Of a stretch of 64,000 nucleotides of DNA, positions 1 to 64,000 are shown piece by piece. The notes under the pieces are model-generated. The model was not told where the DNA came from. It saw nothing but the letters and a program-made list of their open reading frames with translations, and searched no databases. The stretch is from assembly GCA_022844125.1 (NCBI GenBank), contig JALHMI010000001.1, positions 62,001 through 126,000 on the forward strand, in the 5' to 3' direction. The first letter of the stretch is position 1. Each line of letters opens with the position of its first letter. This stretch comes from Pirellulales bacterium (GTDB taxonomy: Bacteria > Planctomycetota > Planctomycetia > Pirellulales > PALSA-1355). The translations under genes were made by a program, and so were the position numbers.

Positions 1-494
1 AACTGCGCCGCAGCCGCGGCCGTCGGGGGCTCGACATCCTCAACCGGTTGAGCAACAACCACGACGTTGACTTCAAAATCTACGACCGCGAGCTGCCCGA
101 ATTCGCCGGCCAGCCGGTCGACATCAAGCTCGTCCTGCTAGCAAAGTACCTGCAGGGGAAAGTGGTCACCAACGACTACAACCTGAACAAAGTCGCTCGA
201 CTGCACGGTGTGGGCGTGATCAACCTGAACGATATCGCCAACGCGCTCAAGCCGGTCGTCCTGCCGGGCGAAGGCCTGGAAGTCCGGATTGTGAAGGCGG
301 GCGAAGAGCCGGGGCAGGGCGTGGGCTACCTGGATGACGGCACGATGGTCGTCATCGAGCAGGGACGCGACCACGTCAACCAGACCGTCAAGATTGCTGT
401 CACCAGCGTGCTGCAAACCAGCGCCGGGCGGATGATCTTCGGCCGCTATGAGCAGGGTGGTAAGCCCCTGCCGGCAGGCCAACGCACGCACTAA
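1..494 (+). CDS. PIN/TRAM domain protein, C-terminal part (5' end outside window)
   Basis: The frame is open from base 3, so the gene starts upstream of the window; 163 residues are visible. The segment [17 protein letters not shown] followed by [15 protein letters not shown] matches the end of a YacL-type PIN nuclease domain, with its conserved Asp in TND. The last ~70 residues ([21 protein letters not shown] to the C-terminus) have the pattern of a TRAM RNA-binding domain. In this family a multi-pass membrane segment precedes the PIN domain; that part is not visible here. Known family role: membrane-anchored putative RNase; the target is unknown. Confidence 0.88.
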
Positions 495-710
495 CGCAAC
501 CGGTCGAAAGCCCCCCTCGGCGAAGGCCGGGGTCGTCGACGTGCTAGCACCTCGCCGCATCCGCGGGGCGAACCTCTGTTGCCCCGTTTTCCCCTGCTTT
601 GTACTCTAAGGCCCCTTGATGGCACTGATGCGCAAGATGCGCAGCCGCACATCAAGGCGGCTCACACGGGCAGACACTCCCGCAGCAAACCAGCGAGGTT
701 TCGACGCGCT

Positions 711-3700
711 ATGCGAGTTCAAGGCAGGAAGCCAGTTCAACTCTCGGCCGGTGGGCATTACTTTCCGTACATCGCAATCGGCATCTTCGCTGTCGTTGCC
801 GCGCTCGCGCCCGCGCAGGCCGCTGCGAAAGAAGCCCAATGGATCTGGTCGCCGGCTTTCGAGAAGGAACTCGCGCCACAAGGCGAGTGTTACTTCCGCA
901 AGACATTCGAGCTCGGGCAGCCCGAGAGTGGCACGATTCAACTTGCCTGCGACGACAACTATGAGTTGTTCGTCAACGGCCGGCAGGTCGGCACCGGCAA
1001 GAACTGGAAGGTGCTTGACTCGTACGATCTGGCCAAATATCTCGTCGCCGGCGCGAACACGATTGCCGTCAAGTGCGCGAACTCCGAGGGCGGCTCGGCC
1101 GGTCTCGTCGCGCGCCTGGTCGTGAAAGAAAAAGGTGGCACGTTCGTCGATCACTCGACGGACGACACCTGGAAGACCGCGATCAAATCGTTCCCGCAGT
1201 GGCAGCGCGCGAAGTTCGATGATGCCCGTTGGCTGGCAGCCCGCAGCTTTGGCGATTTGAACGCGACGCTCCCCTGGGGCAACGAAGTCACTTCAGCGGG
1301 CGACAACGGCCGCTATCGCATCACGCCCGAGTTCCACGTCGAGTGGGTCATCGATCCGAAGGAAACCGGTTCGCTGATCGCCATGACGTTTGACGAGTTC
1401 GGCCAGATCATTGCCGCCCGCGAAGGCGGTCCGCTGATTGTCATCCGCGATACGGATCGCGATGGACTGGTCGACGCGGTGTCGACCTATTGCGAGGAAG
1501 TTAAAGGCTGCCAGGGCATCCTGGCCATCAGCGGCAAGGTATACGCGGTGGGTGACGGCCCCGAAGGCGCCGCGCTGTACCGCCTGAGCGACGACGATCA
1601 GAACGGCCGCGCCGACAATATCGAAGCCGTGGTCAAGTTCGGCGGCGAAATGGGTGAGCACGGTCCACACGCGTTGACGCTCGGCCCGGACGGTCTGATC
1701 TACATGTTGCTGGGGAACTTCACGCAGCTCGGACAGAAGTTCGAAGCCACGAGCCCCTATCGCGATTTCTATGACGGCGACCTGATCACCCCCAAGTATG
1801 AAGACGCCAGCGGGCATGCCGTGGGCATCAAGGCGCCCGGCGGCGCGATCATTCGCACCGACACGGGCGGCTCGGCCATCGAAGCCTACGCCGGCGGTCT
1901 GCAGAATCCGTACGACCTGGTGTTCAACCAGGACGGCGAACTGTTCACCTGCGACTCGGACATGGAATGGGATTCGGGCATGCCCTGGTATCGCCCGACG
2001 CGATTGAACCACGTTGCGGCCGGCGCCGAGTTTGGCTGGCGCAGCGGCTGGTCGAAGTGGCCGAACTATTTCCTGGACAGCCTGCCTCCGGCGATGGAGC
2101 TGGGGCGCGGCTCGCCGGCCGGCATGGAAGTGTACGATCACTTCCAGTATCCGGTGCGTTACCACAATGCGTTGTTCGTGGCCGATTGGTCGCGCGGCCG
2201 CATTCTGGCGATTCGCACACGACCGCACGGCTCGACCTACAAGGCCACGGCCGAGGTGTTCCTGGAAGGACAGCCGCTGAATGCGACGGACGTCGCCGTG
2301 GGCCCCGATGGCTGGCTCTACTTCTGCACCGGCGGCCGCCAGACCGAAGGCGGCATTTATCGCGTCGTGTGGGAAGGTAAGGTGCCGCCCGAGATCGCCA
2401 ACCGCGGCAAGGGTCTGATGGCCGCGATCGATCAGCCGCAACTCAACAGCGCCTGGGCGCGGCAGCGAATCGCCCTGGTCAAGCAACAGGTCGGCGAAGA
2501 ATGGGCCCCGCAACTCACCGCATTCGTCCAGAATCCCAAAGCCAAGCCGCGGCAGCGGGCTCGCGCTCTCGAGCTGATGCAGTTGTTCGGGCCGTATCCG
2601 ACCCCCGCGCTGCTGATCACCGCTTCGCGCGATGCGGCGCCCGGCGTGCGTTTCAAAGCCGCGATGCTGATGGGCCTGCACCCGGAACGTACGACGCAGG
2701 CGCGGCTGGTGGAACTCTTGACGGACAAGGATCTGGCGGTGCAACGGGCCGCGGCCGAAGCCCTGGCTCGCAGCGGCGGCACCGCGCCGCTCGAATCGCT
2801 GGAACACATGCTCGCTTCGCCCGATCGACACGTGGCCTGGTCGGCCGCGCGGCTGCTCCAGCAGACACCGTTTGACGGCTGGGAAACTGAGGTGCTCGAA
2901 CACAAAGTGCCGCGGGTGTTCCTCGTGGGCTCGATGGCGATCCTCTGGAAGTCGCCCGATCGCGAAATGATCGACCAGGTGCTCGCTCGCAGCGAATCGC
3001 TGCTCGACGGCTACCTGACCGATGACGACTTTCTGGGACTGATGCGCGTGACGCAACTCGCGCTCTTGAAGGGCCAGGTTCCGCCGGGCGAGGTGACCGA
3101 GCTATGCAGCAAGCTCTCACTGGAATACCCGGCGCAAGATCCGCTGATGAATCGCGAACTGATTCGCCTGCTCGTGTACTTGCAGGACCCGGCGCTGGCC
3201 GAGCGGATGGTCGAAGAGCTGGACAGCGATCTGTCGAACGTCGAAAAGATGCAGATCCTCACCCATTCGCGATTCCTGACCGAAGGCTGGACGCTCTCGC
3301 TGAAGCTCAAGATGCTGGAAGCGTTTGAAGCGGCCCGGGCCATCGAAGGCGGGCACAGCTTTGCGGGCTACGTGGAGAACGTCTCGCGCGATTTCTTTGC
3401 CACGTTCAACGAAGACGAACGGCGGCTGGTGCTGGCCGACGGCGTGAAATGGCCGTCCAGCGCCCTCAGCGTGCTAGCCAAACTGCCGAAGGACCTAAGT
3501 CCCGAGACGCTCCGCGAGATCGAGCGGCTCGACAGCCAGGTGAAGAAGCTCGACACCGAAGCGGCCAAGCGGCTGCGGATCGGCATTGCCGCGGTGCTGG
3601 GCGCCAGCGGCGATGACGAGTCGATGGCTTATCTTCGCGAACTGTACGAAGCCGAGCCCGATCGTCGCGTGACGATCGCGATGTGCCTCGCGCAAAAGCC

Positions 3701-4529
3701 GAGCGGCGACAACTGGCCGCTGCTCGTGAAATCGCTGTCGATCGTCGAAGGCTCGGCCGCGCAGGAAGTTCTGATGCGTCTCGCGCAGGTCGATCAGGCG
3801 CCGGAAGAAGCGGACGCGGAAGCGTATCGCCAGGCGATCATCCGCGGCTTGATGCTGCGTGAGAACGGCGGCCGCCGCGCAGTCGCGCTCCTGGAGAAGT
3901 GGACCGGCCAGCAGCTTGGTTCGCCCGACGACCCGTGGGAGCCGGCACTCGCGTCGTGGCAGGAGTGGTTCGCCACGACTTATCCCGACTCGCCGCCGGC
4001 GACGCTGCCGATGGAGAGCGAGAAGAACAACTGGACGTATCCCGAGCTCTTGAGCTTCCTCACCGGTCCGCAAGCGCCACAAGGCGTGGCGGCCCGCGGG
4101 GCGGCGATCTTCGAGAAGGCCCAGTGCATCAAGTGCCATCGGCACGGCACCAAGGGAGATACGATCGGGCCGGACCTGACGAACGTCCATCGCCGCTTCC
4201 AGCGGAAGGAAATCCTGGAGTCTATCCTGTATCCCTCGCAAGTCATTTCCGATCAGTACGGCAGCCAAACCGTCGTCACTACCGACGGCCAAAGCTACTC
4301 GGGCCTCGTCGCGCCAGGGAGCGACGGCTCGGTCATCATCCTGCAAGCCAATGGCGAGAAGGTCACGGTGCCGCAGGACGAAATCGAGCAGCAGGTGAAG
4401 AATAAGACCTCGTCGATGCCCGAAGGGCTGCTAAACGAGCTGACGCTCGACGAGATTGCCGACCTGTTCGCATTCCTGGCCGGTCAGAACCAGCCGGAAG
4501 TGGCCCGGCGGCCGGCAAAGCGGGAATAA
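711..4529 (+). CDS. PVC-type membrane-bound dehydrogenase with HEAT repeats and C-terminal c-type haem domain
   Basis: A secreted protein of 1272 residues. I chose ATG 711 because it places a signal peptide (hydrophobic IAIGIFAVVAALAPAQA) at the N-terminus; a TTG at 579 would add 44 unlikely residues. In order: a galactose-binding-like domain (QWIWSP onward, with FVNGRQVGTG), a six-bladed PQQ/sugar-dehydrogenase-like propeller (about residues 210-560), alpha-helical HEAT-like repeats (about 590-1090), and a haem domain with C1139, C1142 and H1143 (CIKCH). This architecture is typical of Pirellula-type proteins found in large paralogous families in planctomycetes. Probable role: periplasmic oxidation of a sugar-like substrate with electron transfer through the haem. 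The substrate is unknown. Confidence 0.9.
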   Translation: MRVQGRKPVQLSAGGHYFPYIAIGIFAVVAALAPAQAAAKEAQWIWSPAFEKELAPQGECYFRKTFELGQPESGTIQLACDDNYELFVNGRQVGTGKNWKVLDSYDLAKYLVAGANTIAVKCANSEGGSAGLVARLVVKEKGGTFVDHSTDDTWKTAIKSFPQWQRAKFDDARWLAARSFGDLNATLPWGNEVTSAGDNGRYRITPEFHVEWVIDPKETGSLIAMTFDEFGQIIAAREGGPLIVIRDTDRDGLVDAVSTYCEEVKGCQGILAISGKVYAVGDGPEGAALYRLSDDDQNGRADNIEAVVKFGGEMGEHGPHALTLGPDGLIYMLLGNFTQLGQKFEATSPYRDFYDGDLITPKYEDASGHAVGIKAPGGAIIRTDTGGSAIEAYAGGLQNPYDLVFNQDGELFTCDSDMEWDSGMPWYRPTRLNHVAAGAEFGWRSGWSKWPNYFLDSLPPAMELGRGSPAGMEVYDHFQYPVRYHNALFVADWSRGRILAIRTRPHGSTYKATAEVFLEGQPLNATDVAVGPDGWLYFCTGGRQTEGGIYRVVWEGKVPPEIANRGKGLMAAIDQPQLNSAWARQRIALVKQQVGEEWAPQLTAFVQNPKAKPRQRARALELMQLFGPYPTPALLITASRDAAPGVRFKAAMLMGLHPERTTQARLVELLTDKDLAVQRAAAEALARSGGTAPLESLEHMLASPDRHVAWSAARLLQQTPFDGWETEVLEHKVPRVFLVGSMAILWKSPDREMIDQVLARSESLLDGYLTDDDFLGLMRVTQLALLKGQVPPGEVTELCSKLSLEYPAQDPLMNRELIRLLVYLQDPALAERMVEELDSDLSNVEKMQILTHSRFLTEGWTLSLKLKMLEAFEAARAIEGGHSFAGYVENVSRDFFATFNEDERRLVLADGVKWPSSALSVLAKLPKDLSPETLREIERLDSQVKKLDTEAAKRLRIGIAAVLGASGDDESMAYLRELYEAEPDRRVTIAMCLAQKPSGDNWPLLVKSLSIVEGSAAQEVLMRLAQVDQAPEEADAEAYRQAIIRGLMLRENGGRRAVALLEKWTGQQLGSPDDPWEPALASWQEWFATTYPDSPPATLPMESEKNNWTYPELLSFLTGPQAPQGVAARGAAIFEKAQCIKCHRHGTKGDTIGPDLTNVHRRFQRKEILESILYPSQVISDQYGSQTVVTTDGQSYSGLVAPGSDGSVIILQANGEKVTVPQDEIEQQVKNKTSSMPEGLLNELTLDEIADLFAFLAGQNQPEVARRPAKRE

Positions 4530-4874
4530 ATCGCAAGCACGCTCCCGGTGTGCGGAATCTGTAGACCTGCTTCCTGACTTCCCGCCGCTAGCGGTGGAAG
4601 CGTGATTCTCGCGCGAGTTTCAAGGCGGCGGGCCGCGAATCGGCTATAGTGATATGGCCGAGTCGGACGCCCTCGCGTCCTGAATTGCTCGGAACTGTGA
4701 ATTCCGGGAAAGGTTCGCAGAGTCCATGTTCCGTCATCCCCCCGCGCGCAAGTGTTGCCCGGCAGAACGGAATGCCGGCCCACTACTGGCAGCCGGTCGT
4801 CCGCCAGGCCGCGGAGCCTGCGCCACCCAGACCGAGGGATGATCTATCACCGCTTGTGCCCAAAGGAATAACAA
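4530..4874. other. Intergenic region, 345 bp
   Basis: No convincing gene on either strand. The last 20 bases hold an AAGGA-type ribosome binding site for the gene at 4875. I see no clear terminator for the haem-domain gene upstream. Confidence 0.5.
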
Positions 4875-5123
4875 ATGGCTGCTGACTTGACCGCCGAAGA
4901 GATCCAGGAGATTGCCGATAAGTTGGTAGTCCTCCGCAAGAAAATTCAGGCCACCGGCGCGACGGTGTTGAGCCCGACTCCGGCCTGGGACACGTTGCGG
5001 AAGGAAATCGCCGCGCTAAACAAGAAGCTGAACGCCGACACGAAGTCGAAAGACAAAGCGCGCGAAGCGGCCAAGGTCGCGGAAGCAGCCGAAATCGCTG
5101 CAGCGGCGGCGCAGCCTGAATAG
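4875..5123 (+). CDS. Small alpha-helical protein of unknown function (82 aa)
   Basis: ATG at 4875 follows CAAAGGAATAAC, a good ribosome binding site. The protein is charged (K, E, A, D rich), with no signal peptide or membrane segment. It has a helical middle (ALNKKLNADTKSKDKAREAAK) and ends in an Ala/Glu tail. It is probably a cytoplasmic helical protein; I do not recognise the family. It stands alone between the haem-domain gene and a decayed PEP-CTERM gene. Confidence 0.65.
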   Translation: MAADLTAEEIQEIADKLVVLRKKIQATGATVLSPTPAWDTLRKEIAALNKKLNADTKSKDKAREAAKVAEAAEIAAAAAQPE

Positions 5124-5317
5124 TTCAGGGCGCCGGCGTAGCCACTGATTCGTGGCGGTCGTCGCGTTTTTCCGGAGGACAAATTCCTTGACTCGGCCGT
5201 GGCGGGCTGCCACACTCACGGCCGACGGTTAATCCAGAGTTCCTGACTTCGAGGGCACCGCGACGCACCGCCGAGTAAAAGGCTAGCATTCGAGTTCAAC
5301 TCTATTTTTAACCTTAC

Positions 5318-5794
5318 TTGCCAGAAGGCATCTGCGCCTTCTTCCATCTTAGGCTGACGATAGTCGTGCCCGGCGGAAGAAGAGTCTGGTGCCTTTTTGA
5401 GGGAATCTACGTGGGAGATGGCGGGCCGGTGGCCACTGTGGCCGATCGCAGCGGACCTTACGCGTCGTTCGGTTTCTCCGCAATCAACTCGGATGGCACG
5501 GTCGCCTTCTTCGCCTCGCTCGACGCGGGCGGACCGGGCATCTTCACCGGCGCCGATCCTGTCGCCGACAAGGTGATTCGCGTTGGCGACGCGCTCTTCG
5601 GTTCCACGGTTACGGGTCTCAATTTCTTTCGCGGACTGAACGACAACGGCGACATCGCGTTCCAGTACGAGTTGCTCAATGGCACAACGGGCATCGCGAT
5701 TGCCCAGGTGCCGATTCCTGAGCCCTCGACCTATGCTCTGGCGGTGAGCGGAATTCTCGCGCTATTGGCGATGCGGCGGAGATGCCGGTCCTGA
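5318..5794 (+). pseudogene. 5'-truncated remnant of a PEP-CTERM protein with NxxGxxAF repeats
   Basis: The C-terminal end is an intact PEP-CTERM sorting signal: PEPSTYAL, a hydrophobic stretch, then an Arg-rich tail. Upstream are two copies of an NxxGxxAF-type repeat (INSDGTVAF and LNDNGDIAF) separated by GIFTG and VIRVGD segments, as in secreted planctomycete proteins with several such repeats. A full protein of this type is much longer and starts with a signal peptide. Here the first ~35 codons do not resemble the family, there is no signal peptide, and the ATG has no clear ribosome binding site. I read it as the surviving 3' end of a larger gene; a short live gene cannot be excluded. Confidence 0.6.
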
Positions 5795-5879
5795 ACGAGA
5801 GCGGCCCCGCCAGCCATTGCCAGTTGAGGCTGGCGGAGCCTCTGAAGTTTATTGCTTGTTCCGCAGCAACACGCTTTCC

Positions 5880-7112
5880 TTAAAACACCGGCTGGATCCG
5901 CTTCAGGCGATCCTCGGTCGCCGCCATCAGGGCGTCTTCGGCGGCTTCGTCGAGCGCTTCGTAGGTGACCGAGAAGCGGAGGTGCGGGCCGGCGTCGTCC
6001 CAGGGGACGGTGCAGATCGAGTGCTCGGTGATCAGGTACTGGCTGGCCGCTTCGGCACTGTCGAACGAGGGGCCGCCGCTGATCCCCTTGGGGCTCTTGG
6101 CATAGATGAAGTACGTTCCGCCCGGCATCCGGCAGGTGAAGCCGGTGCGATTCAGCACGTCGACCAGCTTGCGGCAGCGGCGCTCGTACTTCGTGCGCAC
6201 GGCGGCGGGAATCGACGGATCGTCGAGCGCGGCCGCGGCTGCTTTCTGAATCGCGAGGAACTGGCCTGAGTCGCTGTTGTCCTTGACGTCGGAGAAGGCC
6301 TGCACGATCCGCTCGTGGCCGCAGACCCAGCCCAGCCGCCAGCCAATCATGTGGAAGCCCTTCGACATCGAGTGAATTTCGACGCCGACGTCCTTGGCGC
6401 CTGGCACGCTCAGGAAACTGAGCGGCTCGCCTTCGAACGTAAGCATGATGTGCGCCGCGTCCTGCACGATGACGATGTTGTTCTTTTGCGCGAACTCGAT
6501 CGCCCGCTGGTAGAAGTCGCGCGTGGCGACCTTGCCCGTCGGGCTGTTCGGATAGCAGAGCACCAGCAGCTTGCTCTTGGCCGCGATGTCGGCGGGAATC
6601 GCATCGAGGTCGGGGAAGAAGTCGTTCTCGGGCAATAGTGGAAGCGAGTAGACGCTGCCGCCGTAGTACTTGGTGTGCGTGCCGGCCACGGGATAGCCCG
6701 GCGTGGTCATCAGCGTGATGTCGCCGGGATTGATGAACGCGGCCGGCAGCATCGCGAGCGCGGTCTTCGAGCCGATGCAGTGGTTCACTTCCTTCGCCGG
6801 GTCGAGCTCGACGCCAAAGTTCCGCTGCATGAACCGGGCGACGGCTTCCTTATATTCGGCCGGACCGTTGTCTGCATAACCGCGGTTCTCTGGCTTGTTG
6901 ATCTCTTCGGCCAGCCGCGCGCGGGATTGGGGCGGGGCCATCTCGTCGTTCTCGCCGATGCCAAAGTCGATCAGCTTCCGCCCGGGATGATCGGCCAGGG
7001 CCTTTCGCTTGGCCCGCTTGATCTTCTCGAACTTGTAGATCGCGGTGCCTTTGCCGTAGTTGGCGCCGCCCACACGGTCGGCGAAAAGCTGCTGAAAGTA
7101 GGGATCGCTCAT
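5880..7112 (-). CDS. dapL: LL-diaminopimelate aminotransferase
   Basis: A fold-type I PLP aminotransferase of 410 residues. Start ATG at 7112 gives MSDPYFQQLFADRVGG, the usual N-terminus; the frame runs further upstream without support. Diagnostic segments are FGIGENDEMAP, YADNGPAEYKEAV, CYPNSPTGKVA (substrate/PLP-binding Asn-Pro region) and SMSKGFHMIGWR, whose Lys forms the Schiff base. The enzyme converts tetrahydrodipicolinate and glutamate to LL-diaminopimelate in one step, replacing DapC/D/E in lysine and cell-wall synthesis. This route is known from Chlamydiae, plants and other bacteria. Length and motifs are complete. It is a single-gene unit on the minus strand. Confidence 0.93.
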   Translation of the reverse strand: MSDPYFQQLFADRVGGANYGKGTAIYKFEKIKRAKRKALADHPGRKLIDFGIGENDEMAPPQSRARLAEEINKPENRGYADNGPAEYKEAVARFMQRNFGVELDPAKEVNHCIGSKTALAMLPAAFINPGDITLMTTPGYPVAGTHTKYYGGSVYSLPLLPENDFFPDLDAIPADIAAKSKLLVLCYPNSPTGKVATRDFYQRAIEFAQKNNIVIVQDAAHIMLTFEGEPLSFLSVPGAKDVGVEIHSMSKGFHMIGWRLGWVCGHERIVQAFSDVKDNSDSGQFLAIQKAAAAALDDPSIPAAVRTKYERRCRKLVDVLNRTGFTCRMPGGTYFIYAKSPKGISGGPSFDSAEAASQYLITEHSICTVPWDDAGPHLRFSVTYEALDEAAEDALMAATEDRLKRIQPVF

Positions 7113-7587
7113 GGTGGAGATGGAGAGAACTGAGGAGAGATGAAGGTTCAGGGTATGCCGAAACGGGTAGCGTACCGGAGGGCGGGGAAGGGGACAAGGA
7201 GTGCGGGCGGCTGAGGGGCGCACGGCCGGATGCGATGAGCGAGGCGAGGCGGTTGGTAGCCCGACGCGTGCGCGAGGGAGATTTGGTGGATTGCGTGCGC
7301 GGAGATGCTCGGTGGGAGGCGACGACAAAGGACGGCAGCATCGCAGGGGAGGAATGCCTCTCGGCCGTAGGCCGGAAACATGTCAGCCTCGGGCAACGCC
7401 CGAGGTGGTGCGTGCACACGCAGAACCGATTCAAGCCCTGAAGGGGCGGAGCGCGGTTGGGTCGCCCTGACAGGGCTACGAGGCGCGCGGGACGCGTTTC
7501 ACGTTACCCAGGGCGATGCCCTCGGCTGGCATGTTGCGCGCCTTCGGCGTAAAGAGTTGCGAGGTCAGGCGACGTTGCGCTGAGACA
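7113..7587. repeat. Dispersed hairpin-rich element in a 475-bp gene-free stretch
   Basis: No gene is convincing here. Bases 7355-7550 contain a chain of small inverted repeats: CTCGGGC-AAC-GCCCGAG (7388-7404), a pair of imperfect arms built on AGCCCTGA and CCTGACAGGGCT (about 7434-7486), AGGGC-GAT-GCCCT (7510-7522) and CGCCTTCGGCG (7539-7549). From memory, the order of a CTCGGGC hairpin, a CCCTGAAGGGG arm, a CCAGGGC hairpin and GCCTTCGGCG recurs between genes in planctomycete and verrucomicrobial genomes; I cannot verify that here. It carries no transposase. Confidence 0.5.
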
Positions 7588-7911
7588 TCACTCGCACAGT
7601 TCTTCCGGCAGCGGCGTGTTCGCGGCACGCCAGTCGAGTTCGGCTTTGCGGCGGTAGAGCTCGTCGAAGTCGGGCATGATCGTGCCTTGCCGGGCAGCGA
7701 GCTCGAAGGCGAAGTCGCCGAGCTTGGGAGAGTGTCGCTGGTCCAAGATGGTGGCCAGTGTTTGCGGGTCTTCGCACCACGCCTCGGTCATCTGCTCGAT
7801 GCACGCGAGCAGGTCGGGCGGTTGCCCTTCGGCGCGCAGGCGATCGATGAGATCGGCGCATCACTCGCGTAGCGCGCGGACAGTGTCGGATTGGCTCATC
7901 GGCCGGCTCAT
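7588..7911 (-). pseudogene. Small gene interrupted by an in-frame TGA
   Basis: On the minus strand ATG at 7911 starts MSRPMSQSDTVRALRE, then TGA at 7863-7861, then the same frame continues as CADLIDRLRAEGQPPDLL through KLGDFAFELAARQG to a stop at 7588. A tryptophan codon TGG at the TGA would give an uninterrupted 107-residue protein, and the segments on both sides read as one helix. The second half has no good start codon. I see a single nonsense mutation or a sequencing error in a small cytoplasmic protein of unknown family. Confidence 0.55.
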
Positions 7912-8010
7912 GCCGTGATTATAGCAGGGCGCGCGGCGGGATCAGTTCCCGGGGGAAAGTATTCCCCCGGCTTTAGGCGTGACGGGACATCAGCGCGAGT
8001 GGCGCAGCGT

Positions 8011-8322
8011 TCAAAGCGCCAGGACCGGGCCGGTGCGGCGGCCGTCCTCGACGCCGTCTTCGCGGTCGATCGTGTCGACGATCGATTGCAGGTCGTCGAT
8101 CGAGACGATCTCCTTGTCGACCAGCAGGCGATAGACGGCCGCGATGTACAGCTTCAGCTCGTTGTTCTCGAGCGTCAGCCGGCACAGCTCGTCGGCGACC
8201 GAGTGCTGATTCTTGGAAGCTTTGTTCAGCCGGTGACGCAGGATGTCGATCTCGGCGATCGTCTCGGCCAGATGATGCGGCAGATGAATGTCGTCGAGCT
8301 TGAGGTCGTGTCCGAGGCCCAT
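8011..8322 (-). CDS. Small helical protein of unknown function (103 aa)
   Basis: I chose ATG at 8322 (MGLGHDLKLDD); the frame is open further upstream, but that part is low-quality sequence. The protein is soluble and almost all helical: HHLAETIAEIDILRHRLNK, then LTLENNELKLYIAAVYRLL, then an acidic, basic tail. No known motif is visible. It may be a small coiled-coil partner protein. It lies just downstream of lipA on the same strand but 228 bp away, so an operon is doubtful. Confidence 0.65.
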   Translation of the reverse strand: MGLGHDLKLDDIHLPHHLAETIAEIDILRHRLNKASKNQHSVADELCRLTLENNELKLYIAAVYRLLVDKEIVSIDDLQSIVDTIDREDGVEDGRRTGPVLAL

Positions 8323-8506
8323 GCGATTGGCACTCCGCGAGAGGTTTAGAAAGGTCCAAGAGTTCGACCGTGAAAAATCTACGTCGCAGGGCGGGGGAGG
8401 CAAATCGAGCCGAATTCCTCGGTAGAAACTGAGCGTTGCTGTCGGCGAGGAGAGGCTGGATGCTGCTGTTCCAACAGGATGCAGCAAGGCAAGAATCGAA
8501 AGACAA

Positions 8507-8537
<31 letters not shown>

Positions 8538-8550
8538 AGAATGAAAGCAA

Positions 8551-9444
8551 CTATACCGCTTCGGCCATTTCGCGGGCGTGGTAGCTGGAGCGGACGAAGG
8601 GGCCGCTGGCCACTTGAGAGAAGCCGAGCTGCCGCGCGGCGGCGCCGAGTTCGTCGAACTCTTCCGGCGGCAAGTAGCGCACGACCGGCATGTGATGCGG
8701 AGTGGGGCGAAGGTACTGGCCGAGCGTGAGAAAGTCGCAACCGGCTTCGACCAGGTCGGCGAGCGTGTCGAACAGCTCTTCGCGGGTTTCGCCCAGGCCG
8801 AGCATCAGACCGGTCTTGGTTTTGATCTGTGGGTTGAGCTCCTTCACGCGGCGCAAGAGCTCGAGCGTCCAGCGGTAGTCGCTCTTGCGGCCGCGGACTT
8901 CCCGGTACAGGCGAGGAACCGTTTCGGTGTTGTGGTTGAACACCTCGGGCGCGGCTTCGACGACCCGCTCCAGAGCGCCGGGCTTGCCGATGAAGTCGGG
9001 GGTCAGGACTTCCACGACGGCGCCAGTCCGCGCGCGCACGGCCAGTACCGATCGATAGAAGTGTTCCGCGCCGCCATCGGGCAAGTCGTCGCGCGTGACG
9101 GACGTGATCACCACGTGCTTGAGGCCCAGGCGATGGGCCGCTTCGGCGACGCGATCGGGCTCGTCGAGTTCGAGTTCCTCGGTCTTGCCCTTGGGCACCG
9201 AGCAGAACCCGCAGGGGCGCGTGCAGACGTTGCCCAGGATCATGAAGGTGGCGGTTTTCTGCGACCAGCACTCCATGCGGTTGGGGCACTTGGCGCTTTC
9301 GCAGACGGTTTCGAGCTTCAGCTCTTCGATCAGGCTAGCGGTAAATTGGTTTCCGCCACCCAGCGGCACTTGCTTCTTCAGCCAGCGCGGCAGGCGTTCA
9401 GTGGTTTCGCTGAGCGAGACGATCGGCAGGCTGGAGCTGGTCAT
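8551..9444 (-). CDS. lipA: Lipoyl synthase (radical SAM)
   Basis: LipA inserts two sulfurs into protein-bound octanoyl groups to make lipoyl cofactor for pyruvate and 2-oxoglutarate dehydrogenases and the glycine cleavage system. Both iron-sulfur clusters are visible. The auxiliary cluster uses C48, C53 and C59 (CESAKCPNRMEC). The radical SAM cluster uses C74, C78 and C81 (CTRPCGFC). The conserved RSSYHA near the C-terminus supplies the serine ligand of the auxiliary cluster. At 297 residues the length is normal. No lipB is adjacent. Confidence 0.96.
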   Translation of the reverse strand: MTSSSLPIVSLSETTERLPRWLKKQVPLGGGNQFTASLIEELKLETVCESAKCPNRMECWSQKTATFMILGNVCTRPCGFCSVPKGKTEELELDEPDRVAEAAHRLGLKHVVITSVTRDDLPDGGAEHFYRSVLAVRARTGAVVEVLTPDFIGKPGALERVVEAAPEVFNHNTETVPRLYREVRGRKSDYRWTLELLRRVKELNPQIKTKTGLMLGLGETREELFDTLADLVEAGCDFLTLGQYLRPTPHHMPVVRYLPPEEFDELGAAARQLGFSQVASGPFVRSSYHAREMAEAV

Positions 9445-9558
9445 GGAGGTATTCTAGGCCAATGCGAGCGGCCATTCGTACTTCAGGGGGCGTCGTGTAT
9501 AAAATGATACCGCGTATGCCAACGGTTCGTCGATGGCCCGGAAAACTGGCGATTCGCA

Positions 9559-9613
9559 ACCCGACCCGTCAGCGAGGCAAAAACGCCAGCAGACCCTCGC
9601 TCACTCGTCGGGT
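9559..9613. repeat. Imperfect hairpin of the CCCGACGCGTGAGCGAGG type, upstream of smpB
   Basis: Arms ACCCGACCCGTCAGCGAGG (9559-9577) and CCCTCGCTCACTCGTCGGGT (9594-9613) are nearly complementary around a 16-nt loop. A related structure sits just after smpB (10176-10238), and a half copy, CCCGACGCGTGCGCGAGGG, lies near 7260. These are probably copies of one dispersed REP-like element. Confidence 0.5.
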
Positions 9614-9673
9614 GATGATGGCGCGAAATGCCCAGCGAACGAACGCTTCCACAATGCTTGTCCTGATTGCCAC

Positions 9674-10165
9674 ATGGCCAAACCGAAGAAAAAGCCCGCC
9701 GTTGACCGCGAACACGACAACGAGCGGCTGATCGCGCAGAATCGCAAAGCCCGGCACGAGTACGAGGTGATCGACACCTTGGAATGCGGGATCGTGCTGG
9801 TGGGAAGCGAGGTGAAGAGCCTGCGCAAGGGAACGCTCTCGCTGGACGAGGCCTACGGCCGGATGAAGGACGGCGAGGTGTGGCTCGTGGGCTGCGACAT
9901 CGCCGAGTACGTCGAGGCCAACCAGTTCAATCACGATCGCCGCCGCCCGCGGAAGCTGCTGTTGCACCGGCGCGAGATCAAGAAGTTTGCCAGCAAAGCC
10001 TACGAGACGGGCCTCACGCTGGTGCCGCTCAAGATGTATTTCAAGGAAGGTCGGGCCAAGGTGCTGCTCGGCATCTGCAAGGGCCGCAAGCTGTACGACA
10101 AGCGCGAGGTGATGAAGAAGAAGACCATGCAGCGCGACATCAATCGTGCGATACGCCGGGGATAG
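9674..10165 (+). CDS. smpB: SsrA-binding protein SmpB
   Basis: SmpB binds tmRNA and delivers it to stalled ribosomes for trans-translation. ATG 9674 gives a normal 163-residue protein ([15 protein letters not shown]); an in-frame ATG at 9533 would run through the hairpin element and is rejected. Typical segments are [37 protein letters not shown] and the basic C-terminal tail [12 protein letters not shown], which enters the decoding centre. It is flanked on both sides by REP-like hairpins. The ssrA gene is not in this window. Confidence 0.96.
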
Positions 10166-10175
10166 AAAACGAGAC

Positions 10176-10238
10176 ACCCGACGCGTGAGCGAGGAGAAAT
10201 CAGGCAAGAGCTTCGCTCACGCTACTCACGCTTCGGGT
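10176..10238. repeat. Second CCCGACGCGTGAGCGAGG-type hairpin, downstream of smpB
   Basis: Left arm ACCCGACGCGTGAGCGAGG (10176-10194) pairs imperfectly with CTTCGCTCACGCTACTCACG followed by CTTCGGGT (10211-10238). It begins 10 bp after the smpB stop and lacks a T-tract, so it is a dispersed element that could secondarily protect or end the smpB transcript. Confidence 0.5.
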
Positions 10239-10340
10239 CATGAAGAGCGAGAGGTCCATTGTTTAGCAACAGTCGGAGGAGTTAGCCAGCCGTTCGCCGT
10301 CATCCATCCGTTCACCCTCACCAGAGCAGGAGGTTCCGCG

Positions 10341-10730
10341 GTGTCCGATCGCCAACGCTTTTCTTCAGGCGGTAAGTGGGAACCGATCGTGGGCTATTCG
10401 CGAGCCGTGAAGGTCGGCGGACGAATCTTTGTGGCCGGCACCACGGCCACGGACCATCACGGCAACATCGTCGGCCCGGGCGATGCTTATGCCCAGACCG
10501 TGCAGACGCTGCGGAACATCGAGCGCGCGCTCGGCCAGGCTGGTGCGAAGCTGGAACACGTCGTCCGCACGCGAATGTTCGTGACCGACATCAGCCGTTG
10601 GGAAGAATACGGCCGGGCGCACGGCGATTTCTTTCAGACCATTCGCCCGGTGACGAGCATGGTCGAAGTGACCCGGCTGGTCGATCCGGCGATGATGATT
10701 GAGATCGAGGCGGACGCGATTGTGGAGTGA
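10341..10730 (+). CDS. RidA family protein (enamine/imine deaminase)
   Basis: GTG 10341 is the likely start because AGGAGG lies at 10328-10333, seven bases upstream; the longer frame from 10146 runs through the hairpin element. The 129-residue protein has the RidA signature in the right order: [44 protein letters not shown] and [18 protein letters not shown]. RidA proteins form trimers that hydrolyse reactive enamine/imine intermediates from PLP enzymes. This one is of the RutC/YjgH-like branch, and its exact substrate is open. Confidence 0.88.
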
Positions 10731-10941
10731 AAGTGTTGCCGCTGCTTCTCGGCCGAAGGCCGGTGAAAGCGAACCACCCGGCAATTCGCCGCGTAGTCAC
10801 GTGTGCTGCCAGCAGTCTGACGGTGCGCGCGGAACCGGCGGCGCAGGAATTGACCTTGTGACGGGGCGGCAAGCTTCTACGATTTAAGGCTTTGGGGCTT
10901 GCACCGGCCGTCCGCCAAACACGCCTTCGCCGCCCGCCCTG

Positions 10942-11619
10942 ATGAGCGACCTCGCCATGCTGTTGCTGAAAGACGTCAAGAAATCGTTTCGCGAGCCGGA
11001 CGGCAACCCGCTGCCGATTCTGGATATTCGCGAGTTCCGCGTCGCAGCCAGCGAGCAGGTCGTGCTCATGGGTCGCAGCGGCTGCGGCAAGACCACGCTC
11101 CTGCATTGCATCGCGGGGATCAGCAAGCCGGACTCGGGCATGGTCGAGATCGACGGTCTCGATATTACCCGGCTGAGCGAAGCCGGCCGCGACCTGTTTC
11201 GCGCGGACAAGCTCGGTTATGTGTTCCAGACGTTCAATCTGCTGCCGGGCTTTTCGGCGCTTGAGAACGTACTGCTGGGAATGTCGTTCGCCGGCAAGGG
11301 CGTGGACACAGCGCGGGCAAAAGATCTGCTCGGCCGCGTCGGCCTGGGCCATCGGCTTACACACCGCCCGGCCGCGCTCTCGGTGGGCGAACAGCAGCGT
11401 GTGGCCGTGGCCCGCGCGCTTGCCAATCGGCCAAAGCTGCTTTTGGCAGATGAACCGACGGCAAATGTCGATACGGCGCACCAGCAACAGATCATCGACC
11501 TGGTGCGAAACACTTGCCGCGACGAGAACGTGGCGCTGCTGCTGGTGACTCATACGCCCGAGGTAGCGGAGCAGTTTGAGCGCGTGGAGCGGCTCGAGAA
11601 CTTCAACCAGGCGGGATGA
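10942..11619 (+). CDS. ABC transporter ATP-binding protein, LolD/MacB type
   Basis: A 225-residue nucleotide-binding subunit. Walker A is GRSGCGKTT (about residues 44-52), the signature LSVGEQQRVAVARAL, Walker B LLLADEPTANVD, and the switch His is in LLVTH. An alternative start at MLLLKDVKK is five codons in. It pairs with the FtsX-type permease 7 bp downstream and opens a six-gene same-strand cassette. This ATPase class works with mechanotransmission permeases that do not move substrate through the membrane in the usual way but act on periplasmic partners. Confidence 0.93.
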   Translation: MSDLAMLLLKDVKKSFREPDGNPLPILDIREFRVAASEQVVLMGRSGCGKTTLLHCIAGISKPDSGMVEIDGLDITRLSEAGRDLFRADKLGYVFQTFNLLPGFSALENVLLGMSFAGKGVDTARAKDLLGRVGLGHRLTHRPAALSVGEQQRVAVARALANRPKLLLADEPTANVDTAHQQQIIDLVRNTCRDENVALLLVTHTPEVAEQFERVERLENFNQAG

Positions 11620-11626
11620 CGTCGCT

Positions 11627-12913
11627 ATGAACAAGTGGAAAATAGCCTGGCGAAGCATTCAGCAGCGCGGACTCGCTTCGACGTTGACGGGCTTTAGCAT
11701 GGCGCTGGGCGTGATGCTGGTCGTAGCGGTGCTCGTGCTGCACGGCGTGATCACCAACTCGTTCATGAACAACTCGTCGCTGGGCTACAACATCGTGGTC
11801 GGCGCCAAAGGGGGCCGGCTCGACCTGGTGCTGAACACCGTCTATTACCTGGCCCGGCCGGTCGAAAACATCCCCTACAGCTTCTATCAGGAGCTGACGG
11901 AAGGAAAGTACAAGCAGTACGTCGGCACGGCGATTCCGATCTGCCTGGGCGATACCTATCAGGACTTCCGCGTGGTCGGCACCTCGCCGGGCTTTCTGGA
12001 AGAGCTCGGCTATGGTGGCAACAAGTACGTCTTCGCCGACGGCCGAAACTTCAAGGCCGATGAATTCTTTGGCGCCGTGCTCGGCGCGACCGTCGCCCGC
12101 GAGACCGGCTTGAAGGTGGGCGACACGTTTCAGCCCTCGCACAGCGGCGGGCCCGAAGCCGTGATCCACAACGAAAAATTCACGGTGCTCGGCATCCTCG
12201 CGCCGACCGGCACGCCGAACGACCGGGCGGTGATCATCAACATGGAAGGGTTCTACCTGATTCCCGAGCATCGTACGGACATCGACCTGGCGACGGCCAA
12301 GCAGCTGGCTGCGGAAGGAAAGTTCGAACCGGTGCCGCTCGACAAGCGCGAAGTGACGGCGGTGCTGGTGCTGACGGCCAGCTTTGCCGGCGCTCCGCCC
12401 GAGCTGATGGCGCCGCCGCTAATTAAGAGCATCAATGAAGGAAACGTGGCTCAGGCGGTAACACCGATCCGCGAGATGGCCACGCTGTTCACCACGTTCG
12501 TCGATCCGCTGCGGATCATCCTGCTGGTGCTCACGGTGATGATCGTGATCGTCTCGGGGATTGGCATCCTGGTCAGCATTTACAATTCGATGAGCGAGCG
12601 GCAGCACGAGATCGCGGTGATGCGGGCCCTGGGGGCGGGGCGGCAGACCGTCATGCTGCTGGTGCTGATGGAGTCGATTCTGCTGAGTTTGGCGGGGGGG
12701 CTGGCCGGCTGGGTCGTCGGGCACGGATTGATCGCGCTACTATCCCCCTGGATTGCCGCTCAAACGGGCGTTTCCGTGGGCTTCTTCCAGTTCGTTGGCT
12801 ATGAATTGGTTATAATACCAGGGTTGATCTTACTGGCGACGCTGGTGGGCTATTTGCCCGCCCTGGCAGCCTATCGCACCGACGTGGCGAAGGCCCTGCA
12901 GGCGACGCCGTAG
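11627..12913 (+). CDS. ABC transporter permease, FtsX/MacB (DevC-like) family
   Basis: ATG 11627 is chosen over the upstream in-frame codon at 11576, which lies inside the ATPase gene. The 428-residue protein has one N-terminal membrane helix (FSMALGVMLVVAVLVLHGV), a periplasmic domain of ~250 residues, and three C-terminal helices (IILLVLTVMIVIVSGIGIL; TVMLLVLMESILLSLAGGL; VIIPGLILLATLVGY). This is the standard MacB-fold topology. The NSMSERQHEIAVMRALGA segment is the coupling region typical of FtsX permeases. It probably exports or exchanges something with the periplasmic proteins encoded next. Confidence 0.9.
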   Translation: MNKWKIAWRSIQQRGLASTLTGFSMALGVMLVVAVLVLHGVITNSFMNNSSLGYNIVVGAKGGRLDLVLNTVYYLARPVENIPYSFYQELTEGKYKQYVGTAIPICLGDTYQDFRVVGTSPGFLEELGYGGNKYVFADGRNFKADEFFGAVLGATVARETGLKVGDTFQPSHSGGPEAVIHNEKFTVLGILAPTGTPNDRAVIINMEGFYLIPEHRTDIDLATAKQLAAEGKFEPVPLDKREVTAVLVLTASFAGAPPELMAPPLIKSINEGNVAQAVTPIREMATLFTTFVDPLRIILLVLTVMIVIVSGIGILVSIYNSMSERQHEIAVMRALGAGRQTVMLLVLMESILLSLAGGLAGWVVGHGLIALLSPWIAAQTGVSVGFFQFVGYELVIIPGLILLATLVGYLPALAAYRTDVAKALQATP

Positions 12914-12919
12914 GAGATG

Positions 12920-12953
12920 ATATTAGCCCGAAGCGCGAGCTTCGGGCTAATAT
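12920..12953. repeat. Perfect 15-bp stem-loop with GCGA loop
   Basis: ATATTAGCCCGAAGC, loop GCGA, then the exact complement. It lies 6 bp after the permease stop. It has no T-tract, so it is either a dispersed planctomycete hairpin or a transcript-processing/partial termination structure within the cassette. The in-frame ATG at 12952 is formed by its right arm. Confidence 0.75.
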
Positions 12954-12993
12954 GAGCACGTTTTCAGACAATTACGCTGCGAGGTATCGGAGC

Positions 12994-14532
12994 ATGATGT
13001 TTCTCAAGTCGCGACTCGGATGGGCCTTCACGCTGGCGGCAGTGGTCGCCGCCGGCAGCCTAAGTACGATGGCTTATCGGGCGGTCGCCTGTCCGTTTTG
13101 CAGCGCCGTTTCGCTCACGTTCAGCGAAGAGATCAATAACGCCCAGGTGGCGGTGATCGCGAAGCTCGCGGAAGCCGCTCCGCAAACCGATGCCAATTCG
13201 CTCGACGTGGCCAAGGCCAAGTTCGAGATCATCAAGGTGCTCAAGGGCGAAGAAGCGCTTGGCAAGGAAAAGAAGTTCGAGGCCGTGTACTTTGGCGATA
13301 GCCCCGTCGGCACGACGTTCCTCGTGATGGGCATCGACCCACCGAACATCAACTGGAGCACGCCAATCGCGCTCAACGAGCGGGGCATCGACTACGTCGT
13401 CAAGACGATGGAGCTTCCCGCGACCGGCGCCGATCGCCTGTTCTTCTTCCAGGACTTTCTGGAAGACAAAGACGAAACGCTCGCCCGCGACGCGTATGAC
13501 GAGTTCGCCAAGGCGCCTTACAGCGACGTGCTTGCGCTCGCTCCGCGAATGCATCACCAACAGCTCATCAACTGGGTGAAGAGTCCCGAGATTCCGGTCA
13601 GCCGGCGGCGATTGTACCTGACGATGATCGGCGCGATTCGCGACCCGAAGGACACCGTGGTGCTCGAAGAGATGATCAAGTCGAAGGATCGCCAGACCAA
13701 GGGCGCGCTCGACGCGCTCGTGGCGGCTTACCTCACCATCAAGGGTCCCGATGGCATGCCGCTGGTCGAAGACCTGTTCCTGCGCAATCAAGAAGCGGAA
13801 TACACCGACACCTACGCCACGATCATGGCCCTGCGGTTCCACGGGACGGAAGAAAAGATCATTCCTCGTGAGCGGCTGCTGGAAGGGCTGAAGCTGATGC
13901 TCGATCGGCCGAAGCTGGCCGACCTCGTGATACCGGATCTGGCCCGTTGGGAAGATTGGACCGTGATCGACCGGTTGGTCGAACTGTTCAAGAATTCGAA
14001 TGAGGAGTCGAGCTGGGTCCGCGTGCCGGTGATCAACTACCTGCGGGCCTGCCCCAACCCGGAAGCTGCCGCCAAGATTGAAGAGCTGGCGAAGATCGAT
14101 CCGGATGCGATCAAGCGCGCGAATTCGTTCTTCCCGCTGGGGGCCGCCGCTGGAGGCGTTCCGGCCGCCGAGGACAAGTCGAAGGAAGGCGAAGCGAAAA
14201 CAGAAGAACCGGCCGCGGCTGTCAAGACCGAGGAGACGCCCGAGAAGAAGACGTCTGACGCCCAGCCCGAAGCGGCCAAGGGCCCCAGCGCGAATTCCAG
14301 CACATCGTTCCGCCCCAGCCCGCCAATTACACCGGCACCCACGACACGGCCGGCGAGCTCGCCGACCGATCCGACCACGATGCTCGCCGGACGCCTGGCG
14401 CCGGGCGTGGCTGCCGTGCCGGGCCCGCCCGTGCGGACGATGCCAGTGCTGCTGGGGATGGCCGGGGCCGCCTTCGTGCTGGCCTGTGCCTTCTGGGCAC
14501 TTTTGAAGGGTGGCCAGCGGGTCACTGGCTAG
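12994..14532 (+). CDS. Exported CPFC-motif protein with C-terminal membrane anchor
   Basis: ATG 12994 has GAGG nine bases upstream and starts a signal-peptide-like sequence; the in-frame ATG at 12952 lies in the hairpin. The mature protein begins with ACPFC (C33, C36), followed by ~280 residues of mixed alpha/beta and helical repeat-like sequence. A long Pro/Ala/Glu/Lys-rich linker then leads to one membrane helix (MPVLLGMAGAAFVLACAFWALL). A clear paralogue is encoded at 15733. The CxxC at the exact N-terminus of the mature domain suggests metal binding or thiol chemistry at the outer membrane face. The family is unknown to me. Confidence 0.75.
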   Translation: MMFLKSRLGWAFTLAAVVAAGSLSTMAYRAVACPFCSAVSLTFSEEINNAQVAVIAKLAEAAPQTDANSLDVAKAKFEIIKVLKGEEALGKEKKFEAVYFGDSPVGTTFLVMGIDPPNINWSTPIALNERGIDYVVKTMELPATGADRLFFFQDFLEDKDETLARDAYDEFAKAPYSDVLALAPRMHHQQLINWVKSPEIPVSRRRLYLTMIGAIRDPKDTVVLEEMIKSKDRQTKGALDALVAAYLTIKGPDGMPLVEDLFLRNQEAEYTDTYATIMALRFHGTEEKIIPRERLLEGLKLMLDRPKLADLVIPDLARWEDWTVIDRLVELFKNSNEESSWVRVPVINYLRACPNPEAAAKIEELAKIDPDAIKRANSFFPLGAAAGGVPAAEDKSKEGEAKTEEPAAAVKTEETPEKKTSDAQPEAAKGPSANSSTSFRPSPPITPAPTTRPASSPTDPTTMLAGRLAPGVAAVPGPPVRTMPVLLGMAGAAFVLACAFWALLKGGQRVTG

Positions 14533-14594
14533 CTTCGGCGACCTCCAAAAATCCGCGCCAACCCTCGACGGGCTTTTTGCGTAATATAGTGGCG

Positions 14595-15269
14595 ATGAGC
14601 ACCGACCTGGCCATTCCCGCGACCGCCGACAGCGACTACGAGCAGTACCGCGCCCTGAGCACGGCCGCGGTCGCCAGCGTGATCGTTGGCCTCTTGAGCC
14701 CACTGGCAATTCTCGACTGGACGTTGGTCGTCGTGCCGATCGTGGGCGTGCTGGTTTCGCTCGTGGCTTTGATCAAGGTTCGCCGCAATCGGGCGGAACT
14801 GAGCGGCGAGACCCTGGCCCGCGTTGGCCTGGCCCTGTCGCTGGTCTTCGGGATCATCGGCCCGGGCTGGCTGGGTTACGTCTATGCCACCGAAGTGCCA
14901 CCAGGTTATGAGCGCGTGCCCTTCGCTTTGCTGCAGCCCGATGAAACGCAGCCCGGACAAGTCGTTCCGCCCGCGGCGCTGGAGCTTGAAGGCAAGAAAG
15001 TCTTTATCAAGGGCTACGTTTATCCCGGCAACCGCACGGATGGCATCCAGGAGTTCCTGCTCGTGCGTGATCAGGGAGACTGCTGCTTTGGCGGCAACCC
15101 GAAGATCACGGAGCGGATTCTGGTGAAGCTGGACGAACCGCTCCGGCTCACTTATAAGCCGCGGCTGCACCGCTTGGGGGGCGTGTTCCACGTTGAGGCC
15201 CGAGACACGGCAATTGATAACGCCGCCGGCGGACTGTTGTATCACCTCCAGGCCGATTACCTGCAATAG
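14595..15269 (+). CDS. Membrane-anchored DUF3299-like protein with CCFG motif
   Basis: ATG 14595 gives 224 residues; a more upstream ATG at 14577 adds six codons. Two membrane helices come first (AAVASVIVGLLSPLAIL and VVVPIVGVLVSLVALIKV), with a third at LALSLVFGIIGPGWLGYVY. Then follows a compact domain, KKVFIKGYVYP, GIQEFLLVRD and DCCFGGNPKITERILVKL. This matches a DUF3299-type fold, with CCFG where other members carry a CxH-like segment. The next gene encodes a secreted version of the same domain. The cysteine pair suggests metal handling. Confidence 0.7.
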   Translation: MSTDLAIPATADSDYEQYRALSTAAVASVIVGLLSPLAILDWTLVVVPIVGVLVSLVALIKVRRNRAELSGETLARVGLALSLVFGIIGPGWLGYVYATEVPPGYERVPFALLQPDETQPGQVVPPAALELEGKKVFIKGYVYPGNRTDGIQEFLLVRDQGDCCFGGNPKITERILVKLDEPLRLTYKPRLHRLGGVFHVEARDTAIDNAAGGLLYHLQADYLQ

Positions 15270-15311
15270 GCCCGCGATACCAATCTCACCTGACCTCGAG
15301 ACAAACCAAGC

Positions 15312-15752
15312 ATGACGCGCTCGCTCTTGCCGCTGATCCTGCTGTTAGTTCCACTGGCTGCGGTTGCGCTCGCGGCAGAAGCGGCCAGAGAGATCACGTT
15401 CGACGACATCAAGCTCGAGATGCAGAAGGGGGACGCTTACGACGCCTCGAAGCTGACCGACAAGGTTCGAGGGTACGACGGCAAGGCGATCAAGATCCGC
15501 GGCTATATTCTGCCCAGCTTCCAGCAGAATGGCATCAAGCAGTTCATTCTGGTCCGCGATAATATGGAGTGTTGCTTCGGGCCGGGCGCTCTGCTGCACG
15601 ATTGCGTGGTCGTGGAAATGATTCCGCCCGCGACGACATCATTTTCGACGCGTCCGGTGAGCGTGGAAGGCAATTTTTCCATTCGCGAACTCAAGGCCCC
15701 CGATGGCACCTACCTGGCCATCTATCATCTCGATGGCAAAGAAGTCAAATAG
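15312..15752 (+). CDS. Secreted DUF3299-like protein with CCFG motif
   Basis: The first ~22 residues are a signal peptide (LLPLILLLVPLAAVALAAEA). The remaining ~120 residues repeat the domain of the previous gene: KAIKIRGYILPSF, IKQFILVRDNMECCFGPGA and CVVVEMIPP. At 146 residues it is a soluble periplasmic single-domain protein. It overlaps the start of the next gene by 20 bp, which points to co-translation. Function unknown; the shared CCFG site and the neighbouring ABC transporter suggest a periplasmic partner of that transporter. Confidence 0.75.
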   Translation: MTRSLLPLILLLVPLAAVALAAEAAREITFDDIKLEMQKGDAYDASKLTDKVRGYDGKAIKIRGYILPSFQQNGIKQFILVRDNMECCFGPGALLHDCVVVEMIPPATTSFSTRPVSVEGNFSIRELKAPDGTYLAIYHLDGKEVK

Positions 15753-16893
15753 CCGGCACGTGCGGCTGTGGCTGGTTTGCACGGTGCTGGTGTCCAGCGT
15801 GCTGTCGGTTGAGATGGCGCGCGGCTGCCCGTTTTGCACGGCGCTCGAGCCGACGCTTTCACAGCGCCGCGCATCGTCCGCGGTCACGCTGCTGGCCGAA
15901 GTCGAAACGGCTTCGGCAGGCGGTTCGGCCAGGCTGAAAGTGCACCAGGTGCTGTCGGGCGACGAAACCCTTCTGGCGCAGTCGCAGTTTTCCGCGCCGC
16001 TCGATCTGGCCGTACAGTCTGGTACGCTGGTCGTGTTGTTCGGCAGTGACGCAGCGGACGGCGAGCGCGAATGGCATGCCGTGGCAGTCGATGAAACGAG
16101 CGCCGCGTATCTCGCTCGCGCGCCGGGCACTGACCTGCCGGCTGCCGAGCGGCTGGTGTACTTCGCCAGGTTCCTGGAACATCCCAACAAGCTGGCGGCC
16201 GAGGACGCGTACCTGGAATTTGGGCACGCGCCGCTGGACGTCGTGGCCGAGGTGTCGCCACGGTTCGAAATGGAGCAGGTCCGCACGTGGCTCACAGCAC
16301 CGGAAGTGCCGGGGCACCGCAAGGGGTTCTACGGCCTGCTGCTAGGACTCGCCCGTGAAGATCGCGACAAGACCGCCAACGCCGAGTTGCTGCGCAAGTT
16401 GATCGTTGCGCCCGAGGACGACTTTCGAGCCGGTTTCGACGGCATCCTGGGCGGGTATCTGCTGCTGGAGGCGCTACCTGGGCTGGAGCTGATCGAATCG
16501 CGTTATCTGTCGGACACGAAGGCCGCGGTGGGGGACGTGCGGCATGCGCAAACGGCGCTGCGGTTCTATCACGAGTACGGCCGCGCGATACCGCAGCAGC
16601 GGATCTGCGAGGCGACCCGGCACTTGCTGGCCCGGCCGGAGTTTGCCGCCAGTGCGATCATCGACCTGGCACGCTGGAACGACTGGCAGCCGCTCGATGA
16701 GATCGCGGGGCTGTATGCGGAGCCGGCCTATGCCGAGCCGACGATTCGCCGCGCGATCGTGGGCTATCTGCTGGCCTGTCCCGAGGCGCAGGGCAGGCAG
16801 GCGCTGGCGGATCTACGTTCGATCGATCCAGGCGGAGTCGCAGCGGCCGAGCAACTTCTCTCGCGGACGGGCGCGGTGCCGCAGGCCCAGTGA
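15733..16893 (+). CDS. Secreted CPFC-motif protein, paralogue of the 12994 product
   Basis: ATG 15733 gives 386 residues with a signal peptide (HVRLWLVCTVLVSSVLSVEMA) and then GCPFC (C32, C35). It shares several blocks with the 12994 product: an FLE...AAEDAYLEFGHAPL-like block, a helical middle, IIDLARWNDWQPLDEI (IPDLARWEDWTVIDRL in the paralogue) and LLACPEA near the end (LRACPNP in the paralogue). It lacks the linker and membrane anchor, so one paralogue is anchored and the other soluble, mirroring the two DUF3299-like proteins between them. Confidence 0.75.
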   Translation: MAKKSNSRHVRLWLVCTVLVSSVLSVEMARGCPFCTALEPTLSQRRASSAVTLLAEVETASAGGSARLKVHQVLSGDETLLAQSQFSAPLDLAVQSGTLVVLFGSDAADGEREWHAVAVDETSAAYLARAPGTDLPAAERLVYFARFLEHPNKLAAEDAYLEFGHAPLDVVAEVSPRFEMEQVRTWLTAPEVPGHRKGFYGLLLGLAREDRDKTANAELLRKLIVAPEDDFRAGFDGILGGYLLLEALPGLELIESRYLSDTKAAVGDVRHAQTALRFYHEYGRAIPQQRICEATRHLLARPEFAASAIIDLARWNDWQPLDEIAGLYAEPAYAEPTIRRAIVGYLLACPEAQGRQALADLRSIDPGGVAAAEQLLSRTGAVPQAQ

Positions 16894-16927
16894 CGAGCCC
16901 CAAGCGCGTGGCACCCAGCCTTCGGGT

Positions 16928-18460
16928 CTACGACTTCTTGTCTTGGTCGTCGAGGTCCTTGAGTCCCAGCCGGGCCAGCCATTTGCCGCGGGCCGGTTTG
17001 GCCATTTCGACGGTGTCTTCGCCGGCGGCGCCGGAGGGTCGGCTGTCCTGATCGAGTTGCAGGACGCGCAGCTTTTCGTCGAGTTCGGCACGTTCGCGGG
17101 CCAACTTCGCGCGCTGCACCGAGATTTCGATTTCGGCCTCGCCGATTTTCTGCCGCCATTCCTGTTGCAGGGCGACCAGCTTTTCGCGCTCCTGGCGAAT
17201 GATCTCGTCGCTGTCCAGCAGTTCATTGATCGCGGCTGAGCGAGTCCCGCCGCCGCCGCTGAGCTGTTCGAGTTGTTCGCGGAGGGCTTCGATCTCGCGG
17301 TCCTTCTGGGCCACGACGCGATCGGTGATCTGGATCGTGCCCTCGATGCTGGCTCGTTCCTCGCGTGCGTCTTCGTCGTCATCGGTATCGGCTTCCAGCG
17401 AGGCCAGCAGCTTCTGCTTCTGAGCTTCCCAGTTGAGTCCACCGCCACCGACTGCCGCGGCTGGCGAGCCGCCGCCGCCGCGATGCTTGAGCTTGTTTTC
17501 CAGTTCGGCATTCGTCCGCTTCAGTTCGCGGACTTCCTCGACGGCCATCTCGAACCGTCGCTGCAAGTCTTCGCGCTTGCGCGAATCGCCTTCGCCGCTC
17601 GGGCGGTCGGCAAGTTTGGCTTCGGCCGCCGCGAGCTTCGTTTCCAGTAGTTCGACCTGACGCGTGAGCTCGCGCACCTCGGCCGGATCGGCCCCGCGCA
17701 CCGGGTTATTTTCACTGGCATCGAGCTCCACGGCGTGCCGCTGTTGGGCACGCTGCAATTCGGCCCTAAGCTGCTCCAGCTCGCCTTCGAGCTCGGCATG
17801 CCGAGCGGACGACAGCCGATCGAGCTCGGCCTTGCGCTCTTCGAGCTCGCCGAGGTGCGCAGCACGCTGGGCCTTAAACTCGCGGGCAATGCGCCGGCGC
17901 TGAGCCTTGGTCTCTTCGAGTTGGGCTTCGAGTTGCTCGCGCTGCTCCTCGGTTTCCTTGTCCAGCGATTGCATCCGCGTGCGGGCGGCCGTGAGCTGGG
18001 CCTGCAAGTCCGCAAGCTGCTCGCGGAGCGTGGCCAGCTCTACGCGGCGCTGTTCGTCGTGCGACTGGACTTCCTTGAGCAGGGCGTCGCGCACCCGCAG
18101 TTCCTGCTCGCTCTTGGCCCGCGCGACCTGGGCCTGTTCGAGTTGCTGGCGGAGGGCCAGACTTTCGGCATCGAGCGCCTGGAACTGCTGCTTGAGCGAT
18201 TCGTACTGGGCCTGCATCGCGGCCACGGCGTCGGTATCGCCCCGGCCGCTGCCGGCGGCTTCCGCAAGGGCTACCGACTGGGCAACTTCGCTGGCCAGGT
18301 GCTGGAGCTGTTCGGCCAGCGTGGTTTCCAGGCGTTCGAGGTACGCATCCTGAGCAGCGAGCACGTCCTGCGCGCGACGGCGGCGCTCGCCGTGAGGACC
18401 TTCCAGCGGCAGAGCGTGTTCCGCTCCAGTGCCGAGGCTTCGTTCTTCCATGGTTGCCAT
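16928..18460 (-). CDS. Long coiled-coil protein
   Basis: Start ATG at 18460 (MATMEERSLGTG); a second ATG three codons in is equally possible, and the upstream extension is Arg-rich noise. Of 510 residues about 400 are continuous coiled coil (LRQQLEQAQVARAKSEQELR, QREQLEAQLEETKAQRR and similar). It is interrupted by a Gly-rich hinge (HRGGGGSPAAAVGGGG) and ends in a Lys/Asp tail. There is no membrane segment. It is probably a cytoplasmic scaffold or structural protein. It lies opposite to the cassette at 10942-16893 and stands alone. Confidence 0.8.
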   Translation of the reverse strand: MATMEERSLGTGAEHALPLEGPHGERRRRAQDVLAAQDAYLERLETTLAEQLQHLASEVAQSVALAEAAGSGRGDTDAVAAMQAQYESLKQQFQALDAESLALRQQLEQAQVARAKSEQELRVRDALLKEVQSHDEQRRVELATLREQLADLQAQLTAARTRMQSLDKETEEQREQLEAQLEETKAQRRRIAREFKAQRAAHLGELEERKAELDRLSSARHAELEGELEQLRAELQRAQQRHAVELDASENNPVRGADPAEVRELTRQVELLETKLAAAEAKLADRPSGEGDSRKREDLQRRFEMAVEEVRELKRTNAELENKLKHRGGGGSPAAAVGGGGLNWEAQKQKLLASLEADTDDDEDAREERASIEGTIQITDRVVAQKDREIEALREQLEQLSGGGGTRSAAINELLDSDEIIRQEREKLVALQQEWRQKIGEAEIEISVQRAKLARERAELDEKLRVLQLDQDSRPSGAAGEDTVEMAKPARGKWLARLGLKDLDDQDKKS

Positions 18461-18828
18461 TTCGATGTTGTGCCCACTGCAACTGTCCGCTTCCACCCGC
18501 CGTGCGGCGCGCTTACCACGCGCTGTCGCTCGACGAGCGAAGGACCGCGCCACCGGTGAATAGTTCCGCCGCCGACCGGCCAGTCTCGGGCCCGCCCGCT
18601 GCGCCTGCCAGCGCAAAGGGTATGGCTCTTCTGGCGGCGTGAGCGAAGGATCGCCGTCACCACTCGTGGTTTGCCGCCCCGCGGCCCTAAGTACCTATAG
18701 GCCATAGGAAGTTAGGGGTCAAAGCTCGCGGCGGGCATGCTTTGGCGGGATTGAGGGACCTGCCGCTTGTGCGGATTGCGCCGCCCGTCTGACCGCGCGG
18801 AGCGATTCGACACTACGCCGGGGCGCGA
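18461..18828. other. Intergenic region, 368 bp
   Basis: It lies between two minus-strand genes and should hold the promoter of the coiled-coil gene. Frames crossing it are Arg/Pro-rich and have no supported start. No repeat or RNA structure stands out. Confidence 0.4.
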
Positions 18829-19809
18829 TCACGCTCCCTTGCGCTCGGCAAGTGCCGCCGAATTGACCACGTGGGCCGGCTCGCGCCCACTCAGACAATC
18901 GACCACCTGCCGCGCCGTACGCGTGCGCAGGTCGGTCAGCGATTCGACCGACACAAACGCCGCATGCGGCGTGACGATCACCCGCGGATCGTTCCAGGGA
19001 GGGGTCGACAGGTCCGGCGGCTCGGGATCCTGCACGTCGAGACCCGCGCCCGCGATCTCCCCGGCGGCCAGCGCTTCGGTCAAGGCCGCGTGATCAATCA
19101 GCCCGCCCCGGGCCGTGTTGATCAGGTACGCCGTGGGCTTCATCTTCGCGAACTGATCGCGAGAGAACATGTGCCGTGTCTCGGGTGTGGCCGGAATATG
19201 CAGCGAAATGTAATCGCTCTCGGCCAGAAGCCGCTCGAGGCCGCAGTTCGTGACGCCCGAAATGTCGCGTGGCGAACGGTTGTAGCCGAGCACTTTAAGG
19301 CCCAAGGCAGCGGCTCGCTCGGCGAGCGCTCGGCCGATGTTTCCGAGGCCAACCACGCCGACGGTCTGACCTGTCATGCGGCGTAGCGTGGCGCCGGCCT
19401 GCAGTTCGTAAGTGCCCGTCTGCGTGGCGTGATGGTAATAGGCCACCTTGCGGCCGAGCGCGAGGATCAAGGCCAGCGCGTGTTCGGCCACTTCAATCAG
19501 GCAGTAGTCCGGAATGTTCGTGACATACATTCCATGACGAGTGGCGGCCGCGACGTCAATATTGTCGAGGCCAATGCCCAGCCGCGAAACGAGCTTGCAC
19601 CGCGGGGCGGCGTCGATCACTGCGGCCGGAACCTTGGCCCAGTTGGTCATGATCGCGTCGGCATTCTGAGCCAGACGGGCCAGCGAAGCGGCGTCACGCT
19701 CGGACTCCTGGGCGACGATCAGCTCCGCGTCGATCTCGCCGAGAACCTTGCGTTCGATGTCCAGGTCTTTCCAGGCGTAGTCGGTGAGCAGGACGTGGTA
19801 TTTCGGCAT
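18829..19809 (-). CDS. D-isomer-specific 2-hydroxyacid dehydrogenase
   Basis: ATG at 19809 (MPKYHVLLTDYAW) gives 326 residues, the family length. The NAD-binding motif is VGVVGLGNIGRAL. The catalytic Arg lies in NTARGGLIDH, the Glu in DVQDPEPPD and the His in TPHAAFVS. The family reduces 2-keto acids or oxidises D-2-hydroxy acids (phosphoglycerate, lactate, C-terminal-binding-protein-like). The sequence does not tell which, and there is no ACT domain, so SerA is unlikely. The frame continues upstream to 20223 but this is not needed. Confidence 0.9.
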   Translation of the reverse strand: MPKYHVLLTDYAWKDLDIERKVLGEIDAELIVAQESERDAASLARLAQNADAIMTNWAKVPAAVIDAAPRCKLVSRLGIGLDNIDVAAATRHGMYVTNIPDYCLIEVAEHALALILALGRKVAYYHHATQTGTYELQAGATLRRMTGQTVGVVGLGNIGRALAERAAALGLKVLGYNRSPRDISGVTNCGLERLLAESDYISLHIPATPETRHMFSRDQFAKMKPTAYLINTARGGLIDHAALTEALAAGEIAGAGLDVQDPEPPDLSTPPWNDPRVIVTPHAAFVSVESLTDLRTRTARQVVDCLSGREPAHVVNSAALAERKGA

Positions 19810-20016
19810 GGCGGATTCGGGGAAAATGCGGGCACTATGTGAGCGGAGGGCGGGCGATGTCTCAGCCAAGCCGATTATCGTAGCACTCACACCTTTCACG
19901 CGGGAGTGGCAGTGGGATGGCCGCGCGGCAATCAGCCTGAATTGAAAATCTCGCCAGTTGTTGTAATATAAATCAACAGCCGAACTTGGCACGGTCGATG
20001 AAGATGGTAGGCCGAC

Positions 20017-20286
20017 ATGCTCGATGCCCACGTCATTTGGGATTTGCTCGACGACGAAGCCGGGAATGTCGAGCATCTTGCGGAGCATGGAATTACGCCT
20101 GAAGAGGCGGAGGAAGTTCTTTTCGATCCTAGCAGCCAAACTACCCGCAGTCGGACCTCGGGCGAGAACTTTACTTTTGGCGAATCCAGCGAAGGCCGCT
20201 ACCTGGCAGTTGTCTGGGAACATATTGAAGACAATCCGTTGACGTTACGACCAATCACCGCGTCTGAAGTTCCGCTACCACGCTAA
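20017..20286 (+). CDS. BrnT-like toxin
   Basis: An 89-residue protein. It has the BrnT pattern IWDLLDDEAGNVEHLAEHG, TPEEAEEVLFDP, a central strand (FTFGESSEGRYLAVVWEH) and ITASEVP at the end. BrnT proteins are RelE-fold ribonucleases usually paired with a BrnA antitoxin downstream. Here the downstream gene, 16 bp away, encodes an HTH protein instead. Catalytic residues cannot be assigned with certainty from the sequence alone. Confidence 0.7.
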   Translation: MLDAHVIWDLLDDEAGNVEHLAEHGITPEEAEEVLFDPSSQTTRSRTSGENFTFGESSEGRYLAVVWEHIEDNPLTLRPITASEVPLPR

Positions 20287-20302
20287 GGGCGGCCGGCTAA
20301 TC

Positions 20303-20662
20303 ATGGCAAAACGAAGCGTTCGCAATCATGTTCGGAATTCCAGCCAGATTGAGCGCGACAAGCAGCTGAGGGCCAAGTACCAGGCGGCCAAGCCCACACT
20401 GGCGGATCTGCAGGCATCGGGCGAGTATCCGCCAGCGATTTCGCAAGGCGAGTACTTTGAGATGATCGATTTTGCCACGCGTGTCAAAGCGATGCGGGAG
20501 AATCTGAACTTGAGCCTGTCCGAAGTCGCCGCCCGGGCCGGCATCGATCGAGCCGCGATCTCACGGCTAGAGAATGGTCAGGTTGAGAATCCGACATACA
20601 GCACCCTGGATCGAATCGCCAGAGCACTGAACAAGCGGCTGCGGCTGGTGCTCGAGGATTAG
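20303..20662 (+). CDS. XRE-family HTH protein, probable antitoxin
   Basis: A 119-residue protein with a charged N-terminal half that may contact the toxin. Its C-terminal helix-turn-helix is VKAMRENLNLSLSEVAARAG, IDRAAISRLENG and PTYSTLDRIARAL. It follows the BrnT-like gene by 16 bp, so the two probably form one autoregulated unit. The HTH at the C-terminus with a partner-binding N-terminus is normal for antitoxins. Confidence 0.75.
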   Translation: MAKRSVRNHVRNSSQIERDKQLRAKYQAAKPTLADLQASGEYPPAISQGEYFEMIDFATRVKAMRENLNLSLSEVAARAGIDRAAISRLENGQVENPTYSTLDRIARALNKRLRLVLED

Positions 20663-20671
20663 GCCTCGGAC

Positions 20672-21748
20672 CTACAATTCGCGGATAAAGTTGAAACAGT
20701 GCTTTTCCAGCATCCGCAGGTCGGAGCCGAAGACGGCGCTGAAATCGTGGATCCGCTGAGACGGCGGATAGGTCTCGAAATCGCCACGCGCTGCGACGCG
20801 GCGGACGTACTCGGCGAACTTCTGCGGATACCGTTCGGTGAGGAAGAACACCCAGGCCCAGCCCTCGGCATAAGCGGCCGTCGGATTTGCCGCGAACTGC
20901 CGATCGGAACTCAACAGCTGTGCGAAGCTGCCGGCGGCCCGGCCGGACTTCTGCCACTGGCGAAACTGGGCCAGCCGCATCCGGTTCACGCGGTCGCGGC
21001 GGTCGGGGTAACGCTGCCAGTCCCACACGCCGTTGGCTTCGAACATGGAGCCCAGCCCTTCAACCAACCAGTTCGGCGAAGGCGAAAACCGGTTGTGTAC
21101 GCCCGTGTTGAAGGCGACCTGGTGGGTGGCCTCGTGGATGATCGTGGCGTCGTTAAACAGCGAACTAAGGCGGCTGTTGCCCATGTCGTTGTCATAGAGC
21201 ATCACGCGATTGGTCGTGGGGGAGTAGAACCCGAGCACGCCTTCGCGGACCTGCGAGCCGTCTTGCGCGGCGTAGCGCTCGAAGTCGGCATGGTTGCCCC
21301 ACACGATCGCGACCAGCGGGAACTTGGGCTCGCTCACCCGCATGTTGCGCATGCTGAAGTAGTGGATGCAGGAGCGATAGAGTTGCTCGAACCGCTGAGC
21401 CCAGGCTTCTTTGCCTTTGGGATGCGCGACCAGGTAGTGGCCCGTGCCGGTGATGACCAGCTTGCCGCGCAGTTCGCGTTCGAGCGCGGCGCGCATCTCG
21501 GAGGCGGTGTAGCTGGCGAACGTCGAACTGACCTTGCGAAAATTGCGGCTCTCTTTGGGAGAGAAATCCCACAGCCGGCCGTCTCGCCCCAGCAGCAGCA
21601 CCTGCTGCTTCGACCAGGACAGGGGCGTGCCTTCCACCCGCTCGTCGCCAATGTCGACGATCATCGTCCAATTTGGCCGATTTGCGGCCGGGGCGAACGA
21701 GGCAGTGACCAGCAGAATCGCCACAGCAGCGAGAATGGTGCGCGTCAT
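20672..21748 (-). CDS. Secreted DUF1570-type metallopeptidase-like protein
   Basis: ATG at 21748 gives 358 residues with a signal peptide (ILAAVAILLVTASFAPAA). A zinc-site motif HExxH is present in IIHEATHQVAFN, followed by a downstream glutamate region (NWLVEGLGSMFEA), as in gluzincin peptidases. The order and length match planctomycete DUF1570 proteins. It is probably a periplasmic peptidase of unknown substrate. It converges on the antitoxin-like gene with 9 bp between stops. Confidence 0.8.
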   Translation of the reverse strand: MTRTILAAVAILLVTASFAPAANRPNWTMIVDIGDERVEGTPLSWSKQQVLLLGRDGRLWDFSPKESRNFRKVSSTFASYTASEMRAALERELRGKLVITGTGHYLVAHPKGKEAWAQRFEQLYRSCIHYFSMRNMRVSEPKFPLVAIVWGNHADFERYAAQDGSQVREGVLGFYSPTTNRVMLYDNDMGNSRLSSLFNDATIIHEATHQVAFNTGVHNRFSPSPNWLVEGLGSMFEANGVWDWQRYPDRRDRVNRMRLAQFRQWQKSGRAAGSFAQLLSSDRQFAANPTAAYAEGWAWVFFLTERYPQKFAEYVRRVAARGDFETYPPSQRIHDFSAVFGSDLRMLEKHCFNFIREL

Positions 21749-21917
21749 TGGGTGTCGCTCGGACAATGCTTCGTGTGTGAAATGCTGCATTAAAAGCCTA
21801 GCCCACACCGGGCGGGGGAGCCGGGCGGCCGGTCGTGGCACGCGCCGGCCGCGCGACATACAATCGAGGAAGCAGAAAAACTCGCTTGCTTCGCCCCCAA
21901 ATCTCCAGAGCCCCGCT

Positions 21918-23183
21918 GTGATTTCGCTGCTCGTGGTTGCCTGTCTGCTGCTGGCCGAGCCCGACGGGGCCGAAGTCTCCGCGTTGGTGCGCGCGCTCGA
22001 CTCGTCACAACTGCAGCAGCGCGACGCCGCCGAGCGGAAGCTGGAGGCGATCGGCCCGGCGGTGCTCAAGCAACTCCCCACCAGCGACGACGACCTCTCG
22101 GCCGAAGCCGCGGGCCGCGTCAAACGGCTGCGGCAGAAGCTGCTGCGGGCGCAGGCTCTCAGCGCCGCCGAACCCACGCACATTACGCTCACCGCCACGG
22201 ACGAACCACTCGACAAGCTGCTGGCTGAGATCGCCCGGCAATCCGGCAATCCAATCGAAGACCACCGCGAAGCGTTCGGCCAGGTGATGGAGCCGCGGAA
22301 GCTCAGCGTCGAGTTCGACAAGGAGCCGTTTTGGGCGGCGCTCGACGAAGTGCTCGATCGGGCGCAACTCACGATTTACGGCTACTCCGGCGAAGAGGGT
22401 CTGGCCGTGGTAAATCGTCCGGCAGGCGCGGCCCCGCGCGCGGCGCGGGCCAACTACAGCGGAGCGTTTCGGTTGGAGCCAAAGCGGCTGGAAGCGGTGC
22501 GCGATCTGGCGGGCGCCGAGCAGGGAGGCCTGCGGCTGATTCTGGAGATCGCCTGGGAGCCCCGGTTGAAGCCCTTTGCGCTGCTCATGCCGCTGGCGGA
22601 CCTGACGGCGAAGACTGATCTCGGACCGGCAACGTTGAGCAATCCCGAGGCAGAACCGGAGACGATCGTGCGGAGCGGTGCCACGGCGGCGGAACTCGAC
22701 ATGCTGTTCAACCTGCCGCCGCGCGAGGCGAAGAGCTTCACCCTCGTGGCCGGCCAGATCACGGCGATTGTACCGGGGCCACTCGAAGAGTTTCGCTTCA
22801 CCGAGCTGCCGATTGTCGCCGGCGGGAAGCGACCGCGCGCCGTGCCGCAAACACAAGGTGGCACAACCGTCACGCTCGACTCGTTGCGGCCCAACGCCGA
22901 CCTGTGGGAGGTCAACTTGCGGATCAAGTTCGAGGCGCCCAGTGCGGCACTTGAATCGCACCGCGGCTGGATGCTGAACAACGAGGCCCTGATGATCGAC
23001 GCCCAGGGCAAGGAGATTCGTTCCTTCGGCATCGAGCAGACGCTGCAGGCGGAAGAAATCGGCCTCAAGTATTTGTTCGAACTGCCGGACGGTGCCGAGA
23101 AAATAACGTTTGTTTACCGCACGCCGCTGGTCGTGCTGGAATTGCCGGTTAAATACGAATTCAGGAATCTACCGCTGCCTTAA
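21918..23183 (+). CDS. Secreted protein of unknown function (421 aa)
   Basis: I chose GTG 21918 because it begins a short signal peptide (MISLLVVACLLLAEPDGAE); the frame stays open upstream across the divergent promoter region, but that part is the antisense of another gene. After a helical segment (RDAAERKLEAIG, like a HEAT unit) come beta-rich blocks such as EPLDKLLAEIARQSGN, also seen in secretin/STN-like domains, then RLILEIAWEPRLKPFALLMPL and VNLRIKFEAP. It is a periplasmic protein with no family name I can give. Confidence 0.7.
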   Translation: MISLLVVACLLLAEPDGAEVSALVRALDSSQLQQRDAAERKLEAIGPAVLKQLPTSDDDLSAEAAGRVKRLRQKLLRAQALSAAEPTHITLTATDEPLDKLLAEIARQSGNPIEDHREAFGQVMEPRKLSVEFDKEPFWAALDEVLDRAQLTIYGYSGEEGLAVVNRPAGAAPRAARANYSGAFRLEPKRLEAVRDLAGAEQGGLRLILEIAWEPRLKPFALLMPLADLTAKTDLGPATLSNPEAEPETIVRSGATAAELDMLFNLPPREAKSFTLVAGQITAIVPGPLEEFRFTELPIVAGGKRPRAVPQTQGGTTVTLDSLRPNADLWEVNLRIKFEAPSAALESHRGWMLNNEALMIDAQGKEIRSFGIEQTLQAEEIGLKYLFELPDGAEKITFVYRTPLVVLELPVKYEFRNLPLP

Positions 23184-23215
23184 CGGGCACGCGCACTTAG
23201 GAAATGAGGACTGCC

Positions 23216-24250
23216 ATGCTTCGAACATTGTCGCTGCTGGCGTTTGGGATCGCACTTGCAGGCGGTGGGAGTAATGCCCACGCGCAACCGAGCTCCGTGC
23301 AGCCGGCGCCCACGACGCTCGCGGCCGAGGAACCCGCGGCAGCGGCAGTCCAGCCCGCGGCGGCCGATGCGGGTCCGGTCGCGGCGACTGTCAACGGCGT
23401 GCCGATTTACGCCGCGGACGTGGACAGACCGTTCGAGTTGATGCAGAAGGCCGGCCAGTTGGGTAAGGAAGATCCACGCTGGATCAAAGCCCGGATGCTT
23501 TCGCAGCTCGTCGATCGCCAGGTTGCGGATCAGGCGCTCATGAGCGATAAGACGCTGTACACGGAAGAGGAAGTCGAGACGCAGCTCAAGCAGCTTCGCG
23601 AGGCGGCCCAGAAGCAAGGCGCCACGCTGGAACAACTGGCCGCAGCCCAGGGCGTATCGATCGACAAGCTACGGCAGGACGTCACCTTTCGAATTGCAAC
23701 GCAACGATACGTGCAAAAACAATTGAACACCGTTTTGCCCGATTACGTGCGGCAGCACAAAGCGGAGTTCGACGGTACCGAAATCCGCGCCAAGCACATC
23801 ATGCTGCGGCCGGTCGGCTATGCCGATTCGGTCGATTCACTCAAGGCTCGAGCCGAATCGATTCGTGAGGAGATCGCATCCGGAAACATCGATTTTGACG
23901 CCGCCGCGCGAAAGTACTCACACGCCCCCAGCCGCGAGCAGGGCGGCGACGTGGGATTCATCCCCCGTCGCGGAGTGATGCTGGAGCCTTTTTCCGCGGC
24001 GTTGTTCCAGCTCAAGCCCGGGGAAATCAGCGAACCGGTTGCTACCACGCTCGGCGTGCACCTGATTCAGGCCGGCGAAGTGAAACCCGGCACCAAGGAC
24101 ATCAAAGAATCCTTGCAACTGATCCAGCAACTCGTGGCCGAAGATGTCCTCAAACGCTTGATTAGCGAGCAGCGCAGCCGGGCGAAGATCGAGTTCACGG
24201 GCGCGGTGCCGTACTTCAAGCCGGGCACGGAAGAACTCGCGACGCCGTAG
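23216..24250 (+). CDS. Exported peptidyl-prolyl isomerase, parvulin/SurA-like
   Basis: ATG 23216 has GAGGA five bases upstream; an ATG at 23204 is less well placed. The 344 residues begin with a signal peptide, then a SurA-like helical N-domain (VNGVPIYAADVDRPFELM). The parvulin domain follows: EIRAKHIMLRP, DFDAAARKYSHAPSREQGGD, VGFIPRRG and GEISEPVATTLGVHLIQ. The histidines of KHIMLRP and GVHLIQ are the conserved parvulin pair. Role: folding of periplasmic or outer-membrane proteins. Confidence 0.9.
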   Translation: MLRTLSLLAFGIALAGGGSNAHAQPSSVQPAPTTLAAEEPAAAAVQPAAADAGPVAATVNGVPIYAADVDRPFELMQKAGQLGKEDPRWIKARMLSQLVDRQVADQALMSDKTLYTEEEVETQLKQLREAAQKQGATLEQLAAAQGVSIDKLRQDVTFRIATQRYVQKQLNTVLPDYVRQHKAEFDGTEIRAKHIMLRPVGYADSVDSLKARAESIREEIASGNIDFDAAARKYSHAPSREQGGDVGFIPRRGVMLEPFSAALFQLKPGEISEPVATTLGVHLIQAGEVKPGTKDIKESLQLIQQLVAEDVLKRLISEQRSRAKIEFTGAVPYFKPGTEELATP

Positions 24251-24279
24251 GGGACCAGGCCAAGAAAATCTCTCGGCGC

Positions 24280-24864
24280 CTACTCGGCCCCGCAACCGCC
24301 GCCGCCCGCGGCAAGTTGGCGAACCCCCAGCGGATCGCTGGGATCGGCGGCCAGGAGCGTCTCGATCACTTCGGCCGCCATCTCGGGTTTGCCGAGTTGC
24401 AACAGGCAATACACCAGCGCCTTGCCAGACTCGTGAAACACCCGATTCGCCGCCAGGCGATAGGGCACGGGCGTGGCTCGTCCGATGGCTTTCGCTCCCA
24501 GTTGGAAGGCGTAGCCAAAGTGTCCGCGGGCCAGCGGAAAGTCGTTGTCGCCGAGCGCGATCTCGCCCAGCAGATGGTGGGCTTCCATGCAATCGGTACA
24601 CCCCTGGAGCAGCCACAGGCACTCGTCGCGGGCGACATCAAACTCGCCCGCCTCGAGCATCAGGCGAACTTCTTCGACATCTTCGCGTCGATCGCGCGCG
24701 CAGCGCGGCAGCACGATCTCCCAGGCCTTCTCGCCGGGGGGCTGACGCAAGCGGATCTCGCTCCGGGGCGAGCCGCCGCGCGCGTCTTTCTGGCGGTTCG
24801 GGTTGCGCGCGGGGCCGCTCTGTTTGTGTGGGCGGTCGTGCTTGGTGGGCTTTCGTTTAGCCAA
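24280..24864 (-). CDS. Tetratricopeptide-like protein of unknown function (194 aa)
   Basis: Lys/Arg-rich N-terminal 45 residues, then PGEKAWEIVLPRCARDRREDVEE and TPR-like helix pairs (EAGEFDVARDECLWLL, HHLLGEIALGDNDFPLARGHF, ESGKALVYCLLQLGKPEMA). The C-terminus is Gly-rich (GGGGCGAE). There is no signal peptide, so it is cytoplasmic. Cysteines in CTDCMEAHH and at the C-terminus could bind metal, but this is not established. Confidence 0.7.
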   Translation of the reverse strand: MAKRKPTKHDRPHKQSGPARNPNRQKDARGGSPRSEIRLRQPPGEKAWEIVLPRCARDRREDVEEVRLMLEAGEFDVARDECLWLLQGCTDCMEAHHLLGEIALGDNDFPLARGHFGYAFQLGAKAIGRATPVPYRLAANRVFHESGKALVYCLLQLGKPEMAAEVIETLLAADPSDPLGVRQLAAGGGGCGAE

Positions 24865-25054
24865 TGCGGATGCCTTGCCGGTGCGCTGGGAGCAAGTGAG
24901 CGGGAGGAATATGAAAGAGGTCTGAGCCTAATCGACGGGCGGGATTTGGTCTACTCATTCCCGACCCGCTGGGGCCATTCTACAATGCTCGCAGGCCTGC
25001 CGGAGCAAAGAGGACATCCGGACGGCCCCATCTCGACCTGTACATGGAATCTGT

Positions 25055-26179
25055 ATGGCCCGGAAGCCTGGACAATCAGCGACGAGAACCGAGAAGTGTG
25101 CGCCTGGCTATGCCGAGGCAGTCGCCAGCGAGTTATCGCCGTGGTTTCGCCGGCGCCAGCGCGAGCTGCCCTGGCGGCAATCGGCCGATCCCTACCGCGT
25201 CTGGCTCAGCGAGATCATGCTGCAGCAGACGCAGGTGGTGACGGTCATCCCCTACTTCGAGCGCTTCGTGGCCAGGTTTCCAACCGTGGCCGATCTGGCT
25301 CGTGCCGACGAGCAGGATGTGCTGCGGCTGTGGGAAGGCCTGGGGTACTATCGCCGCGCGCGGCAGCTGCTGGCGGCGGCCAAAGTCATCGCCAGCGAGC
25401 ACGATGGCACATTTCCGCGGACGCTCGATGCCCTGCTGGGCCTGCCTGGCATCGGTCGTTACACGGCGGGCGCGATCGCCTCGATCGCGTATGATCTGCC
25501 CGCTCCGATCCTGGAAGCGAACACCGTGAGATTGCTCGCGCGGCTGGCAGCGATCGAAGGCGACCCGACGACCGCTGAAGTTCAGCAGCAGCTCTGGCGG
25601 TTGGCCGAAGACCTGCTGCCGCGCAAACGGTGCGGCGAGTTCAACCAGGCGCTGATGGAACTGGGAAGCCTGGTCTGCACGCCGCGCGAGCCGAAGTGTG
25701 GCGAGTGCCCGCTGCGCGTGCTGTGCGCCGCCTTTCAACAAGGCCGACAGGACGAACTACCGACGCCGAAAGCCAAACAAGTCTTTGAAAACGTGCGCGA
25801 AGCGGCCGTGATAGTCGAGCATCGCGGACGTATTTTCCTCAGGCAATGTGCGGCGGGCCAGCGCTGGGCCGGCTTGTGGGACTTTGCTCGCTTCGCGGTC
25901 AGTGCCAAGCGCGGGCGAGCCTTTCAACAGGAACTGATCAGCAAGGTTCGCGAGCAGGCGGGGCTCGACGTCGAGCGGCTCGAAAAGTTCACGACACTGA
26001 AGCACGGCGTGACGCGGTTTCGGATCACGCTCGATTGCTACCTGGCCCAGTGCGCTAAGCCGCCGCGATTGAAACCCGACAGCCAGTGGGTAAAGCCCGA
26101 CGAGTTGGTCGACATGCCGCTGAGCACAACGGGACGCAAGCTTGCGCGGTTGCTGTTGGCTGAGAAGGCGCGACACTAG
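25055..26179 (+). CDS. mutY: A/G-specific adenine glycosylase
   Basis: MutY removes adenine paired with 8-oxoguanine. The 374 residues contain the catalytic Glu in WLSEIMLQQTQV, the helix-hairpin-helix LGLPGIGRYTAGAI, the iron-sulfur ligands in CTPREPKCGECPLRVLC (spacing 6-2-5) and a C-terminal NUDIX-like 8-oxoG recognition domain (VIVEHRGRIFLRQ onward). One oddity: the motif PILDGNVxR, which carries the second catalytic residue (Asp), is here PILEANTVR, with Glu at residue 154. ATG 25055 is the first start after a long gap; an internal start is possible. Confidence 0.92.
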   Translation: MARKPGQSATRTEKCAPGYAEAVASELSPWFRRRQRELPWRQSADPYRVWLSEIMLQQTQVVTVIPYFERFVARFPTVADLARADEQDVLRLWEGLGYYRRARQLLAAAKVIASEHDGTFPRTLDALLGLPGIGRYTAGAIASIAYDLPAPILEANTVRLLARLAAIEGDPTTAEVQQQLWRLAEDLLPRKRCGEFNQALMELGSLVCTPREPKCGECPLRVLCAAFQQGRQDELPTPKAKQVFENVREAAVIVEHRGRIFLRQCAAGQRWAGLWDFARFAVSAKRGRAFQQELISKVREQAGLDVERLEKFTTLKHGVTRFRITLDCYLAQCAKPPRLKPDSQWVKPDELVDMPLSTTGRKLARLLLAEKARH

Positions 26180-26920
26180 CTACGCGGCCGATTTGGGCGC
26201 CGTTTCTTCGGCCACGATCGACAGTCCGCCGCTGGCGCGCAGTTCGACCTTGTACTTGTTCCCCGGTTCGAGTTTCATGCTCGGCGCTTCGCCGTGCACT
26301 GCGCGGACACCAGCTTCGCGCGCCTTGGCCGGATTGTTGGCATACTGCCAGAAGTTCGCCCAGATGTCGCGCTCCAGCGGCGAGATCTCGGCCCCCTGGC
26401 TATACGCGGCCGGACGCGAACCGGCAGAGTCGAGCGCGAATCCCTCGTCCGGCGGCAGGTATTCTCCGAACACCCTGCGGAACAGACAAACCGACGTCGA
26501 ACGCAGCGGATCGCCCGTCTCGATCAGCGTGTCGTCGTACTTGATCACCCAGGCGTCGACGTACACCCGATCGCCTTCGAGCGTGAAAATCTTCTTCTCG
26601 CCGATCGGATTGCCGTCGCCATCCACCTCGACGAATTGAAACGTCGTTTGCGGGCGGGGGCCGTCGTTTCGCTGCTCGAGCACTTCGATCTGGGCTACGC
26701 GATGATCAATCTTCAGTAGTCGCATCGCGAGTTCCAGCCGTTCGTTCTCTTTCTCGAGCGCGGCGACCGCGGCCCGGGCTTCGTCCAGTTCGCGCGTGAG
26801 CCGCGCGCGTTCGTGGTAGGTCTGATAGGCCATCCAGCTTCCGGTGCCCAACAGCGCGAGCACCAGCAGCGCGATCATGCTGCGAAAGATCGAGGCGATG
26901 TTGGAAACGGTGTTGGCCAT
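26180..26920 (-). CDS. Membrane-anchored coiled-coil protein of unknown function
   Basis: ATG at 26920 (MANTVSNIASIF) gives 246 residues. One N-terminal membrane helix (MIALLVLALLGTGSWMAY) is followed by a coiled coil (RLTRELDEARAAVAALEKENERL) and then a beta-rich domain (TTFQFVEVDGDGNPIGEKK, VYVDAWVIKYDDTLIE). Conserved-looking pieces, including FGEYLPPDEGF and the C-terminal GLSIVAEETAPKSAA, suggest a planctomycete family. Its stop abuts the mutY stop (convergent). Confidence 0.72.
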   Translation of the reverse strand: MANTVSNIASIFRSMIALLVLALLGTGSWMAYQTYHERARLTRELDEARAAVAALEKENERLELAMRLLKIDHRVAQIEVLEQRNDGPRPQTTFQFVEVDGDGNPIGEKKIFTLEGDRVYVDAWVIKYDDTLIETGDPLRSTSVCLFRRVFGEYLPPDEGFALDSAGSRPAAYSQGAEISPLERDIWANFWQYANNPAKAREAGVRAVHGEAPSMKLEPGNKYKVELRASGGLSIVAEETAPKSAA

Positions 26921-27019
26921 GGAACGAGTCGCTCGCGTGAAAGCAGTGGAGGTGCACAAGCTAATGGGCCGCGTGCATTATAGAAAATCGGCGTACGGGC
27001 CGGCTAGCACAGGCTCAAT

Positions 27020-27331
27020 CTATTCGATCGGCGGCAGGAGAATTGAGGCCGCGATGAGAATAATCAGCAGAATCGTCAGCCCCGCGAGGACCTGGAACTC
27101 CAGCGGCAACCGCCGCAGGAATGGGGGCATCAGCCGGATGTGGCGAGCGACGGCCAGAATCGCGATCCACCCCAGCGCCAGCCGAATCAGGATGATGAGG
27201 ATCGCAGCGACCTCGTGCCGATTGGCCAACTCTCCGACATCGGGCAGCCAAACGCCCAGCGTAAGGCCCACCAGGGCAGTGAGCCAGAAGAGTTGCCTTA
27301 GCGGATACTGCCGGCTGCTGGCTTCAACCAT
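27020..27331 (-). CDS. Small membrane protein of unknown function
   Basis: Three hydrophobic helices: LRQLFWLTALVGLTLGVWL, VAAILIILIRLALGWIAILAV and VLAGLTILLIILIAASILL. The start is uncertain. ATG 27331 avoids overlap with trpC; ATG 27367 would overlap the end of trpC by 20 bp and add SFWASECESDSM. Neither has a strong ribosome binding site, so translation may depend on coupling to the trpC stop 16 bp upstream. Inner-membrane protein; no family recognised. Confidence 0.68.
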   Translation of the reverse strand: MVEASSRQYPLRQLFWLTALVGLTLGVWLPDVGELANRHEVAAILIILIRLALGWIAILAVARHIRLMPPFLRRLPLEFQVLAGLTILLIILIAASILLPPIE

Positions 27332-27347
27332 ACTGTCCGACTCGCAC

Positions 27348-28129
27348 TCACTGGCCCAAAAGCTCATCCACCGCAGCGCCGATGTCCCGCTGCTTCATGA
27401 GCGACTCCCCTACCAGGATCGCATCCACGCCGGCTGCTTGCAGTCGCTCGACATCCGCCCGGGTGCGAATGCCGCTTTCGCTCACCAGCACGCACTGGTC
27501 GGGCACGCGCTCCCGCAGCCGCAGTGTGTGCTCCAGGTCGGTTACGAACGAACGCAGGTCGCGATTGTTCACGCCGATCAGGGTTGCGCCGGCGTCGAAC
27601 ACTCGCTGGAGGTTCTCCGGATCATAAAGCTCCACCAGCGGTGACATCCCCAGCGCGACCGCCTCGTTGTGCAGCTTGCGCAGGTTGCAATCGTCGAGGC
27701 ATTCAGCAATCAGCAGCACGGCATCCGCGCCAGCAGCCCGGGCTTCGTAGAGCTGATAGACGTCGAGGATGAAGTCCTTGCGGAGCACAGGGATCTCGAC
27801 CGAGGCACAAACCGCCCTGAGGTATTCGAGGCTGCCCTGAAAATATTGTTCGTCGGTGAGCACGCTGAGGCAGCTTGCCCCGTGTTGCTCGTAGGTCTTA
27901 GCGATTTCGACGGGGTTGAAGTCGGCCCGGATGATGCCGGCCGAGGGGCTGGCCTTCTTCACCTCGGCGATGAGCTTGATCTTGCCGCCGGCGGCCAGGG
28001 CGTCGAAAAACCCACGCGGCGGCGGGGCCTGCTCGGCGGCGGCGCGGACCTCGGCTTCGCTGCGGGCGGCCTTGGCGGCCGCGATCTCGCGGTGCTTGGT
28101 GGCGACGATCTGGTCGAGGATGTTGGCCA

Positions 28130-28130
<1 letters not shown>
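27348..28130 (-). CDS. trpC: Indole-3-glycerol-phosphate synthase
   Basis: The 260-residue single-domain enzyme converts CdRP to indole-3-glycerol phosphate in tryptophan synthesis. Typical strands and sites are KLIAEVKKASPSAG (catalytic Lys), LSVLTDEQYFQGS, VLRKDFILD (catalytic Lys), DAVLLIAECLDD, PLVELYDP, IGVNNRDLRSF and VSESGIRTRADV (phosphate site). The start overlaps the purH stop by one base (TAATG), so the two are translationally coupled. Confidence 0.96.
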
Positions 28131-29710
<1,580 letters not shown>

Positions 29711-29847
29711 CTCGGCTCACGAGTTTTGGCTGGAGAGGATGGACCTGACCTCCTTGGTTTAAGAGTTTGCTCCCCAGCCGTCAACACCCGGAGCGCGTCG
29801 CCAGCCAAAGGCGGTGACAGGCGACCGAGCTGACTCGCGATCGCGAT

Positions 29848-31203
29848 CTACGGCGTACCGAATGGATTTTCGGCATCCGCGGGCGGGCTGTCGCTGGGCG
29901 CGCCGAAGGGATCGGCACTGTCTGCCGGTGGCTCGCCGGCTGGGGTCGCGGGAGCGTCGCCACTCGGCGCGAATGGATTGCCGCCGGCGGCGGGCTCCTC
30001 GGCGGGCATCTCTTCTTCGGGTGCCGGTTCTTCGCTCGGCGCCGCGCCGCGTTTCACCGGCGGCAACTTCCGTTTTTCCTGCACGGTCACAGGCGGAGTG
30101 TGCAGCGCCGGCTGCGTGAGGTGCGGTTCGTGCAGGCACTGGACCAGGCCGTTGTCGTCCACCAGGTAAATTCGATCGCTCCGCGAGTTAACGTGCTTGG
30201 CCGTCAACGCGCTGATGGGCAGCGTGCCCGAGCGAGCACCGCTGGCGGTGTCCATAATTGCCAGTGCGCCCACGCTGTCCGAAGCGTAAATTCGCGTCGG
30301 GCTTGCGGCCACGAATTGCTGGATGCCGGGCGTGTGCCAACGAATCTCGCCCGTGGCCGGATCGAGGCAATACATGCCACCGAACTCGGGGATCACGAGC
30401 ACGGCGCCCGTCACGGCAACAGGCTGCTTGTAGATCGGTTCGCCGAGCTGCTGCTTCCAACGGATGCTGCCTTTGCTCTCGTCAATGGCGAAGACGAACC
30501 CGTCGAGCGACGTGGCGTACAGCATGGGCGACCAGGCCGCCGGTCGCGAGTGCATCGCGCCGCTCGATTCGAGGCGATACTTGATTCCACCGCCTGCCGG
30601 ATCGGCCACGTAGAAGTAGCCATTGTCCGTCGTCCAACTGACCGTGAGCGGCGTCGTCATCGGCGGCGAGAGCACGCGGCCGGTCGATTGGTAATTCCAC
30701 GGCGTCTGATGCACGCCTGCTTCAAGGTCATAGCCCTCGATCAGGCCGGAGACCATCGGCACGAAAGCGTGGGTCTCAGTGATACCCGGCCCGGCACCCG
30801 GGGCACGGGTGACCCGCTTCTTCCAGGCGATGCCGCCGTCCTTGCGATCAAGGACAAATAGCGTCGAGCCGTTGAGCACCACCACGTGCTTCGAGTTGGC
30901 GGCCGGCTCGCTGCTGGAACCTTCGCGAGTGCCGACGCGGGTTTCCCACAGCGTGCGACCGGTTTCCGCGTCTAGCGCGGTGAGCATGCCCAGGCTCGAC
31001 TGGACCAGCAGCAGGCCGTCGACATAGTTGACGTACTCAATGCGACCCGTAACTTGCGGAGAGCCGACTTGCGCAAACCACGCTCGCGTGAGTCCGTGCC
31101 GCGCGGCCGCGGGCTGCGAGATCATGCCTTGCGAAAATGCAGGCGCCGCGAGTGCCGCGAGTCCGAGAAACAGTACGAGCGTCGAGCGTCCAGCATGGCG
31201 CAT
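29848..31203 (-). CDS. Secreted PQQ-propeller (BamB-like) repeat protein with acidic proline-rich tail
   Basis: ATG at 31203 gives 451 residues with a signal peptide (STLVLFLGLAALAAPAFS). The following ~340 residues are a beta-propeller of PQQ/BamB blades: LTALDAETGRTLWETRVG, FVLDRKDGGIAWKKRV, DESKGSIRWKQQL and LDPATGEIRWHTP. The last ~85 residues are Pro/Ala/Glu-rich with three NPF or DPFG repeats. It is a periplasmic or cell-surface protein. Whether it binds PQQ or is a scaffold cannot be seen; the blades look like the non-enzymatic type. Confidence 0.78.
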   Translation of the reverse strand: MRHAGRSTLVLFLGLAALAAPAFSQGMISQPAAARHGLTRAWFAQVGSPQVTGRIEYVNYVDGLLLVQSSLGMLTALDAETGRTLWETRVGTREGSSSEPAANSKHVVVLNGSTLFVLDRKDGGIAWKKRVTRAPGAGPGITETHAFVPMVSGLIEGYDLEAGVHQTPWNYQSTGRVLSPPMTTPLTVSWTTDNGYFYVADPAGGGIKYRLESSGAMHSRPAAWSPMLYATSLDGFVFAIDESKGSIRWKQQLGEPIYKQPVAVTGAVLVIPEFGGMYCLDPATGEIRWHTPGIQQFVAASPTRIYASDSVGALAIMDTASGARSGTLPISALTAKHVNSRSDRIYLVDDNGLVQCLHEPHLTQPALHTPPVTVQEKRKLPPVKRGAAPSEEPAPEEEMPAEEPAAGGNPFAPSGDAPATPAGEPPADSADPFGAPSDSPPADAENPFGTP

Positions 31204-31445
31204 GAAGTTCACCAGGGTATCGGGGAGCTGTTCCGGCGGGGAAGGGTTGCCCGGCGTGCGCGTCGATCGCTCGGCCGCCCGGCTACTTCTACTATAGTCG
31301 ACTCCGGCCCGGCTGCCAGCGTTCAGTGGGCACCCTGGCGCAAGGTGGTTGCCAGCAGCGCGGCTCAATTTTGCCGCTAGACCAACGGCCGTCCGGTGCG
31401 CTAGGATGGCGTGAATCCTCGCAAATTCGCACCGACAGACTGCTG

Positions 31446-34400
31446 ATGACCGATCGCTCGCCCCACAACCTGACGCCTGACCAGATCCAGGAACTGGTGG
31501 GGTATCTTAATTTCTCGTCGGGTGCGCCCGATTCTCAGTTTTTGGCGAATCTGAATCGGTTGTTCGCAGCCGTCGAGGCGCGCACCCCCTCGGGGGGCGT
31601 CTGGCCGGCGGTCTGTGCCGAGCTTTCGGCAATGGTCGAGGAGCTGGCCACCAGCGAAGGGGCGTTTCGCGACGTCGAGCAGGCGCGGAATGTCTTGCGG
31701 CTGGCAGGGGAAGTGTTGCCCGGCGCCTATTCCGAATTCCATCGCGACCTGCTGTTTCATCAAAACGTCGATGACTTGTGGCAGCCGCTGTTCGCGGGCC
31801 GGGCAATCGAGGCCCTGCTCGTGCAAGGCGGCCCCTGGGGCGGCACTTGGGAGGATGACGAGCGCATCGTCACCGGCGCGATCGACCAGCTCAACGACTT
31901 CATCGGGCACCGGCCCGTGGCCGTGCTGCGAACTGCGCAGAAGATCGAACCCTATGCCCATGAATGGGTGCGCCCGGTGCCGCTGTTCATTCGCGGGGCG
32001 GGCGTCGGCGCGGGTCGCTACCACGACGTCGTCACGCTCGCGCTGGAGATCCTGCAAGCGACGGACCCCACGATTCTGCGCCGGGCGTGGTTCGACCCAA
32101 TCCATCTGGACGAGCTGGCGTTCGATCCGCGGGCGTACGATTTCGATCACCCGGCAAACAAGCGGCCGAACTATCATTTCGGTCAGTGGGATCCGCACCT
32201 GATCGACGGCAGCGGTTTTTATCGCCGCTTCGTTGTGCAGCAGGTCACGCTCGACGTACTGCTCGATCGGGTTGTCGAGGGTGGCGAGATCCCACGTGAC
32301 CAGGCCCTCGTCGAAGCGGCCGCCGTGCTGGCCGGCACGATGCTGATGGCCTCGGGCACCAGTGGCAACGGTCCCGACGCGCACGACTCGGCCACGACCC
32401 TGGCCACGCTGTTGCCAGAGATCGCTGCATATCGCGACGCGTTCTATACGCAGTTCATCGCCAAGCTCGAAGGTCCACATGGCGAGCGTCTGCGGGCCGA
32501 GGCCAAACAGCGGAAGCAGCCGCTCGCCGGCGCTCGGCAACATTTGAATCAGCAACTTGCACGTCGCCGGGCGTCGCAGCTCGAACACGTCCACCTGGCA
32601 TTGCTCTTTGCGCGAATGGGCTATCCCGAGGCGGCGATGCGGCAGGCGCAGGTAGTGCCCGTGGCGTCGGCCCGCATGGTCTGCGAGATGCAGTGCCGGC
32701 TCACATCGGCCCAGCTTGCGATCGGGCGCGGAGAGCTTGATCAGGCCACGGCGTGGCTCTTCGAAGTTGAAGACCACCTGCATCGCGCGATCGCCTGCGG
32801 AGCGCTGGTTGATCCGTGGAACATCCTGGGATTTCAGGGGCAGTTCAGCCTGTTTCCGGCGCCGGAGAACAGCGTGCCCGACCATCGGCTGGAACAACTG
32901 ATTGAGCTGTTGGAGCAGTTGGTGGGACTGTACGCGCGGCTGTGGAGCGCGGCCGCGGCGGGTGATCACGCCCCGATCCAAGAGACGATTTCGGCCCGGC
33001 TCGGGCGCCTGACTGCCTGGTGGGATCAGTACGCGCCGACCAGCATCGAAAGCGTGGAAGCCTTCAGCGGAGCGGAAGCCTTCGATTCGGCGCGTGAAGT
33101 AGCCGAAACCTTGGCCGCGTTTCATCAGGCGGGCGCCGCGGCGGGCGACATGGCCTTCTGGCGAAAGCGCGTCTCGCAGTTCAACTCTCCCAAGGCCTAC
33201 GCCCTGGTCGTGGCCACGCTGATCCAACAGCCGGACGCCGTCGCCGCGATGGCGCTGCTCATGCAATGGCTCAGCCAGATCGGCATGATCGCGCTCAAGC
33301 AAGGCGAGTACTCATTTCACACGCTTGCCCAGCGATGGCTTGCGCACGTCGCGACTGCCACGGAAATGCCCCCCGCGGAACGCCGGGCACTCGTCGTGCG
33401 CTTTCTTGAACTCCTGGAAGCGAACGCCGAAGATGGCTGGCAGGTGCCGCGGCTGGAATTGCTGGGGGCGCCGGGGGGAGGCTCGGCAGACGACGACCTC
33501 GAAGATGCTGACGCCGAGGAGGAGGACGACGAGCTGTTCGGCGCGGCATATGAAGACGTCGTGTACATCGACAGCACGGCCGACGGCACCGACGCCGACA
33601 TGCTCGAAAGTGGCCCCGGTCCGGCGACCGATTTCGAACTGGAGCACGAAGCGCGCCGCGTGAGCGAGCAGCTCTCGCTGCTGCAAACCGTGGCCCAGCT
33701 CTGGAAGCGAGCTGCCCTGGCGCTCGGTCCCTCGAGCGACGCCCCGCTCGATGAGGAAACGCTCGGCCATTGGCTGGCTCAAGCGCGGGCCAACCAGCAG
33801 GGTCTCGTGCAATTGTTGCATTCGGTGAGCGACTGCCGCCTGCCCGCGCCGGCGAACAATCGCGATGCGCTGCTGGAGTTCGATCGCCGTCGTTCGATCA
33901 AGGAGTCATTGACTGAGAAGATCGTGCTCGCCGCCATCGACCTGGCCGATGCCGCCCGGATTATGGAAGCGGCACTGCCGGCAGGGGCGACGGGTGAGTC
34001 GGCGGATGTCACGGTCGACGTGCTGCGGGCGATCGTGCGCGAAGACCGCCAGGCCGTGGCCGATCGGTGGGACGAACTGCTTGGGCATCTCGAGCAGCAA
34101 ACGCTGCTCTATGTGCCGGTAAGTAAGGGGGGCGATCCCGAGCGGCTGGTGCTGGCACGGGCGCTGCAGCAACTGTTGCGCGATCTGCTCCAGTGGCTGC
34201 CGAAGCTGGGGCTGTTGCGTGAAACGTGCCAACTGCTGGAGGTGGCCCGGCTGATGGAGTCCGCGCATCCCGTGGGTCCCGGCGCGATCAGCGAATACGA
34301 CCGGCTGTTTGCCGCGGGCTATGAATCGCTGGTCGAAGCGGTCGTGGAAATGTCGACGTTCAATGCCGAGAATCCGCAGCAGGCGAATCGGCAAGATGCC

Positions 34401-35387
34401 GAGCTGGTCGAGATCCTGGAGCACATGACCGAGTCGCTGCTGAAGCAGTGGCTCGCACACAGTCGAACCCTCCGGCTTTCGGTGCTCGAACGCATTGCCG
34501 ACGAACGGGGCTGGCAGTCGTTGGTCAACTTTATCGAGCGCTACGGAGCGGGCATCTTCACCCAGCAGTTCTTGAACCTCGGCAACCTCCGCGCGATCTT
34601 GCATCAGGGGGTCGACGTCTGGCTGGAACGGCTCTCCGAGAATCCGCCCGCCGAAGATGAACCAGGCGCGGGGCTGATCGCCGAACTCGACGGCAAGCTA
34701 TCGCGGGCAGACGCGGTGAAGCACCTGAGCCTGGTGATCGAAGCCGTGGCCGAGAACTACGCCGAGTATCGCGACTACAACAGCACGACCACTCAGAGCG
34801 ACCGCGGCGACATGATCTACACGCTGCTCGACTTTTTGCGCCTGCGCGTGCATTACGATCGCGTGGCGTGGCATCTCAAACCGGTTTTGATTGCACACTC
34901 CGTGCTGGTGAGGCGCGGACGCGCCGGCGCAGCAGCGCTCTGGCGCGATGCGCTCGCCGAACGTACGGGTGAACTCGCCAATTCGCTGGAGGCCAAAGGC
35001 CGGGACCTGCGCGCGAAATATGCCATGCGGCTGCCGACCGTGACCGATCGACTGGCCGAGCGTTTCGTTCAGCCGCTGGCGATCGACCGGCTGCAAGCGC
35101 TGATTCGCCCGGCCATGGAAGCGCGGAACACGGACGAAGCCGAGCGCGGCGATGATCCGTTCGCGCAGCTTGAGCGCGAGGCGGCCGAGCTGGCCGAAGA
35201 GCCGACCGGTGTGGGGCTGGAAGTACCGCAGTGGCTGGCGAGCCTCGAGCAGGAAGCCAGCGAGCAACTGCAAGCGGCGGGTTTTCTTGCTCAGCCGGAA
35301 CCCGTGCAGGTAAGGCTAGAGCAGGTCCTGCTCTCGCGCGAGGCCGTCGAACAGCAGTTCGAAGGCTGGGAACGGCATCCGCATTAA
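31446..35387 (+). CDS. Large planctomycete protein of unknown function (1313 aa)
   Basis: ATG 31446 (MTDRSPHNLTPDQIQ) is preferred over an in-frame upstream start inside the divergent promoter region. There is no signal peptide or membrane helix, so the protein is cytoplasmic. It is predominantly helical. A conserved-looking segment lies at WFDPIHLDELAFDPRAYDFD and HPANKRPNYHFGQWDP, and a very acidic linker (DDDLEDADAEEEDDELF) sits near residue 690. The second half is helical, with many Leu/Glu. I find no nucleotide-binding or catalytic motif. It faces the PQQ-propeller gene across a 242-bp divergent promoter region. Confidence 0.75.
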   Translation: MTDRSPHNLTPDQIQELVGYLNFSSGAPDSQFLANLNRLFAAVEARTPSGGVWPAVCAELSAMVEELATSEGAFRDVEQARNVLRLAGEVLPGAYSEFHRDLLFHQNVDDLWQPLFAGRAIEALLVQGGPWGGTWEDDERIVTGAIDQLNDFIGHRPVAVLRTAQKIEPYAHEWVRPVPLFIRGAGVGAGRYHDVVTLALEILQATDPTILRRAWFDPIHLDELAFDPRAYDFDHPANKRPNYHFGQWDPHLIDGSGFYRRFVVQQVTLDVLLDRVVEGGEIPRDQALVEAAAVLAGTMLMASGTSGNGPDAHDSATTLATLLPEIAAYRDAFYTQFIAKLEGPHGERLRAEAKQRKQPLAGARQHLNQQLARRRASQLEHVHLALLFARMGYPEAAMRQAQVVPVASARMVCEMQCRLTSAQLAIGRGELDQATAWLFEVEDHLHRAIACGALVDPWNILGFQGQFSLFPAPENSVPDHRLEQLIELLEQLVGLYARLWSAAAAGDHAPIQETISARLGRLTAWWDQYAPTSIESVEAFSGAEAFDSAREVAETLAAFHQAGAAAGDMAFWRKRVSQFNSPKAYALVVATLIQQPDAVAAMALLMQWLSQIGMIALKQGEYSFHTLAQRWLAHVATATEMPPAERRALVVRFLELLEANAEDGWQVPRLELLGAPGGGSADDDLEDADAEEEDDELFGAAYEDVVYIDSTADGTDADMLESGPGPATDFELEHEARRVSEQLSLLQTVAQLWKRAALALGPSSDAPLDEETLGHWLAQARANQQGLVQLLHSVSDCRLPAPANNRDALLEFDRRRSIKESLTEKIVLAAIDLADAARIMEAALPAGATGESADVTVDVLRAIVREDRQAVADRWDELLGHLEQQTLLYVPVSKGGDPERLVLARALQQLLRDLLQWLPKLGLLRETCQLLEVARLMESAHPVGPGAISEYDRLFAAGYESLVEAVVEMSTFNAENPQQANRQDAELVEILEHMTESLLKQWLAHSRTLRLSVLERIADERGWQSLVNFIERYGAGIFTQQFLNLGNLRAILHQGVDVWLERLSENPPAEDEPGAGLIAELDGKLSRADAVKHLSLVIEAVAENYAEYRDYNSTTTQSDRGDMIYTLLDFLRLRVHYDRVAWHLKPVLIAHSVLVRRGRAGAAALWRDALAERTGELANSLEAKGRDLRAKYAMRLPTVTDRLAERFVQPLAIDRLQALIRPAMEARNTDEAERGDDPFAQLEREAAELAEEPTGVGLEVPQWLASLEQEASEQLQAAGFLAQPEPVQVRLEQVLLSREAVEQQFEGWERHPH

Positions 35388-35400
35388 GCCGTTGCATCTG

Positions 35401-35444
35401 GGCGCCACTGCCTGTCTTGTCCGGGCAAGCCAGGCAGTGGCACC
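35401..35444. repeat. Dispersed inverted repeat ending in GGCAGTGGCACC
   Basis: GGCGCCACTGCCTG (35401-35414) pairs with CAGGCAGTGGCACC (35431-35444) with one mismatch; the inner CTTG and CAAG also pair. A related half copy, GGACAAGCCAGACAGTGGCACC, is present near 8511-8533. It lies just after the stop of the 1313-residue protein and may double as a terminator-like hairpin. Confidence 0.5.
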
Positions 35445-35557
35445 CGGCGGCAGTTTGCCAAGTTGCTTGACTCGCGATTCGGGATGCCTGACGATGTCGG
35501 GGAATTCATCCACGTCGTTGGACTGCCCCAACTTCGCCCCCCGAGGAAGCTTCCGCC

Positions 35558-36541
35558 ATGAATCGTCGCTTGCTGCTAACGCTGGCTGTCGTACTCGTCG
35601 TCGTTACTTCCGTCGCGCTCGCTCAGGACAAGGCAAAAGCCAAGGCTCGTCGCGAAGCGCCCGATCGCCCGGAGCCCACCGTCGCCGATTTTGCGTATGG
35701 CACCGACTCCGAGCGGCAGAAGTTCGACTTCTGGAAAGCGGAGTCGAAGGAGCCCACGCCGCTGGTGCTCTTGATTCACGGTGGCGGCTGGAAAGGCGGC
35801 GACAAGACCGGCTACGGCACCAGCGCGATCAAGCCCTATCTCGACGCCGGCATCTCGGTCGCGTCGATCAACTATCGCTTCATCGATCAGGCCATGCAGC
35901 AGAAGGTTGAGCCGCCGGTGAAGGCCTGCCTGCATGACGCCGCACGAGCTTTGCAAACGCTGCGCAGCAAGGCCCAGGAGTGGAACATCGATCCCCAGCG
36001 AGTTGGTGCGACGGGTGGTTCGGCCGGCGCCGCCACCTCGTTGTGGCTGGCACTGCACGACGATCTGGCCGATCCGAACTCGCAAGATCCAATCGCCCGC
36101 GAGTCGACGCGGCTCACGTGCGCGGCGGTTGTCGGGGCACAGACCTCGCTCGATCCCAAACAACTGCGCGAGTGGATTCCCAACAGCATTTATGGCGGCC
36201 ATGCGTTTGGCTTCGCGGGCCCGGGGCGTTCGCGCGAAGACGAGTTTGAGCTGGCGCTGGCCAATCGCGAAAAGATTTTGCCCTGGATCAAGGAGTATTC
36301 GCCGATCGAACTCGTGACGAGCGACGATCCGCCGGTGTATCTCGAGTACTCGCGGCAGTCGCCGCCGCCGAAGATCGGCCAGGTCGAAAAAGACCCCACG
36401 CACTCGGCCATGTACGGCGTGCAACTGGTCGAGGTGATGAACAAGGCCGGACTCGAAGCGATCGTCAGCTACCCAACGCATGACGATGACGCGTACGGCT
36501 CGGTCGAGAAGTTCCTGATCGAGAAGCTCAAAGGGAAGTAG
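35558..36541 (+). CDS. Secreted alpha/beta-hydrolase (esterase/BD-FAE-like)
   Basis: A 327-residue protein with a signal peptide (LLLTLAVVLVVVTSVALA). The oxyanion-hole motif is LLIHGGGWKGG. The nucleophile serine lies in GATGGSAGAAT. A likely catalytic Asp is in SDDPPVYLEYS and the His in DPTHSAMYG. This order fits the hormone-sensitive-lipase/BD-FAE group of planctomycete esterases often encoded near sulfatase genes. The substrate is probably an acetylated carbohydrate, but this is not shown here. Confidence 0.85.
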   Translation: MNRRLLLTLAVVLVVVTSVALAQDKAKAKARREAPDRPEPTVADFAYGTDSERQKFDFWKAESKEPTPLVLLIHGGGWKGGDKTGYGTSAIKPYLDAGISVASINYRFIDQAMQQKVEPPVKACLHDAARALQTLRSKAQEWNIDPQRVGATGGSAGAATSLWLALHDDLADPNSQDPIARESTRLTCAAVVGAQTSLDPKQLREWIPNSIYGGHAFGFAGPGRSREDEFELALANREKILPWIKEYSPIELVTSDDPPVYLEYSRQSPPPKIGQVEKDPTHSAMYGVQLVEVMNKAGLEAIVSYPTHDDDAYGSVEKFLIEKLKGK

Positions 36542-36598
36542 CGGCCGTGGAATCAAAGCTCACGGAGGAAACATCGATAACCTGAGAAGGAGACTTCC

Positions 36599-37369
36599 AT
36601 GGCTATCCAGGACTACACGATCGAGCGCGTGGCCCAGTGGCTGGCTAGCGCGCGGAGTGCCGTGGTGTTCACCGGCGCCGGGATGAGCACCGAAAGCGGC
36701 ATTCCCGACTTTCGCTCGCCCGGCGGCGTGTGGTCGCAGAACAAACCGGTGTACTACGACGAGTTTCTCCGCTCGGCCGACGCCCGGTTCGAATACTGGC
36801 GGCAGAAAGCCCTGGCGGCCGCCGACTTCGAACGCGCCGAGCCGAACGTCGGCCATCAGACGATCGCCCGCTGGGAGCGCGAAGGTCGCATTGCGGGAGT
36901 GATCACGCAGAACATCGATGGCCTGCACCAGCGCGCCGGAAACCGGTGTGTGCACGAGTTGCACGGCACGGTCCGCTGGATCGTGTGTGTCGATTGCCAG
37001 GCAAAATACGAACCGCTGCCGCTGCTCGCCTGGTACCGCGAACATCAGCAGGTTCCTGCCTGTGAAGAGTGCGGCAGCGACCGGATGAAAAGCGCGACCG
37101 TGTCGTTCGGGCAATCGCTGCCCGCGGAGACGCTGGAAGCATCGCTGGAGCTCGCGCGGCAGTGCGATTTGCTGCTGGCGATCGGCTCGTCCCTGGTCGT
37201 TTATCCGGCGGCGGGACTCCCCGAAGTGGCCCGTCGCGCGGGCGCGAAGCTGGTGATCATCAACCGCGATCCGACAGATCAGGACGAGCTGGCGGACGCC
37301 GTGATTGCCGAACCGATCGGCCAGGTATTAACGGGCATTGATGCGTCGATGCGGCAGCTTTTGCGCTAA
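36599..37369 (+). CDS. cobB: NAD-dependent protein deacylase (sirtuin)
   Basis: A 256-residue sirtuin with the NAD-binding [16 protein letters not shown], catalytic segment [12 protein letters not shown] and HELHG, and zinc ligands in CVDC and [17 protein letters not shown] and INRDPTDQD are the remaining conserved blocks. It removes acyl groups from lysines using NAD+; a class III/U-type specificity is not distinguished here. The ATG follows a good AGAAGGAG ribosome binding site. It lies 57 bp downstream of the esterase gene on the same strand. Confidence 0.93.
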
Positions 37370-37802
37370 GAGGCACGAAATCGGCGTGCACACCCCCCGG
37401 CATCCAGGGGCGTAAGGCCCTTGCTGCTCTTTGGTTAGGCATGCTGCCACTCTGCCGGGTGGGAGGTTTGCGAAACTGGCCTCGATTCGATAACATCAAT
37501 CCACGTTGATGCGACCGTTAGAGTTTACCGAGTTCCCTCCGGGTGTCATCCGAATGCCGCGAACCGACCACATCACGGTGCTTTGGCGGATGCTCGCGAT
37601 CGTTCGATCGGATGGAACTGGCAGACCAGGTTGGCATCCGGTTGCCGCACTGAACCCACCCGCCTCACGTCTCGATTCGGCTATGTTTCCCGAACTGCGA
37701 AAGCTGGCTTCCAGCCTGTAACAGTTCAGCCCGAGTGTGCGCCAGAGACGACCCGTTAGTCCCGCCTCGAACAACGTCCCCGACCCCCAAAGGACGCCCA
37801 CC
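37370..37802. other. Intergenic region, 433 bp
   Basis: No convincing gene. A 70-codon frame starting near 37509 reads as low-complexity sequence without a ribosome binding site or a fold pattern. The first part contains CCCCGGCATCCAGGGGCGTAAGGCCC, which may be part of a dispersed intergenic element. Confidence 0.4.
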
Positions 37803-38498
37803 ATGATTAAGCTAATTGCCATCCTTCGCACGTGCATCGCCTGCCTCCTGTTGGCCGGTTTTGCCACCCATGCCGGTGCTCAGGACGTTTACAAGTCTCG
37901 AGCCGAAATGCTCAACGCCGAAGCCGCCAGCAAGCAGGCCAACGCGGCGATCATTGGCGCGATTGCCAACTATGAAAAGTCCGCGGCCGAAGCAGCCAAG
38001 CTGGGTCAGGAAATCCGCGAGAAAGCCGCGAACAACGACTACCTCGAAACCGAGGTCTACTACAAAAAGCGGGCCCAGTATCACGCCTATCAGGCAGCGC
38101 AGGAAGCGGCGCGCCAGGCGATCCGATCGCAGGGCGAACCAGTAAAGCACGTGAATCGTGCGGTCTCCGCGCGGATCGTGACCGAAACGGCCAGCGGCAA
38201 GCCGGCCAGGGTGATGTGGCCCACGCTGTTTAAGGCAGCCTCCTACGAAGTGACACGCCGCCATATCGACGCGCTCCTGGCCCGACGCACCGCCGAAGAC
38301 AGCGGCGTCGGCTCGCTGAACTGCGTCGAGACGATGACTTGCCTCGACGAGCTGAAGACGAGCCTGCGGTCGAACATCCACCGCTATAGCTCGCACGACT
38401 ACCTGGCCGCCCGGCGGTTTATCGAGATGCTTTCGCAGGAAGTGCAGATGCCGATGCTCGATGTGCCCGAAACGCTGGACCGGGTGGCAGGACACTAA
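37803..38498 (+). CDS. Secreted helical protein of unknown function (231 aa)
   Basis: ATG 37803 gives a signal peptide (ILRTCIACLLLAGFATHAGA) and a mature protein beginning QDVYKSRAEMLNAEA. The first half is strongly helical and Ala/Glu/Lys-rich. The second half has VMWPTLFKAASYEVTRRHID and paired cysteines in CVETMTCLDEL. It is periplasmic; no known domain. Confidence 0.7.
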   Translation: MIKLIAILRTCIACLLLAGFATHAGAQDVYKSRAEMLNAEAASKQANAAIIGAIANYEKSAAEAAKLGQEIREKAANNDYLETEVYYKKRAQYHAYQAAQEAARQAIRSQGEPVKHVNRAVSARIVTETASGKPARVMWPTLFKAASYEVTRRHIDALLARRTAEDSGVGSLNCVETMTCLDELKTSLRSNIHRYSSHDYLAARRFIEMLSQEVQMPMLDVPETLDRVAGH

Positions 38499-38695
38499 AC
38501 TCGGTCGTTGCTGCGTGCGACGGGTGCTTCGCAATTGTGCCCCGCGCTCAACCCGACTCGATTTACATGAGCGGACTCCTTTTGGTTTGCTTGTCGGGCC
38601 GGGTGGTGTACAATGGCGGACGTACTTTTCGCGAGTTGAGCCGGCAAGAGTAGCCAACCAGCCTGAGTTTCTCACCTCTCGCAAGGAGACGACTC

Positions 38696-39868
38696 ATGCT
38701 CAGGTTGCTGTCGCGCGTTCAGCAGGACGACCTCTTAGCGCGCGGATTCTCGCGCCGCGACTTCGGCCGCATCGCTCTGATGCTGGGGAGCGCGGCCACG
38801 GTGCCGCTGTTCTGTGAAGCTTCGCTCGCACAGCTTTCGGCCGTGAAGAACCTCCCGCCCGACGCGGTGAAACTGAACGCCAACGAAAACCCGCTCGGCC
38901 CCGCGCCCGAGGCGATCGAAGCGATGCTCGCCGTGCTCAAGCAGGGTGGGCGCTACTCCTACGATCTGACCGACAAGTTTCGCGACACGCTGGCCGCGGC
39001 TGGCGGCCTTGCGCCGGATCAGGTGATGGCCTTTCCCGGTTCAAGCGCGCCGCTCACGCAAGCCGTGCTCGCGTTCACGTCGCCCCAGCGGAGCCTCGTG
39101 GTGTGCGATCCCGGCTACGAGGCCGCGGAGCTCGCCGCCAAGTTTCTCGGCGCGCCGGTCAAGCGCGTGCCGCTTACCAAGGACTACGCCCACGACGTGC
39201 GGGCAATGATCGCAGCCGATCCGCAAGCTGGGTTGATCTATATCTGCAACCCGAACAATCCGACTGGCACGCTCACGTCGGACGAAGACATCGACTGGGC
39301 CGTGGCGCATTTGCCCAAGGGCGCGGTGCTGCTGCTCGACGAAGCATACACGCACATCTCGGGTGCCCGGCTGCGCGACGACCTGGTCGCAAGCGGCAAG
39401 AACGTGATCATCCTGCGAACGTTCTCCAAGATATACGGAATGGCGGGCCTGCGCGCTGGCGCGGCGCTGGGCCGGCCGGACTTACTCGCGAAAATTCGCC
39501 CCTACAGCTCCGGCGCGCTGCCGATCACGGCGATGGTCGCGGCCACGGCGAGCCTCGAGTCGAAGGACCTGGTGCCGACGCGGCGAAAGCTGATCGCCGA
39601 CGTGCGACAGAGCGTGTTCGACTTCATGGACCGGCACGGTTTTGCCTACGTCCCTTCGGCCTCGAACAAGTTCATGGTCGACGTGGGCCGCCCGGGCGAG
39701 GAGTTCATCCTGGCGATGCGCGAGGAGAAGGTCTATGTCGGACGGGTCTGGCCGAGCTGGCCGACGCACGTTCGCGTCACGATCGGCACGGCTGCGGAAA
39801 TGGAAAAGTTCCAGATGGCGATGCTGAAAGTGATGGCGAAGCGCAACGCGGCCACGGCGGGCGGCTAG
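38696..39868 (+). CDS. HisC-like aminotransferase with twin-arginine export signal
   Basis: A 390-residue fold-type I PLP enzyme. Its core is HisC-like: LNANENPLGPAPEAIEAML, YICNPNNPTGT, LLLDEAYTHIS, RTFSKIYGMAGLR (Schiff-base Lys) and RVTIGTAAEMEKF. Before the core are ~45 extra residues with SRRDFGRIALMLGSAATVPLF, a twin-arginine signal pattern. If real, the enzyme is exported folded with its PLP. It may act on a periplasmic amino acid or be a secondary-metabolism aminotransferase rather than histidine biosynthesis; no his genes are nearby. Confidence 0.85.
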   Translation: MLRLLSRVQQDDLLARGFSRRDFGRIALMLGSAATVPLFCEASLAQLSAVKNLPPDAVKLNANENPLGPAPEAIEAMLAVLKQGGRYSYDLTDKFRDTLAAAGGLAPDQVMAFPGSSAPLTQAVLAFTSPQRSLVVCDPGYEAAELAAKFLGAPVKRVPLTKDYAHDVRAMIAADPQAGLIYICNPNNPTGTLTSDEDIDWAVAHLPKGAVLLLDEAYTHISGARLRDDLVASGKNVIILRTFSKIYGMAGLRAGAALGRPDLLAKIRPYSSGALPITAMVAATASLESKDLVPTRRKLIADVRQSVFDFMDRHGFAYVPSASNKFMVDVGRPGEEFILAMREEKVYVGRVWPSWPTHVRVTIGTAAEMEKFQMAMLKVMAKRNAATAGG

Positions 39869-39964
39869 CGGGCCGGCGTTTTCAGCCCGACCGGTTTGGC
39901 GCTGAACCGGCGGCCAGCTATTGCAGCGTTTCAGCGTGTGGTAGAATTGCAAGAACCAGTTTCC

Positions 39965-40003
39965 GCGGGCGTAGCTCAGTTGGTAGAGCGCTAGCTTCCC
40001 AAG
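39965..40003 (+). tRNA. tRNA-Gly(CCC) 5' half: prophage attachment site
   Basis: Acceptor strand GCGGGCG, D-arm GCTC/GAGC, anticodon-stem strand CTAGC and loop TTCCCAA (anticodon CCC at 39998-40000) fit tRNA-Gly. After base 40003 the sequence (GGATTTCGCCC onward) no longer pairs with the CTAGC stem strand, and no T-arm or acceptor 3' strand follows. The tRNA ends in its anticodon loop exactly where the prophage starts, with the integrase 110 bp away. This marks the crossover point (attL). The intact tRNA is expected at the right end of the prophage, outside the window. Confidence 0.85.
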
Positions 40004-40078
40004 GATTTCGCCCACTGCGCATTTCTTCGGCCGAATGGCCCATCGTGTAACGGCTTAGGTGAAGAGGATCAGAACCGT

Positions 40079-40108
40079 ATACCCGTTTCTCGAGCCCGAA
40101 ATACCCGT
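40079..40108 (+). promoter_or_regulatory. Direct repeats ATACCCGT upstream of the integrase
   Basis: ATACCCGT occurs at 40079-40086 and 40101-40108, 22 bp apart (two helical turns), directly before the integrase start at 40114. A 10-bp palindrome, TTCGGCCGAA, lies at 40026-40035. Position suggests integrase arm-type sites or an operator for autoregulation; this is inference. Confidence 0.4.
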
Positions 40109-40113
40109 CTGCC

Positions 40114-41292
40114 ATGCGAATCCCCGAGCGCAAAGTACACAAGGCCAGCGGCCACGACCGTGTCCGTTGGAACAAGGAGGAGTACTGGTTCGGGAAGCAC
40201 GGTTCGCAGGAGAGCGACGACCGCTACAAGGCCTGGGTCGCTGAACTGCTCGCCGGCAACCCGGATCCGCCGTCACGGCCGCGGCAGCTGCTCGAAGTCG
40301 ACGAGCTTGCCGGCCGGTTCCTCGACATGGCCAAGCGCAGGTACAGCCGCGGCGAGTATCACAACCTGCGGCAAGCGATCGGGGCGCTGCTCAAGAAGCA
40401 CGGCGACACCCGCGTCGACAACTTCGGCCCGAAGGCCCTGATCGAAGTCCGCGAAGCGATGGCGACCGCCGGCTGGCCGAGGCCTCGGATCAACGAGCAG
40501 ATCAACCGCGTGCGGCGGATCTTCCGCTGGGGTGTGTCGCAAGAGCTGGTGCACGTGCACACCTCGCTCGCGCTGCGTGAGCTGCTGCCGATCCGCAAAG
40601 GCGAAAAGGTGGGCGACGTGGTGCCGCCCGAGTCGACGCCGGTGAAGCCGGCCAAGGCCTCGCAGATCGAGCAGATCCTGCCCGAGCTGGTGCCACAGCT
40701 GGTCGACATGCTGCAGCTGCACGCAATCGTCGGCATGCGTCCAGGTGACCTGGTGATCATGCGGCCGGGGGACATCGACCGCAGTGACGACGTGTGGGTG
40801 TACCGGCCAGCGAGTCACAAGAATGAGTGGCGCGGCCAGCACCTGGCATACGCGATCGGCCCGCGGGCTCAAAAGATCCTGGCGCCGTACCTCGAAAATC
40901 GCAAGCCTCACGTTCCGTGCTTCCAGCCGGCCGTCACGCGCAAGCAGCGGCAAGAGATTGTGCATGCGAAGCGGAAAACGAAACGTACCAACCAGGCGAC
41001 CAAGCGGCTGATCAAGCGGCCGATGAAGATCAAGGATCACTACACAACGCAGAGTTATGGCCGGGCGATCCGGCGTGCGGCCGAGCGGCTGACGAAGGAT
41101 GATCGCGAGGCGTTCCTGGCGCTACACTTCGCGCCGAACCGGCTGCGGCACACCAAGGCGACCGAGCTGCGGGCCTCGCACGGCATTGAAGCCGCGCGAG
41201 TCGCCCTCGGTCATTCGAATATCAGCACTACGCTAATTTACGCCGAAGCAGATCTGGCGAAGGCGAAAGCGATCGCCCTTGAATCCGGATAG
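40114..41292 (+). CDS. Tyrosine recombinase, prophage integrase
   Basis: A 392-residue integrase with an N-terminal arm/core-binding region (about residues 55-160) and a catalytic domain. Catalytic residues are R209 (GMRPGDL), R345, H367 (LGHSNIS) and Y376 (TTLIYAEAD). The usual first His of the HxxR motif is Asn here (N342, PNRLRHTKAT); from memory this is frequent in planctomycete integrases. It catalyses integration at the tRNA-Gly next to it. Direct repeats lie just upstream. Confidence 0.92.
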   Translation: MRIPERKVHKASGHDRVRWNKEEYWFGKHGSQESDDRYKAWVAELLAGNPDPPSRPRQLLEVDELAGRFLDMAKRRYSRGEYHNLRQAIGALLKKHGDTRVDNFGPKALIEVREAMATAGWPRPRINEQINRVRRIFRWGVSQELVHVHTSLALRELLPIRKGEKVGDVVPPESTPVKPAKASQIEQILPELVPQLVDMLQLHAIVGMRPGDLVIMRPGDIDRSDDVWVYRPASHKNEWRGQHLAYAIGPRAQKILAPYLENRKPHVPCFQPAVTRKQRQEIVHAKRKTKRTNQATKRLIKRPMKIKDHYTTQSYGRAIRRAAERLTKDDREAFLALHFAPNRLRHTKATELRASHGIEAARVALGHSNISTTLIYAEADLAKAKAIALESG

Positions 41293-41461
41293 AAGTCCGC
41301 CGCACAATGGCCCGCGAGCTGAGTGCGTACTTGTTGAACACGTCCGCGATCTGCCGCGCATGCTCCATCGACAACCCGACTCCCAGCGATCCGTCCGCCT
41401 TGCCGTCCTTGAGAATGATCACGCAAAAACGATCCTTAAAGCCGAGGTACCTTTCGAGCAT
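41228..41461 (-). CDS. Possible small prophage protein antisense to the integrase end
   Basis: ATG at 41461 gives 77 residues: MLERYLGFKDRFCVIILKD, then GSLGVGLSMEHARQIADVF and a basic C-terminus that is antisense to the integrase 3' end for 65 bp. The first 50 residues read like a folded small protein (a strand, then a helix), which is why I list it. It competes with the start of the plus-strand lipoprotein-like gene. No function is visible. Confidence 0.35.
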   Translation of the reverse strand: MLERYLGFKDRFCVIILKDGKADGSLGVGLSMEHARQIADVFNKYALSSRAIVRRTSIRIQGRSLSPSPDLLRRKLA

Positions 41462-41957
41462 GGTCACGACCTTTAGCCATTCGACGCCGCCGGCTGCTGA
41501 CGGGAACCGATACCGGGTGCAGGGGAAACTGACTCCCCGTGGGTGTGCTGGCACTAGTGTACAAGCGAACACTTCTTTTGCAACTGTTTTGTTTTTGGCG
41601 ATCACGTTTTTTTGTGCCCCTTTTGTGACGGGCTGCAGCCGTGGCCCATCGTACGATGAGGCCCTGCAACGATATACTGCCGAGCAGCAGGAGCTCGATC
41701 GTCTGAACGCAGCACAGAAAACAAACATCGAGACCCTGACGCGGATCCATCAGGAGATCGCCGCGACGGATCGGGCGCTCACAGCGACGGGTGCCAGCGA
41801 GCAGGCGGTCGCCGATGCTCGTGCGAAGCTGGAAGCCGCCAACAAGAAGGCAAAAGCTGAGCTCGTCGCCGAGGGCGACGTGCTCAGCAAGAAGATCAGC
41901 GAGCAGCAGAAGCGGGTTGCCGAGGCCGAGAAGCTCAAGAACTCCCTGTCGCCGTAG
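41460..41957 (+). CDS. Putative phage lipoprotein with coiled coil
   Basis: A lipoprotein signal is visible in the translated sequence: hydrophobic FATVLFLAITFFCAPFVTGC, with VTGC as lipobox. It is followed by a long helical region (AQKTNIETLTRIHQEIAATD and EAANKKAKAELVAEGDVLSKK). The start is unclear: ATG 41460 places ~40 residues before the signal, and no ATG or GTG gives a normal signal peptide. A lipid-anchored helical protein in a phage could be a spanin-like or superinfection-exclusion protein, but nothing proves this. Confidence 0.55.
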   Translation: MVTTFSHSTPPAADGNRYRVQGKLTPRGCAGTSVQANTSFATVLFLAITFFCAPFVTGCSRGPSYDEALQRYTAEQQELDRLNAAQKTNIETLTRIHQEIAATDRALTATGASEQAVADARAKLEAANKKAKAELVAEGDVLSKKISEQQKRVAEAEKLKNSLSP

Positions 41958-41960
41958 CAC

Positions 41961-42233
41961 ATGGAACTCAAAGACGCCACGATGCAGATCCCGCTGTCGA
42001 CGTGCACTTTCAATGGTGGACAGCTCGGCGCTCGCATCGACGTGAAGGCCGACGGCCGAGCCTATCTGTGGCTGGTGGCCATGAGCAGCGATCCGCGGCA
42101 GAAGTCGATCCTGTACAACCTCGACCTCGACGGCCTGGCCGAGCTGCGGACGCTCGTCGAGAAGGCGACCGCCGCCGTCGCCGAGCTGCAGGCGGACGGC
42201 CGGATCGAGAAGCTCGAGCTGCGACGGGAGTAA
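41961..42233 (+). CDS. Small prophage protein of unknown function (90 aa)
   Basis: It starts 4 bp after the previous stop. It has a strand-rich front half (CTFNGGQLGARIDVKADGRA, YLWLVAMSS) and a helical end (ELRTLVEKATAAVAELQAD). Soluble; no known motif. Part of a tight run of four small genes. Confidence 0.6.
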   Translation: MELKDATMQIPLSTCTFNGGQLGARIDVKADGRAYLWLVAMSSDPRQKSILYNLDLDGLAELRTLVEKATAAVAELQADGRIEKLELRRE

Positions 42234-42262
42234 CTGCTTTTCCCCTTGGAGGAGGCGTTCAA

Positions 42263-42457
42263 ATGCAAATCGAAGAAGTGAAGCGGATGATGGGCCAGTA
42301 TGCCGAACTTTGTGATCGAGATAAGGAAGCTTTTGCAGGCCTCGGCGCGCTGAGGCCGTTGCCGCAGGCCATCCTGGCCCTGATCGAACACGTCGAGCTA
42401 CAAGACGCTCGCATTGCCAAACTTGAGCAGGATGCGGGCAACGTCGGTGCCGTCTAG
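42263..42457 (+). CDS. Small helical prophage protein (64 aa)
   Basis: ATG 42263 is preceded by a very strong ribosome binding site (GGAGGAGG at about 42248-42255). The product is MQIEEVKRMMGQYAELCDRD followed by two more helices, ending in QDARIAKLEQDAG. It is too short for the function to be inferred. Same run as its neighbours. Confidence 0.6.
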   Translation: MQIEEVKRMMGQYAELCDRDKEAFAGLGALRPLPQAILALIEHVELQDARIAKLEQDAGNVGAV

Positions 42458-42467
42458 GGGTCGATCT

Positions 42468-42590
42468 ATGACCGTCCGCCGGCGAACCGTCCTGATCGGA
42501 GCGGCGGCGATCGGCGGGGTCGCGGCCTGGTCGGCGAGCTCCTGGCTGCTGGCACCCCTGGTCGTCGTCTTTCCATTGGTTACAGGCTGA
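42468..42590 (+). CDS. 40-residue hydrophobic peptide
   Basis: ATG 42468, 10 bp after the previous stop. The sequence is MTVRRRTVLIGAAAIGGVAA followed by a second hydrophobic stretch (WLLAPLVVVFPLVTG). It has a basic N-terminus and one long or two short membrane segments. The tight spacing supports a real gene. It could be a small membrane effector of the prophage; the RRR-hydrophobic start also resembles an export signal. Confidence 0.45.
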   Translation: MTVRRRTVLIGAAAIGGVAAWSASSWLLAPLVVVFPLVTG

Positions 42591-42774
42591 TTCTATGCCC
42601 GGACGATCTTCGCTTGCCAGGCAGCGACAGCTCCCAAGTCGCATACACCGCCAGTAGATTATTGGTAGCAGGACAGGCCGGCTGGTCACGGATCGGCCAG
42701 CCGTGCTTGGTGAGGGTCCCCTCGGTAGGGCGGGCTGCGGGGCGGCCCAAGATGTACCAAATGTGCAAAAACAC
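42580..42774 (-). CDS. Possible small minus-strand protein (64 aa)
   Basis: GTG at 42774 reads through FLHIWYILGRPAARPTEGTL, TKHGWPIRDQPACPATNNLL and AVYATWELSLPGKRRSSG. Composition and a helix ending in WELSLPGKRR look protein-like. It overlaps the end of the 40-residue peptide gene by 11 bp. No motif is recognised, and a plus-strand frame from 42752 is also open, so confidence is low. Confidence 0.3.
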   Translation of the reverse strand: MFLHIWYILGRPAARPTEGTLTKHGWPIRDQPACPATNNLLAVYATWELSLPGKRRSSGHRISL

Positions 42775-43059
42775 GCATAATTATGCAGGCCGACAAGAAC
42801 GCCCGACTGCTGTGAGTTTAACGGTTCTGCAGGGTTTGCCGCAGTCCGGCACGGAACCTGCCGAAGAATCCTGCGGGGAAAATTGCGGTCCGCCTTGTGG
42901 CGCGGTAGTCTGCATTACATAATCTGGCCCAACCACCTAGCTGCCGAGTGGTGAACATTTCGGCATCCACGTGCGTCTAAAGGGGTAGATGCCCCTCGTT
43001 GTTTTCTGTGTCTTGCGGCGCTATCCCTGGCGTATGATTTAAAAGAGGGAGTTCAAAAG
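42591..43059. promoter_or_regulatory. Gene-poor region with hairpin and promoter before the DUF5678-like gene
   Basis: It contains only the doubtful minus-strand frame above. AGGGG-TAGATG-CCCCT (42981-42996) followed by CGTTGTTTT looks like a weak terminator. TATGAT at 43033-43038 is a good -10 box with only a weak -35 (TCTTGC, 16-bp spacer), and GAGGGA (43045-43050) is the ribosome binding site of the gene at 43060. The following two genes therefore probably have their own promoter and may be expressed in the lysogen. Confidence 0.5.
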
Positions 43060-43305
43060 ATGGCTATGGCAACTGACGACCTGAAGATCGAACTCGAAAC
43101 TTACGAAGCCCACAAGCCGTCGCTGCTCGGAAAAGAGGGAAAGTACGTACTCATTTGTGGATCCGAACTCTCGGAACCCTGGGACACGTACGAAGACGCT
43201 CTCAAGGCTGGCTACGAAAAGTACGGCGTAAAGCCGTTCCTCGTGAAGCAGATCCAGGGAACTGAACGAGTCCAGTTCCTCACGAGAAGCGTATGCCGCA
43301 GCTAA
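43060..43305 (+). CDS. DUF5678-like small protein
   Basis: An 81-residue protein with the pattern LGKEGKYVLICGSELSEPWD, TYEDALKAGYEKYG and PFLVKQI, which matches DUF5678 proteins. In my recollection these are often encoded directly before a retropepsin-like protease, exactly as here. The next gene starts 12 bases before this one ends. Function unknown; a substrate or regulator of the protease is possible. Confidence 0.7.
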   Translation: MAMATDDLKIELETYEAHKPSLLGKEGKYVLICGSELSEPWDTYEDALKAGYEKYGVKPFLVKQIQGTERVQFLTRSVCRS

Positions 43306-43739
43306 CGATTTCGATTGGCCCTGACGGCCCGGTGGTCGACGTCCGCGTCGGCCTCAGTGGCCCTCGCCTTTCGGCGATAATTGCAGCTCGACTAAAGCCC
43401 GCCAATCCTATTGGTGAACGCGCGCTGATCGATACGGGGGCGAGCTGCACCTGCATCGACCACACGGTTGTGAAGGCACTAGGGTTAACACCCACCGGCA
43501 CGACGCTGATACACAGTGCTTCGACGGGCGGGGCACCGACCTCCGTTAGCACCTATGACATCGCCCTGTTTCTGATCACCAGCGACCAGCAATCGCACTC
43601 AATGCAGATCACACTTCCAGTGGTGGCAGTAGATCTGTCGTCTGGCAACACATTCCGCGTGCTGCTCGGACGCGACGTTTTAAACAAGCTGACGATGATC
43701 TATAACGGCCCCCAGCAGAGCATCCAGCTCAATTTCTAG
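43293..43739 (+). CDS. Retropepsin-like aspartic protease
   Basis: A 148-residue single-domain protease with the active-site motif ALIDTGAS (D47, T48, G49), a flap region, and VLLGRDVLNKLTMIYNG near the end, the typical LGRDxL strand. Retropepsins work as homodimers, each chain giving one Asp. There is no signal peptide, so it is cytoplasmic. It overlaps the DUF5678-like gene by 13 bp, so the two are co-translated. It is on the plus strand, opposite to the late genes, and is probably a cargo pair of the prophage. Confidence 0.82.
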   Translation: MPQLTISIGPDGPVVDVRVGLSGPRLSAIIAARLKPANPIGERALIDTGASCTCIDHTVVKALGLTPTGTTLIHSASTGGAPTSVSTYDIALFLITSDQQSHSMQITLPVVAVDLSSGNTFRVLLGRDVLNKLTMIYNGPQQSIQLNF

Positions 43740-43743
43740 GGCC

Positions 43744-44118
43744 TCACTCCTCTAAGATCGTGTAGTCCAGCTCCGGCGTGCCGGCCGCGGCCTTCGCAAA
43801 CACACTCACCGCGTCGAGTCGCAGCACGGCGACATCGCCAGGCAGCAGCTTGACCAGCGGGTAGAACGTGCTCGACGGCTTGACGCCGATCGTGATGATC
43901 TGCCCTACCGTGCTCGACAGGTTGCGGAAGATCGCGTAGCCAGGCGTCGTGATGTCCGCGCTCACAATGAGCTGCTCTTCCGTCGTCGAGAGCACCTGCG
44001 TGTTGCTGAACTTCTTGGTGCCCGTCAGATCACGCTGCAGGTTGATCGTGTCGTACTTGAACACCTGCGAGCCCTTGGTCGCCTTGAGTCCCGCGGTGAC
44101 CGTGATTTCGTTGGCCAT
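43744..44118 (-). CDS. Small prophage structural protein (124 aa)
   Basis: Beta-rich: MANEITVTAGLKATKGSQVF, IVSADITTPGYAIFRNLSST and GDVAVLRLD. Last gene of the late module. The leader GAAAGGATTC (44124-44133) before the start is the same motif found at the capsid and tail tube genes. A trimeric, fibre-like or accessory head/tail role is likely; the exact one cannot be told. Confidence 0.6.
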   Translation of the reverse strand: MANEITVTAGLKATKGSQVFKYDTINLQRDLTGTKKFSNTQVLSTTEEQLIVSADITTPGYAIFRNLSSTVGQIITIGVKPSSTFYPLVKLLPGDVAVLRLDAVSVFAKAAAGTPELDYTILEE

Positions 44119-44168
44119 GATCAGAATCCTTTCGTGTGTTGACCTGCGTCAGAGCTTCCGGCGGCAGA

Positions 44169-44828
44169 TTACACTGCGTCCGGGTGACCAATGTCACGCA
44201 GGTAGTTGATCCAGCGAAACAGCTTCTCTCGAAAATCCAGCGCGCCACGGCAGGCTCGATACTCCTTCCCCCGGTGACAGGTGACCACGTGCAGCTGATA
44301 CTCAAGCAGGAAGAGCGGGACGCCCACGCTGTGGCACAGGTGCGAGATCCCCGAGCAGACGCCCAGAAAGCAGAACGCGCTTGCAGCGAGCTCGACGCAC
44401 GCCGAGACGCCCAGGTGCTTGCCGAGCAGGACGATCTCGCGATCGGGCACGAGCTCGCGGAGCACGTCGGCCAGCCGCACGAGCTCGGCTTCGCTGGGGT
44501 TCTTCTGCTCGGCCACGCTCACGCCGTCGACCTGCACGACGAGCGGGCCGTGCGTGTCGGCGAAGTTCCACCGCCGGCGGGTCGGAAAGTAGGGGGTCGA
44601 CCAGATGCTGTAGCCGTCGATCTTCGCGTTGAACGGCTGGGGCGTGAGTACCAGCCGGCCGGGCGAGTCGAGCACGCTGACGATCTCGGCGTGCAGCTCG
44701 CCCATTTCCGGCGACCGATGGTGCAGGTGCACCGGTTCACCGCGCATCAGCGACATGTGCAGCAGGCAGTTGACCGTCGCCCACTGGTCGCCGAAGGAAC
44801 TGTTGTGAGGCTCGAAGATCTGCGTCAT
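44169..44828 (-). CDS. Glycosyltransferase-like protein (GT9/GT-B-like C-terminal half)
   Basis: A 219-residue protein starting 4 bp inside the GT2 gene (ATGA overlap). The first half is unusual (FGDQWATVNCLLHMSLMRGE, HHRSPEMGEL). The second half resembles the nucleotide-sugar-binding half of heptosyltransferase-type enzymes: EIVLLGKHLG, then FLGVCSGISHLCHSVGVPL. The pattern GVCSGISHLCHSVGVP is like the GDSGxxHxAxALGxP motif. Likely a second sugar transferase of the tail module; activity unproven. Confidence 0.55.
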   Translation of the reverse strand: MTQIFEPHNSSFGDQWATVNCLLHMSLMRGEPVHLHHRSPEMGELHAEIVSVLDSPGRLVLTPQPFNAKIDGYSIWSTPYFPTRRRWNFADTHGPLVVQVDGVSVAEQKNPSEAELVRLADVLRELVPDREIVLLGKHLGVSACVELAASAFCFLGVCSGISHLCHSVGVPLFLLEYQLHVVTCHRGKEYRACRGALDFREKLFRWINYLRDIGHPDAV

Positions 44829-46759
44829 GCGGCTGCCGGCAAGCCTCCTTCTTCGGCCTCGGCCCGCCGGATGGCTTCGTCAATCAGGCCCGGGAACGGA
44901 TCAAGCGGATTGAGCTTGAACACGAGGCCCGTCTTGACAGCCTTCGTCGCGGCCTTCATGCGATCCGTCCATCCCCATTGGCCCTGACCATCACGCATCC
45001 ACTGGGCGATCTCGTCGCGCCGCTCCTTGCACTGCTCGACGCCCCAGGCATCCATCAGCGCGGCCTTCGCGTTGCACGTGCACTGCGGCCCGGGCTGGAT
45101 CCCGAGCACGGCGAGGATCTTCTTGAGCTCGGTCCCCGGCCCGTGGCCAGGTGGCCAGAGGTGGATCTGCTGCGCGGGGCGATCTTGCTCCTGCCGGCCG
45201 AGCACGGTGAATCCATATTGCTCGTTGGTGTGATAGGCGGCGAACCACCCACTGCCGGGCAGCCACTCCTGCAGGGCCGCGAAAATCCCCGGCCCGTCGT
45301 CTTCGCCCTTGTGAGCATGGCTCACCGTATCGTGCAACACGATCCAGCGGCGGACGAAAGGGCTGAATTTGCGAAGATCGTGCAGCACGCGATCCTTGGT
45401 GTGCACGCGGTCGAGGAAGAGCAGGTCTGTCTCGTCGACGGGCACTACTTCCGGTGAGTCGCGGTTGTCGATGATCCAACCCTCGTCGAGCGGTAGCCGC
45501 TTGATCAGCTGATCGTTCAGCTCGGTGTTGTGCGAGACGAGCTTCGCCGGACGGCCGGCCGCCCAGGCGATCAGGCTCTCGCGGCGATGCGAAAACTCCG
45601 TCACGCTTGCGCACTGAGCCGCCATGTCCCGCATTCGCGGCATGTGCTGGTCGAGATCTCGCGGCTGGGCGCGCGGCGGCCGGACGGCGTCGAAGATCTC
45701 CTCCAGTGTTTCGGGCTGCTTCGGCGCGGGCGGATTCAGGTGGGCGATCGGATCGGCAGCCAGGTACTCGAAGTGCTCGGCCGACAGTCGCCCGCCGCCG
45801 ACGAAGTGCTCCCGCACGCGATCGAGCGGCAGGCCGAGCTCGACGTGCCCGAGCACGTAATTGCGCACCTTGTTCCACAGCGTCAGCGGATACTTGATCG
45901 GCTCCTCGCCGTCGTTGAACTTGTGGACCCACTTGAGAAACCCCAGGCACAGCGTCTGGTCGCCGCGCTGCCGGAACTTCTCATGAATGTACATTTCCTC
46001 GCCGCCGAAACCGCGGAAGTGTTCGTTGAACCCTGGCCAAGCGTCCTTCCGGCAGGCGAACAGGCCGAGCCCCTGGCCGGGGATCTCGAACTCGTCGGTC
46101 GGATCCAGGCCGAGCGGCTTCATGCCCAGCCGGACCAGGTGTGCTTCGTGCCCGGCGTAGGGCAGGTTCTGCGGAAACTCGATCCCGCAGGGGGCGCTCG
46201 AGGTGAGCGGCACGTTGTCGAGGCTGAGGAACTGGCACGTGCCGGCGGGCGTCTGGATCACGTTCACGCGCGAGCCTTCGTCGCACGTCTTCCAGGCGCT
46301 CCCCCACACGCCCCACATTTCATCACGCCAGATGTCGATGAAGTGCGTGTGCACGCCGGCCATGTGATCGAGCAGCAGCGGGCCTTGCACCAGGCCGCGG
46401 AAGTCCGGATGCTCGCCAAACCAGGCGATCAGACTCTCGATCGACTCCTTGGCGAGCAGCACGTGCGAGTCGATGCAGAGCACAATCTCGCCGGCGGCTT
46501 CTTTGAAGATCCGTTCACGGGGGGCGCTGGTGCCGACGACGTCGCCCATCGGAATGTACCGCACGCCGGAGTTGTGGAAGCGGAACCAGTTTTCGAGTTT
46601 GTTCTTGAGCACCTTCGACGTCGGCGCGTCGGGCTTGTTATCGACGACGATGATCTCAACTTGCGAGAGGTCGAAGTACAGCCGCAGCACCTGCACAACA
46701 AACCACACGTCGCGGTAGCTGTCGAAAACGGCCATGCCGATGGTCAACTTCGGTCGCAT
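44825..46759 (-). CDS. Prophage glycosyltransferase family 2 with C-terminal extension
   Basis: A 644-residue protein. Residues 1-300 are a GT-A domain: KLTIGMAVFDSYRDVWFVV, EIIVVDNKPDAPTS, the metal-binding DSH of IVLCIDSHVLLAKES, and FRGFGGEEMYIHEKFRQRG as acceptor region. Residues ~390-540 (SLIAWAAGRPAKLVSHN, DLLFLDRVHTKDRVLHDL, WIVLHDTVSHA) resemble a small methyltransferase-like/Rossmann domain. The last 100 residues contain a Cys pair (QCTCNAKAALMDAWGVEQCK). The leader GGAAAGGATTC (46765-46775) precedes it. It lies directly downstream of the Thr/Cys-rich surface protein, its best candidate acceptor. Confidence 0.8.
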   Translation of the reverse strand: MRPKLTIGMAVFDSYRDVWFVVQVLRLYFDLSQVEIIVVDNKPDAPTSKVLKNKLENWFRFHNSGVRYIPMGDVVGTSAPRERIFKEAAGEIVLCIDSHVLLAKESIESLIAWFGEHPDFRGLVQGPLLLDHMAGVHTHFIDIWRDEMWGVWGSAWKTCDEGSRVNVIQTPAGTCQFLSLDNVPLTSSAPCGIEFPQNLPYAGHEAHLVRLGMKPLGLDPTDEFEIPGQGLGLFACRKDAWPGFNEHFRGFGGEEMYIHEKFRQRGDQTLCLGFLKWVHKFNDGEEPIKYPLTLWNKVRNYVLGHVELGLPLDRVREHFVGGGRLSAEHFEYLAADPIAHLNPPAPKQPETLEEIFDAVRPPRAQPRDLDQHMPRMRDMAAQCASVTEFSHRRESLIAWAAGRPAKLVSHNTELNDQLIKRLPLDEGWIIDNRDSPEVVPVDETDLLFLDRVHTKDRVLHDLRKFSPFVRRWIVLHDTVSHAHKGEDDGPGIFAALQEWLPGSGWFAAYHTNEQYGFTVLGRQEQDRPAQQIHLWPPGHGPGTELKKILAVLGIQPGPQCTCNAKAALMDAWGVEQCKERRDEIAQWMRDGQGQWGWTDRMKAATKAVKTGLVFKLNPLDPFPGLIDEAIRRAEAEEGGLPAAA

Positions 46760-46774
46760 TACAGGAATCCTTTC

Positions 46775-48928
46775 CTAGGGAGCTGGGGTCGTGGTGGTCG
46801 TGGTTACGCCGCCGCACGAATCCGGACCGGTCGCGCCTGGACACGGGTTGCAGCAGGGGAAGATGTACGGGCCGTCTGGTGGCGTGCACGCGGAACCGAG
46901 TAGCCCGGGGAAGTACAGCTCAGCGACGTCGCCACTGCACGCGCAATCGCTCTCGTCGCCGCTGCAGGTATTAAGTGGGGAGAGGACAAAGAAGTGGGGG
47001 AAAGTGCTTCCGCACACGATGCTGCAATCGCCGCTGCAGGTGTACTCGGGATTGCAGGGAGCGGCGGTCGTCGTCGTCGTGGCCGAGGCACACGCCGCCG
47101 CGCACGCCGCGAACGTGGCATAGGGACCGCCGCAGTTTGGCCGCGTCGGTTCGCCGAGCTCACACGGTCCACCCTGAACGCAGGTTACCGTCCCGAAGCA
47201 GTCGCCGCCGGACTCGCCGCAGCAGTAGTAGGGGGCGGGGGTCGTTGTCGTTGTCGTTGTCGTCGTGGTCGAGCAGGACGCACTGGCGAAGCACAGGGGC
47301 TGGGAGGCAAACGGTCCGTCGCAGAAGCTGCAATTGATGTCGGCGAGACAGTCGTCGGGCGTCATTTGCACGCAGCCGGCAAGCGAGCAGTCACCTTCGA
47401 GCTGAGCGTTAGGATAGATCTCCGCACACAGCCAGGGGACGGGGGTGGTGGTCGTCGTCGTGGGAGCCGGCGTGGTTGTGGTCGGGGCCGCGGTTGTGGT
47501 GGTCGGGGCGCTGGTCGTCGTCGTACCACCGAAGCACGGCGTGCGCTGCCGCTCGCATTCTTCGTGGGACGGCAGCGCCGGAGGTGAGCAATCACACTCC
47601 TCGCCACAACCATCGTCGATCAGATCCCAACCTTCCGCACCGTCACCACCCCACAGGCAGCCCGTGCCACAGGGATTGGCTGTCGTTGTTGTCGGGACTT
47701 GTGGACACGGCGCCGTGCAGGCCATCTTCTTGAGTGATGACCAGCCCGTGCCCGGTGAGCTGGGCGCCTCGGAAGTGCACTGCACGACTGTTGGCTCGGG
47801 ACTGCAGGGATCGCATACCGTGCAGCCGCAGCCTGAGAGAAGAGTCCACTCGTCTTCGCGTGGATCCCACCAATAGCAGGCGTTGCCGCACCCGTAGCAG
47901 CCAGACCCAAGGATCCCGCCGCCTCCGCCGCCCCCCCCGCCGCCGCCCCCGCCGCCGCTCGTTGTTGTTACGCCGCCAATCCCTCCAGTTTCGCACAAGC
48001 CGCCGCCGCCAAGCCCACCAGATCCACCGCCACCGCCACCCCCGCCCCCGCCGCCCCCGCTAGGGTTCGGGCACGGGAGCGTCGGAGCCGGGCATTCCAC
48101 GTACGGCGGGCAGTCGCCACCGTCCGTGCGTTCCCAGCCGAACGGTGTGCAAATCCACTGGCACTCGCACGGCGGCGGTTCCGTGGGGACACATGTCGTC
48201 GTTGTGACCTCAGGAGCCAGCGTTGTTGTCGTCCCGCACTCCAGCTCAGTTGGTTCCGGGGGATTACGGATGCAAAGTGTATAGGTGCATTCCCCCGCCT
48301 CACTGCCACAGAAGTCCGGATAGAGCGGCTGGCAAACGGGCTCTGCGGTCGTCGTGGTTGTGGTCGTTGTGGTAGTCGAGCCACTCGGGGCAGGCGTCGT
48401 CGTGGTGGTCGTTGGACACTGACACGGGACGCTGGTCGTGGTCGTCGTCGGTGTCAGCTCCGAGCAGCCGTTGTCGTCGAGCGTCCACACACCGGCGACG
48501 TCGTCCCAGAGCCATTTGGCCATCCCCTCGCAGAGCGGCCCACCGGGCGTGGCGGTCACCGACGTAAGGGACCGCGGCGCGGCGCTCACGATCACGCGGC
48601 TACCGGCCTCAGTGACCATGTCGAATTCATCGCCAGCCCCCAGGAACCAGCTTGAGGCTATCGTACCGAACCGTTCGCCCCCGGTCGTGGCATTTGCTTC
48701 GGCATGGAACGGCGTGAAGCCGGTCCCCTGGCGCTCAGGCGAGATCTCGCTCGGTCCGTTGAAGAGGATCTTGGCCGAAGAAATCCCGCTGGCACGTGGC
48801 TTACAGACGCAGTACACCCGCACGCCGTCGCGGTACATGTGATCGCCGATCTCCATCGCGGCGAACGCGGGAATCGCTTCGTCGGACGTGTTGTAGACCG
48901 CCTGCGGCGAGACCTTCATGAAGCTCAT
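46775..48928 (-). CDS. Threonine-linker, cysteine-rich prophage surface protein
   Basis: 717 residues. The first ~140 residues form a normal beta domain (KVSPQAVYNTSDEAIPAFAA) and probably attach it to the tail. The rest alternates cysteine-rich modules of 30-60 residues with linkers of poly-Thr/Pro (up to ten Thr in a row) and two long poly-Gly stretches. Cysteine pairs recur, for example ECDCSP, GCGCTVCDPC, PCECQWIC and CADINCSFC-like spacing. It has no signal peptide, as expected for a virion protein. It overlaps the preceding tail gene by 4 bp. The plus strand shows long false frames here because of the repeats. Possible role: receptor-binding or decoration fibre. Confidence 0.75.
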   Translation of the reverse strand: MSFMKVSPQAVYNTSDEAIPAFAAMEIGDHMYRDGVRVYCVCKPRASGISSAKILFNGPSEISPERQGTGFTPFHAEANATTGGERFGTIASSWFLGAGDEFDMVTEAGSRVIVSAAPRSLTSVTATPGGPLCEGMAKWLWDDVAGVWTLDDNGCSELTPTTTTTSVPCQCPTTTTTTPAPSGSTTTTTTTTTTAEPVCQPLYPDFCGSEAGECTYTLCIRNPPEPTELECGTTTTLAPEVTTTTCVPTEPPPCECQWICTPFGWERTDGGDCPPYVECPAPTLPCPNPSGGGGGGGGGGGGSGGLGGGGLCETGGIGGVTTTSGGGGGGGGGGGGGGILGSGCYGCGNACYWWDPREDEWTLLSGCGCTVCDPCSPEPTVVQCTSEAPSSPGTGWSSLKKMACTAPCPQVPTTTTANPCGTGCLWGGDGAEGWDLIDDGCGEECDCSPPALPSHEECERQRTPCFGGTTTTSAPTTTTAAPTTTTPAPTTTTTTPVPWLCAEIYPNAQLEGDCSLAGCVQMTPDDCLADINCSFCDGPFASQPLCFASASCSTTTTTTTTTTPAPYYCCGESGGDCFGTVTCVQGGPCELGEPTRPNCGGPYATFAACAAACASATTTTTAAPCNPEYTCSGDCSIVCGSTFPHFFVLSPLNTCSGDESDCACSGDVAELYFPGLLGSACTPPDGPYIFPCCNPCPGATGPDSCGGVTTTTTTPAP

Positions 48929-50592
48929 GCTGCGGGTGCTCCCTTGCCGGCGTCCGGCTTGCCCTGCGCTGCCCGGCGGTCCTGGTCACGCAGGCCGGCG
49001 GCGATCTTTTCGGTGAGCCGTCGCTCGGCATAGCTCACGTCGACGTTCACCTCTTCGCGGTTGCGGCTCGCGCGGGTGTACGCCTTGCCGTCTTCGCCCA
49101 CGGACCAGGTGACCTGGCGGATCGCACCGTCGGGCGCGAGCTCCTTGAAGCCGATGTAGGTGATCGAACCAGCGTCGGTCGTCCGGTAGCTGTCCTCGAT
49201 CGCGTCGAGATAGTAATCGAGCCGCTCGTTGACATCGTCGAGATTGTCCTCGTCGTCTTTCAAAATGTTCAGCACGACGTCGGGCTTCACGACGTACCGC
49301 GGCTCAGTCCCCAGCTCGCCGAAGTCGCGCTCGCGCTCGTGATGCCGCCAGGCCCGCGTCTCATTGTCACGCAGCGAGACGGCCACCCGCAGTCGCAGAT
49401 CGGCCGGCAGCTTCTTGTAGTTGCCTGAGTCGTCGACCAGGCGGTACACCGGCTCGGAGAATTTCACGATCCCCAGGTCGCGGTCGATTGTGAAGCTACC
49501 GGGATAGAACCCCGGGCTGCCCGGCTTGATCTCTTCGGGATCGATCGCCGCCACGCTATTGACCGTCTCGCTCGAATCGTCGCGGTAGAACTCGCCGTAG
49601 ACCCAGGCCGGCAGGTTGTGATCGACGCCTTCAATCGTGTGCTTGTCGATCTGCTCGGCCTCGATCGGCAGGATCTCGGCCCGATTGACTTCGAGCGGCT
49701 CATCTTCGTCGTCGACGATCTGCGGCAGCTCGAAGGGCTCCTTGATTCGGTACCACTTGCAGAACGACTCCTTGGCAAACGACCGCAGCTCCAGGTCGTC
49801 GATGTTGAGCCAGTAGGGGAGATCCGCGAGCATCAGCTCTTCGTCGCCCGGCGTCGGGTTGTAGCTCACGTCCTTGAGCAGCACGATCTCGCCGCCCACG
49901 TCCTTGGCCACTGCCTCCAGCTCGAAGTCCTGCTGGTAGCGCGTCTTGCCGGCGACGGCGATCAGCTTGTCCGGCTTCTCCGGAATGTCGATCGCCAGCG
50001 ACGGCTCGAGCACGTCGTTGCCCAGCGGCAGCTCGATCCCCTCGCCAAGCGGCAGCACGCGCACCGTGTCGTCGAGGCCCAGCACGACGTGCATGCCGAG
50101 GCCCTCGGTCACACGGGCCAGCTCTTCGGCTGGGTGCGAGTAGTCCCACGCGACCGGCGGGAATTGGTCCTCGGGCACCTGCTCGATGTTGTAGTTCTCT
50201 TCGCCCATCGCTTCGAAGAGCAGCTCGACGAGCTCGCGGGCGTTTTTCTCGGTGCCCGTGATCACCTCGTTGTCGTTGCGGCGCGTGTTGTAATAGCCGC
50301 TGATCTGGCCGCCGCCGGAAACCTGCTGCCACTTCCACCGCCGATCGAGGATGTACAGCGCGAGCCGCCGCTTGCCGTCGCCGCCAATTTCATAGGCGAA
50401 GCGATCCAGCTTGCAGTTCTGAAACGTGATCACCAGGTTGCCGTACGCGATTCGCAGCTCGCCCACCTCGGGCACCAAGGTATCCGGCGGCACGTAGATC
50501 GTGCACACCGAGGGGCTGATCCCATGGTTCAGCGTGAAGCTGCCCGACAGGATCTGCGAAATGTTCGGGTAGTGAAACAGCCCTTGGGGCAT
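48925..50592 (-). CDS. Distal tail / hub-like protein
   Basis: A 555-residue protein from the position after the tape measure where the tail hub is normally encoded. Beta-rich N-terminus (ISQILSGSFTLNHGISPSVC, YGNLVITFQNCKLDRF). The middle (GGGQISGYYNTRRNDNEVIT, WDYSHPAEELARVTEGLG, VVLGLDDTVRVLPL) resembles the baseplate-hub/late-control fold. It ends in a charged linker. I infer function from position and fold pattern only. Confidence 0.6.
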   Translation of the reverse strand: MPQGLFHYPNISQILSGSFTLNHGISPSVCTIYVPPDTLVPEVGELRIAYGNLVITFQNCKLDRFAYEIGGDGKRRLALYILDRRWKWQQVSGGGQISGYYNTRRNDNEVITGTEKNARELVELLFEAMGEENYNIEQVPEDQFPPVAWDYSHPAEELARVTEGLGMHVVLGLDDTVRVLPLGEGIELPLGNDVLEPSLAIDIPEKPDKLIAVAGKTRYQQDFELEAVAKDVGGEIVLLKDVSYNPTPGDEELMLADLPYWLNIDDLELRSFAKESFCKWYRIKEPFELPQIVDDEDEPLEVNRAEILPIEAEQIDKHTIEGVDHNLPAWVYGEFYRDDSSETVNSVAAIDPEEIKPGSPGFYPGSFTIDRDLGIVKFSEPVYRLVDDSGNYKKLPADLRLRVAVSLRDNETRAWRHHERERDFGELGTEPRYVVKPDVVLNILKDDEDNLDDVNERLDYYLDAIEDSYRTTDAGSITYIGFKELAPDGAIRQVTWSVGEDGKAYTRASRNREEVNVDVSYAERRLTEKIAAGLRDQDRRAAQGKPDAGKGAPAA

Positions 50593-50604
50593 CGGCGGCG
50601 TCTC

Positions 50605-51321
50605 CTAGAATGCCGTCGGCGGAGTGAGCGTGAACGGAGAGGCCGATTCGTACGTGTAGGACCAGCTCACCGGGTAGTGCGTGTACCGATCGCCGCTCTT
50701 CTTCGGCGAGCCGTAGGTCACGGTGAACTTGTCGTTCTGCGGCGAGTCCAGCAGCGCGGCGGGAATCCCCGGATAATTGCTGAAGCCGACGGCGTTGCCG
50801 CTCTGCGTGGCCCGGCAAACGGTCTGCTCGTGCGTCTGCTGCTCGATCGGCGCGCCGTTTAGCGGTTCGAGCAGGGCGGTCCGGGCGCCGCCGTTGCCCG
50901 TGTAGCTGATCGTCTCGGAGTAGCTGACGATGTAGCCGCTCGCCCCGGGCGTCTCGACGTCTCCTTCGAGCACGATGTTGAACGTGCGGCGGTTGACGAG
51001 CTCGGTGCCGCGACCGTCAGGATAGCTGACCGGCGTCGTGACGCGCACGCCACCGATGCACGCGCTCGAGAGTAGCTGGTGCGGGACGCCGACGCCGGCG
51101 AGCGTCATGACAAAGTCCCCGCCCCCTTCGCTGAAGGCGTTTTCGAGCTCGGCCAGCTTCGTGAGCAGCGTCGCCTGGTTGGCCTCGACGAGCGCACCCG
51201 TGATGTTGAACGTGTTGGTGACCGACAACTGACGCTTGAACTCGTCGAGGTTCGAGCGTTTCGTGATGGCCACGCCGGCGGTGCCGATCACAAACTGATA
51301 GCCGCGGTAGGTGATTTGCAT
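50605..51321 (-). CDS. Tail protein downstream of tape measure (distal tail candidate)
   Basis: A 238-residue beta-rich protein: MQITYRGYQFVIGTAGVAIT, FNIVLEGDVETPGASGYIVS, YSETISYTGNGG and SWSYTYESASPFTL. Its start overlaps the tape measure stop by one base (TAATG). The place between tape measure and hub fits a distal tail (Dit-like) protein. No sequence motif confirms it. Confidence 0.58.
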   Translation of the reverse strand: MQITYRGYQFVIGTAGVAITKRSNLDEFKRQLSVTNTFNITGALVEANQATLLTKLAELENAFSEGGGDFVMTLAGVGVPHQLLSSACIGGVRVTTPVSYPDGRGTELVNRRTFNIVLEGDVETPGASGYIVSYSETISYTGNGGARTALLEPLNGAPIEQQTHEQTVCRATQSGNAVGFSNYPGIPAALLDSPQNDKFTVTYGSPKKSGDRYTHYPVSWSYTYESASPFTLTPPTAF

Positions 51322-53582
51322 TAGGATCGCCCCGCCTGGATGCCTTCCTTGGTCCGCCGGTCCGCCGCGGCCTTGGCATCCGCCGCGCGTCGCTTCTCAG
51401 CCTGGTCGACGATCGCCTGCACGAGCTGCTCTTGCAGCGGTTCGAGCTGCTCGGCGATCTGCCGGGCGAGATCCTGCGTGTTGGCCTCCATCAGGATCCG
51501 GATCTCGCTCTCGATCTTCGCGACGTTGCCCTGGGCGCCCTGGGCAGCGGCCGACGACGCCGCGGCCTGGGCCTGGGCATCAGCCACACGCGTCTCGCCG
51601 CCCGCGAACAGGTCACCTCCGCCGGCAGCCAAGGCGCGCTGACGATCAGCCGCAGCGGCCTGGTCGCCGAACTCGTTGTAACCTCGGGCCGTGCGGCTCT
51701 CTTCAGCGGACAGGCTCTCGCCGCGATCGAGCTTTTCCTTGATCCGCCGGAGCTTGTCCTGCTCGATCGGATCGGCCTGGCCGAAACGTTCCAGGTCGCT
51801 GCGGTACTTGTCGCGATCGGTGTCCGCGGCACGTTGGGCCTCGTCGGCGATCTGCTTCGCCTGGGCGGCCGTCTCCCGAGCGGCGTCGAGCTGCTTGCGG
51901 GCGCCGTCGACGGCGACCTGCTGGGCTCGCTCGGTGATCGAGAGCTTCTCTTGCTCGAGCCGCTTCAGCTCCTGCGTGATCTCGACGACGGCCTGGGCCG
52001 TGATTTCGGCCTGAGCGAGGGCCGATTGGTTGTTCGGATTGTTAGTCGCGTTCTGAGCGGAGCTGCCGGCGATCGCCTGGGCCACCGCAAGCTGCCGCCG
52101 CGCGTCGCGGAGCTGCTCGCTATTGGTGAGCTGGTCGGCGCGCAGACCTCGCTCTTCGAGCGGGATCGACTTGTCGGCCAGGACCGACGCACGAGCGCGG
52201 AGCCCTGTCCCCTCGGCGCCGAGGCCTCGCAGCTGCGTGTCGTACGCCTGGTCCTTGCCGGCCCGCTGCCGGAGGTCGGCCGCTTCGCTCTCGCCGGCCG
52301 CGATCCGCTTGAGCAGGCTCTGCTCGGCGTCGGTGATTCCGAACAGGAACTTGTCGACGCCGGCCTTGAAGTTCTTGTCAAAATAGTAAAGCGTGCCCAC
52401 AACACCCGCCGTGGCAACGGCGGCAACGCCGAGCGTGGCGATGCCGGCAGCTCCACCGACCGCCGCACCGGCACCCGCGAGCAGGCTTCCGGCGCTGCCG
52501 CCTGCGGCACTTCCCGCCGCGCCGGCCGCAGCACTGCCCAGTGCACCAGCAGCACCGCCTGCGCCTCGTGCGGCCCCCGCAGCACCGCCTGCGGCCTCGA
52601 CCGCCGCCGCGGCGGCCCGCACCTGCAGATACTTCTGCCAGGCCTCGGTCAATCCACGCATCACCGTGATGCTGCCCTTGGCCACGCTGTGGAACGCTTC
52701 GAAGCGGACGATCACTTTGAGGATCTTCTCGGCGTCGTCTTCGGCCACGGCCCCCAGGTACGTCAGGCCGCGGGCCACCTCGAGCGCACCGCGGCCGGCC
52801 TTCAGCAGCGAGTCTTCGAGCTTCTTGTTTCCGGTTTCAATCGCCTTGGTGCTGCGTTCAACGGCCCGCTCGGCCTCGGCGGCTTGCTTGGCTTGAAACT
52901 CCCCGTGGGCGTTGGCGAGCGACTGATCCAGGGCGTGCGAGTCTTTCACGAACTCGGCTTCCGCTTTGCGGCGGTCGGCCAGCTCCTTGTCGATCTCCTT
53001 GGCCAGCCGCGCGCCCCACTTCATCTGAGCATCAGCCTTAGCGGCCGCGGCCTTCTCGACAGACTTCACCTCTTCAGCGAGTTCGCGGTCGATCTCCTTC
53101 GCAAGCCTCGCCGCCCATCGCATCTTCTCAGATTCCTGCCGCTTCAAATCGGCATCCATCTGCTTAGACAGGCGAGCGCCCCACCTCACTTGGGCAGCTT
53201 CCTGGTCCTTTAAATCTTTGTCCATTTGCTTAGAAATCGCCGCCCCCCATTTGATCTGGGAAGCCAGTTTTTCCTTGTTGGCTTTGTCCTGTGCCTGGGC
53301 GATCTCGTTATCAATCGCGAGCTGCTCGCGAGCACCTTGGGCGAACGCCTTTTGCTGCTCTGCAAGTGACTGCTTCTGCATCTTGCCGACACGAGCCAAG
53401 TAGTCGGCGAGAGCTTTTTCAGCGTCTCCGGAATTGAGCGACGGAATTTTGAATCGTTGGCGTGTAAGGTCATCCTGGAGCTTCCTAGCCCGACCGTGGA
53501 TGCGATCGAAGACCGCCTCCCAGTCTTGCGTCAGCTCTGTGCCGAAGCGGAAGTAGATCGCTTTGTCGTCTTCAGCAACCAT
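51321..53582 (-). CDS. Tail tape measure protein
   Basis: 753 residues, mostly coiled coil, with a hydrophobic centre rich in Ala/Gly (about residues 330-410, including ATLGVAAVATAGVVGTLYYF). This is the typical make-up of tape measure proteins that set tail length. Residues 108-205 hold four repeats around a KWGARLxKEMDxDL-type core; the tryptophans are at 112, 134, 156 and 189 (steps of 22, 22 and 33, multiples of 11). It follows the frameshifted chaperones directly, the conserved order in long-tailed phages. Confidence 0.82.
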   Translation of the reverse strand: MVAEDDKAIYFRFGTELTQDWEAVFDRIHGRARKLQDDLTRQRFKIPSLNSGDAEKALADYLARVGKMQKQSLAEQQKAFAQGAREQLAIDNEIAQAQDKANKEKLASQIKWGAAISKQMDKDLKDQEAAQVRWGARLSKQMDADLKRQESEKMRWAARLAKEIDRELAEEVKSVEKAAAAKADAQMKWGARLAKEIDKELADRRKAEAEFVKDSHALDQSLANAHGEFQAKQAAEAERAVERSTKAIETGNKKLEDSLLKAGRGALEVARGLTYLGAVAEDDAEKILKVIVRFEAFHSVAKGSITVMRGLTEAWQKYLQVRAAAAAVEAAGGAAGAARGAGGAAGALGSAAAGAAGSAAGGSAGSLLAGAGAAVGGAAGIATLGVAAVATAGVVGTLYYFDKNFKAGVDKFLFGITDAEQSLLKRIAAGESEAADLRQRAGKDQAYDTQLRGLGAEGTGLRARASVLADKSIPLEERGLRADQLTNSEQLRDARRQLAVAQAIAGSSAQNATNNPNNQSALAQAEITAQAVVEITQELKRLEQEKLSITERAQQVAVDGARKQLDAARETAAQAKQIADEAQRAADTDRDKYRSDLERFGQADPIEQDKLRRIKEKLDRGESLSAEESRTARGYNEFGDQAAAADRQRALAAGGGDLFAGGETRVADAQAQAAASSAAAQGAQGNVAKIESEIRILMEANTQDLARQIAEQLEPLQEQLVQAIVDQAEKRRAADAKAAADRRTKEGIQAGRS

Positions 53583-53993
53583 TTAGAGCGTCCTTGCTAG
53601 GGCCACCAGCTCCTGCATCCGCTCGCGTTCCTTGCGGGCGTCCTGAATGCGATCACACTCCCTGATCACACCATCGACTACAGCTAAGTTATTTACCAGA
53701 ACGGAGTCTCGCCGTTCACGTCGCGAGAGACAGACGCCGCCTGTCGCTTTGACCAGGCGGTAGAGAACCAGCGTTTGTAGATTCTTACCTGACAGCAGGT
53801 GAATTCGCTCTTGTTCTGGGCTTTGCTTCGGGCACTTTTCGCAAGGCGGGGGCACGGACCGGATTACATCCAGTCGCTTGCCCTCAGCCCCGAGGAAAGT
53901 ATCGCGCTCGCCTGTTTCGAAGTCGTACGAAAATTTCTGACACTCCGCACAGCTGAAGCGAGCCAGGGCGGGGTGAAGCATTAGCAACTTCAC
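53583..53993 (-). CDS. Tail assembly chaperone, frameshift-dependent C-terminal part
   Basis: An open frame of 136 codons with GTG at 53993 as formal start. It contains a possible zinc site (CAECQKF and CEKCPKQSP). The GTG lies inside the stem of a hairpin and has no free ribosome binding site. The frame is open back to the slippery site at 54011-54005, so it is most likely made only as a -1 frameshift extension of the 145-residue upstream protein, giving a ~285-residue product like the lambda G-T fusion. Independent initiation at GTG cannot be excluded. Confidence 0.75.
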   Translation of the reverse strand: MKLLMLHPALARFSCAECQKFSYDFETGERDTFLGAEGKRLDVIRSVPPPCEKCPKQSPEQERIHLLSGKNLQTLVLYRLVKATGGVCLSRRERRDSVLVNNLAVVDGVIRECDRIQDARKERERMQELVALARTL

Positions 53994-54011
53994 CCCGCAG
54001 ATTAGTTTCCC
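53968..54011 (-). promoter_or_regulatory. -1 programmed ribosomal frameshift element
   Basis: On the minus strand the last sense codons of the 145-residue gene form G-GGA-AAC, a perfect X-XXY-YYZ heptamer (54011-54005), directly followed by its TAA stop. After a 6-nt spacer (TAATCT) comes a perfect 11-bp stem GCGGGGTGAAG/CTTCACCCCGC with a 9-nt loop (53998-53968). Slipping back one base reads GGG-AAA-CTA-ATC and joins the frame of the downstream gene with no stop between. Product: ...DEGN-LICG-VKLLMLHP... Confidence 0.88.
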
Positions 54012-54439
54012 TCATCGGCAGCCCCAGTCTCTGGCTTCGCCAGCTGATCAAGGTAGTCACGATCTTCACTGCCGGCAGCCTCGGGTGACGGATCCGACGG
54101 GTCACTTGGCTTGAGCCCGAGCACGATCAGATAAACACTGTCGAATAGAGCTGGTGCCAAATGAGCGAGCCAATACGCGTTCACAGGTACGGACTTCACG
54201 GTCGTGCCGTCCTCATCCACGTACGTCGCATCCCAGCTGATAACCTTTTCGAGCAAGAGCTTGATTGCCGCGGCATTCGTTTTGTCAGCATCTCCTTTCT
54301 GCGCGATCGCCTGCATCCGATCACGCTCAGCTACAAGGCAGGGGCGATATTCCCCTTCAAGCTTGCCGTGCAGCCCCTTCTTGGAGTTGACCCGCAAATT
54401 GCGGGTATATCCGTCACGAAAAACGGTGGGATCACTCAT
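54002..54439 (-). CDS. Tail assembly chaperone, short (unshifted) form
   Basis: A 145-residue protein located between tail tube and tape measure genes, the conserved place of the gpG-type chaperone. It is helical (AERDRMQAIAQKGDADKTNA, AAIKLLLEKVISWDATYVDE) with an acidic C-terminus (DEGN). The leader GGAAAGGATTC (54448-54458) precedes it. Expected role: coats the tape measure protein during tail assembly, with a minority of longer frameshifted molecules recruiting the tube protein. Confidence 0.78.
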   Translation of the reverse strand: MSDPTVFRDGYTRNLRVNSKKGLHGKLEGEYRPCLVAERDRMQAIAQKGDADKTNAAAIKLLLEKVISWDATYVDEDGTTVKSVPVNAYWLAHLAPALFDSVYLIVLGLKPSDPSDPSPEAAGSEDRDYLDQLAKPETGAADEGN

Positions 54440-54479
54440 GATCGTAGAATCCTTTCCGGGGAATCGAACAACGCAAAAA

Positions 54480-55358
54480 CTACGAGAGCGCGATGGCCGC
54501 GGCGAGGCTCGCCGTCGAGCTGACGCGACGGACCGTGCCGTTGATGGGGAGCATGATCTCGCCCCGGCCGTTGAAGTTCGGCTTCTGCAGCGGGAGCTGC
54601 ACGGCGCCGAGGGTGAACGTGAGGATCTCCGTGCCGTTCGTGTAGACCAGCGTCCCGCCCGTGAGCGCCGTCACGCCCTTGTCGTACAAGGCCGAGACTT
54701 CCGTGCTCGTGAACGGCACGACGCAGGCCAGCGTGATCAGGCAGTCCTGCTCGGGCAGGTCGGTCCGCGTCTGGCTGTTGAAGTAACGGTCGGCGACGAG
54801 CGAGTTGTCGATCGAGAGCACGACATCGTCGAACGGACGGGCCGCGCTGGCGATCGTGAACACGCCGTGGTGGTGCATGAACGGCTGGCCGGTCGAGAGC
54901 GTCAGGCTGGGGAAGGCCGCGCTGGCTTCCGTCTTCCCCAGCAGCTCGACCGACAGGTTCAGCGGCCGGCCCTTCGAGCTGCGGAACGTGGCCTTGTTGA
55001 CCTTGCAGCCGGCGTAGAGATAGTTCGCGCCGATCTTCTTCACGTGGAAGTAGAACTCGGGCAGCGTTTCGGCGAGCGTGTACGCGTAGGGGCCGCTCCC
55101 CGACTCGGCCGTGCCGAGGATCCGCGGCAGCCACTTGCGCAGGAACGCCGTGTTCGGATGGCAGGAGAACTCGCCGCCAATGTCGTACAGGCCTTCGGAG
55201 ACATTCTCGCTAATGTGCTCGCGACGCCCTCGCAGGCCCTCCGTCTCGACGTGCGTCGTGCTCTTGCCGACGGTGCAGGTGTTGAACTCGTAGCCCTCGT
55301 CGACCGGGTTGCTCGCACCGGCCCCGACGACCGCCTGGTGTCCCATAGATGGAGCCAT
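54480..55358 (-). CDS. Major tail tube protein
   Basis: A 292-residue beta-rich protein (HVETEGLRGRREHISENVSE, FHVKKIGANYLYAGCKVNKA, VVLSIDNSLVADRYFNSQTR). Position just before the chaperone/tape measure genes and length fit a tail tube protein. Its leader GGAAAGGATCTC (55363-55374) overlaps the stop of the preceding gene and is a strong ribosome binding site, as expected for a highly made structural protein. Confidence 0.72.
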   Translation of the reverse strand: MAPSMGHQAVVGAGASNPVDEGYEFNTCTVGKSTTHVETEGLRGRREHISENVSEGLYDIGGEFSCHPNTAFLRKWLPRILGTAESGSGPYAYTLAETLPEFYFHVKKIGANYLYAGCKVNKATFRSSKGRPLNLSVELLGKTEASAAFPSLTLSTGQPFMHHHGVFTIASAARPFDDVVLSIDNSLVADRYFNSQTRTDLPEQDCLITLACVVPFTSTEVSALYDKGVTALTGGTLVYTNGTEILTFTLGAVQLPLQKPNFNGRGEIMLPINGTVRRVSSTASLAAAIALS

Positions 55359-55373
55359 AGCAGAGATCCTTTC

Positions 55374-56447
55374 CTATTGACGGTTGAGCTTGCGCGTGAC
55401 GAAGCGAAGCGTGAATGATCCGACTCGGAGCCCCTCGGCTCCCATCTTGTTCCAATCGACGATGGGACCAGGCTCGACCAGACAGTCGTGGAACGTGACT
55501 GCCGGCGAGTCCAGGACCAGGTACTGGCTGACGAACTGGTGGATGATCCGCTCCCGCCAAAACAGGTATCGCCGGCGTCCTTCGTCGAGGCCGGCCGTGC
55601 TGTTGGTCATCCCCTCAAGGATCGCGACCACGACCGGGTAGCCGATGTCGTTTGAGTCGTTCATCGCCGCCGCGAAGCGTTCGTTCGGTCCGGCAAACAC
55701 GAGCACCGCCGGCAGCTTGTAGGGCTTACTGGCCGCAGCTCCAATGTCGCCGGCGTACGGCACGAGTCGGTTGACGACGTTGCCGGAGAGGATCCCCGGC
55801 AGCTCGCCGTCGTCGCACAGATCGCCGATGCCCGCACCCACAGCGGTGATCGCTGCATCATGAGTCGAGGCAGCGTCGATGTAGTCAATCACCAGCTCGG
55901 GGCGATTGCCGGCGACGACCGCGGCCGAGCTGTGTACGGCCTTATAGTTGGCCACGCCCGCGACTTCCGGTCCCGACCAGATCAGATCAGCCGTCGTGCG
56001 ACCGTTGTCGACACACCACTGAATCGCGTCCCGCAGTTCGTCAAAGACAATGTCACCGGTCGGCGTGAGGAGCGTGAACGTGTCGACGTGGGTCGACAGA
56101 ATGTCACCGCCGGCGGTCGTCCAGGCGTTGGTCCCGTCGTAGCGGTTCCACGTGCCCGCCTCGGTCCAGTCCGTCCGCTCGAGTAGCCGGCAGGTGAACG
56201 CCGGCGTGCCGGCAATCGTGCCGCCGGCGTGCTTGAGCGTGAGCGTGACCGAGACGATCAGCGGGCTCGCCGGCAGGCCGGCCAGGCTGAACCGCAGCAG
56301 CGAGCGATAGAACACGCCCGGCCCGCTGACAACGAACGTGCCGGCCAGCAGCACGTTGGAGTCGAACGCGGTATCGGCGCTCGCCCCACTCGCGATTGAG
56401 CAGTCGACGCCGGCCGTCTCGTCGGGTTGGAGCGTGAGCGTGTCCAT
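55374..56447 (-). CDS. DNRLRE-domain fused to a tail terminator-like protein
   Basis: 357 residues in two parts. Residues 1-190 form a DNRLRE-type beta domain as in secreted carbohydrate-binding proteins: YRSLLRFSLAGLPASPLIVS, VTLTLKHAGGT and RLLERTDWTEAGTWNRYDG, then RPELVIDYI. Residues ~197-357 (DAAITAVGAGIGDLCDDGEL onward to RVGSFTLRFVTRKL) have the size, position and start of a tail terminator. Phage tail terminators are usually ~150 residues, so the front half is an added module, probably exposed at the head-tail neck. Confidence 0.65.
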   Translation of the reverse strand: MDTLTLQPDETAGVDCSIASGASADTAFDSNVLLAGTFVVSGPGVFYRSLLRFSLAGLPASPLIVSVTLTLKHAGGTIAGTPAFTCRLLERTDWTEAGTWNRYDGTNAWTTAGGDILSTHVDTFTLLTPTGDIVFDELRDAIQWCVDNGRTTADLIWSGPEVAGVANYKAVHSSAAVVAGNRPELVIDYIDAASTHDAAITAVGAGIGDLCDDGELPGILSGNVVNRLVPYAGDIGAAASKPYKLPAVLVFAGPNERFAAAMNDSNDIGYPVVVAILEGMTNSTAGLDEGRRRYLFWRERIIHQFVSQYLVLDSPAVTFHDCLVEPGPIVDWNKMGAEGLRVGSFTLRFVTRKLNRQ

Positions 56448-56789
56448 TTACTTCCAGGGATGAATGTTCGCGTCGGGGATGTCGGTACCCGTGTCGAAGA
56501 TCTGATCCATCTGGATCGGCAGCACGTCGCCAGCCTCGACCGTTTCTTCGCCGATCGAGCCGTCGACGCAGCGAAACGTGATTGTGCCGGCAGCGCTGAA
56601 TCGCACCGCCCTCGCCACGTGTGAAAGCGGATTCGTGTCGTGCTGCACGCAATCAAAGACCCCTGTCGCGGGTCCAGTCAGCTCGTAGCCACGCGGGCCA
56701 GGGTAGTTGTTCTGTGCCGCGCCGAGCAGCAGGCCGACGAGAATCGCACCGAGGGCCATGACGCCCGCCCATTCCTTGATCTTGTCCAT
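56448..56789 (-). CDS. Membrane-anchored small prophage protein (113 aa)
   Basis: It begins with one hydrophobic helix (WAGVMALGAILVGLLLGAAQ), followed by a small beta domain (RAVRFSAAGTITFRCVDGSI, VEAGDVLPIQMDQIFDTGT). Its stop abuts the start of the next gene. It lies between the sialidase-like gene and the tail genes. It may be an accessory virion or membrane protein; the gpV-like repeat AGTITFRCVDG hints at a surface-decoration fold. Confidence 0.6.
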   Translation of the reverse strand: MDKIKEWAGVMALGAILVGLLLGAAQNNYPGPRGYELTGPATGVFDCVQHDTNPLSHVARAVRFSAAGTITFRCVDGSIGEETVEAGDVLPIQMDQIFDTGTDIPDANIHPWK

Positions 56790-56806
56790 GAGAGAGCTCT
56801 CCTGTG

Positions 56807-59800
56807 TTACGGTGCCAAACGGAACTCAGCTTGTGCGGCGGCAAGAAACCCCGCGCCCGGCGACTGTCGCTCGACGCTGCTGAGGCTGTTGCCAATCCCG
56901 ATGCTCAGGCGGGGGTTGCGCTGTGACTCTCGGCTGAGCCCAACGTCGTTGAGCGCCAGGGCTGCCCACTCCTGGTGCTCGGCCAGCGTCAGCGGGCGGT
57001 TGAACAGCAGGCAGTTTTTGAACGCGCCCACGACTTGCCCAGAGGGTGTCCCCATGGCACGCGAGAACACGTGCAGGGCACTCGTCGACGCTCCTTCGGT
57101 CCCCAGGCTCATCGTGCCCGTGCCCGTGGCACTCGACAGGGCCGGCACCACGCCGTCCATGATCTGGCCGTAGTAGAGCTGCAGCTTGTTGGCAGCGCCG
57201 CCGGACCATGCTCCCGCCGAGCCGCTGACGCCCAGATAGTAAGTGCGATTGGTGCGGAAGATGGCCGGCCAGCCGGCTTCGTTGATGATCTGCCCGGTCG
57301 TGTCGCGGAGCGTCAAATTGAGCGTGGTTCCGGTGAACGCGAATTCCACCCCCGGCACGCTCCCGCCTTCGCTGCGATTCGCCAGGATGTAACCGGTTTG
57401 CGTGGAATTGAACCGCACGACACACGAGATCGCAAAGTTGCCGCTGTTCTGCACCACGTCATAGGCCGTGTCGGTGGCTTTGGCGCCGTTCACGTCGCTC
57501 GCGCGGATGAAGGGGGCCGCCGTGGCGCCGGCGTTCTGGTTCATTCGCAGCATCATGCCCGCGTGCTGATCGCGGACCCAGTAAGCGTTGCGCGACAGCG
57601 AACTTTGCCGAAAGCACTTTCCCGTCTTCACGCAGCGCAGCGAGCCAGCTCCTTGCCCTTCCTTGACGGGCAAAACTCCCTTGTCCCAGCCGCCGCCGTA
57701 GTAGTCCGTGCCCACGCCATAGCCGCCGTCAAACGTACAGCCGACGGCCAGCAGACAGTCGCTCCAGCTCGCCGGCAGCAACTCGGCATAGTTGGGCGTG
57801 TAGCGAAAGAGTTGGTAGGGCGTGCGCTTGGTCACCGTGGCCAGTGAAGTGAGCTGGGCGTCGGAGTACGCCACGCCGCGCACGAACTTCAGGTGGCTGA
57901 TCCGGAAGCCCAGCTTCTCGTTCCCGCCCGCCTGTGCGCCCAGCGTGTGCTTCAGCGTGCCGATCACGCTCGCTTGCGTGTCGGTCGTGGCAGTGTTGCC
58001 CGTGAACACCCCGTCGTCATTGTCGATCCGCAGGCGCACGGCGCCCGCGGTCTTGTCGCGAATCTCCCACAGCGTGAACCACTGATCCTTGGGGGCCACG
58101 AGCGTGTGTGTCTGGTTGCCCGAAGCGTCATCGTTCCAACCGAGCGAAAGCGTGTACACGGCCCCCGTCCCTGAGACCACCAGTTTGAGCGTGCGTCCCT
58201 GCCCCGCGCCGTCGCTGCGGTTATCGACAAGGGTGTGATCCCCGTCACTCTTGCCGCTCGGAAGATAGAGCCGGTATCCGACAGAGAGGCTGTCGTTGCG
58301 CCAGTCCCACGGCCCGCCGTACAGCTCGCCGCTCGAGTAAGCCAGGCTCGCCAGAATCAACCCGGTCCCGGTGCCGGCGCTTTCGAGGTGGCCGTTTCCC
58401 CACGTCCAGCCCGTGCAGCCCTTGGTCTGAATCGGCTGCCCCACGGTCCCGTGATTGTAGATCGGCGCCCCCATCGCGCTCATCGTCCCCGAGGCTGCCT
58501 CGTTGAACATGAATTCCATCGTCGAGGGGTTGGTGCTCAAGGGCGTCAGCAGCTCCGCCAGTGAGACGTGTTTAAGCCGCAGGTACTCACGCGGCGTATC
58601 GCTGTCCCCTTCCTCCTCGACGTTGTTGGTCGATTCGTAGGCGATCACGTAGTGGCCCGGGCTCGTTTCTTCAATGCACGTATAGGCGCACTCCCCTTCG
58701 ACCGGCATCCGCAGGGCGGTGAACGTGGGGTTGGCGTTGCTCGGGTTCGTCGAGCGCCAGACCTGCATTCCCGAGCGCCGGAAATGCGTCGAGCGGGGCA
58801 CCACCACCAGCAGATTCCCCGCGCTGTCCGAGAGGCATGAACCGAGCGTGGCGTCTGCCAGGCAGGGATTCGTGCCGTCCGTCATGATCGTGCCATCGGG
58901 CAGGAACTCGGCGGTCGGGTCGCTGAACCGATACTGAAGCCGCTGGTTGTCGTTTGCGGCCACGATCCGGCAGTTCATGTAGAACTCACCGGTGTAGTTG
59001 CCGCTCGTGTCCCGCAGTTCGATGAGCTGGCTCTCGTTGGCGCCGTCGTTGATCGGGTCGGTCCGATCGGCCCGGGCGCCGAGATCCCAGTCTTCGGCGT
59101 CACCGTCAGGCGGAAGGAAGGCGAGGCACGAATAAGCCGTCCCGCCAAACACTGCCCGCTGGTGCATTGCCGCGAGCATGTAGCCGGCATACGGGCCGGC
59201 TTGCACCTTGATCATCGGAGAGATCCCGAAAATCAGGTAATCGTCCCCATTGGGATTAACCTGCGTCGTGATGTCCACAGGCGTCGACCAGGTGATCAGG
59301 TCCGGGTCATCCGAGTAGGTGTAGAAGCATGTGTGCACGTCGGGCGTGCCTTCGTTGGGGACGGTCGTGTCTTCTCCAACCGTGTAGATGAAGTGCATTC
59401 GCTCCCGTTCCGCGTCCCACCCAAAGCAACCAGGATTGATCCAGCGCGTGTTGTAGAGGAAGTTTGCGAAGCGCAGCGCGGTCTTGGGAGGGGACCAGGT
59501 GTGCCCCCCGTTCTCGCTGATCTGAAACAGCATCCCGTGCCCGTCGCCGTCCCCGGTCGCCTGCGAGACCGTGTAGAACACCACCAGCCGCGCGCCCATC
59601 CAGACGAATTGCGGACTGCGGGTCATCGTGCCGGCAATAAACGTCGGGTCGTGCGTGTTGGTTGAGCCGCGGGCGGCGAGCGGCGCCGTCGGGTTCCTGG
59701 AGACGTTCAGCCACTCCGACGTGGCGGGAATCTCGTCGGCCGGCGTCAAGTCTCCGAGGTCCGGGTTGTACGCCGCCCACGCGGCAATCTCCTCGGCGGT

Positions 59801-60580
59801 CAGCGCCGCGGCCGAGATCACCAGCTCCGAAAGCTGGCAGTTGGCCGGCAAGTCGGTGTTATTCGCCCGGTTGCCGAGCCGCAGTGCGAACGAGGCGTTG
59901 TTGGTGGCCAGCGTCGAGAGCGTGCCCGTGGTTGCGGCGCCGCTGTCCACCTGCACCGAGCAGGCCCCTGATCCAGCCCCGACTTTGATAACCACCCGAT
60001 GCCAACTGGTGTCCGTAATCGTGGGGCCATTGATGCTGAGCACGAGTCCTGCGGGTGAGTTGGCCCGGGCAATGCTGATGCTCATGCGTTCGCTGGTGTC
60101 CCGGTGGATCGAAAAGCCATAGGAGCCACTCGAACCATTGGCGTTGTCGATGATGTATTCGGCGGTCGAGTTGGTGGCGCTGTCAAACTTGATCCAGAAC
60201 AGGATCGTGGCTTGCCCGGTGACGTGGACGTGGTTCAAGAAGGCCAGTGAGCTGGAGACATTGAACCGCCGGCTATTGCCAGCGTCGTTGAAGAAATGCA
60301 GCGAGCCTTTGCGGGTGGCATCACTGCGCAGCAGCGGCCGCACGCTGTCGGCGCTGGTGTTGAAAACGTTTCCGCCTGGATCGTCCAGGTTGTAGATCGC
60401 GTCCCCGGCAGCCGTGGGGCGGGTGGTATCGGCCGAATCGGTTGTCATCCGCGACAGATCGGCCGTGGGCAGGTAGAGCGTGACGTGCGGCAGAAAGTCG
60501 GCGGGCGTGTTACTGTCGGCCCGCGCCACTCCCGGCACGAGCAGCGCAATCAGCAGCAGTAGTTGAGTGAGTCGGGTCAT
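56807..60580 (-). CDS. Sialidase/LamG multi-domain protein with signal peptide
   Basis: 1257 residues. A signal peptide (LTQLLLLIALLVPGVARA) is followed by a LamG-like domain (about 95-265: ATILFWIKFDSATNS, WHRVVIKVGAGSG, LSELVISAAALTAEE). A sialidase-like propeller spans about 300-690, with an Asp-box SENGGHTW at 355-362 and an arginine-rich entry (GTMTRSPQFVWMGARLVVFY). Two more LamG-like domains follow (about 720-920 and 1020-1220). The gene is set tightly between head-tail and tail genes (stop to start 0-17 bp), so it is made with the virion. A Sec signal on a phage virion protein is unusual. Possible role: degrades or binds host surface glycans; sialic acid as substrate is not proven. 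Confidence 0.75.
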   Translation of the reverse strand: MTRLTQLLLLIALLVPGVARADSNTPADFLPHVTLYLPTADLSRMTTDSADTTRPTAAGDAIYNLDDPGGNVFNTSADSVRPLLRSDATRKGSLHFFNDAGNSRRFNVSSSLAFLNHVHVTGQATILFWIKFDSATNSTAEYIIDNANGSSGSYGFSIHRDTSERMSISIARANSPAGLVLSINGPTITDTSWHRVVIKVGAGSGACSVQVDSGAATTGTLSTLATNNASFALRLGNRANNTDLPANCQLSELVISAAALTAEEIAAWAAYNPDLGDLTPADEIPATSEWLNVSRNPTAPLAARGSTNTHDPTFIAGTMTRSPQFVWMGARLVVFYTVSQATGDGDGHGMLFQISENGGHTWSPPKTALRFANFLYNTRWINPGCFGWDAERERMHFIYTVGEDTTVPNEGTPDVHTCFYTYSDDPDLITWSTPVDITTQVNPNGDDYLIFGISPMIKVQAGPYAGYMLAAMHQRAVFGGTAYSCLAFLPPDGDAEDWDLGARADRTDPINDGANESQLIELRDTSGNYTGEFYMNCRIVAANDNQRLQYRFSDPTAEFLPDGTIMTDGTNPCLADATLGSCLSDSAGNLLVVVPRSTHFRRSGMQVWRSTNPSNANPTFTALRMPVEGECAYTCIEETSPGHYVIAYESTNNVEEEGDSDTPREYLRLKHVSLAELLTPLSTNPSTMEFMFNEAASGTMSAMGAPIYNHGTVGQPIQTKGCTGWTWGNGHLESAGTGTGLILASLAYSSGELYGGPWDWRNDSLSVGYRLYLPSGKSDGDHTLVDNRSDGAGQGRTLKLVVSGTGAVYTLSLGWNDDASGNQTHTLVAPKDQWFTLWEIRDKTAGAVRLRIDNDDGVFTGNTATTDTQASVIGTLKHTLGAQAGGNEKLGFRISHLKFVRGVAYSDAQLTSLATVTKRTPYQLFRYTPNYAELLPASWSDCLLAVGCTFDGGYGVGTDYYGGGWDKGVLPVKEGQGAGSLRCVKTGKCFRQSSLSRNAYWVRDQHAGMMLRMNQNAGATAAPFIRASDVNGAKATDTAYDVVQNSGNFAISCVVRFNSTQTGYILANRSEGGSVPGVEFAFTGTTLNLTLRDTTGQIINEAGWPAIFRTNRTYYLGVSGSAGAWSGGAANKLQLYYGQIMDGVVPALSSATGTGTMSLGTEGASTSALHVFSRAMGTPSGQVVGAFKNCLLFNRPLTLAEHQEWAALALNDVGLSRESQRNPRLSIGIGNSLSSVERQSPGAGFLAAAQAEFRLAP

Positions 60581-61039
60581 TTACATCGCTCCCACGATCT
60601 CGGTGTGAACTAGCTTGCGAAGGATCCCCGCCGCCTCGACGGCGACGAAGTCCCCCAACACAAAGAATGTGCGGGCCGGCAGGTTGCCCGGCGGATAACC
60701 TTCGTTCTGAGCTCGGGCGTACGGCACCGCCGCCAGGTCGATCGCCACCGCCGCCTCACGCACGTCGAGGATCTCGATATGCCCCGGGCCGGCCGTGCTC
60801 GTCGCCGCCTGGTACAGCCTGCCCGAGAGAATCAACAGCGGGTGCGGTCCGTATCGCCGCACCGTCGCCGGAGCATGCGGGGGCCAGGGGCCGAGGTGAC
60901 TGCCGCCGTCGGCGAAGTTCGACGCGAAGCCGTGACGCGCGATCGGCATGATATCGGCCCACGCCGGCGACAGATCGCTAGCGCTGATCGCGCGTTTCAC
61001 GCGACCCATGAGCGCCGGCATGTCTTCGACGTAGGGCAT
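60581..61039 (-). CDS. Phage virion morphogenesis / tail completion protein
   Basis: ATG at 61039 overlaps the stop of the upstream gene (TGATG), which decides the start. 152 residues with the pattern of Mu gpG/HK97 gp10-type proteins: FADGGSHLGPWPPHAPATVR, HPLLILSGRLYQAA and PARTFFVLGD near the end. These proteins link head and tail. The following sialidase-like gene starts on the next base. Confidence 0.72.
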   Translation of the reverse strand: MPYVEDMPALMGRVKRAISASDLSPAWADIMPIARHGFASNFADGGSHLGPWPPHAPATVRRYGPHPLLILSGRLYQAATSTAGPGHIEILDVREAAVAIDLAAVPYARAQNEGYPPGNLPARTFFVLGDFVAVEAAGILRKLVHTEIVGAM

Positions 61040-61377
61040 CAGGCGTCCTTCTTCGAGCAGATGCACTTGAAGCGCGAGCCGAGCGTCGCGAGCGTTACCT
61101 TCTGAATGATCCAGATCGTGCTGTCCGCTTCCTCGATCTCGTCAAGCGGCTTCGGCGTCACACCCCCCAGCGTCTCGACCCACAGGATCCAGTTGATCGT
61201 CTCGATCGGCAGACCCACGCTCGCAGCCCAGGTGAGCTCGCGGCCACTGAGCGGCCGCGTCTTCCCTTTGACCTCGGCCACTTCCGCCGCGATGGGATGC
61301 TGCGGCTTCAGCGTGACGTCGACGACGTCGGGAAACAGTTTCCAGTTGTCGGTCGGATGCGTGTAGGCGTTTGTCAT
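61039..61377 (-). CDS. Head-tail connector region protein (112 aa)
   Basis: A small soluble protein (MTNAYTHPTDNWKLFPDVVD, TWAASVGLPIETINWILWVE) ending CICSKKDA. It overlaps both neighbours (4 bp and 1 bp). The place between capsid and virion-morphogenesis genes suggests head closure; no diagnostic motif is seen. Confidence 0.6.
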   Translation of the reverse strand: MTNAYTHPTDNWKLFPDVVDVTLKPQHPIAAEVAEVKGKTRPLSGRELTWAASVGLPIETINWILWVETLGGVTPKPLDEIEEADSTIWIIQKVTLATLGSRFKCICSKKDA

Positions 61378-61595
61378 GTGATCCCGCGCTGCTCAAGCTC
61401 GAAGGGCTCCGAAACGGCGATCCGCTGCTCGGCTTCCTTGATCTGATCGAGCAGGTACTTCTTGTATTCCGTCCAGTTCATCGACTCGCCGTCGATGCTG
61501 TACGACAACAGCGAACTGGCAGGATTGGAGATCCGCAGATACTCCTCCTGGTGTTGCGCCAGCACCTGCCGCCAGAAGTCGCCGCTCGTGCTCAT
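61374..61595 (-). CDS. Small connector-region protein (73 aa)
   Basis: A 73-residue protein, DFWRQVLAQHQEEYLRISNP followed by YSIDGESMNWTEYKKYLLDQ and IKEAEQRI. Helix-strand-helix order and length are close to gpW-type head-tail joining proteins. The stop overlaps the next start by 4 bp. Confidence 0.58.
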   Translation of the reverse strand: MSTSGDFWRQVLAQHQEEYLRISNPASSLLSYSIDGESMNWTEYKKYLLDQIKEAEQRIAVSEPFELEQRGIT

Positions 61596-61613
61596 GGTTC
61601 ACCGTTTAACGGG

Positions 61614-61654
61614 AAAAGGCTCCGGCGCCCCAACGGACGCCGGAGCCGGGTTTT
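61614..61654 (-). terminator. Rho-independent terminator between capsid and connector genes
   Basis: GGCTCCGGCG and CGCCGGAGCC (61618-61627 and 61638-61647) form a perfect 10-bp GC-rich stem with a 10-nt loop. On the minus strand it is followed at once by TTTT (61617-61614). On the plus strand GGGTTTT follows, so it may stop both directions. It would reduce expression of connector and tail genes relative to the capsid genes. Confidence 0.75.
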
Positions 61655-61670
61655 CCTGCAGGCTCAGGCG

Positions 61671-61901
61671 CTACTCAGCGTGAACCGGCGAAGCTTCGTA
61701 CTGATGCACCGTCGAGGTGATGCCCATCGCCTGGGCATACAGCTCCCAGGCCTCGGCACCGCTCCGTGGCACCTCGACGCCGGCCTCACGCTGTTTGTCG
61801 GTCGGCACGAGCAGCTCGGGATTGCCGTCGAGCTTCACCTGCCAGCCAACGATCTTGGGCTGTGAGTCCCGCGGCGTTCCCAGTTCGATTTCAGTCGTCA
61901 T
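61671..61901 (-). CDS. Small prophage protein after the capsid gene (76 aa)
   Basis: MTTEIELGTPRDSQPKIVGW, then VKLDGNPELLVPTDKQREAG and an acidic end. It lies between the capsid gene and the terminator. Could be a minor head protein; no family known. Confidence 0.55.
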   Translation of the reverse strand: MTTEIELGTPRDSQPKIVGWQVKLDGNPELLVPTDKQREAGVEVPRSGAEAWELYAQAMGITSTVHQYEASPVHAE

Positions 61902-61957
61902 GACTCTTACACCTCAGACTTGGACATTGAAGGTAAAACGCGAACGCCGGCCGCTGG

Positions 61958-63226
61958 CTACGCCTGGACGCGACCGCGTGCGACGTACCGAGGATCCTTG
62001 ACGAACGGCACGCCCATCTCGTCGCAGAACATGCTGAAGATCAGGCGGCGGTCCTTGCTCTCGTAACCTTCGCCGTTGATCTTCTCCACGGTGAACGGAA
62101 TGTTCTGCGTGTAGCCGAACGCCTTCTTGAAGTCGCCGGCGAACCACAGCCCCGAGGCATTCGCCACGCTGTAGTTCAGACCGTCGGCCGCACGGGCACG
62201 CCGGTACGCGTACGGATAGGTTGGCGAGCCGACCAGGTTGAGCAACCCCGAAACCGGATTCGCACCGAGACCCACCTCGGCAGCACTGCCCGTGCGCCGT
62301 TCGATGCCCGTGTAGTTCAGGATGCCCTTGGCGTTCAGATAGTTGCGGGGCATCACGAACATGTCTTTCGGAATCACCGAGATCGGCAGGCCGTTCTCCT
62401 GGTCGACCATTTCGGCGAACAGCTGGAGCAAGGCGTCGACGTCGCGCCAGTCGACGAGCGGCTGCTGCACGTCGTTGATCCAGTTGCCGCTGGTCAGGTA
62501 CGTGTTGTAGGACGTGCCGCCGTAGTTGTAGGTGTTCGTGATTCCCAGGAACACGTCCAGCGTCCGATTCTCACGCTTGAGCGCGAGCGAATCCGAGGCC
62601 GCTTCGGCTTGCCGCAGCAGATCCTTGGTCATGTCGAACATCACCGCCTCGACCGTGACGTCGATGCCGTTGGCGAAGTTCGTCGTCTCGGGCGTGGTGC
62701 TGTAACGTTCCGACAGACCTTGTCGCGGGTGCCGGTGACCAGGCTTGCGCTCCTCGGCCGTGTCGCCGGATCCGGCAATGCCGATGAACTTCTCCGACCG
62801 CTTGTTGGTCGGAATGGTTTCGAAGAGCTGCTCGGCGACGTAGTCCGGCTTCTGATACGTTTCGAGCATCTTGGCTTCGAACAGGCCAGCAGCAACGCTG
62901 TTGAACGCGCTGATGTTGGCAAACGTCGACGGCACGACGGCCGCGGTGCCGGCCGCTTCGAGCACGTCGACCTCTTCGTGCGGCCGCACACCCTTTTTGA
63001 GGATGTTGCCGGCGTCGATTCCGAGGATCCCGAGGGCCAGCGCGTTGAGCGAGATCGCGTCGGGCTTGACCGCCGCGCTTTCGAGCACGTTGCGACCGAG
63101 CAGCGGATCGAACCGTCGCGAGCCGATCTTCGGATCTTCGAGCCCGAGCAGCTGCAGCGCCTTGTGGGCGAAGCCGGCCGGGCCCAGCGAGTCGTACATG
63201 TTTTTGACGGATACACCGTAGTACAT
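61958..63226 (-). CDS. Major capsid protein
   Basis: ATG at 63226 is chosen because GGAAAAGGAATTC (63245-63232), the leader seen before other late genes, lies directly upstream; a GTG at 63295 has none. 422 residues with LLGRNVLESAAVKPDAISLN, FLGITNTYNYGGTSYNTYLT, DMFVMPRNYLNAKG, YPYAYRRARA and LIFSMFCDEMGVPF. Length and place in the head module fit an HK97-fold capsid protein. No scaffold or protease segment is visible in the window. Confidence 0.68.
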   Translation of the reverse strand: MYYGVSVKNMYDSLGPAGFAHKALQLLGLEDPKIGSRRFDPLLGRNVLESAAVKPDAISLNALALGILGIDAGNILKKGVRPHEEVDVLEAAGTAAVVPSTFANISAFNSVAAGLFEAKMLETYQKPDYVAEQLFETIPTNKRSEKFIGIAGSGDTAEERKPGHRHPRQGLSERYSTTPETTNFANGIDVTVEAVMFDMTKDLLRQAEAASDSLALKRENRTLDVFLGITNTYNYGGTSYNTYLTSGNWINDVQQPLVDWRDVDALLQLFAEMVDQENGLPISVIPKDMFVMPRNYLNAKGILNYTGIERRTGSAAEVGLGANPVSGLLNLVGSPTYPYAYRRARAADGLNYSVANASGLWFAGDFKKAFGYTQNIPFTVEKINGEGYESKDRRLIFSMFCDEMGVPFVKDPRYVARGRVQA

Positions 63227-63326
63227 GGTGGGAATTCCTTTTCCCCCGAGCTGATGCACGTCCTTGTAAAAATCGCCAGGGGCATTGGTGGCCACCGCCG
63301 CCCCCAGCGCTCGGGTTTCGTTTCGC

Positions 63327-64000
63327 TTAGTTGATCGGCAACGTCGGGATGTAGAACAGCGTGACCTGCATCACACCGCCGGCATTGCTCACGATCGACG
63401 TGAAGTCGGCCGTGCCGGTGACCGTGACGCGGGGCGTGATCGCCGTGGCACAGTACGAAGTCGCCGCGACCGACGCCGCGCCACGCTGGCCCGTGGTGAA
63501 CGCGCTCTGCGTCGTGTCGGCGCTGAAGCGAGTCAACGCGCCCGACGTACCGACGCTGATCACCGCCGTCGTGTCGCCGGCGAAAGCACCGGTCACGTTG
63601 GCCATCCAGCCGAGCACCAGGGCACCGGCCGGCAGGACGTCGGCGTTGAAGTCGATGAAGCCGGTCGTGTTGCCGTTGTCGGTGAACGCCGCGACGGCCA
63701 GCGACTGGCTCACGCACCGGGCAATCTTGACTGCGTCACCGTGCACGTGACGGCTAAGCAGGATCACGCGAACGGTCGTCGCCGACGCCGACCGCTGGAT
63801 GCAGCGACCGATCGCCAGGTCGGGGTCCGTCGTTTTGACGAGCTTCTGCCGCTCGAGCGCCGTGCCGCTGGCCGCTTCGTCGATCGCGACCAGGTCACCG
63901 ACTTCCCACGTCGAGCTGGCACACGGAAAGTCGCCGATGTAGGTCGGTGCAACCGACAAGGTCGCCAGCGGACCGGCGTTGGTTTCTGCGGCGAGACGAC
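63327..64000 (-). CDS. Head protein upstream of capsid (5' end outside window)
   Basis: The frame is still open at the right window edge (RLAAETNAGPLATLSVAPTY before the first formal start), so the gene begins outside. At least 224 residues. Beta-rich with small, Thr/Ala/Val-rich strands: VTVTGTADFTSIVSNAGGVM, VRVILLSRHVHGDAV and VSQSLAVAAFTDNG. Probably a head decoration or similar capsid-associated protein. Confidence 0.6.
   Translation of the reverse strand, partial: RLAAETNAGPLATLSVAPTYIGDFPCASSTWEVGDLVAIDEAASGTALERQKLVKTTDPDLAIGRCIQRSASATTVRVILLSRHVHGDAVKIARCVSQSLAVAAFTDNGNTTGFIDFNADVLPAGALVLGWMANVTGAFAGDTTAVISVGTSGALTRFSADTTQSAFTTGQRGAASVAATSYCATAITPRVTVTGTADFTSIVSNAGGVMQVTLFYIPTLPIN

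Follow-up and report, generated by a model that had tools for sequence, protein, structure and literature searches.

Two small tail genes in a prophage of a Pirellulales bacterium are very probably joined by programmed −1 ribosomal frameshifting, at a signal of the kind known from lambda G/GT. This conclusion was reached by sequence comparison, and it draws on the signal itself, its conservation, the frame relation of the two genes, selection and covariation in a downstream hairpin, and one natural in-frame fusion, each of which can be read directly from the DNA. The signal lies on the minus strand of the window (i.e. the whole 64 kb stretch of DNA that was analysed), and its predicted product is a 285-aa fusion of the first and second gene, encoded between the tail-tube and tape-measure genes.

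Anatomy of the frameshift signal

The slippery heptamer GGGAAAC, which the original prediction had placed correctly to the base, was found on the minus strand at 54011–54005, in frame as G_GGA_AAC, within the codons GCC GAT GAG GGA AAC TAA. The zero-frame TAA (54004–54002, minus) adjoins the heptamer and provides the first 3 nt of a spacer that, with the TAA counted in, is 6 nt long (TAATCT, 54004–53999). A hairpin of 11/11 Watson-Crick pairs with a 9-nt loop follows (53968–53998, minus), such that the minus strand reads GAG GGA AAC TAA TCT and then the left arm GCGGGGTGAAG (53998–53988), the loop TTGCTAATG (53987–53979) and the right arm CTTCACCCCGC (53978–53968). After the slip, the −1 frame begins L-I-C-G-V-K-... 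and continues for 140 codons into the second gene, with no stop until 53585–53583. The formal GTG of the second gene, at 53993 within the left arm of the hairpin, opens an ORF of 136 codons in the ORF list (53583–53993, minus). All of these elements, including the spacer, the perfect stem, the open −1 frame and the buried start, had been described beforehand and were reproduced here.

Zero-frame X_XXY_YYZ sites occur 15 times in the window (6,276 codons in 17 genes), and only the GGGAAAC at 54011–54005 lies directly against its stop. A perfect 11-bp stem enclosing a loop of 3–12 nt is found at two places in the 64 kb, one of which is the frameshift hairpin; the sole other short-loop palindrome of this kind lies at 12920–12960. 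For the 111-nt region the folding energy is −46.7 kcal/mol, compared to −33.8±3.4 kcal/mol for dinucleotide shuffles (z = −3.8; 0/200 equally stable). A search against Rfam gave no match.

A strong GC-rich inverted repeat between two genes might also be a transcription terminator or attenuator. Such an element is poorly matched by this hairpin, which lies within the second coding sequence at a distance from the heptamer that is kept in relatives, and whose stem is not followed by a T run (CACCCCGCCCTGGCT); the probability that it terminates or attenuates transcription is considered vanishingly small.

Gene neighbourhood of the prophage

The genes run in the order capsid, then further along tail tube, two small genes and a presumed tape measure gene. 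The major capsid gene (61958–63295, minus; Pfam Phage_capsid_4, E 1.7e-7) and the tail tube protein gene (54480–55358, minus; Phage_tube_2, E 1.5e-18) were identified by domain matches. Directly downstream of the tail-tube gene is the first tail-assembly-chaperone gene (G-like), which has 145 codons from ATG to TAA (54002–54439, minus) and was assigned on the basis of its relatives, a structural model and gene order. It is followed by the −1-frame extension, a T-like domain of 140 codons plus TAA with a CxxC...CxxC motif (53583–54005, minus), assigned from its conserved family and a model. The presumed tape measure gene (753 codons; 51321–53582, minus) was recognised by position and length only, and had no confident match in Pfam or PHROG. 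This layout, in which two small ORFs, the second in the −1 frame, lie between the major tail protein gene and a tape measure gene presumed from position and length, is that of a G/GT cassette.

A tyrosine integrase gene is present on the plus strand (40114–41292; Phage_integrase, E 2e-11), and portal and terminase genes lie just outside the window (locus L113). The portal is of the lambda type (Phage_portal_2, E 1e-7, slightly under the curated Pfam cut-off) and the terminase RNaseH domain gave a weak match (E 0.0015). Capsid, tail tube, portal, terminase and integrase matches agree with the earlier view that the element is a prophage. Expansion of the PF07596 (SBP_bac_10) family is a hallmark of planctomycetes; the host genome contained 33 matches to it and 14 control genomes contained none, in line with the planctomycete host that had been proposed. 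Elsewhere in the tail region, a 717-codon ORF (46775–48928, minus) encodes an unusual low-complexity protein that is Cys-rich and has runs of Thr and Gly. Upstream of the terminase gene, ORFs for a trypsin-like protease and a UvrD-type helicase were observed (L113:9975–11621 and 15647–17314, minus).

Conservation of the slippery heptamer

Whole-genome searches across the order (296 genomes) identified the first gene in 14 genomes, the host's own counted, and the second gene in 14, with both together in 13. The second gene was also found in another family of the same class and in 27 viral-contig loci; no relative was detected among ∼50,000 GenBank phage records (cultured phages) or in plasmids. 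Single-protein searches of viral contigs and scans of genome contigs returned nothing. From genomes and viral contigs, 34 non-redundant loci that carry both genes as separate frames were assembled for comparison; these belong to the same phage group and so are not fully independent. Other loci recorded were L011, which has a distant first gene but no second; L073, probably a false match; and L074 (G519:C43:141–446), where a further copy of the T-like gene has no recognisable first gene or heptamer upstream.

The second gene is in the −1 frame relative to the first at all 34 loci. The original prediction had pointed to related prophages as the place to look for a conserved heptamer and stem, and an in-frame X_XXY_YYZ heptamer occupies the homologous position in 33/34, with a single-base variant in the remaining one. 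The sequences at the homologous codon are AAAAAAC (29 loci), GGGAAAC (4) and AAGAAAC (1); the last, in a second copy within its genome (G096a; L031, G096:C2), is one base off AAAAAAC and has kept its hairpin. The zero-frame stop adjoins the heptamer in 30 loci and lies 1–8 codons further on in the other four, and since its position varies, it is the slip site and not the stop that is conserved.

Outside the slip site, AAA makes up 33% of Lys codons and AAC 59% of Asn codons in the first genes, and 16% of codons end in A; given this usage, xxA AAA AAC would be expected at ∼3% per locus even with K-N fixed. In a maximum-likelihood phylogeny built from the second protein, the four GGGAAAC loci are scattered, requiring 4 changes, at least 2 of which are forced by well-supported branches. 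Because AAAAAAC and GGGAAAC swap on the tree, slipperiness and not the encoded peptide has been kept, and heptamer swapping of this kind is hard to explain except through selection for slipperiness.

A run of at least 6 A is present in 29 of the 34 loci, as would suit joining of the two frames by transcriptional slippage. The length cited for that process is 9 A or T (PMC5009743), however, which these runs do not reach, and the window and three other loci have GGGAAAC with no long homopolymer; a conserved downstream hairpin, moreover, suits a ribosomal stimulator. We regard transcriptional slippage as extremely improbable at these loci and ribosomal frameshifting as the better account of them.

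Selection and covariation in the downstream hairpin

Downstream folding was evaluated over 42 nt starting 5 nt past the heptamer, against synonymous shuffles in which the −1-frame protein and its codon usage were held fixed; the outcome depends on the RNA energy parameters used, those for 37°C. Across the 34 loci the mean z was −2.05 (Fisher p 4e-21), and the hairpin position had a median rank of 2.7% along both genes. The same outcome was obtained with 55- and 70-nt windows, and the hairpin of the window alone gave z −3.8. Relatives that retain both genes and lack heptamer and stem, a case that would have told against the original prediction, were looked for; the heptamer was present in 33/34 loci and folding was more stable than in the shuffles (negative z) in 32/34.

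One simple hairpin model for all loci was ruled out, as pairing register and loop length vary, and covariation was consequently assessed in the 11 loci that share the window's pairing register. Within these loci 87.9% of cells pair, and in 7 of 12 pairs both partners have changed. The covariation score was 0.448, compared to 0.232±0.031 in shuffles (0/500 as high); none of the 500 shuffles attained any of five covariation measures, and a one-base slide abolished pairing. The hairpin of the window is of a short-loop type, and long-loop stems were seen at approximately the same distance from the heptamer in five loci (L033, L040, L044, L051 and L052). A stimulatory hairpin is expected to start 4–10 nt past the heptamer (PMC4066793), and the 6-nt spacer, the shuffle test and the covariation together conform to a bacterial −1 frameshift site stimulated by a stem-loop.

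An internal Shine-Dalgarno stimulator was also considered. SD-like sequences across the loci show a positional peak 8–13 nt upstream of the heptamer (54012–54035 in the window, minus), and this peak is explained by the encoded residues, as synonymous shuffles reproduce it (Fisher p 0.58); such a stimulator is not claimed.

A natural fusion and the start of the second gene

At one locus, G104a (L021, G104:C1:2919952–2923314), both genes form one open frame. Its junction, DLTNLIEGV, fits the shift product predicted for relatives (DAKNLIEGV in G100 and DLKNLTEGV in G062). The other head and tail genes of G104a are collinear with and of similar length to those of G031 and G062 and look intact, although the fusion is followed by a short and divergent gene. 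With respect to the gene that follows the pair, loci L115–L118 have in the tape-measure position a gene of 169–297 codons, compared to 753 in the window, followed by 0.4–1 kb without a long ORF, a pattern that might mean very short tails or another kind of protein in that position.

Two ORFs where G104a has one could in principle reflect a sequencing error, or a decaying prophage in which a disabling frameshift mutation split a single gene. The same frame break, heptamer and hairpin recur in 33/34 non-redundant loci from both genomes and viral contigs, and both genes are intact in the window, so that we attach next to no probability to error or decay.

Alternatively, the second gene could be translated on its own by translational coupling, from its GTG or from a TTG or ATG, with the heptamer and stem being incidental or controlling the start. 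In the window a GTG does follow shortly after the TAA, and an ATG or GTG is found near the junction in some relatives. Yet the stretch from the slip to the first conserved Cys is free of ATG, GTG and TTG in 8 of the 34 loci, which disfavours independent translation, and in the window the stem would bury the GTG. Furthermore, neither the −1 frame nor the heptamer is required for coupling and both are conserved, and the natural fusion in G104a retains the junction residues. Coupling is thus judged very improbable. Under the favoured reading, programmed frameshifting, the GTG at 53993 is probably not the real start of the second gene. The earlier proposal that this gene be annotated as part of a fusion is supported; its product should be listed as the C-terminal portion of the 285-aa protein.

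Predicted properties of the two proteins

Profile searches with the first protein gave no Pfam or PHROG match. Its AlphaFold model (pLDDT 82) was compared to PDB chains, and the three best of 833 re-aligned chains were YqbN (3klu; Z 5.3), 3fgx (5.1) and the HK97 tail assembly chaperone (2ob9; 5.0), all low Z values; among the matches of the model in BFVD are proteins annotated as tail assembly or tape measure chaperones. The model comparisons support, but do not prove, a chaperone-like fold.

The second protein matched no Pfam family and, among PHROGs, only phrog_20027 (E 0.014, function unknown); homology to lambda T was not found. Its model (pLDDT 94) has an N-terminal helix that starts at residue 2 after the shift, the CxxC...CxxC motif and a long C-terminal helix, and gave weak or long-helix matches only, with no clear fold relative, in PDB and BFVD. 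From its position, the natural fusion and its conservation, we infer that the second gene encodes a functional T-like domain.

Heptamer choice and host tRNAs

Heptamers at the phage loci end in AAC without exception (34/34), and none ends in AAG. Both G_GGA_AAC and A_AAA_AAC are reported to be low-efficiency heptamers in E. coli, although some IS elements are presumed to use them (PMC4066793); at the phage loci they would therefore need help from the hairpin or a host that tolerates them better. GGGAAAC was present in about half of the IS3 elements of the same order for which a heptamer was found. At the IS3 orfA/orfB junctions inspected (L119–L148), the heptamer was mostly GGGAAAC or AAAAAAA and rarely AAAAAAG, and where it was GGGAAAC a stop typically followed within a few nt. 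These observations suggest, rather than prove, a host-level preference.

The host tRNA genes that were checked comprise tRNA-Lys with UUU and CUU anticodons and one tRNA-Asn (GUU). The presence of tRNA-Lys(CUU) as a cause of the absent AAG is a lead only, as CUU does not preclude AAG motifs elsewhere (PMC4066793), and a lack of queuosine in tRNA-Asn is unsupported, since the host encodes the queuosine enzyme TGT. A broader and more tentative reading, which we hold to be possible but on balance doubtful, is that the AAC heptamers depart from the AAG/AAA rule of E. coli and that at least one related element, G104a, in which a permanent fusion has replaced the shift and the other head and tail genes are intact, may build its tails without the short form.

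Proposed mechanism and significance

Under the proposed mechanism, most ribosomes would translate the first gene to its TAA and release a 145-aa chaperone, while a minority would be halted by the stem-loop, the P site being occupied by tRNA-Gly paired with GGA and the A site by tRNA-Asn paired with AAC. Stalled ribosomes would slip back to GGG and AAA and go on in the −1 frame (CUA AUC UGC...), yielding the 285-aa fusion, which has a Zn-ribbon-like T domain at its end. Slippage in this host would be expected to have a low efficiency of a few per cent; a shift of 6–7% was reported for an HK97-related chaperone cluster (PMC3711429). If lambda is a guide, the short form may coat the tape measure protein, the rarer long form may recruit the tail tube protein, and both may depart before the tail is completed (PMC5009743).

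Comparative evidence thus extends G/GT-type frameshifting to a planctomycete phage group. Gene callers split this gene pair and consequently call the second half from a false start; the conserved heptamer together with the CxxC motif provides a simple rule by which annotation of the second gene can be corrected. The 34 loci, with two interchangeable heptamers and several hairpin designs, plus one natural fusion, offer a test bed for shift sites of non-model bacterial ribosomes.

The suggestion that a signal of this kind might be undescribed in planctomycete prophages holds for the phage group, which is new, but not for the kind of signal, as many long-tailed phages are known to use G/GT frameshifting (PMC5009743). 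Within the freely readable literature searched, the one paper that brings together planctomycetes, tail assembly chaperones and frameshifting was a general survey (PMC3711429). What is new here is the host group, two families without Pfam or PHROG names, and a reliance on AAC-ending heptamers alone, which are reported to be weak in E. coli.

Comparison with known systems

The shift is of the same type as that of lambda G/GT, as had been claimed: a chaperone-type gene pair of two small genes lies between tail tube and tape measure, and a −1 shift at an in-frame X_XXY_YYZ heptamer close to where the first gene ends (GGGAAAG in lambda) produces the second domain as an extension. The planctomycete phages differ from lambda in that the heptamer ends in AAC rather than AAG, a strong conserved hairpin follows 6 nt downstream, the second domain carries CxxC...CxxC, and the proteins have no detectable homology. 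The HK97-type chaperone (2ob9) has the same gene position and is among the best PDB matches of the first-gene model (Z ∼5), but Z values this weak are not accompanied by any family match at the sequence level.

Both heptamers are known from the same kind of gene pair in the haloarchaeal siphoviruses HCTV-1 (G_GGA_AAC) and HCTV-2 (A_AAA_AAC) (PMC5009743), although these have archaeal hosts. IS3 orfA/orfB junctions of the same order likewise place GGGAAAC directly or one codon before the zero-frame stop and are hairpin-prone downstream, but encode a transposase instead of tail genes, and part of the IS3 set has AAAAAAA. Lastly, E. coli dnaX (SD-like element, A_AAA_AAG and an 11-bp stem) shares the combination of slippery heptamer and stem-loop; it is a different gene whose heptamer ends in AAG rather than AAC, and the SD-like peak at the planctomycete phage loci falls within synonymous shuffles.
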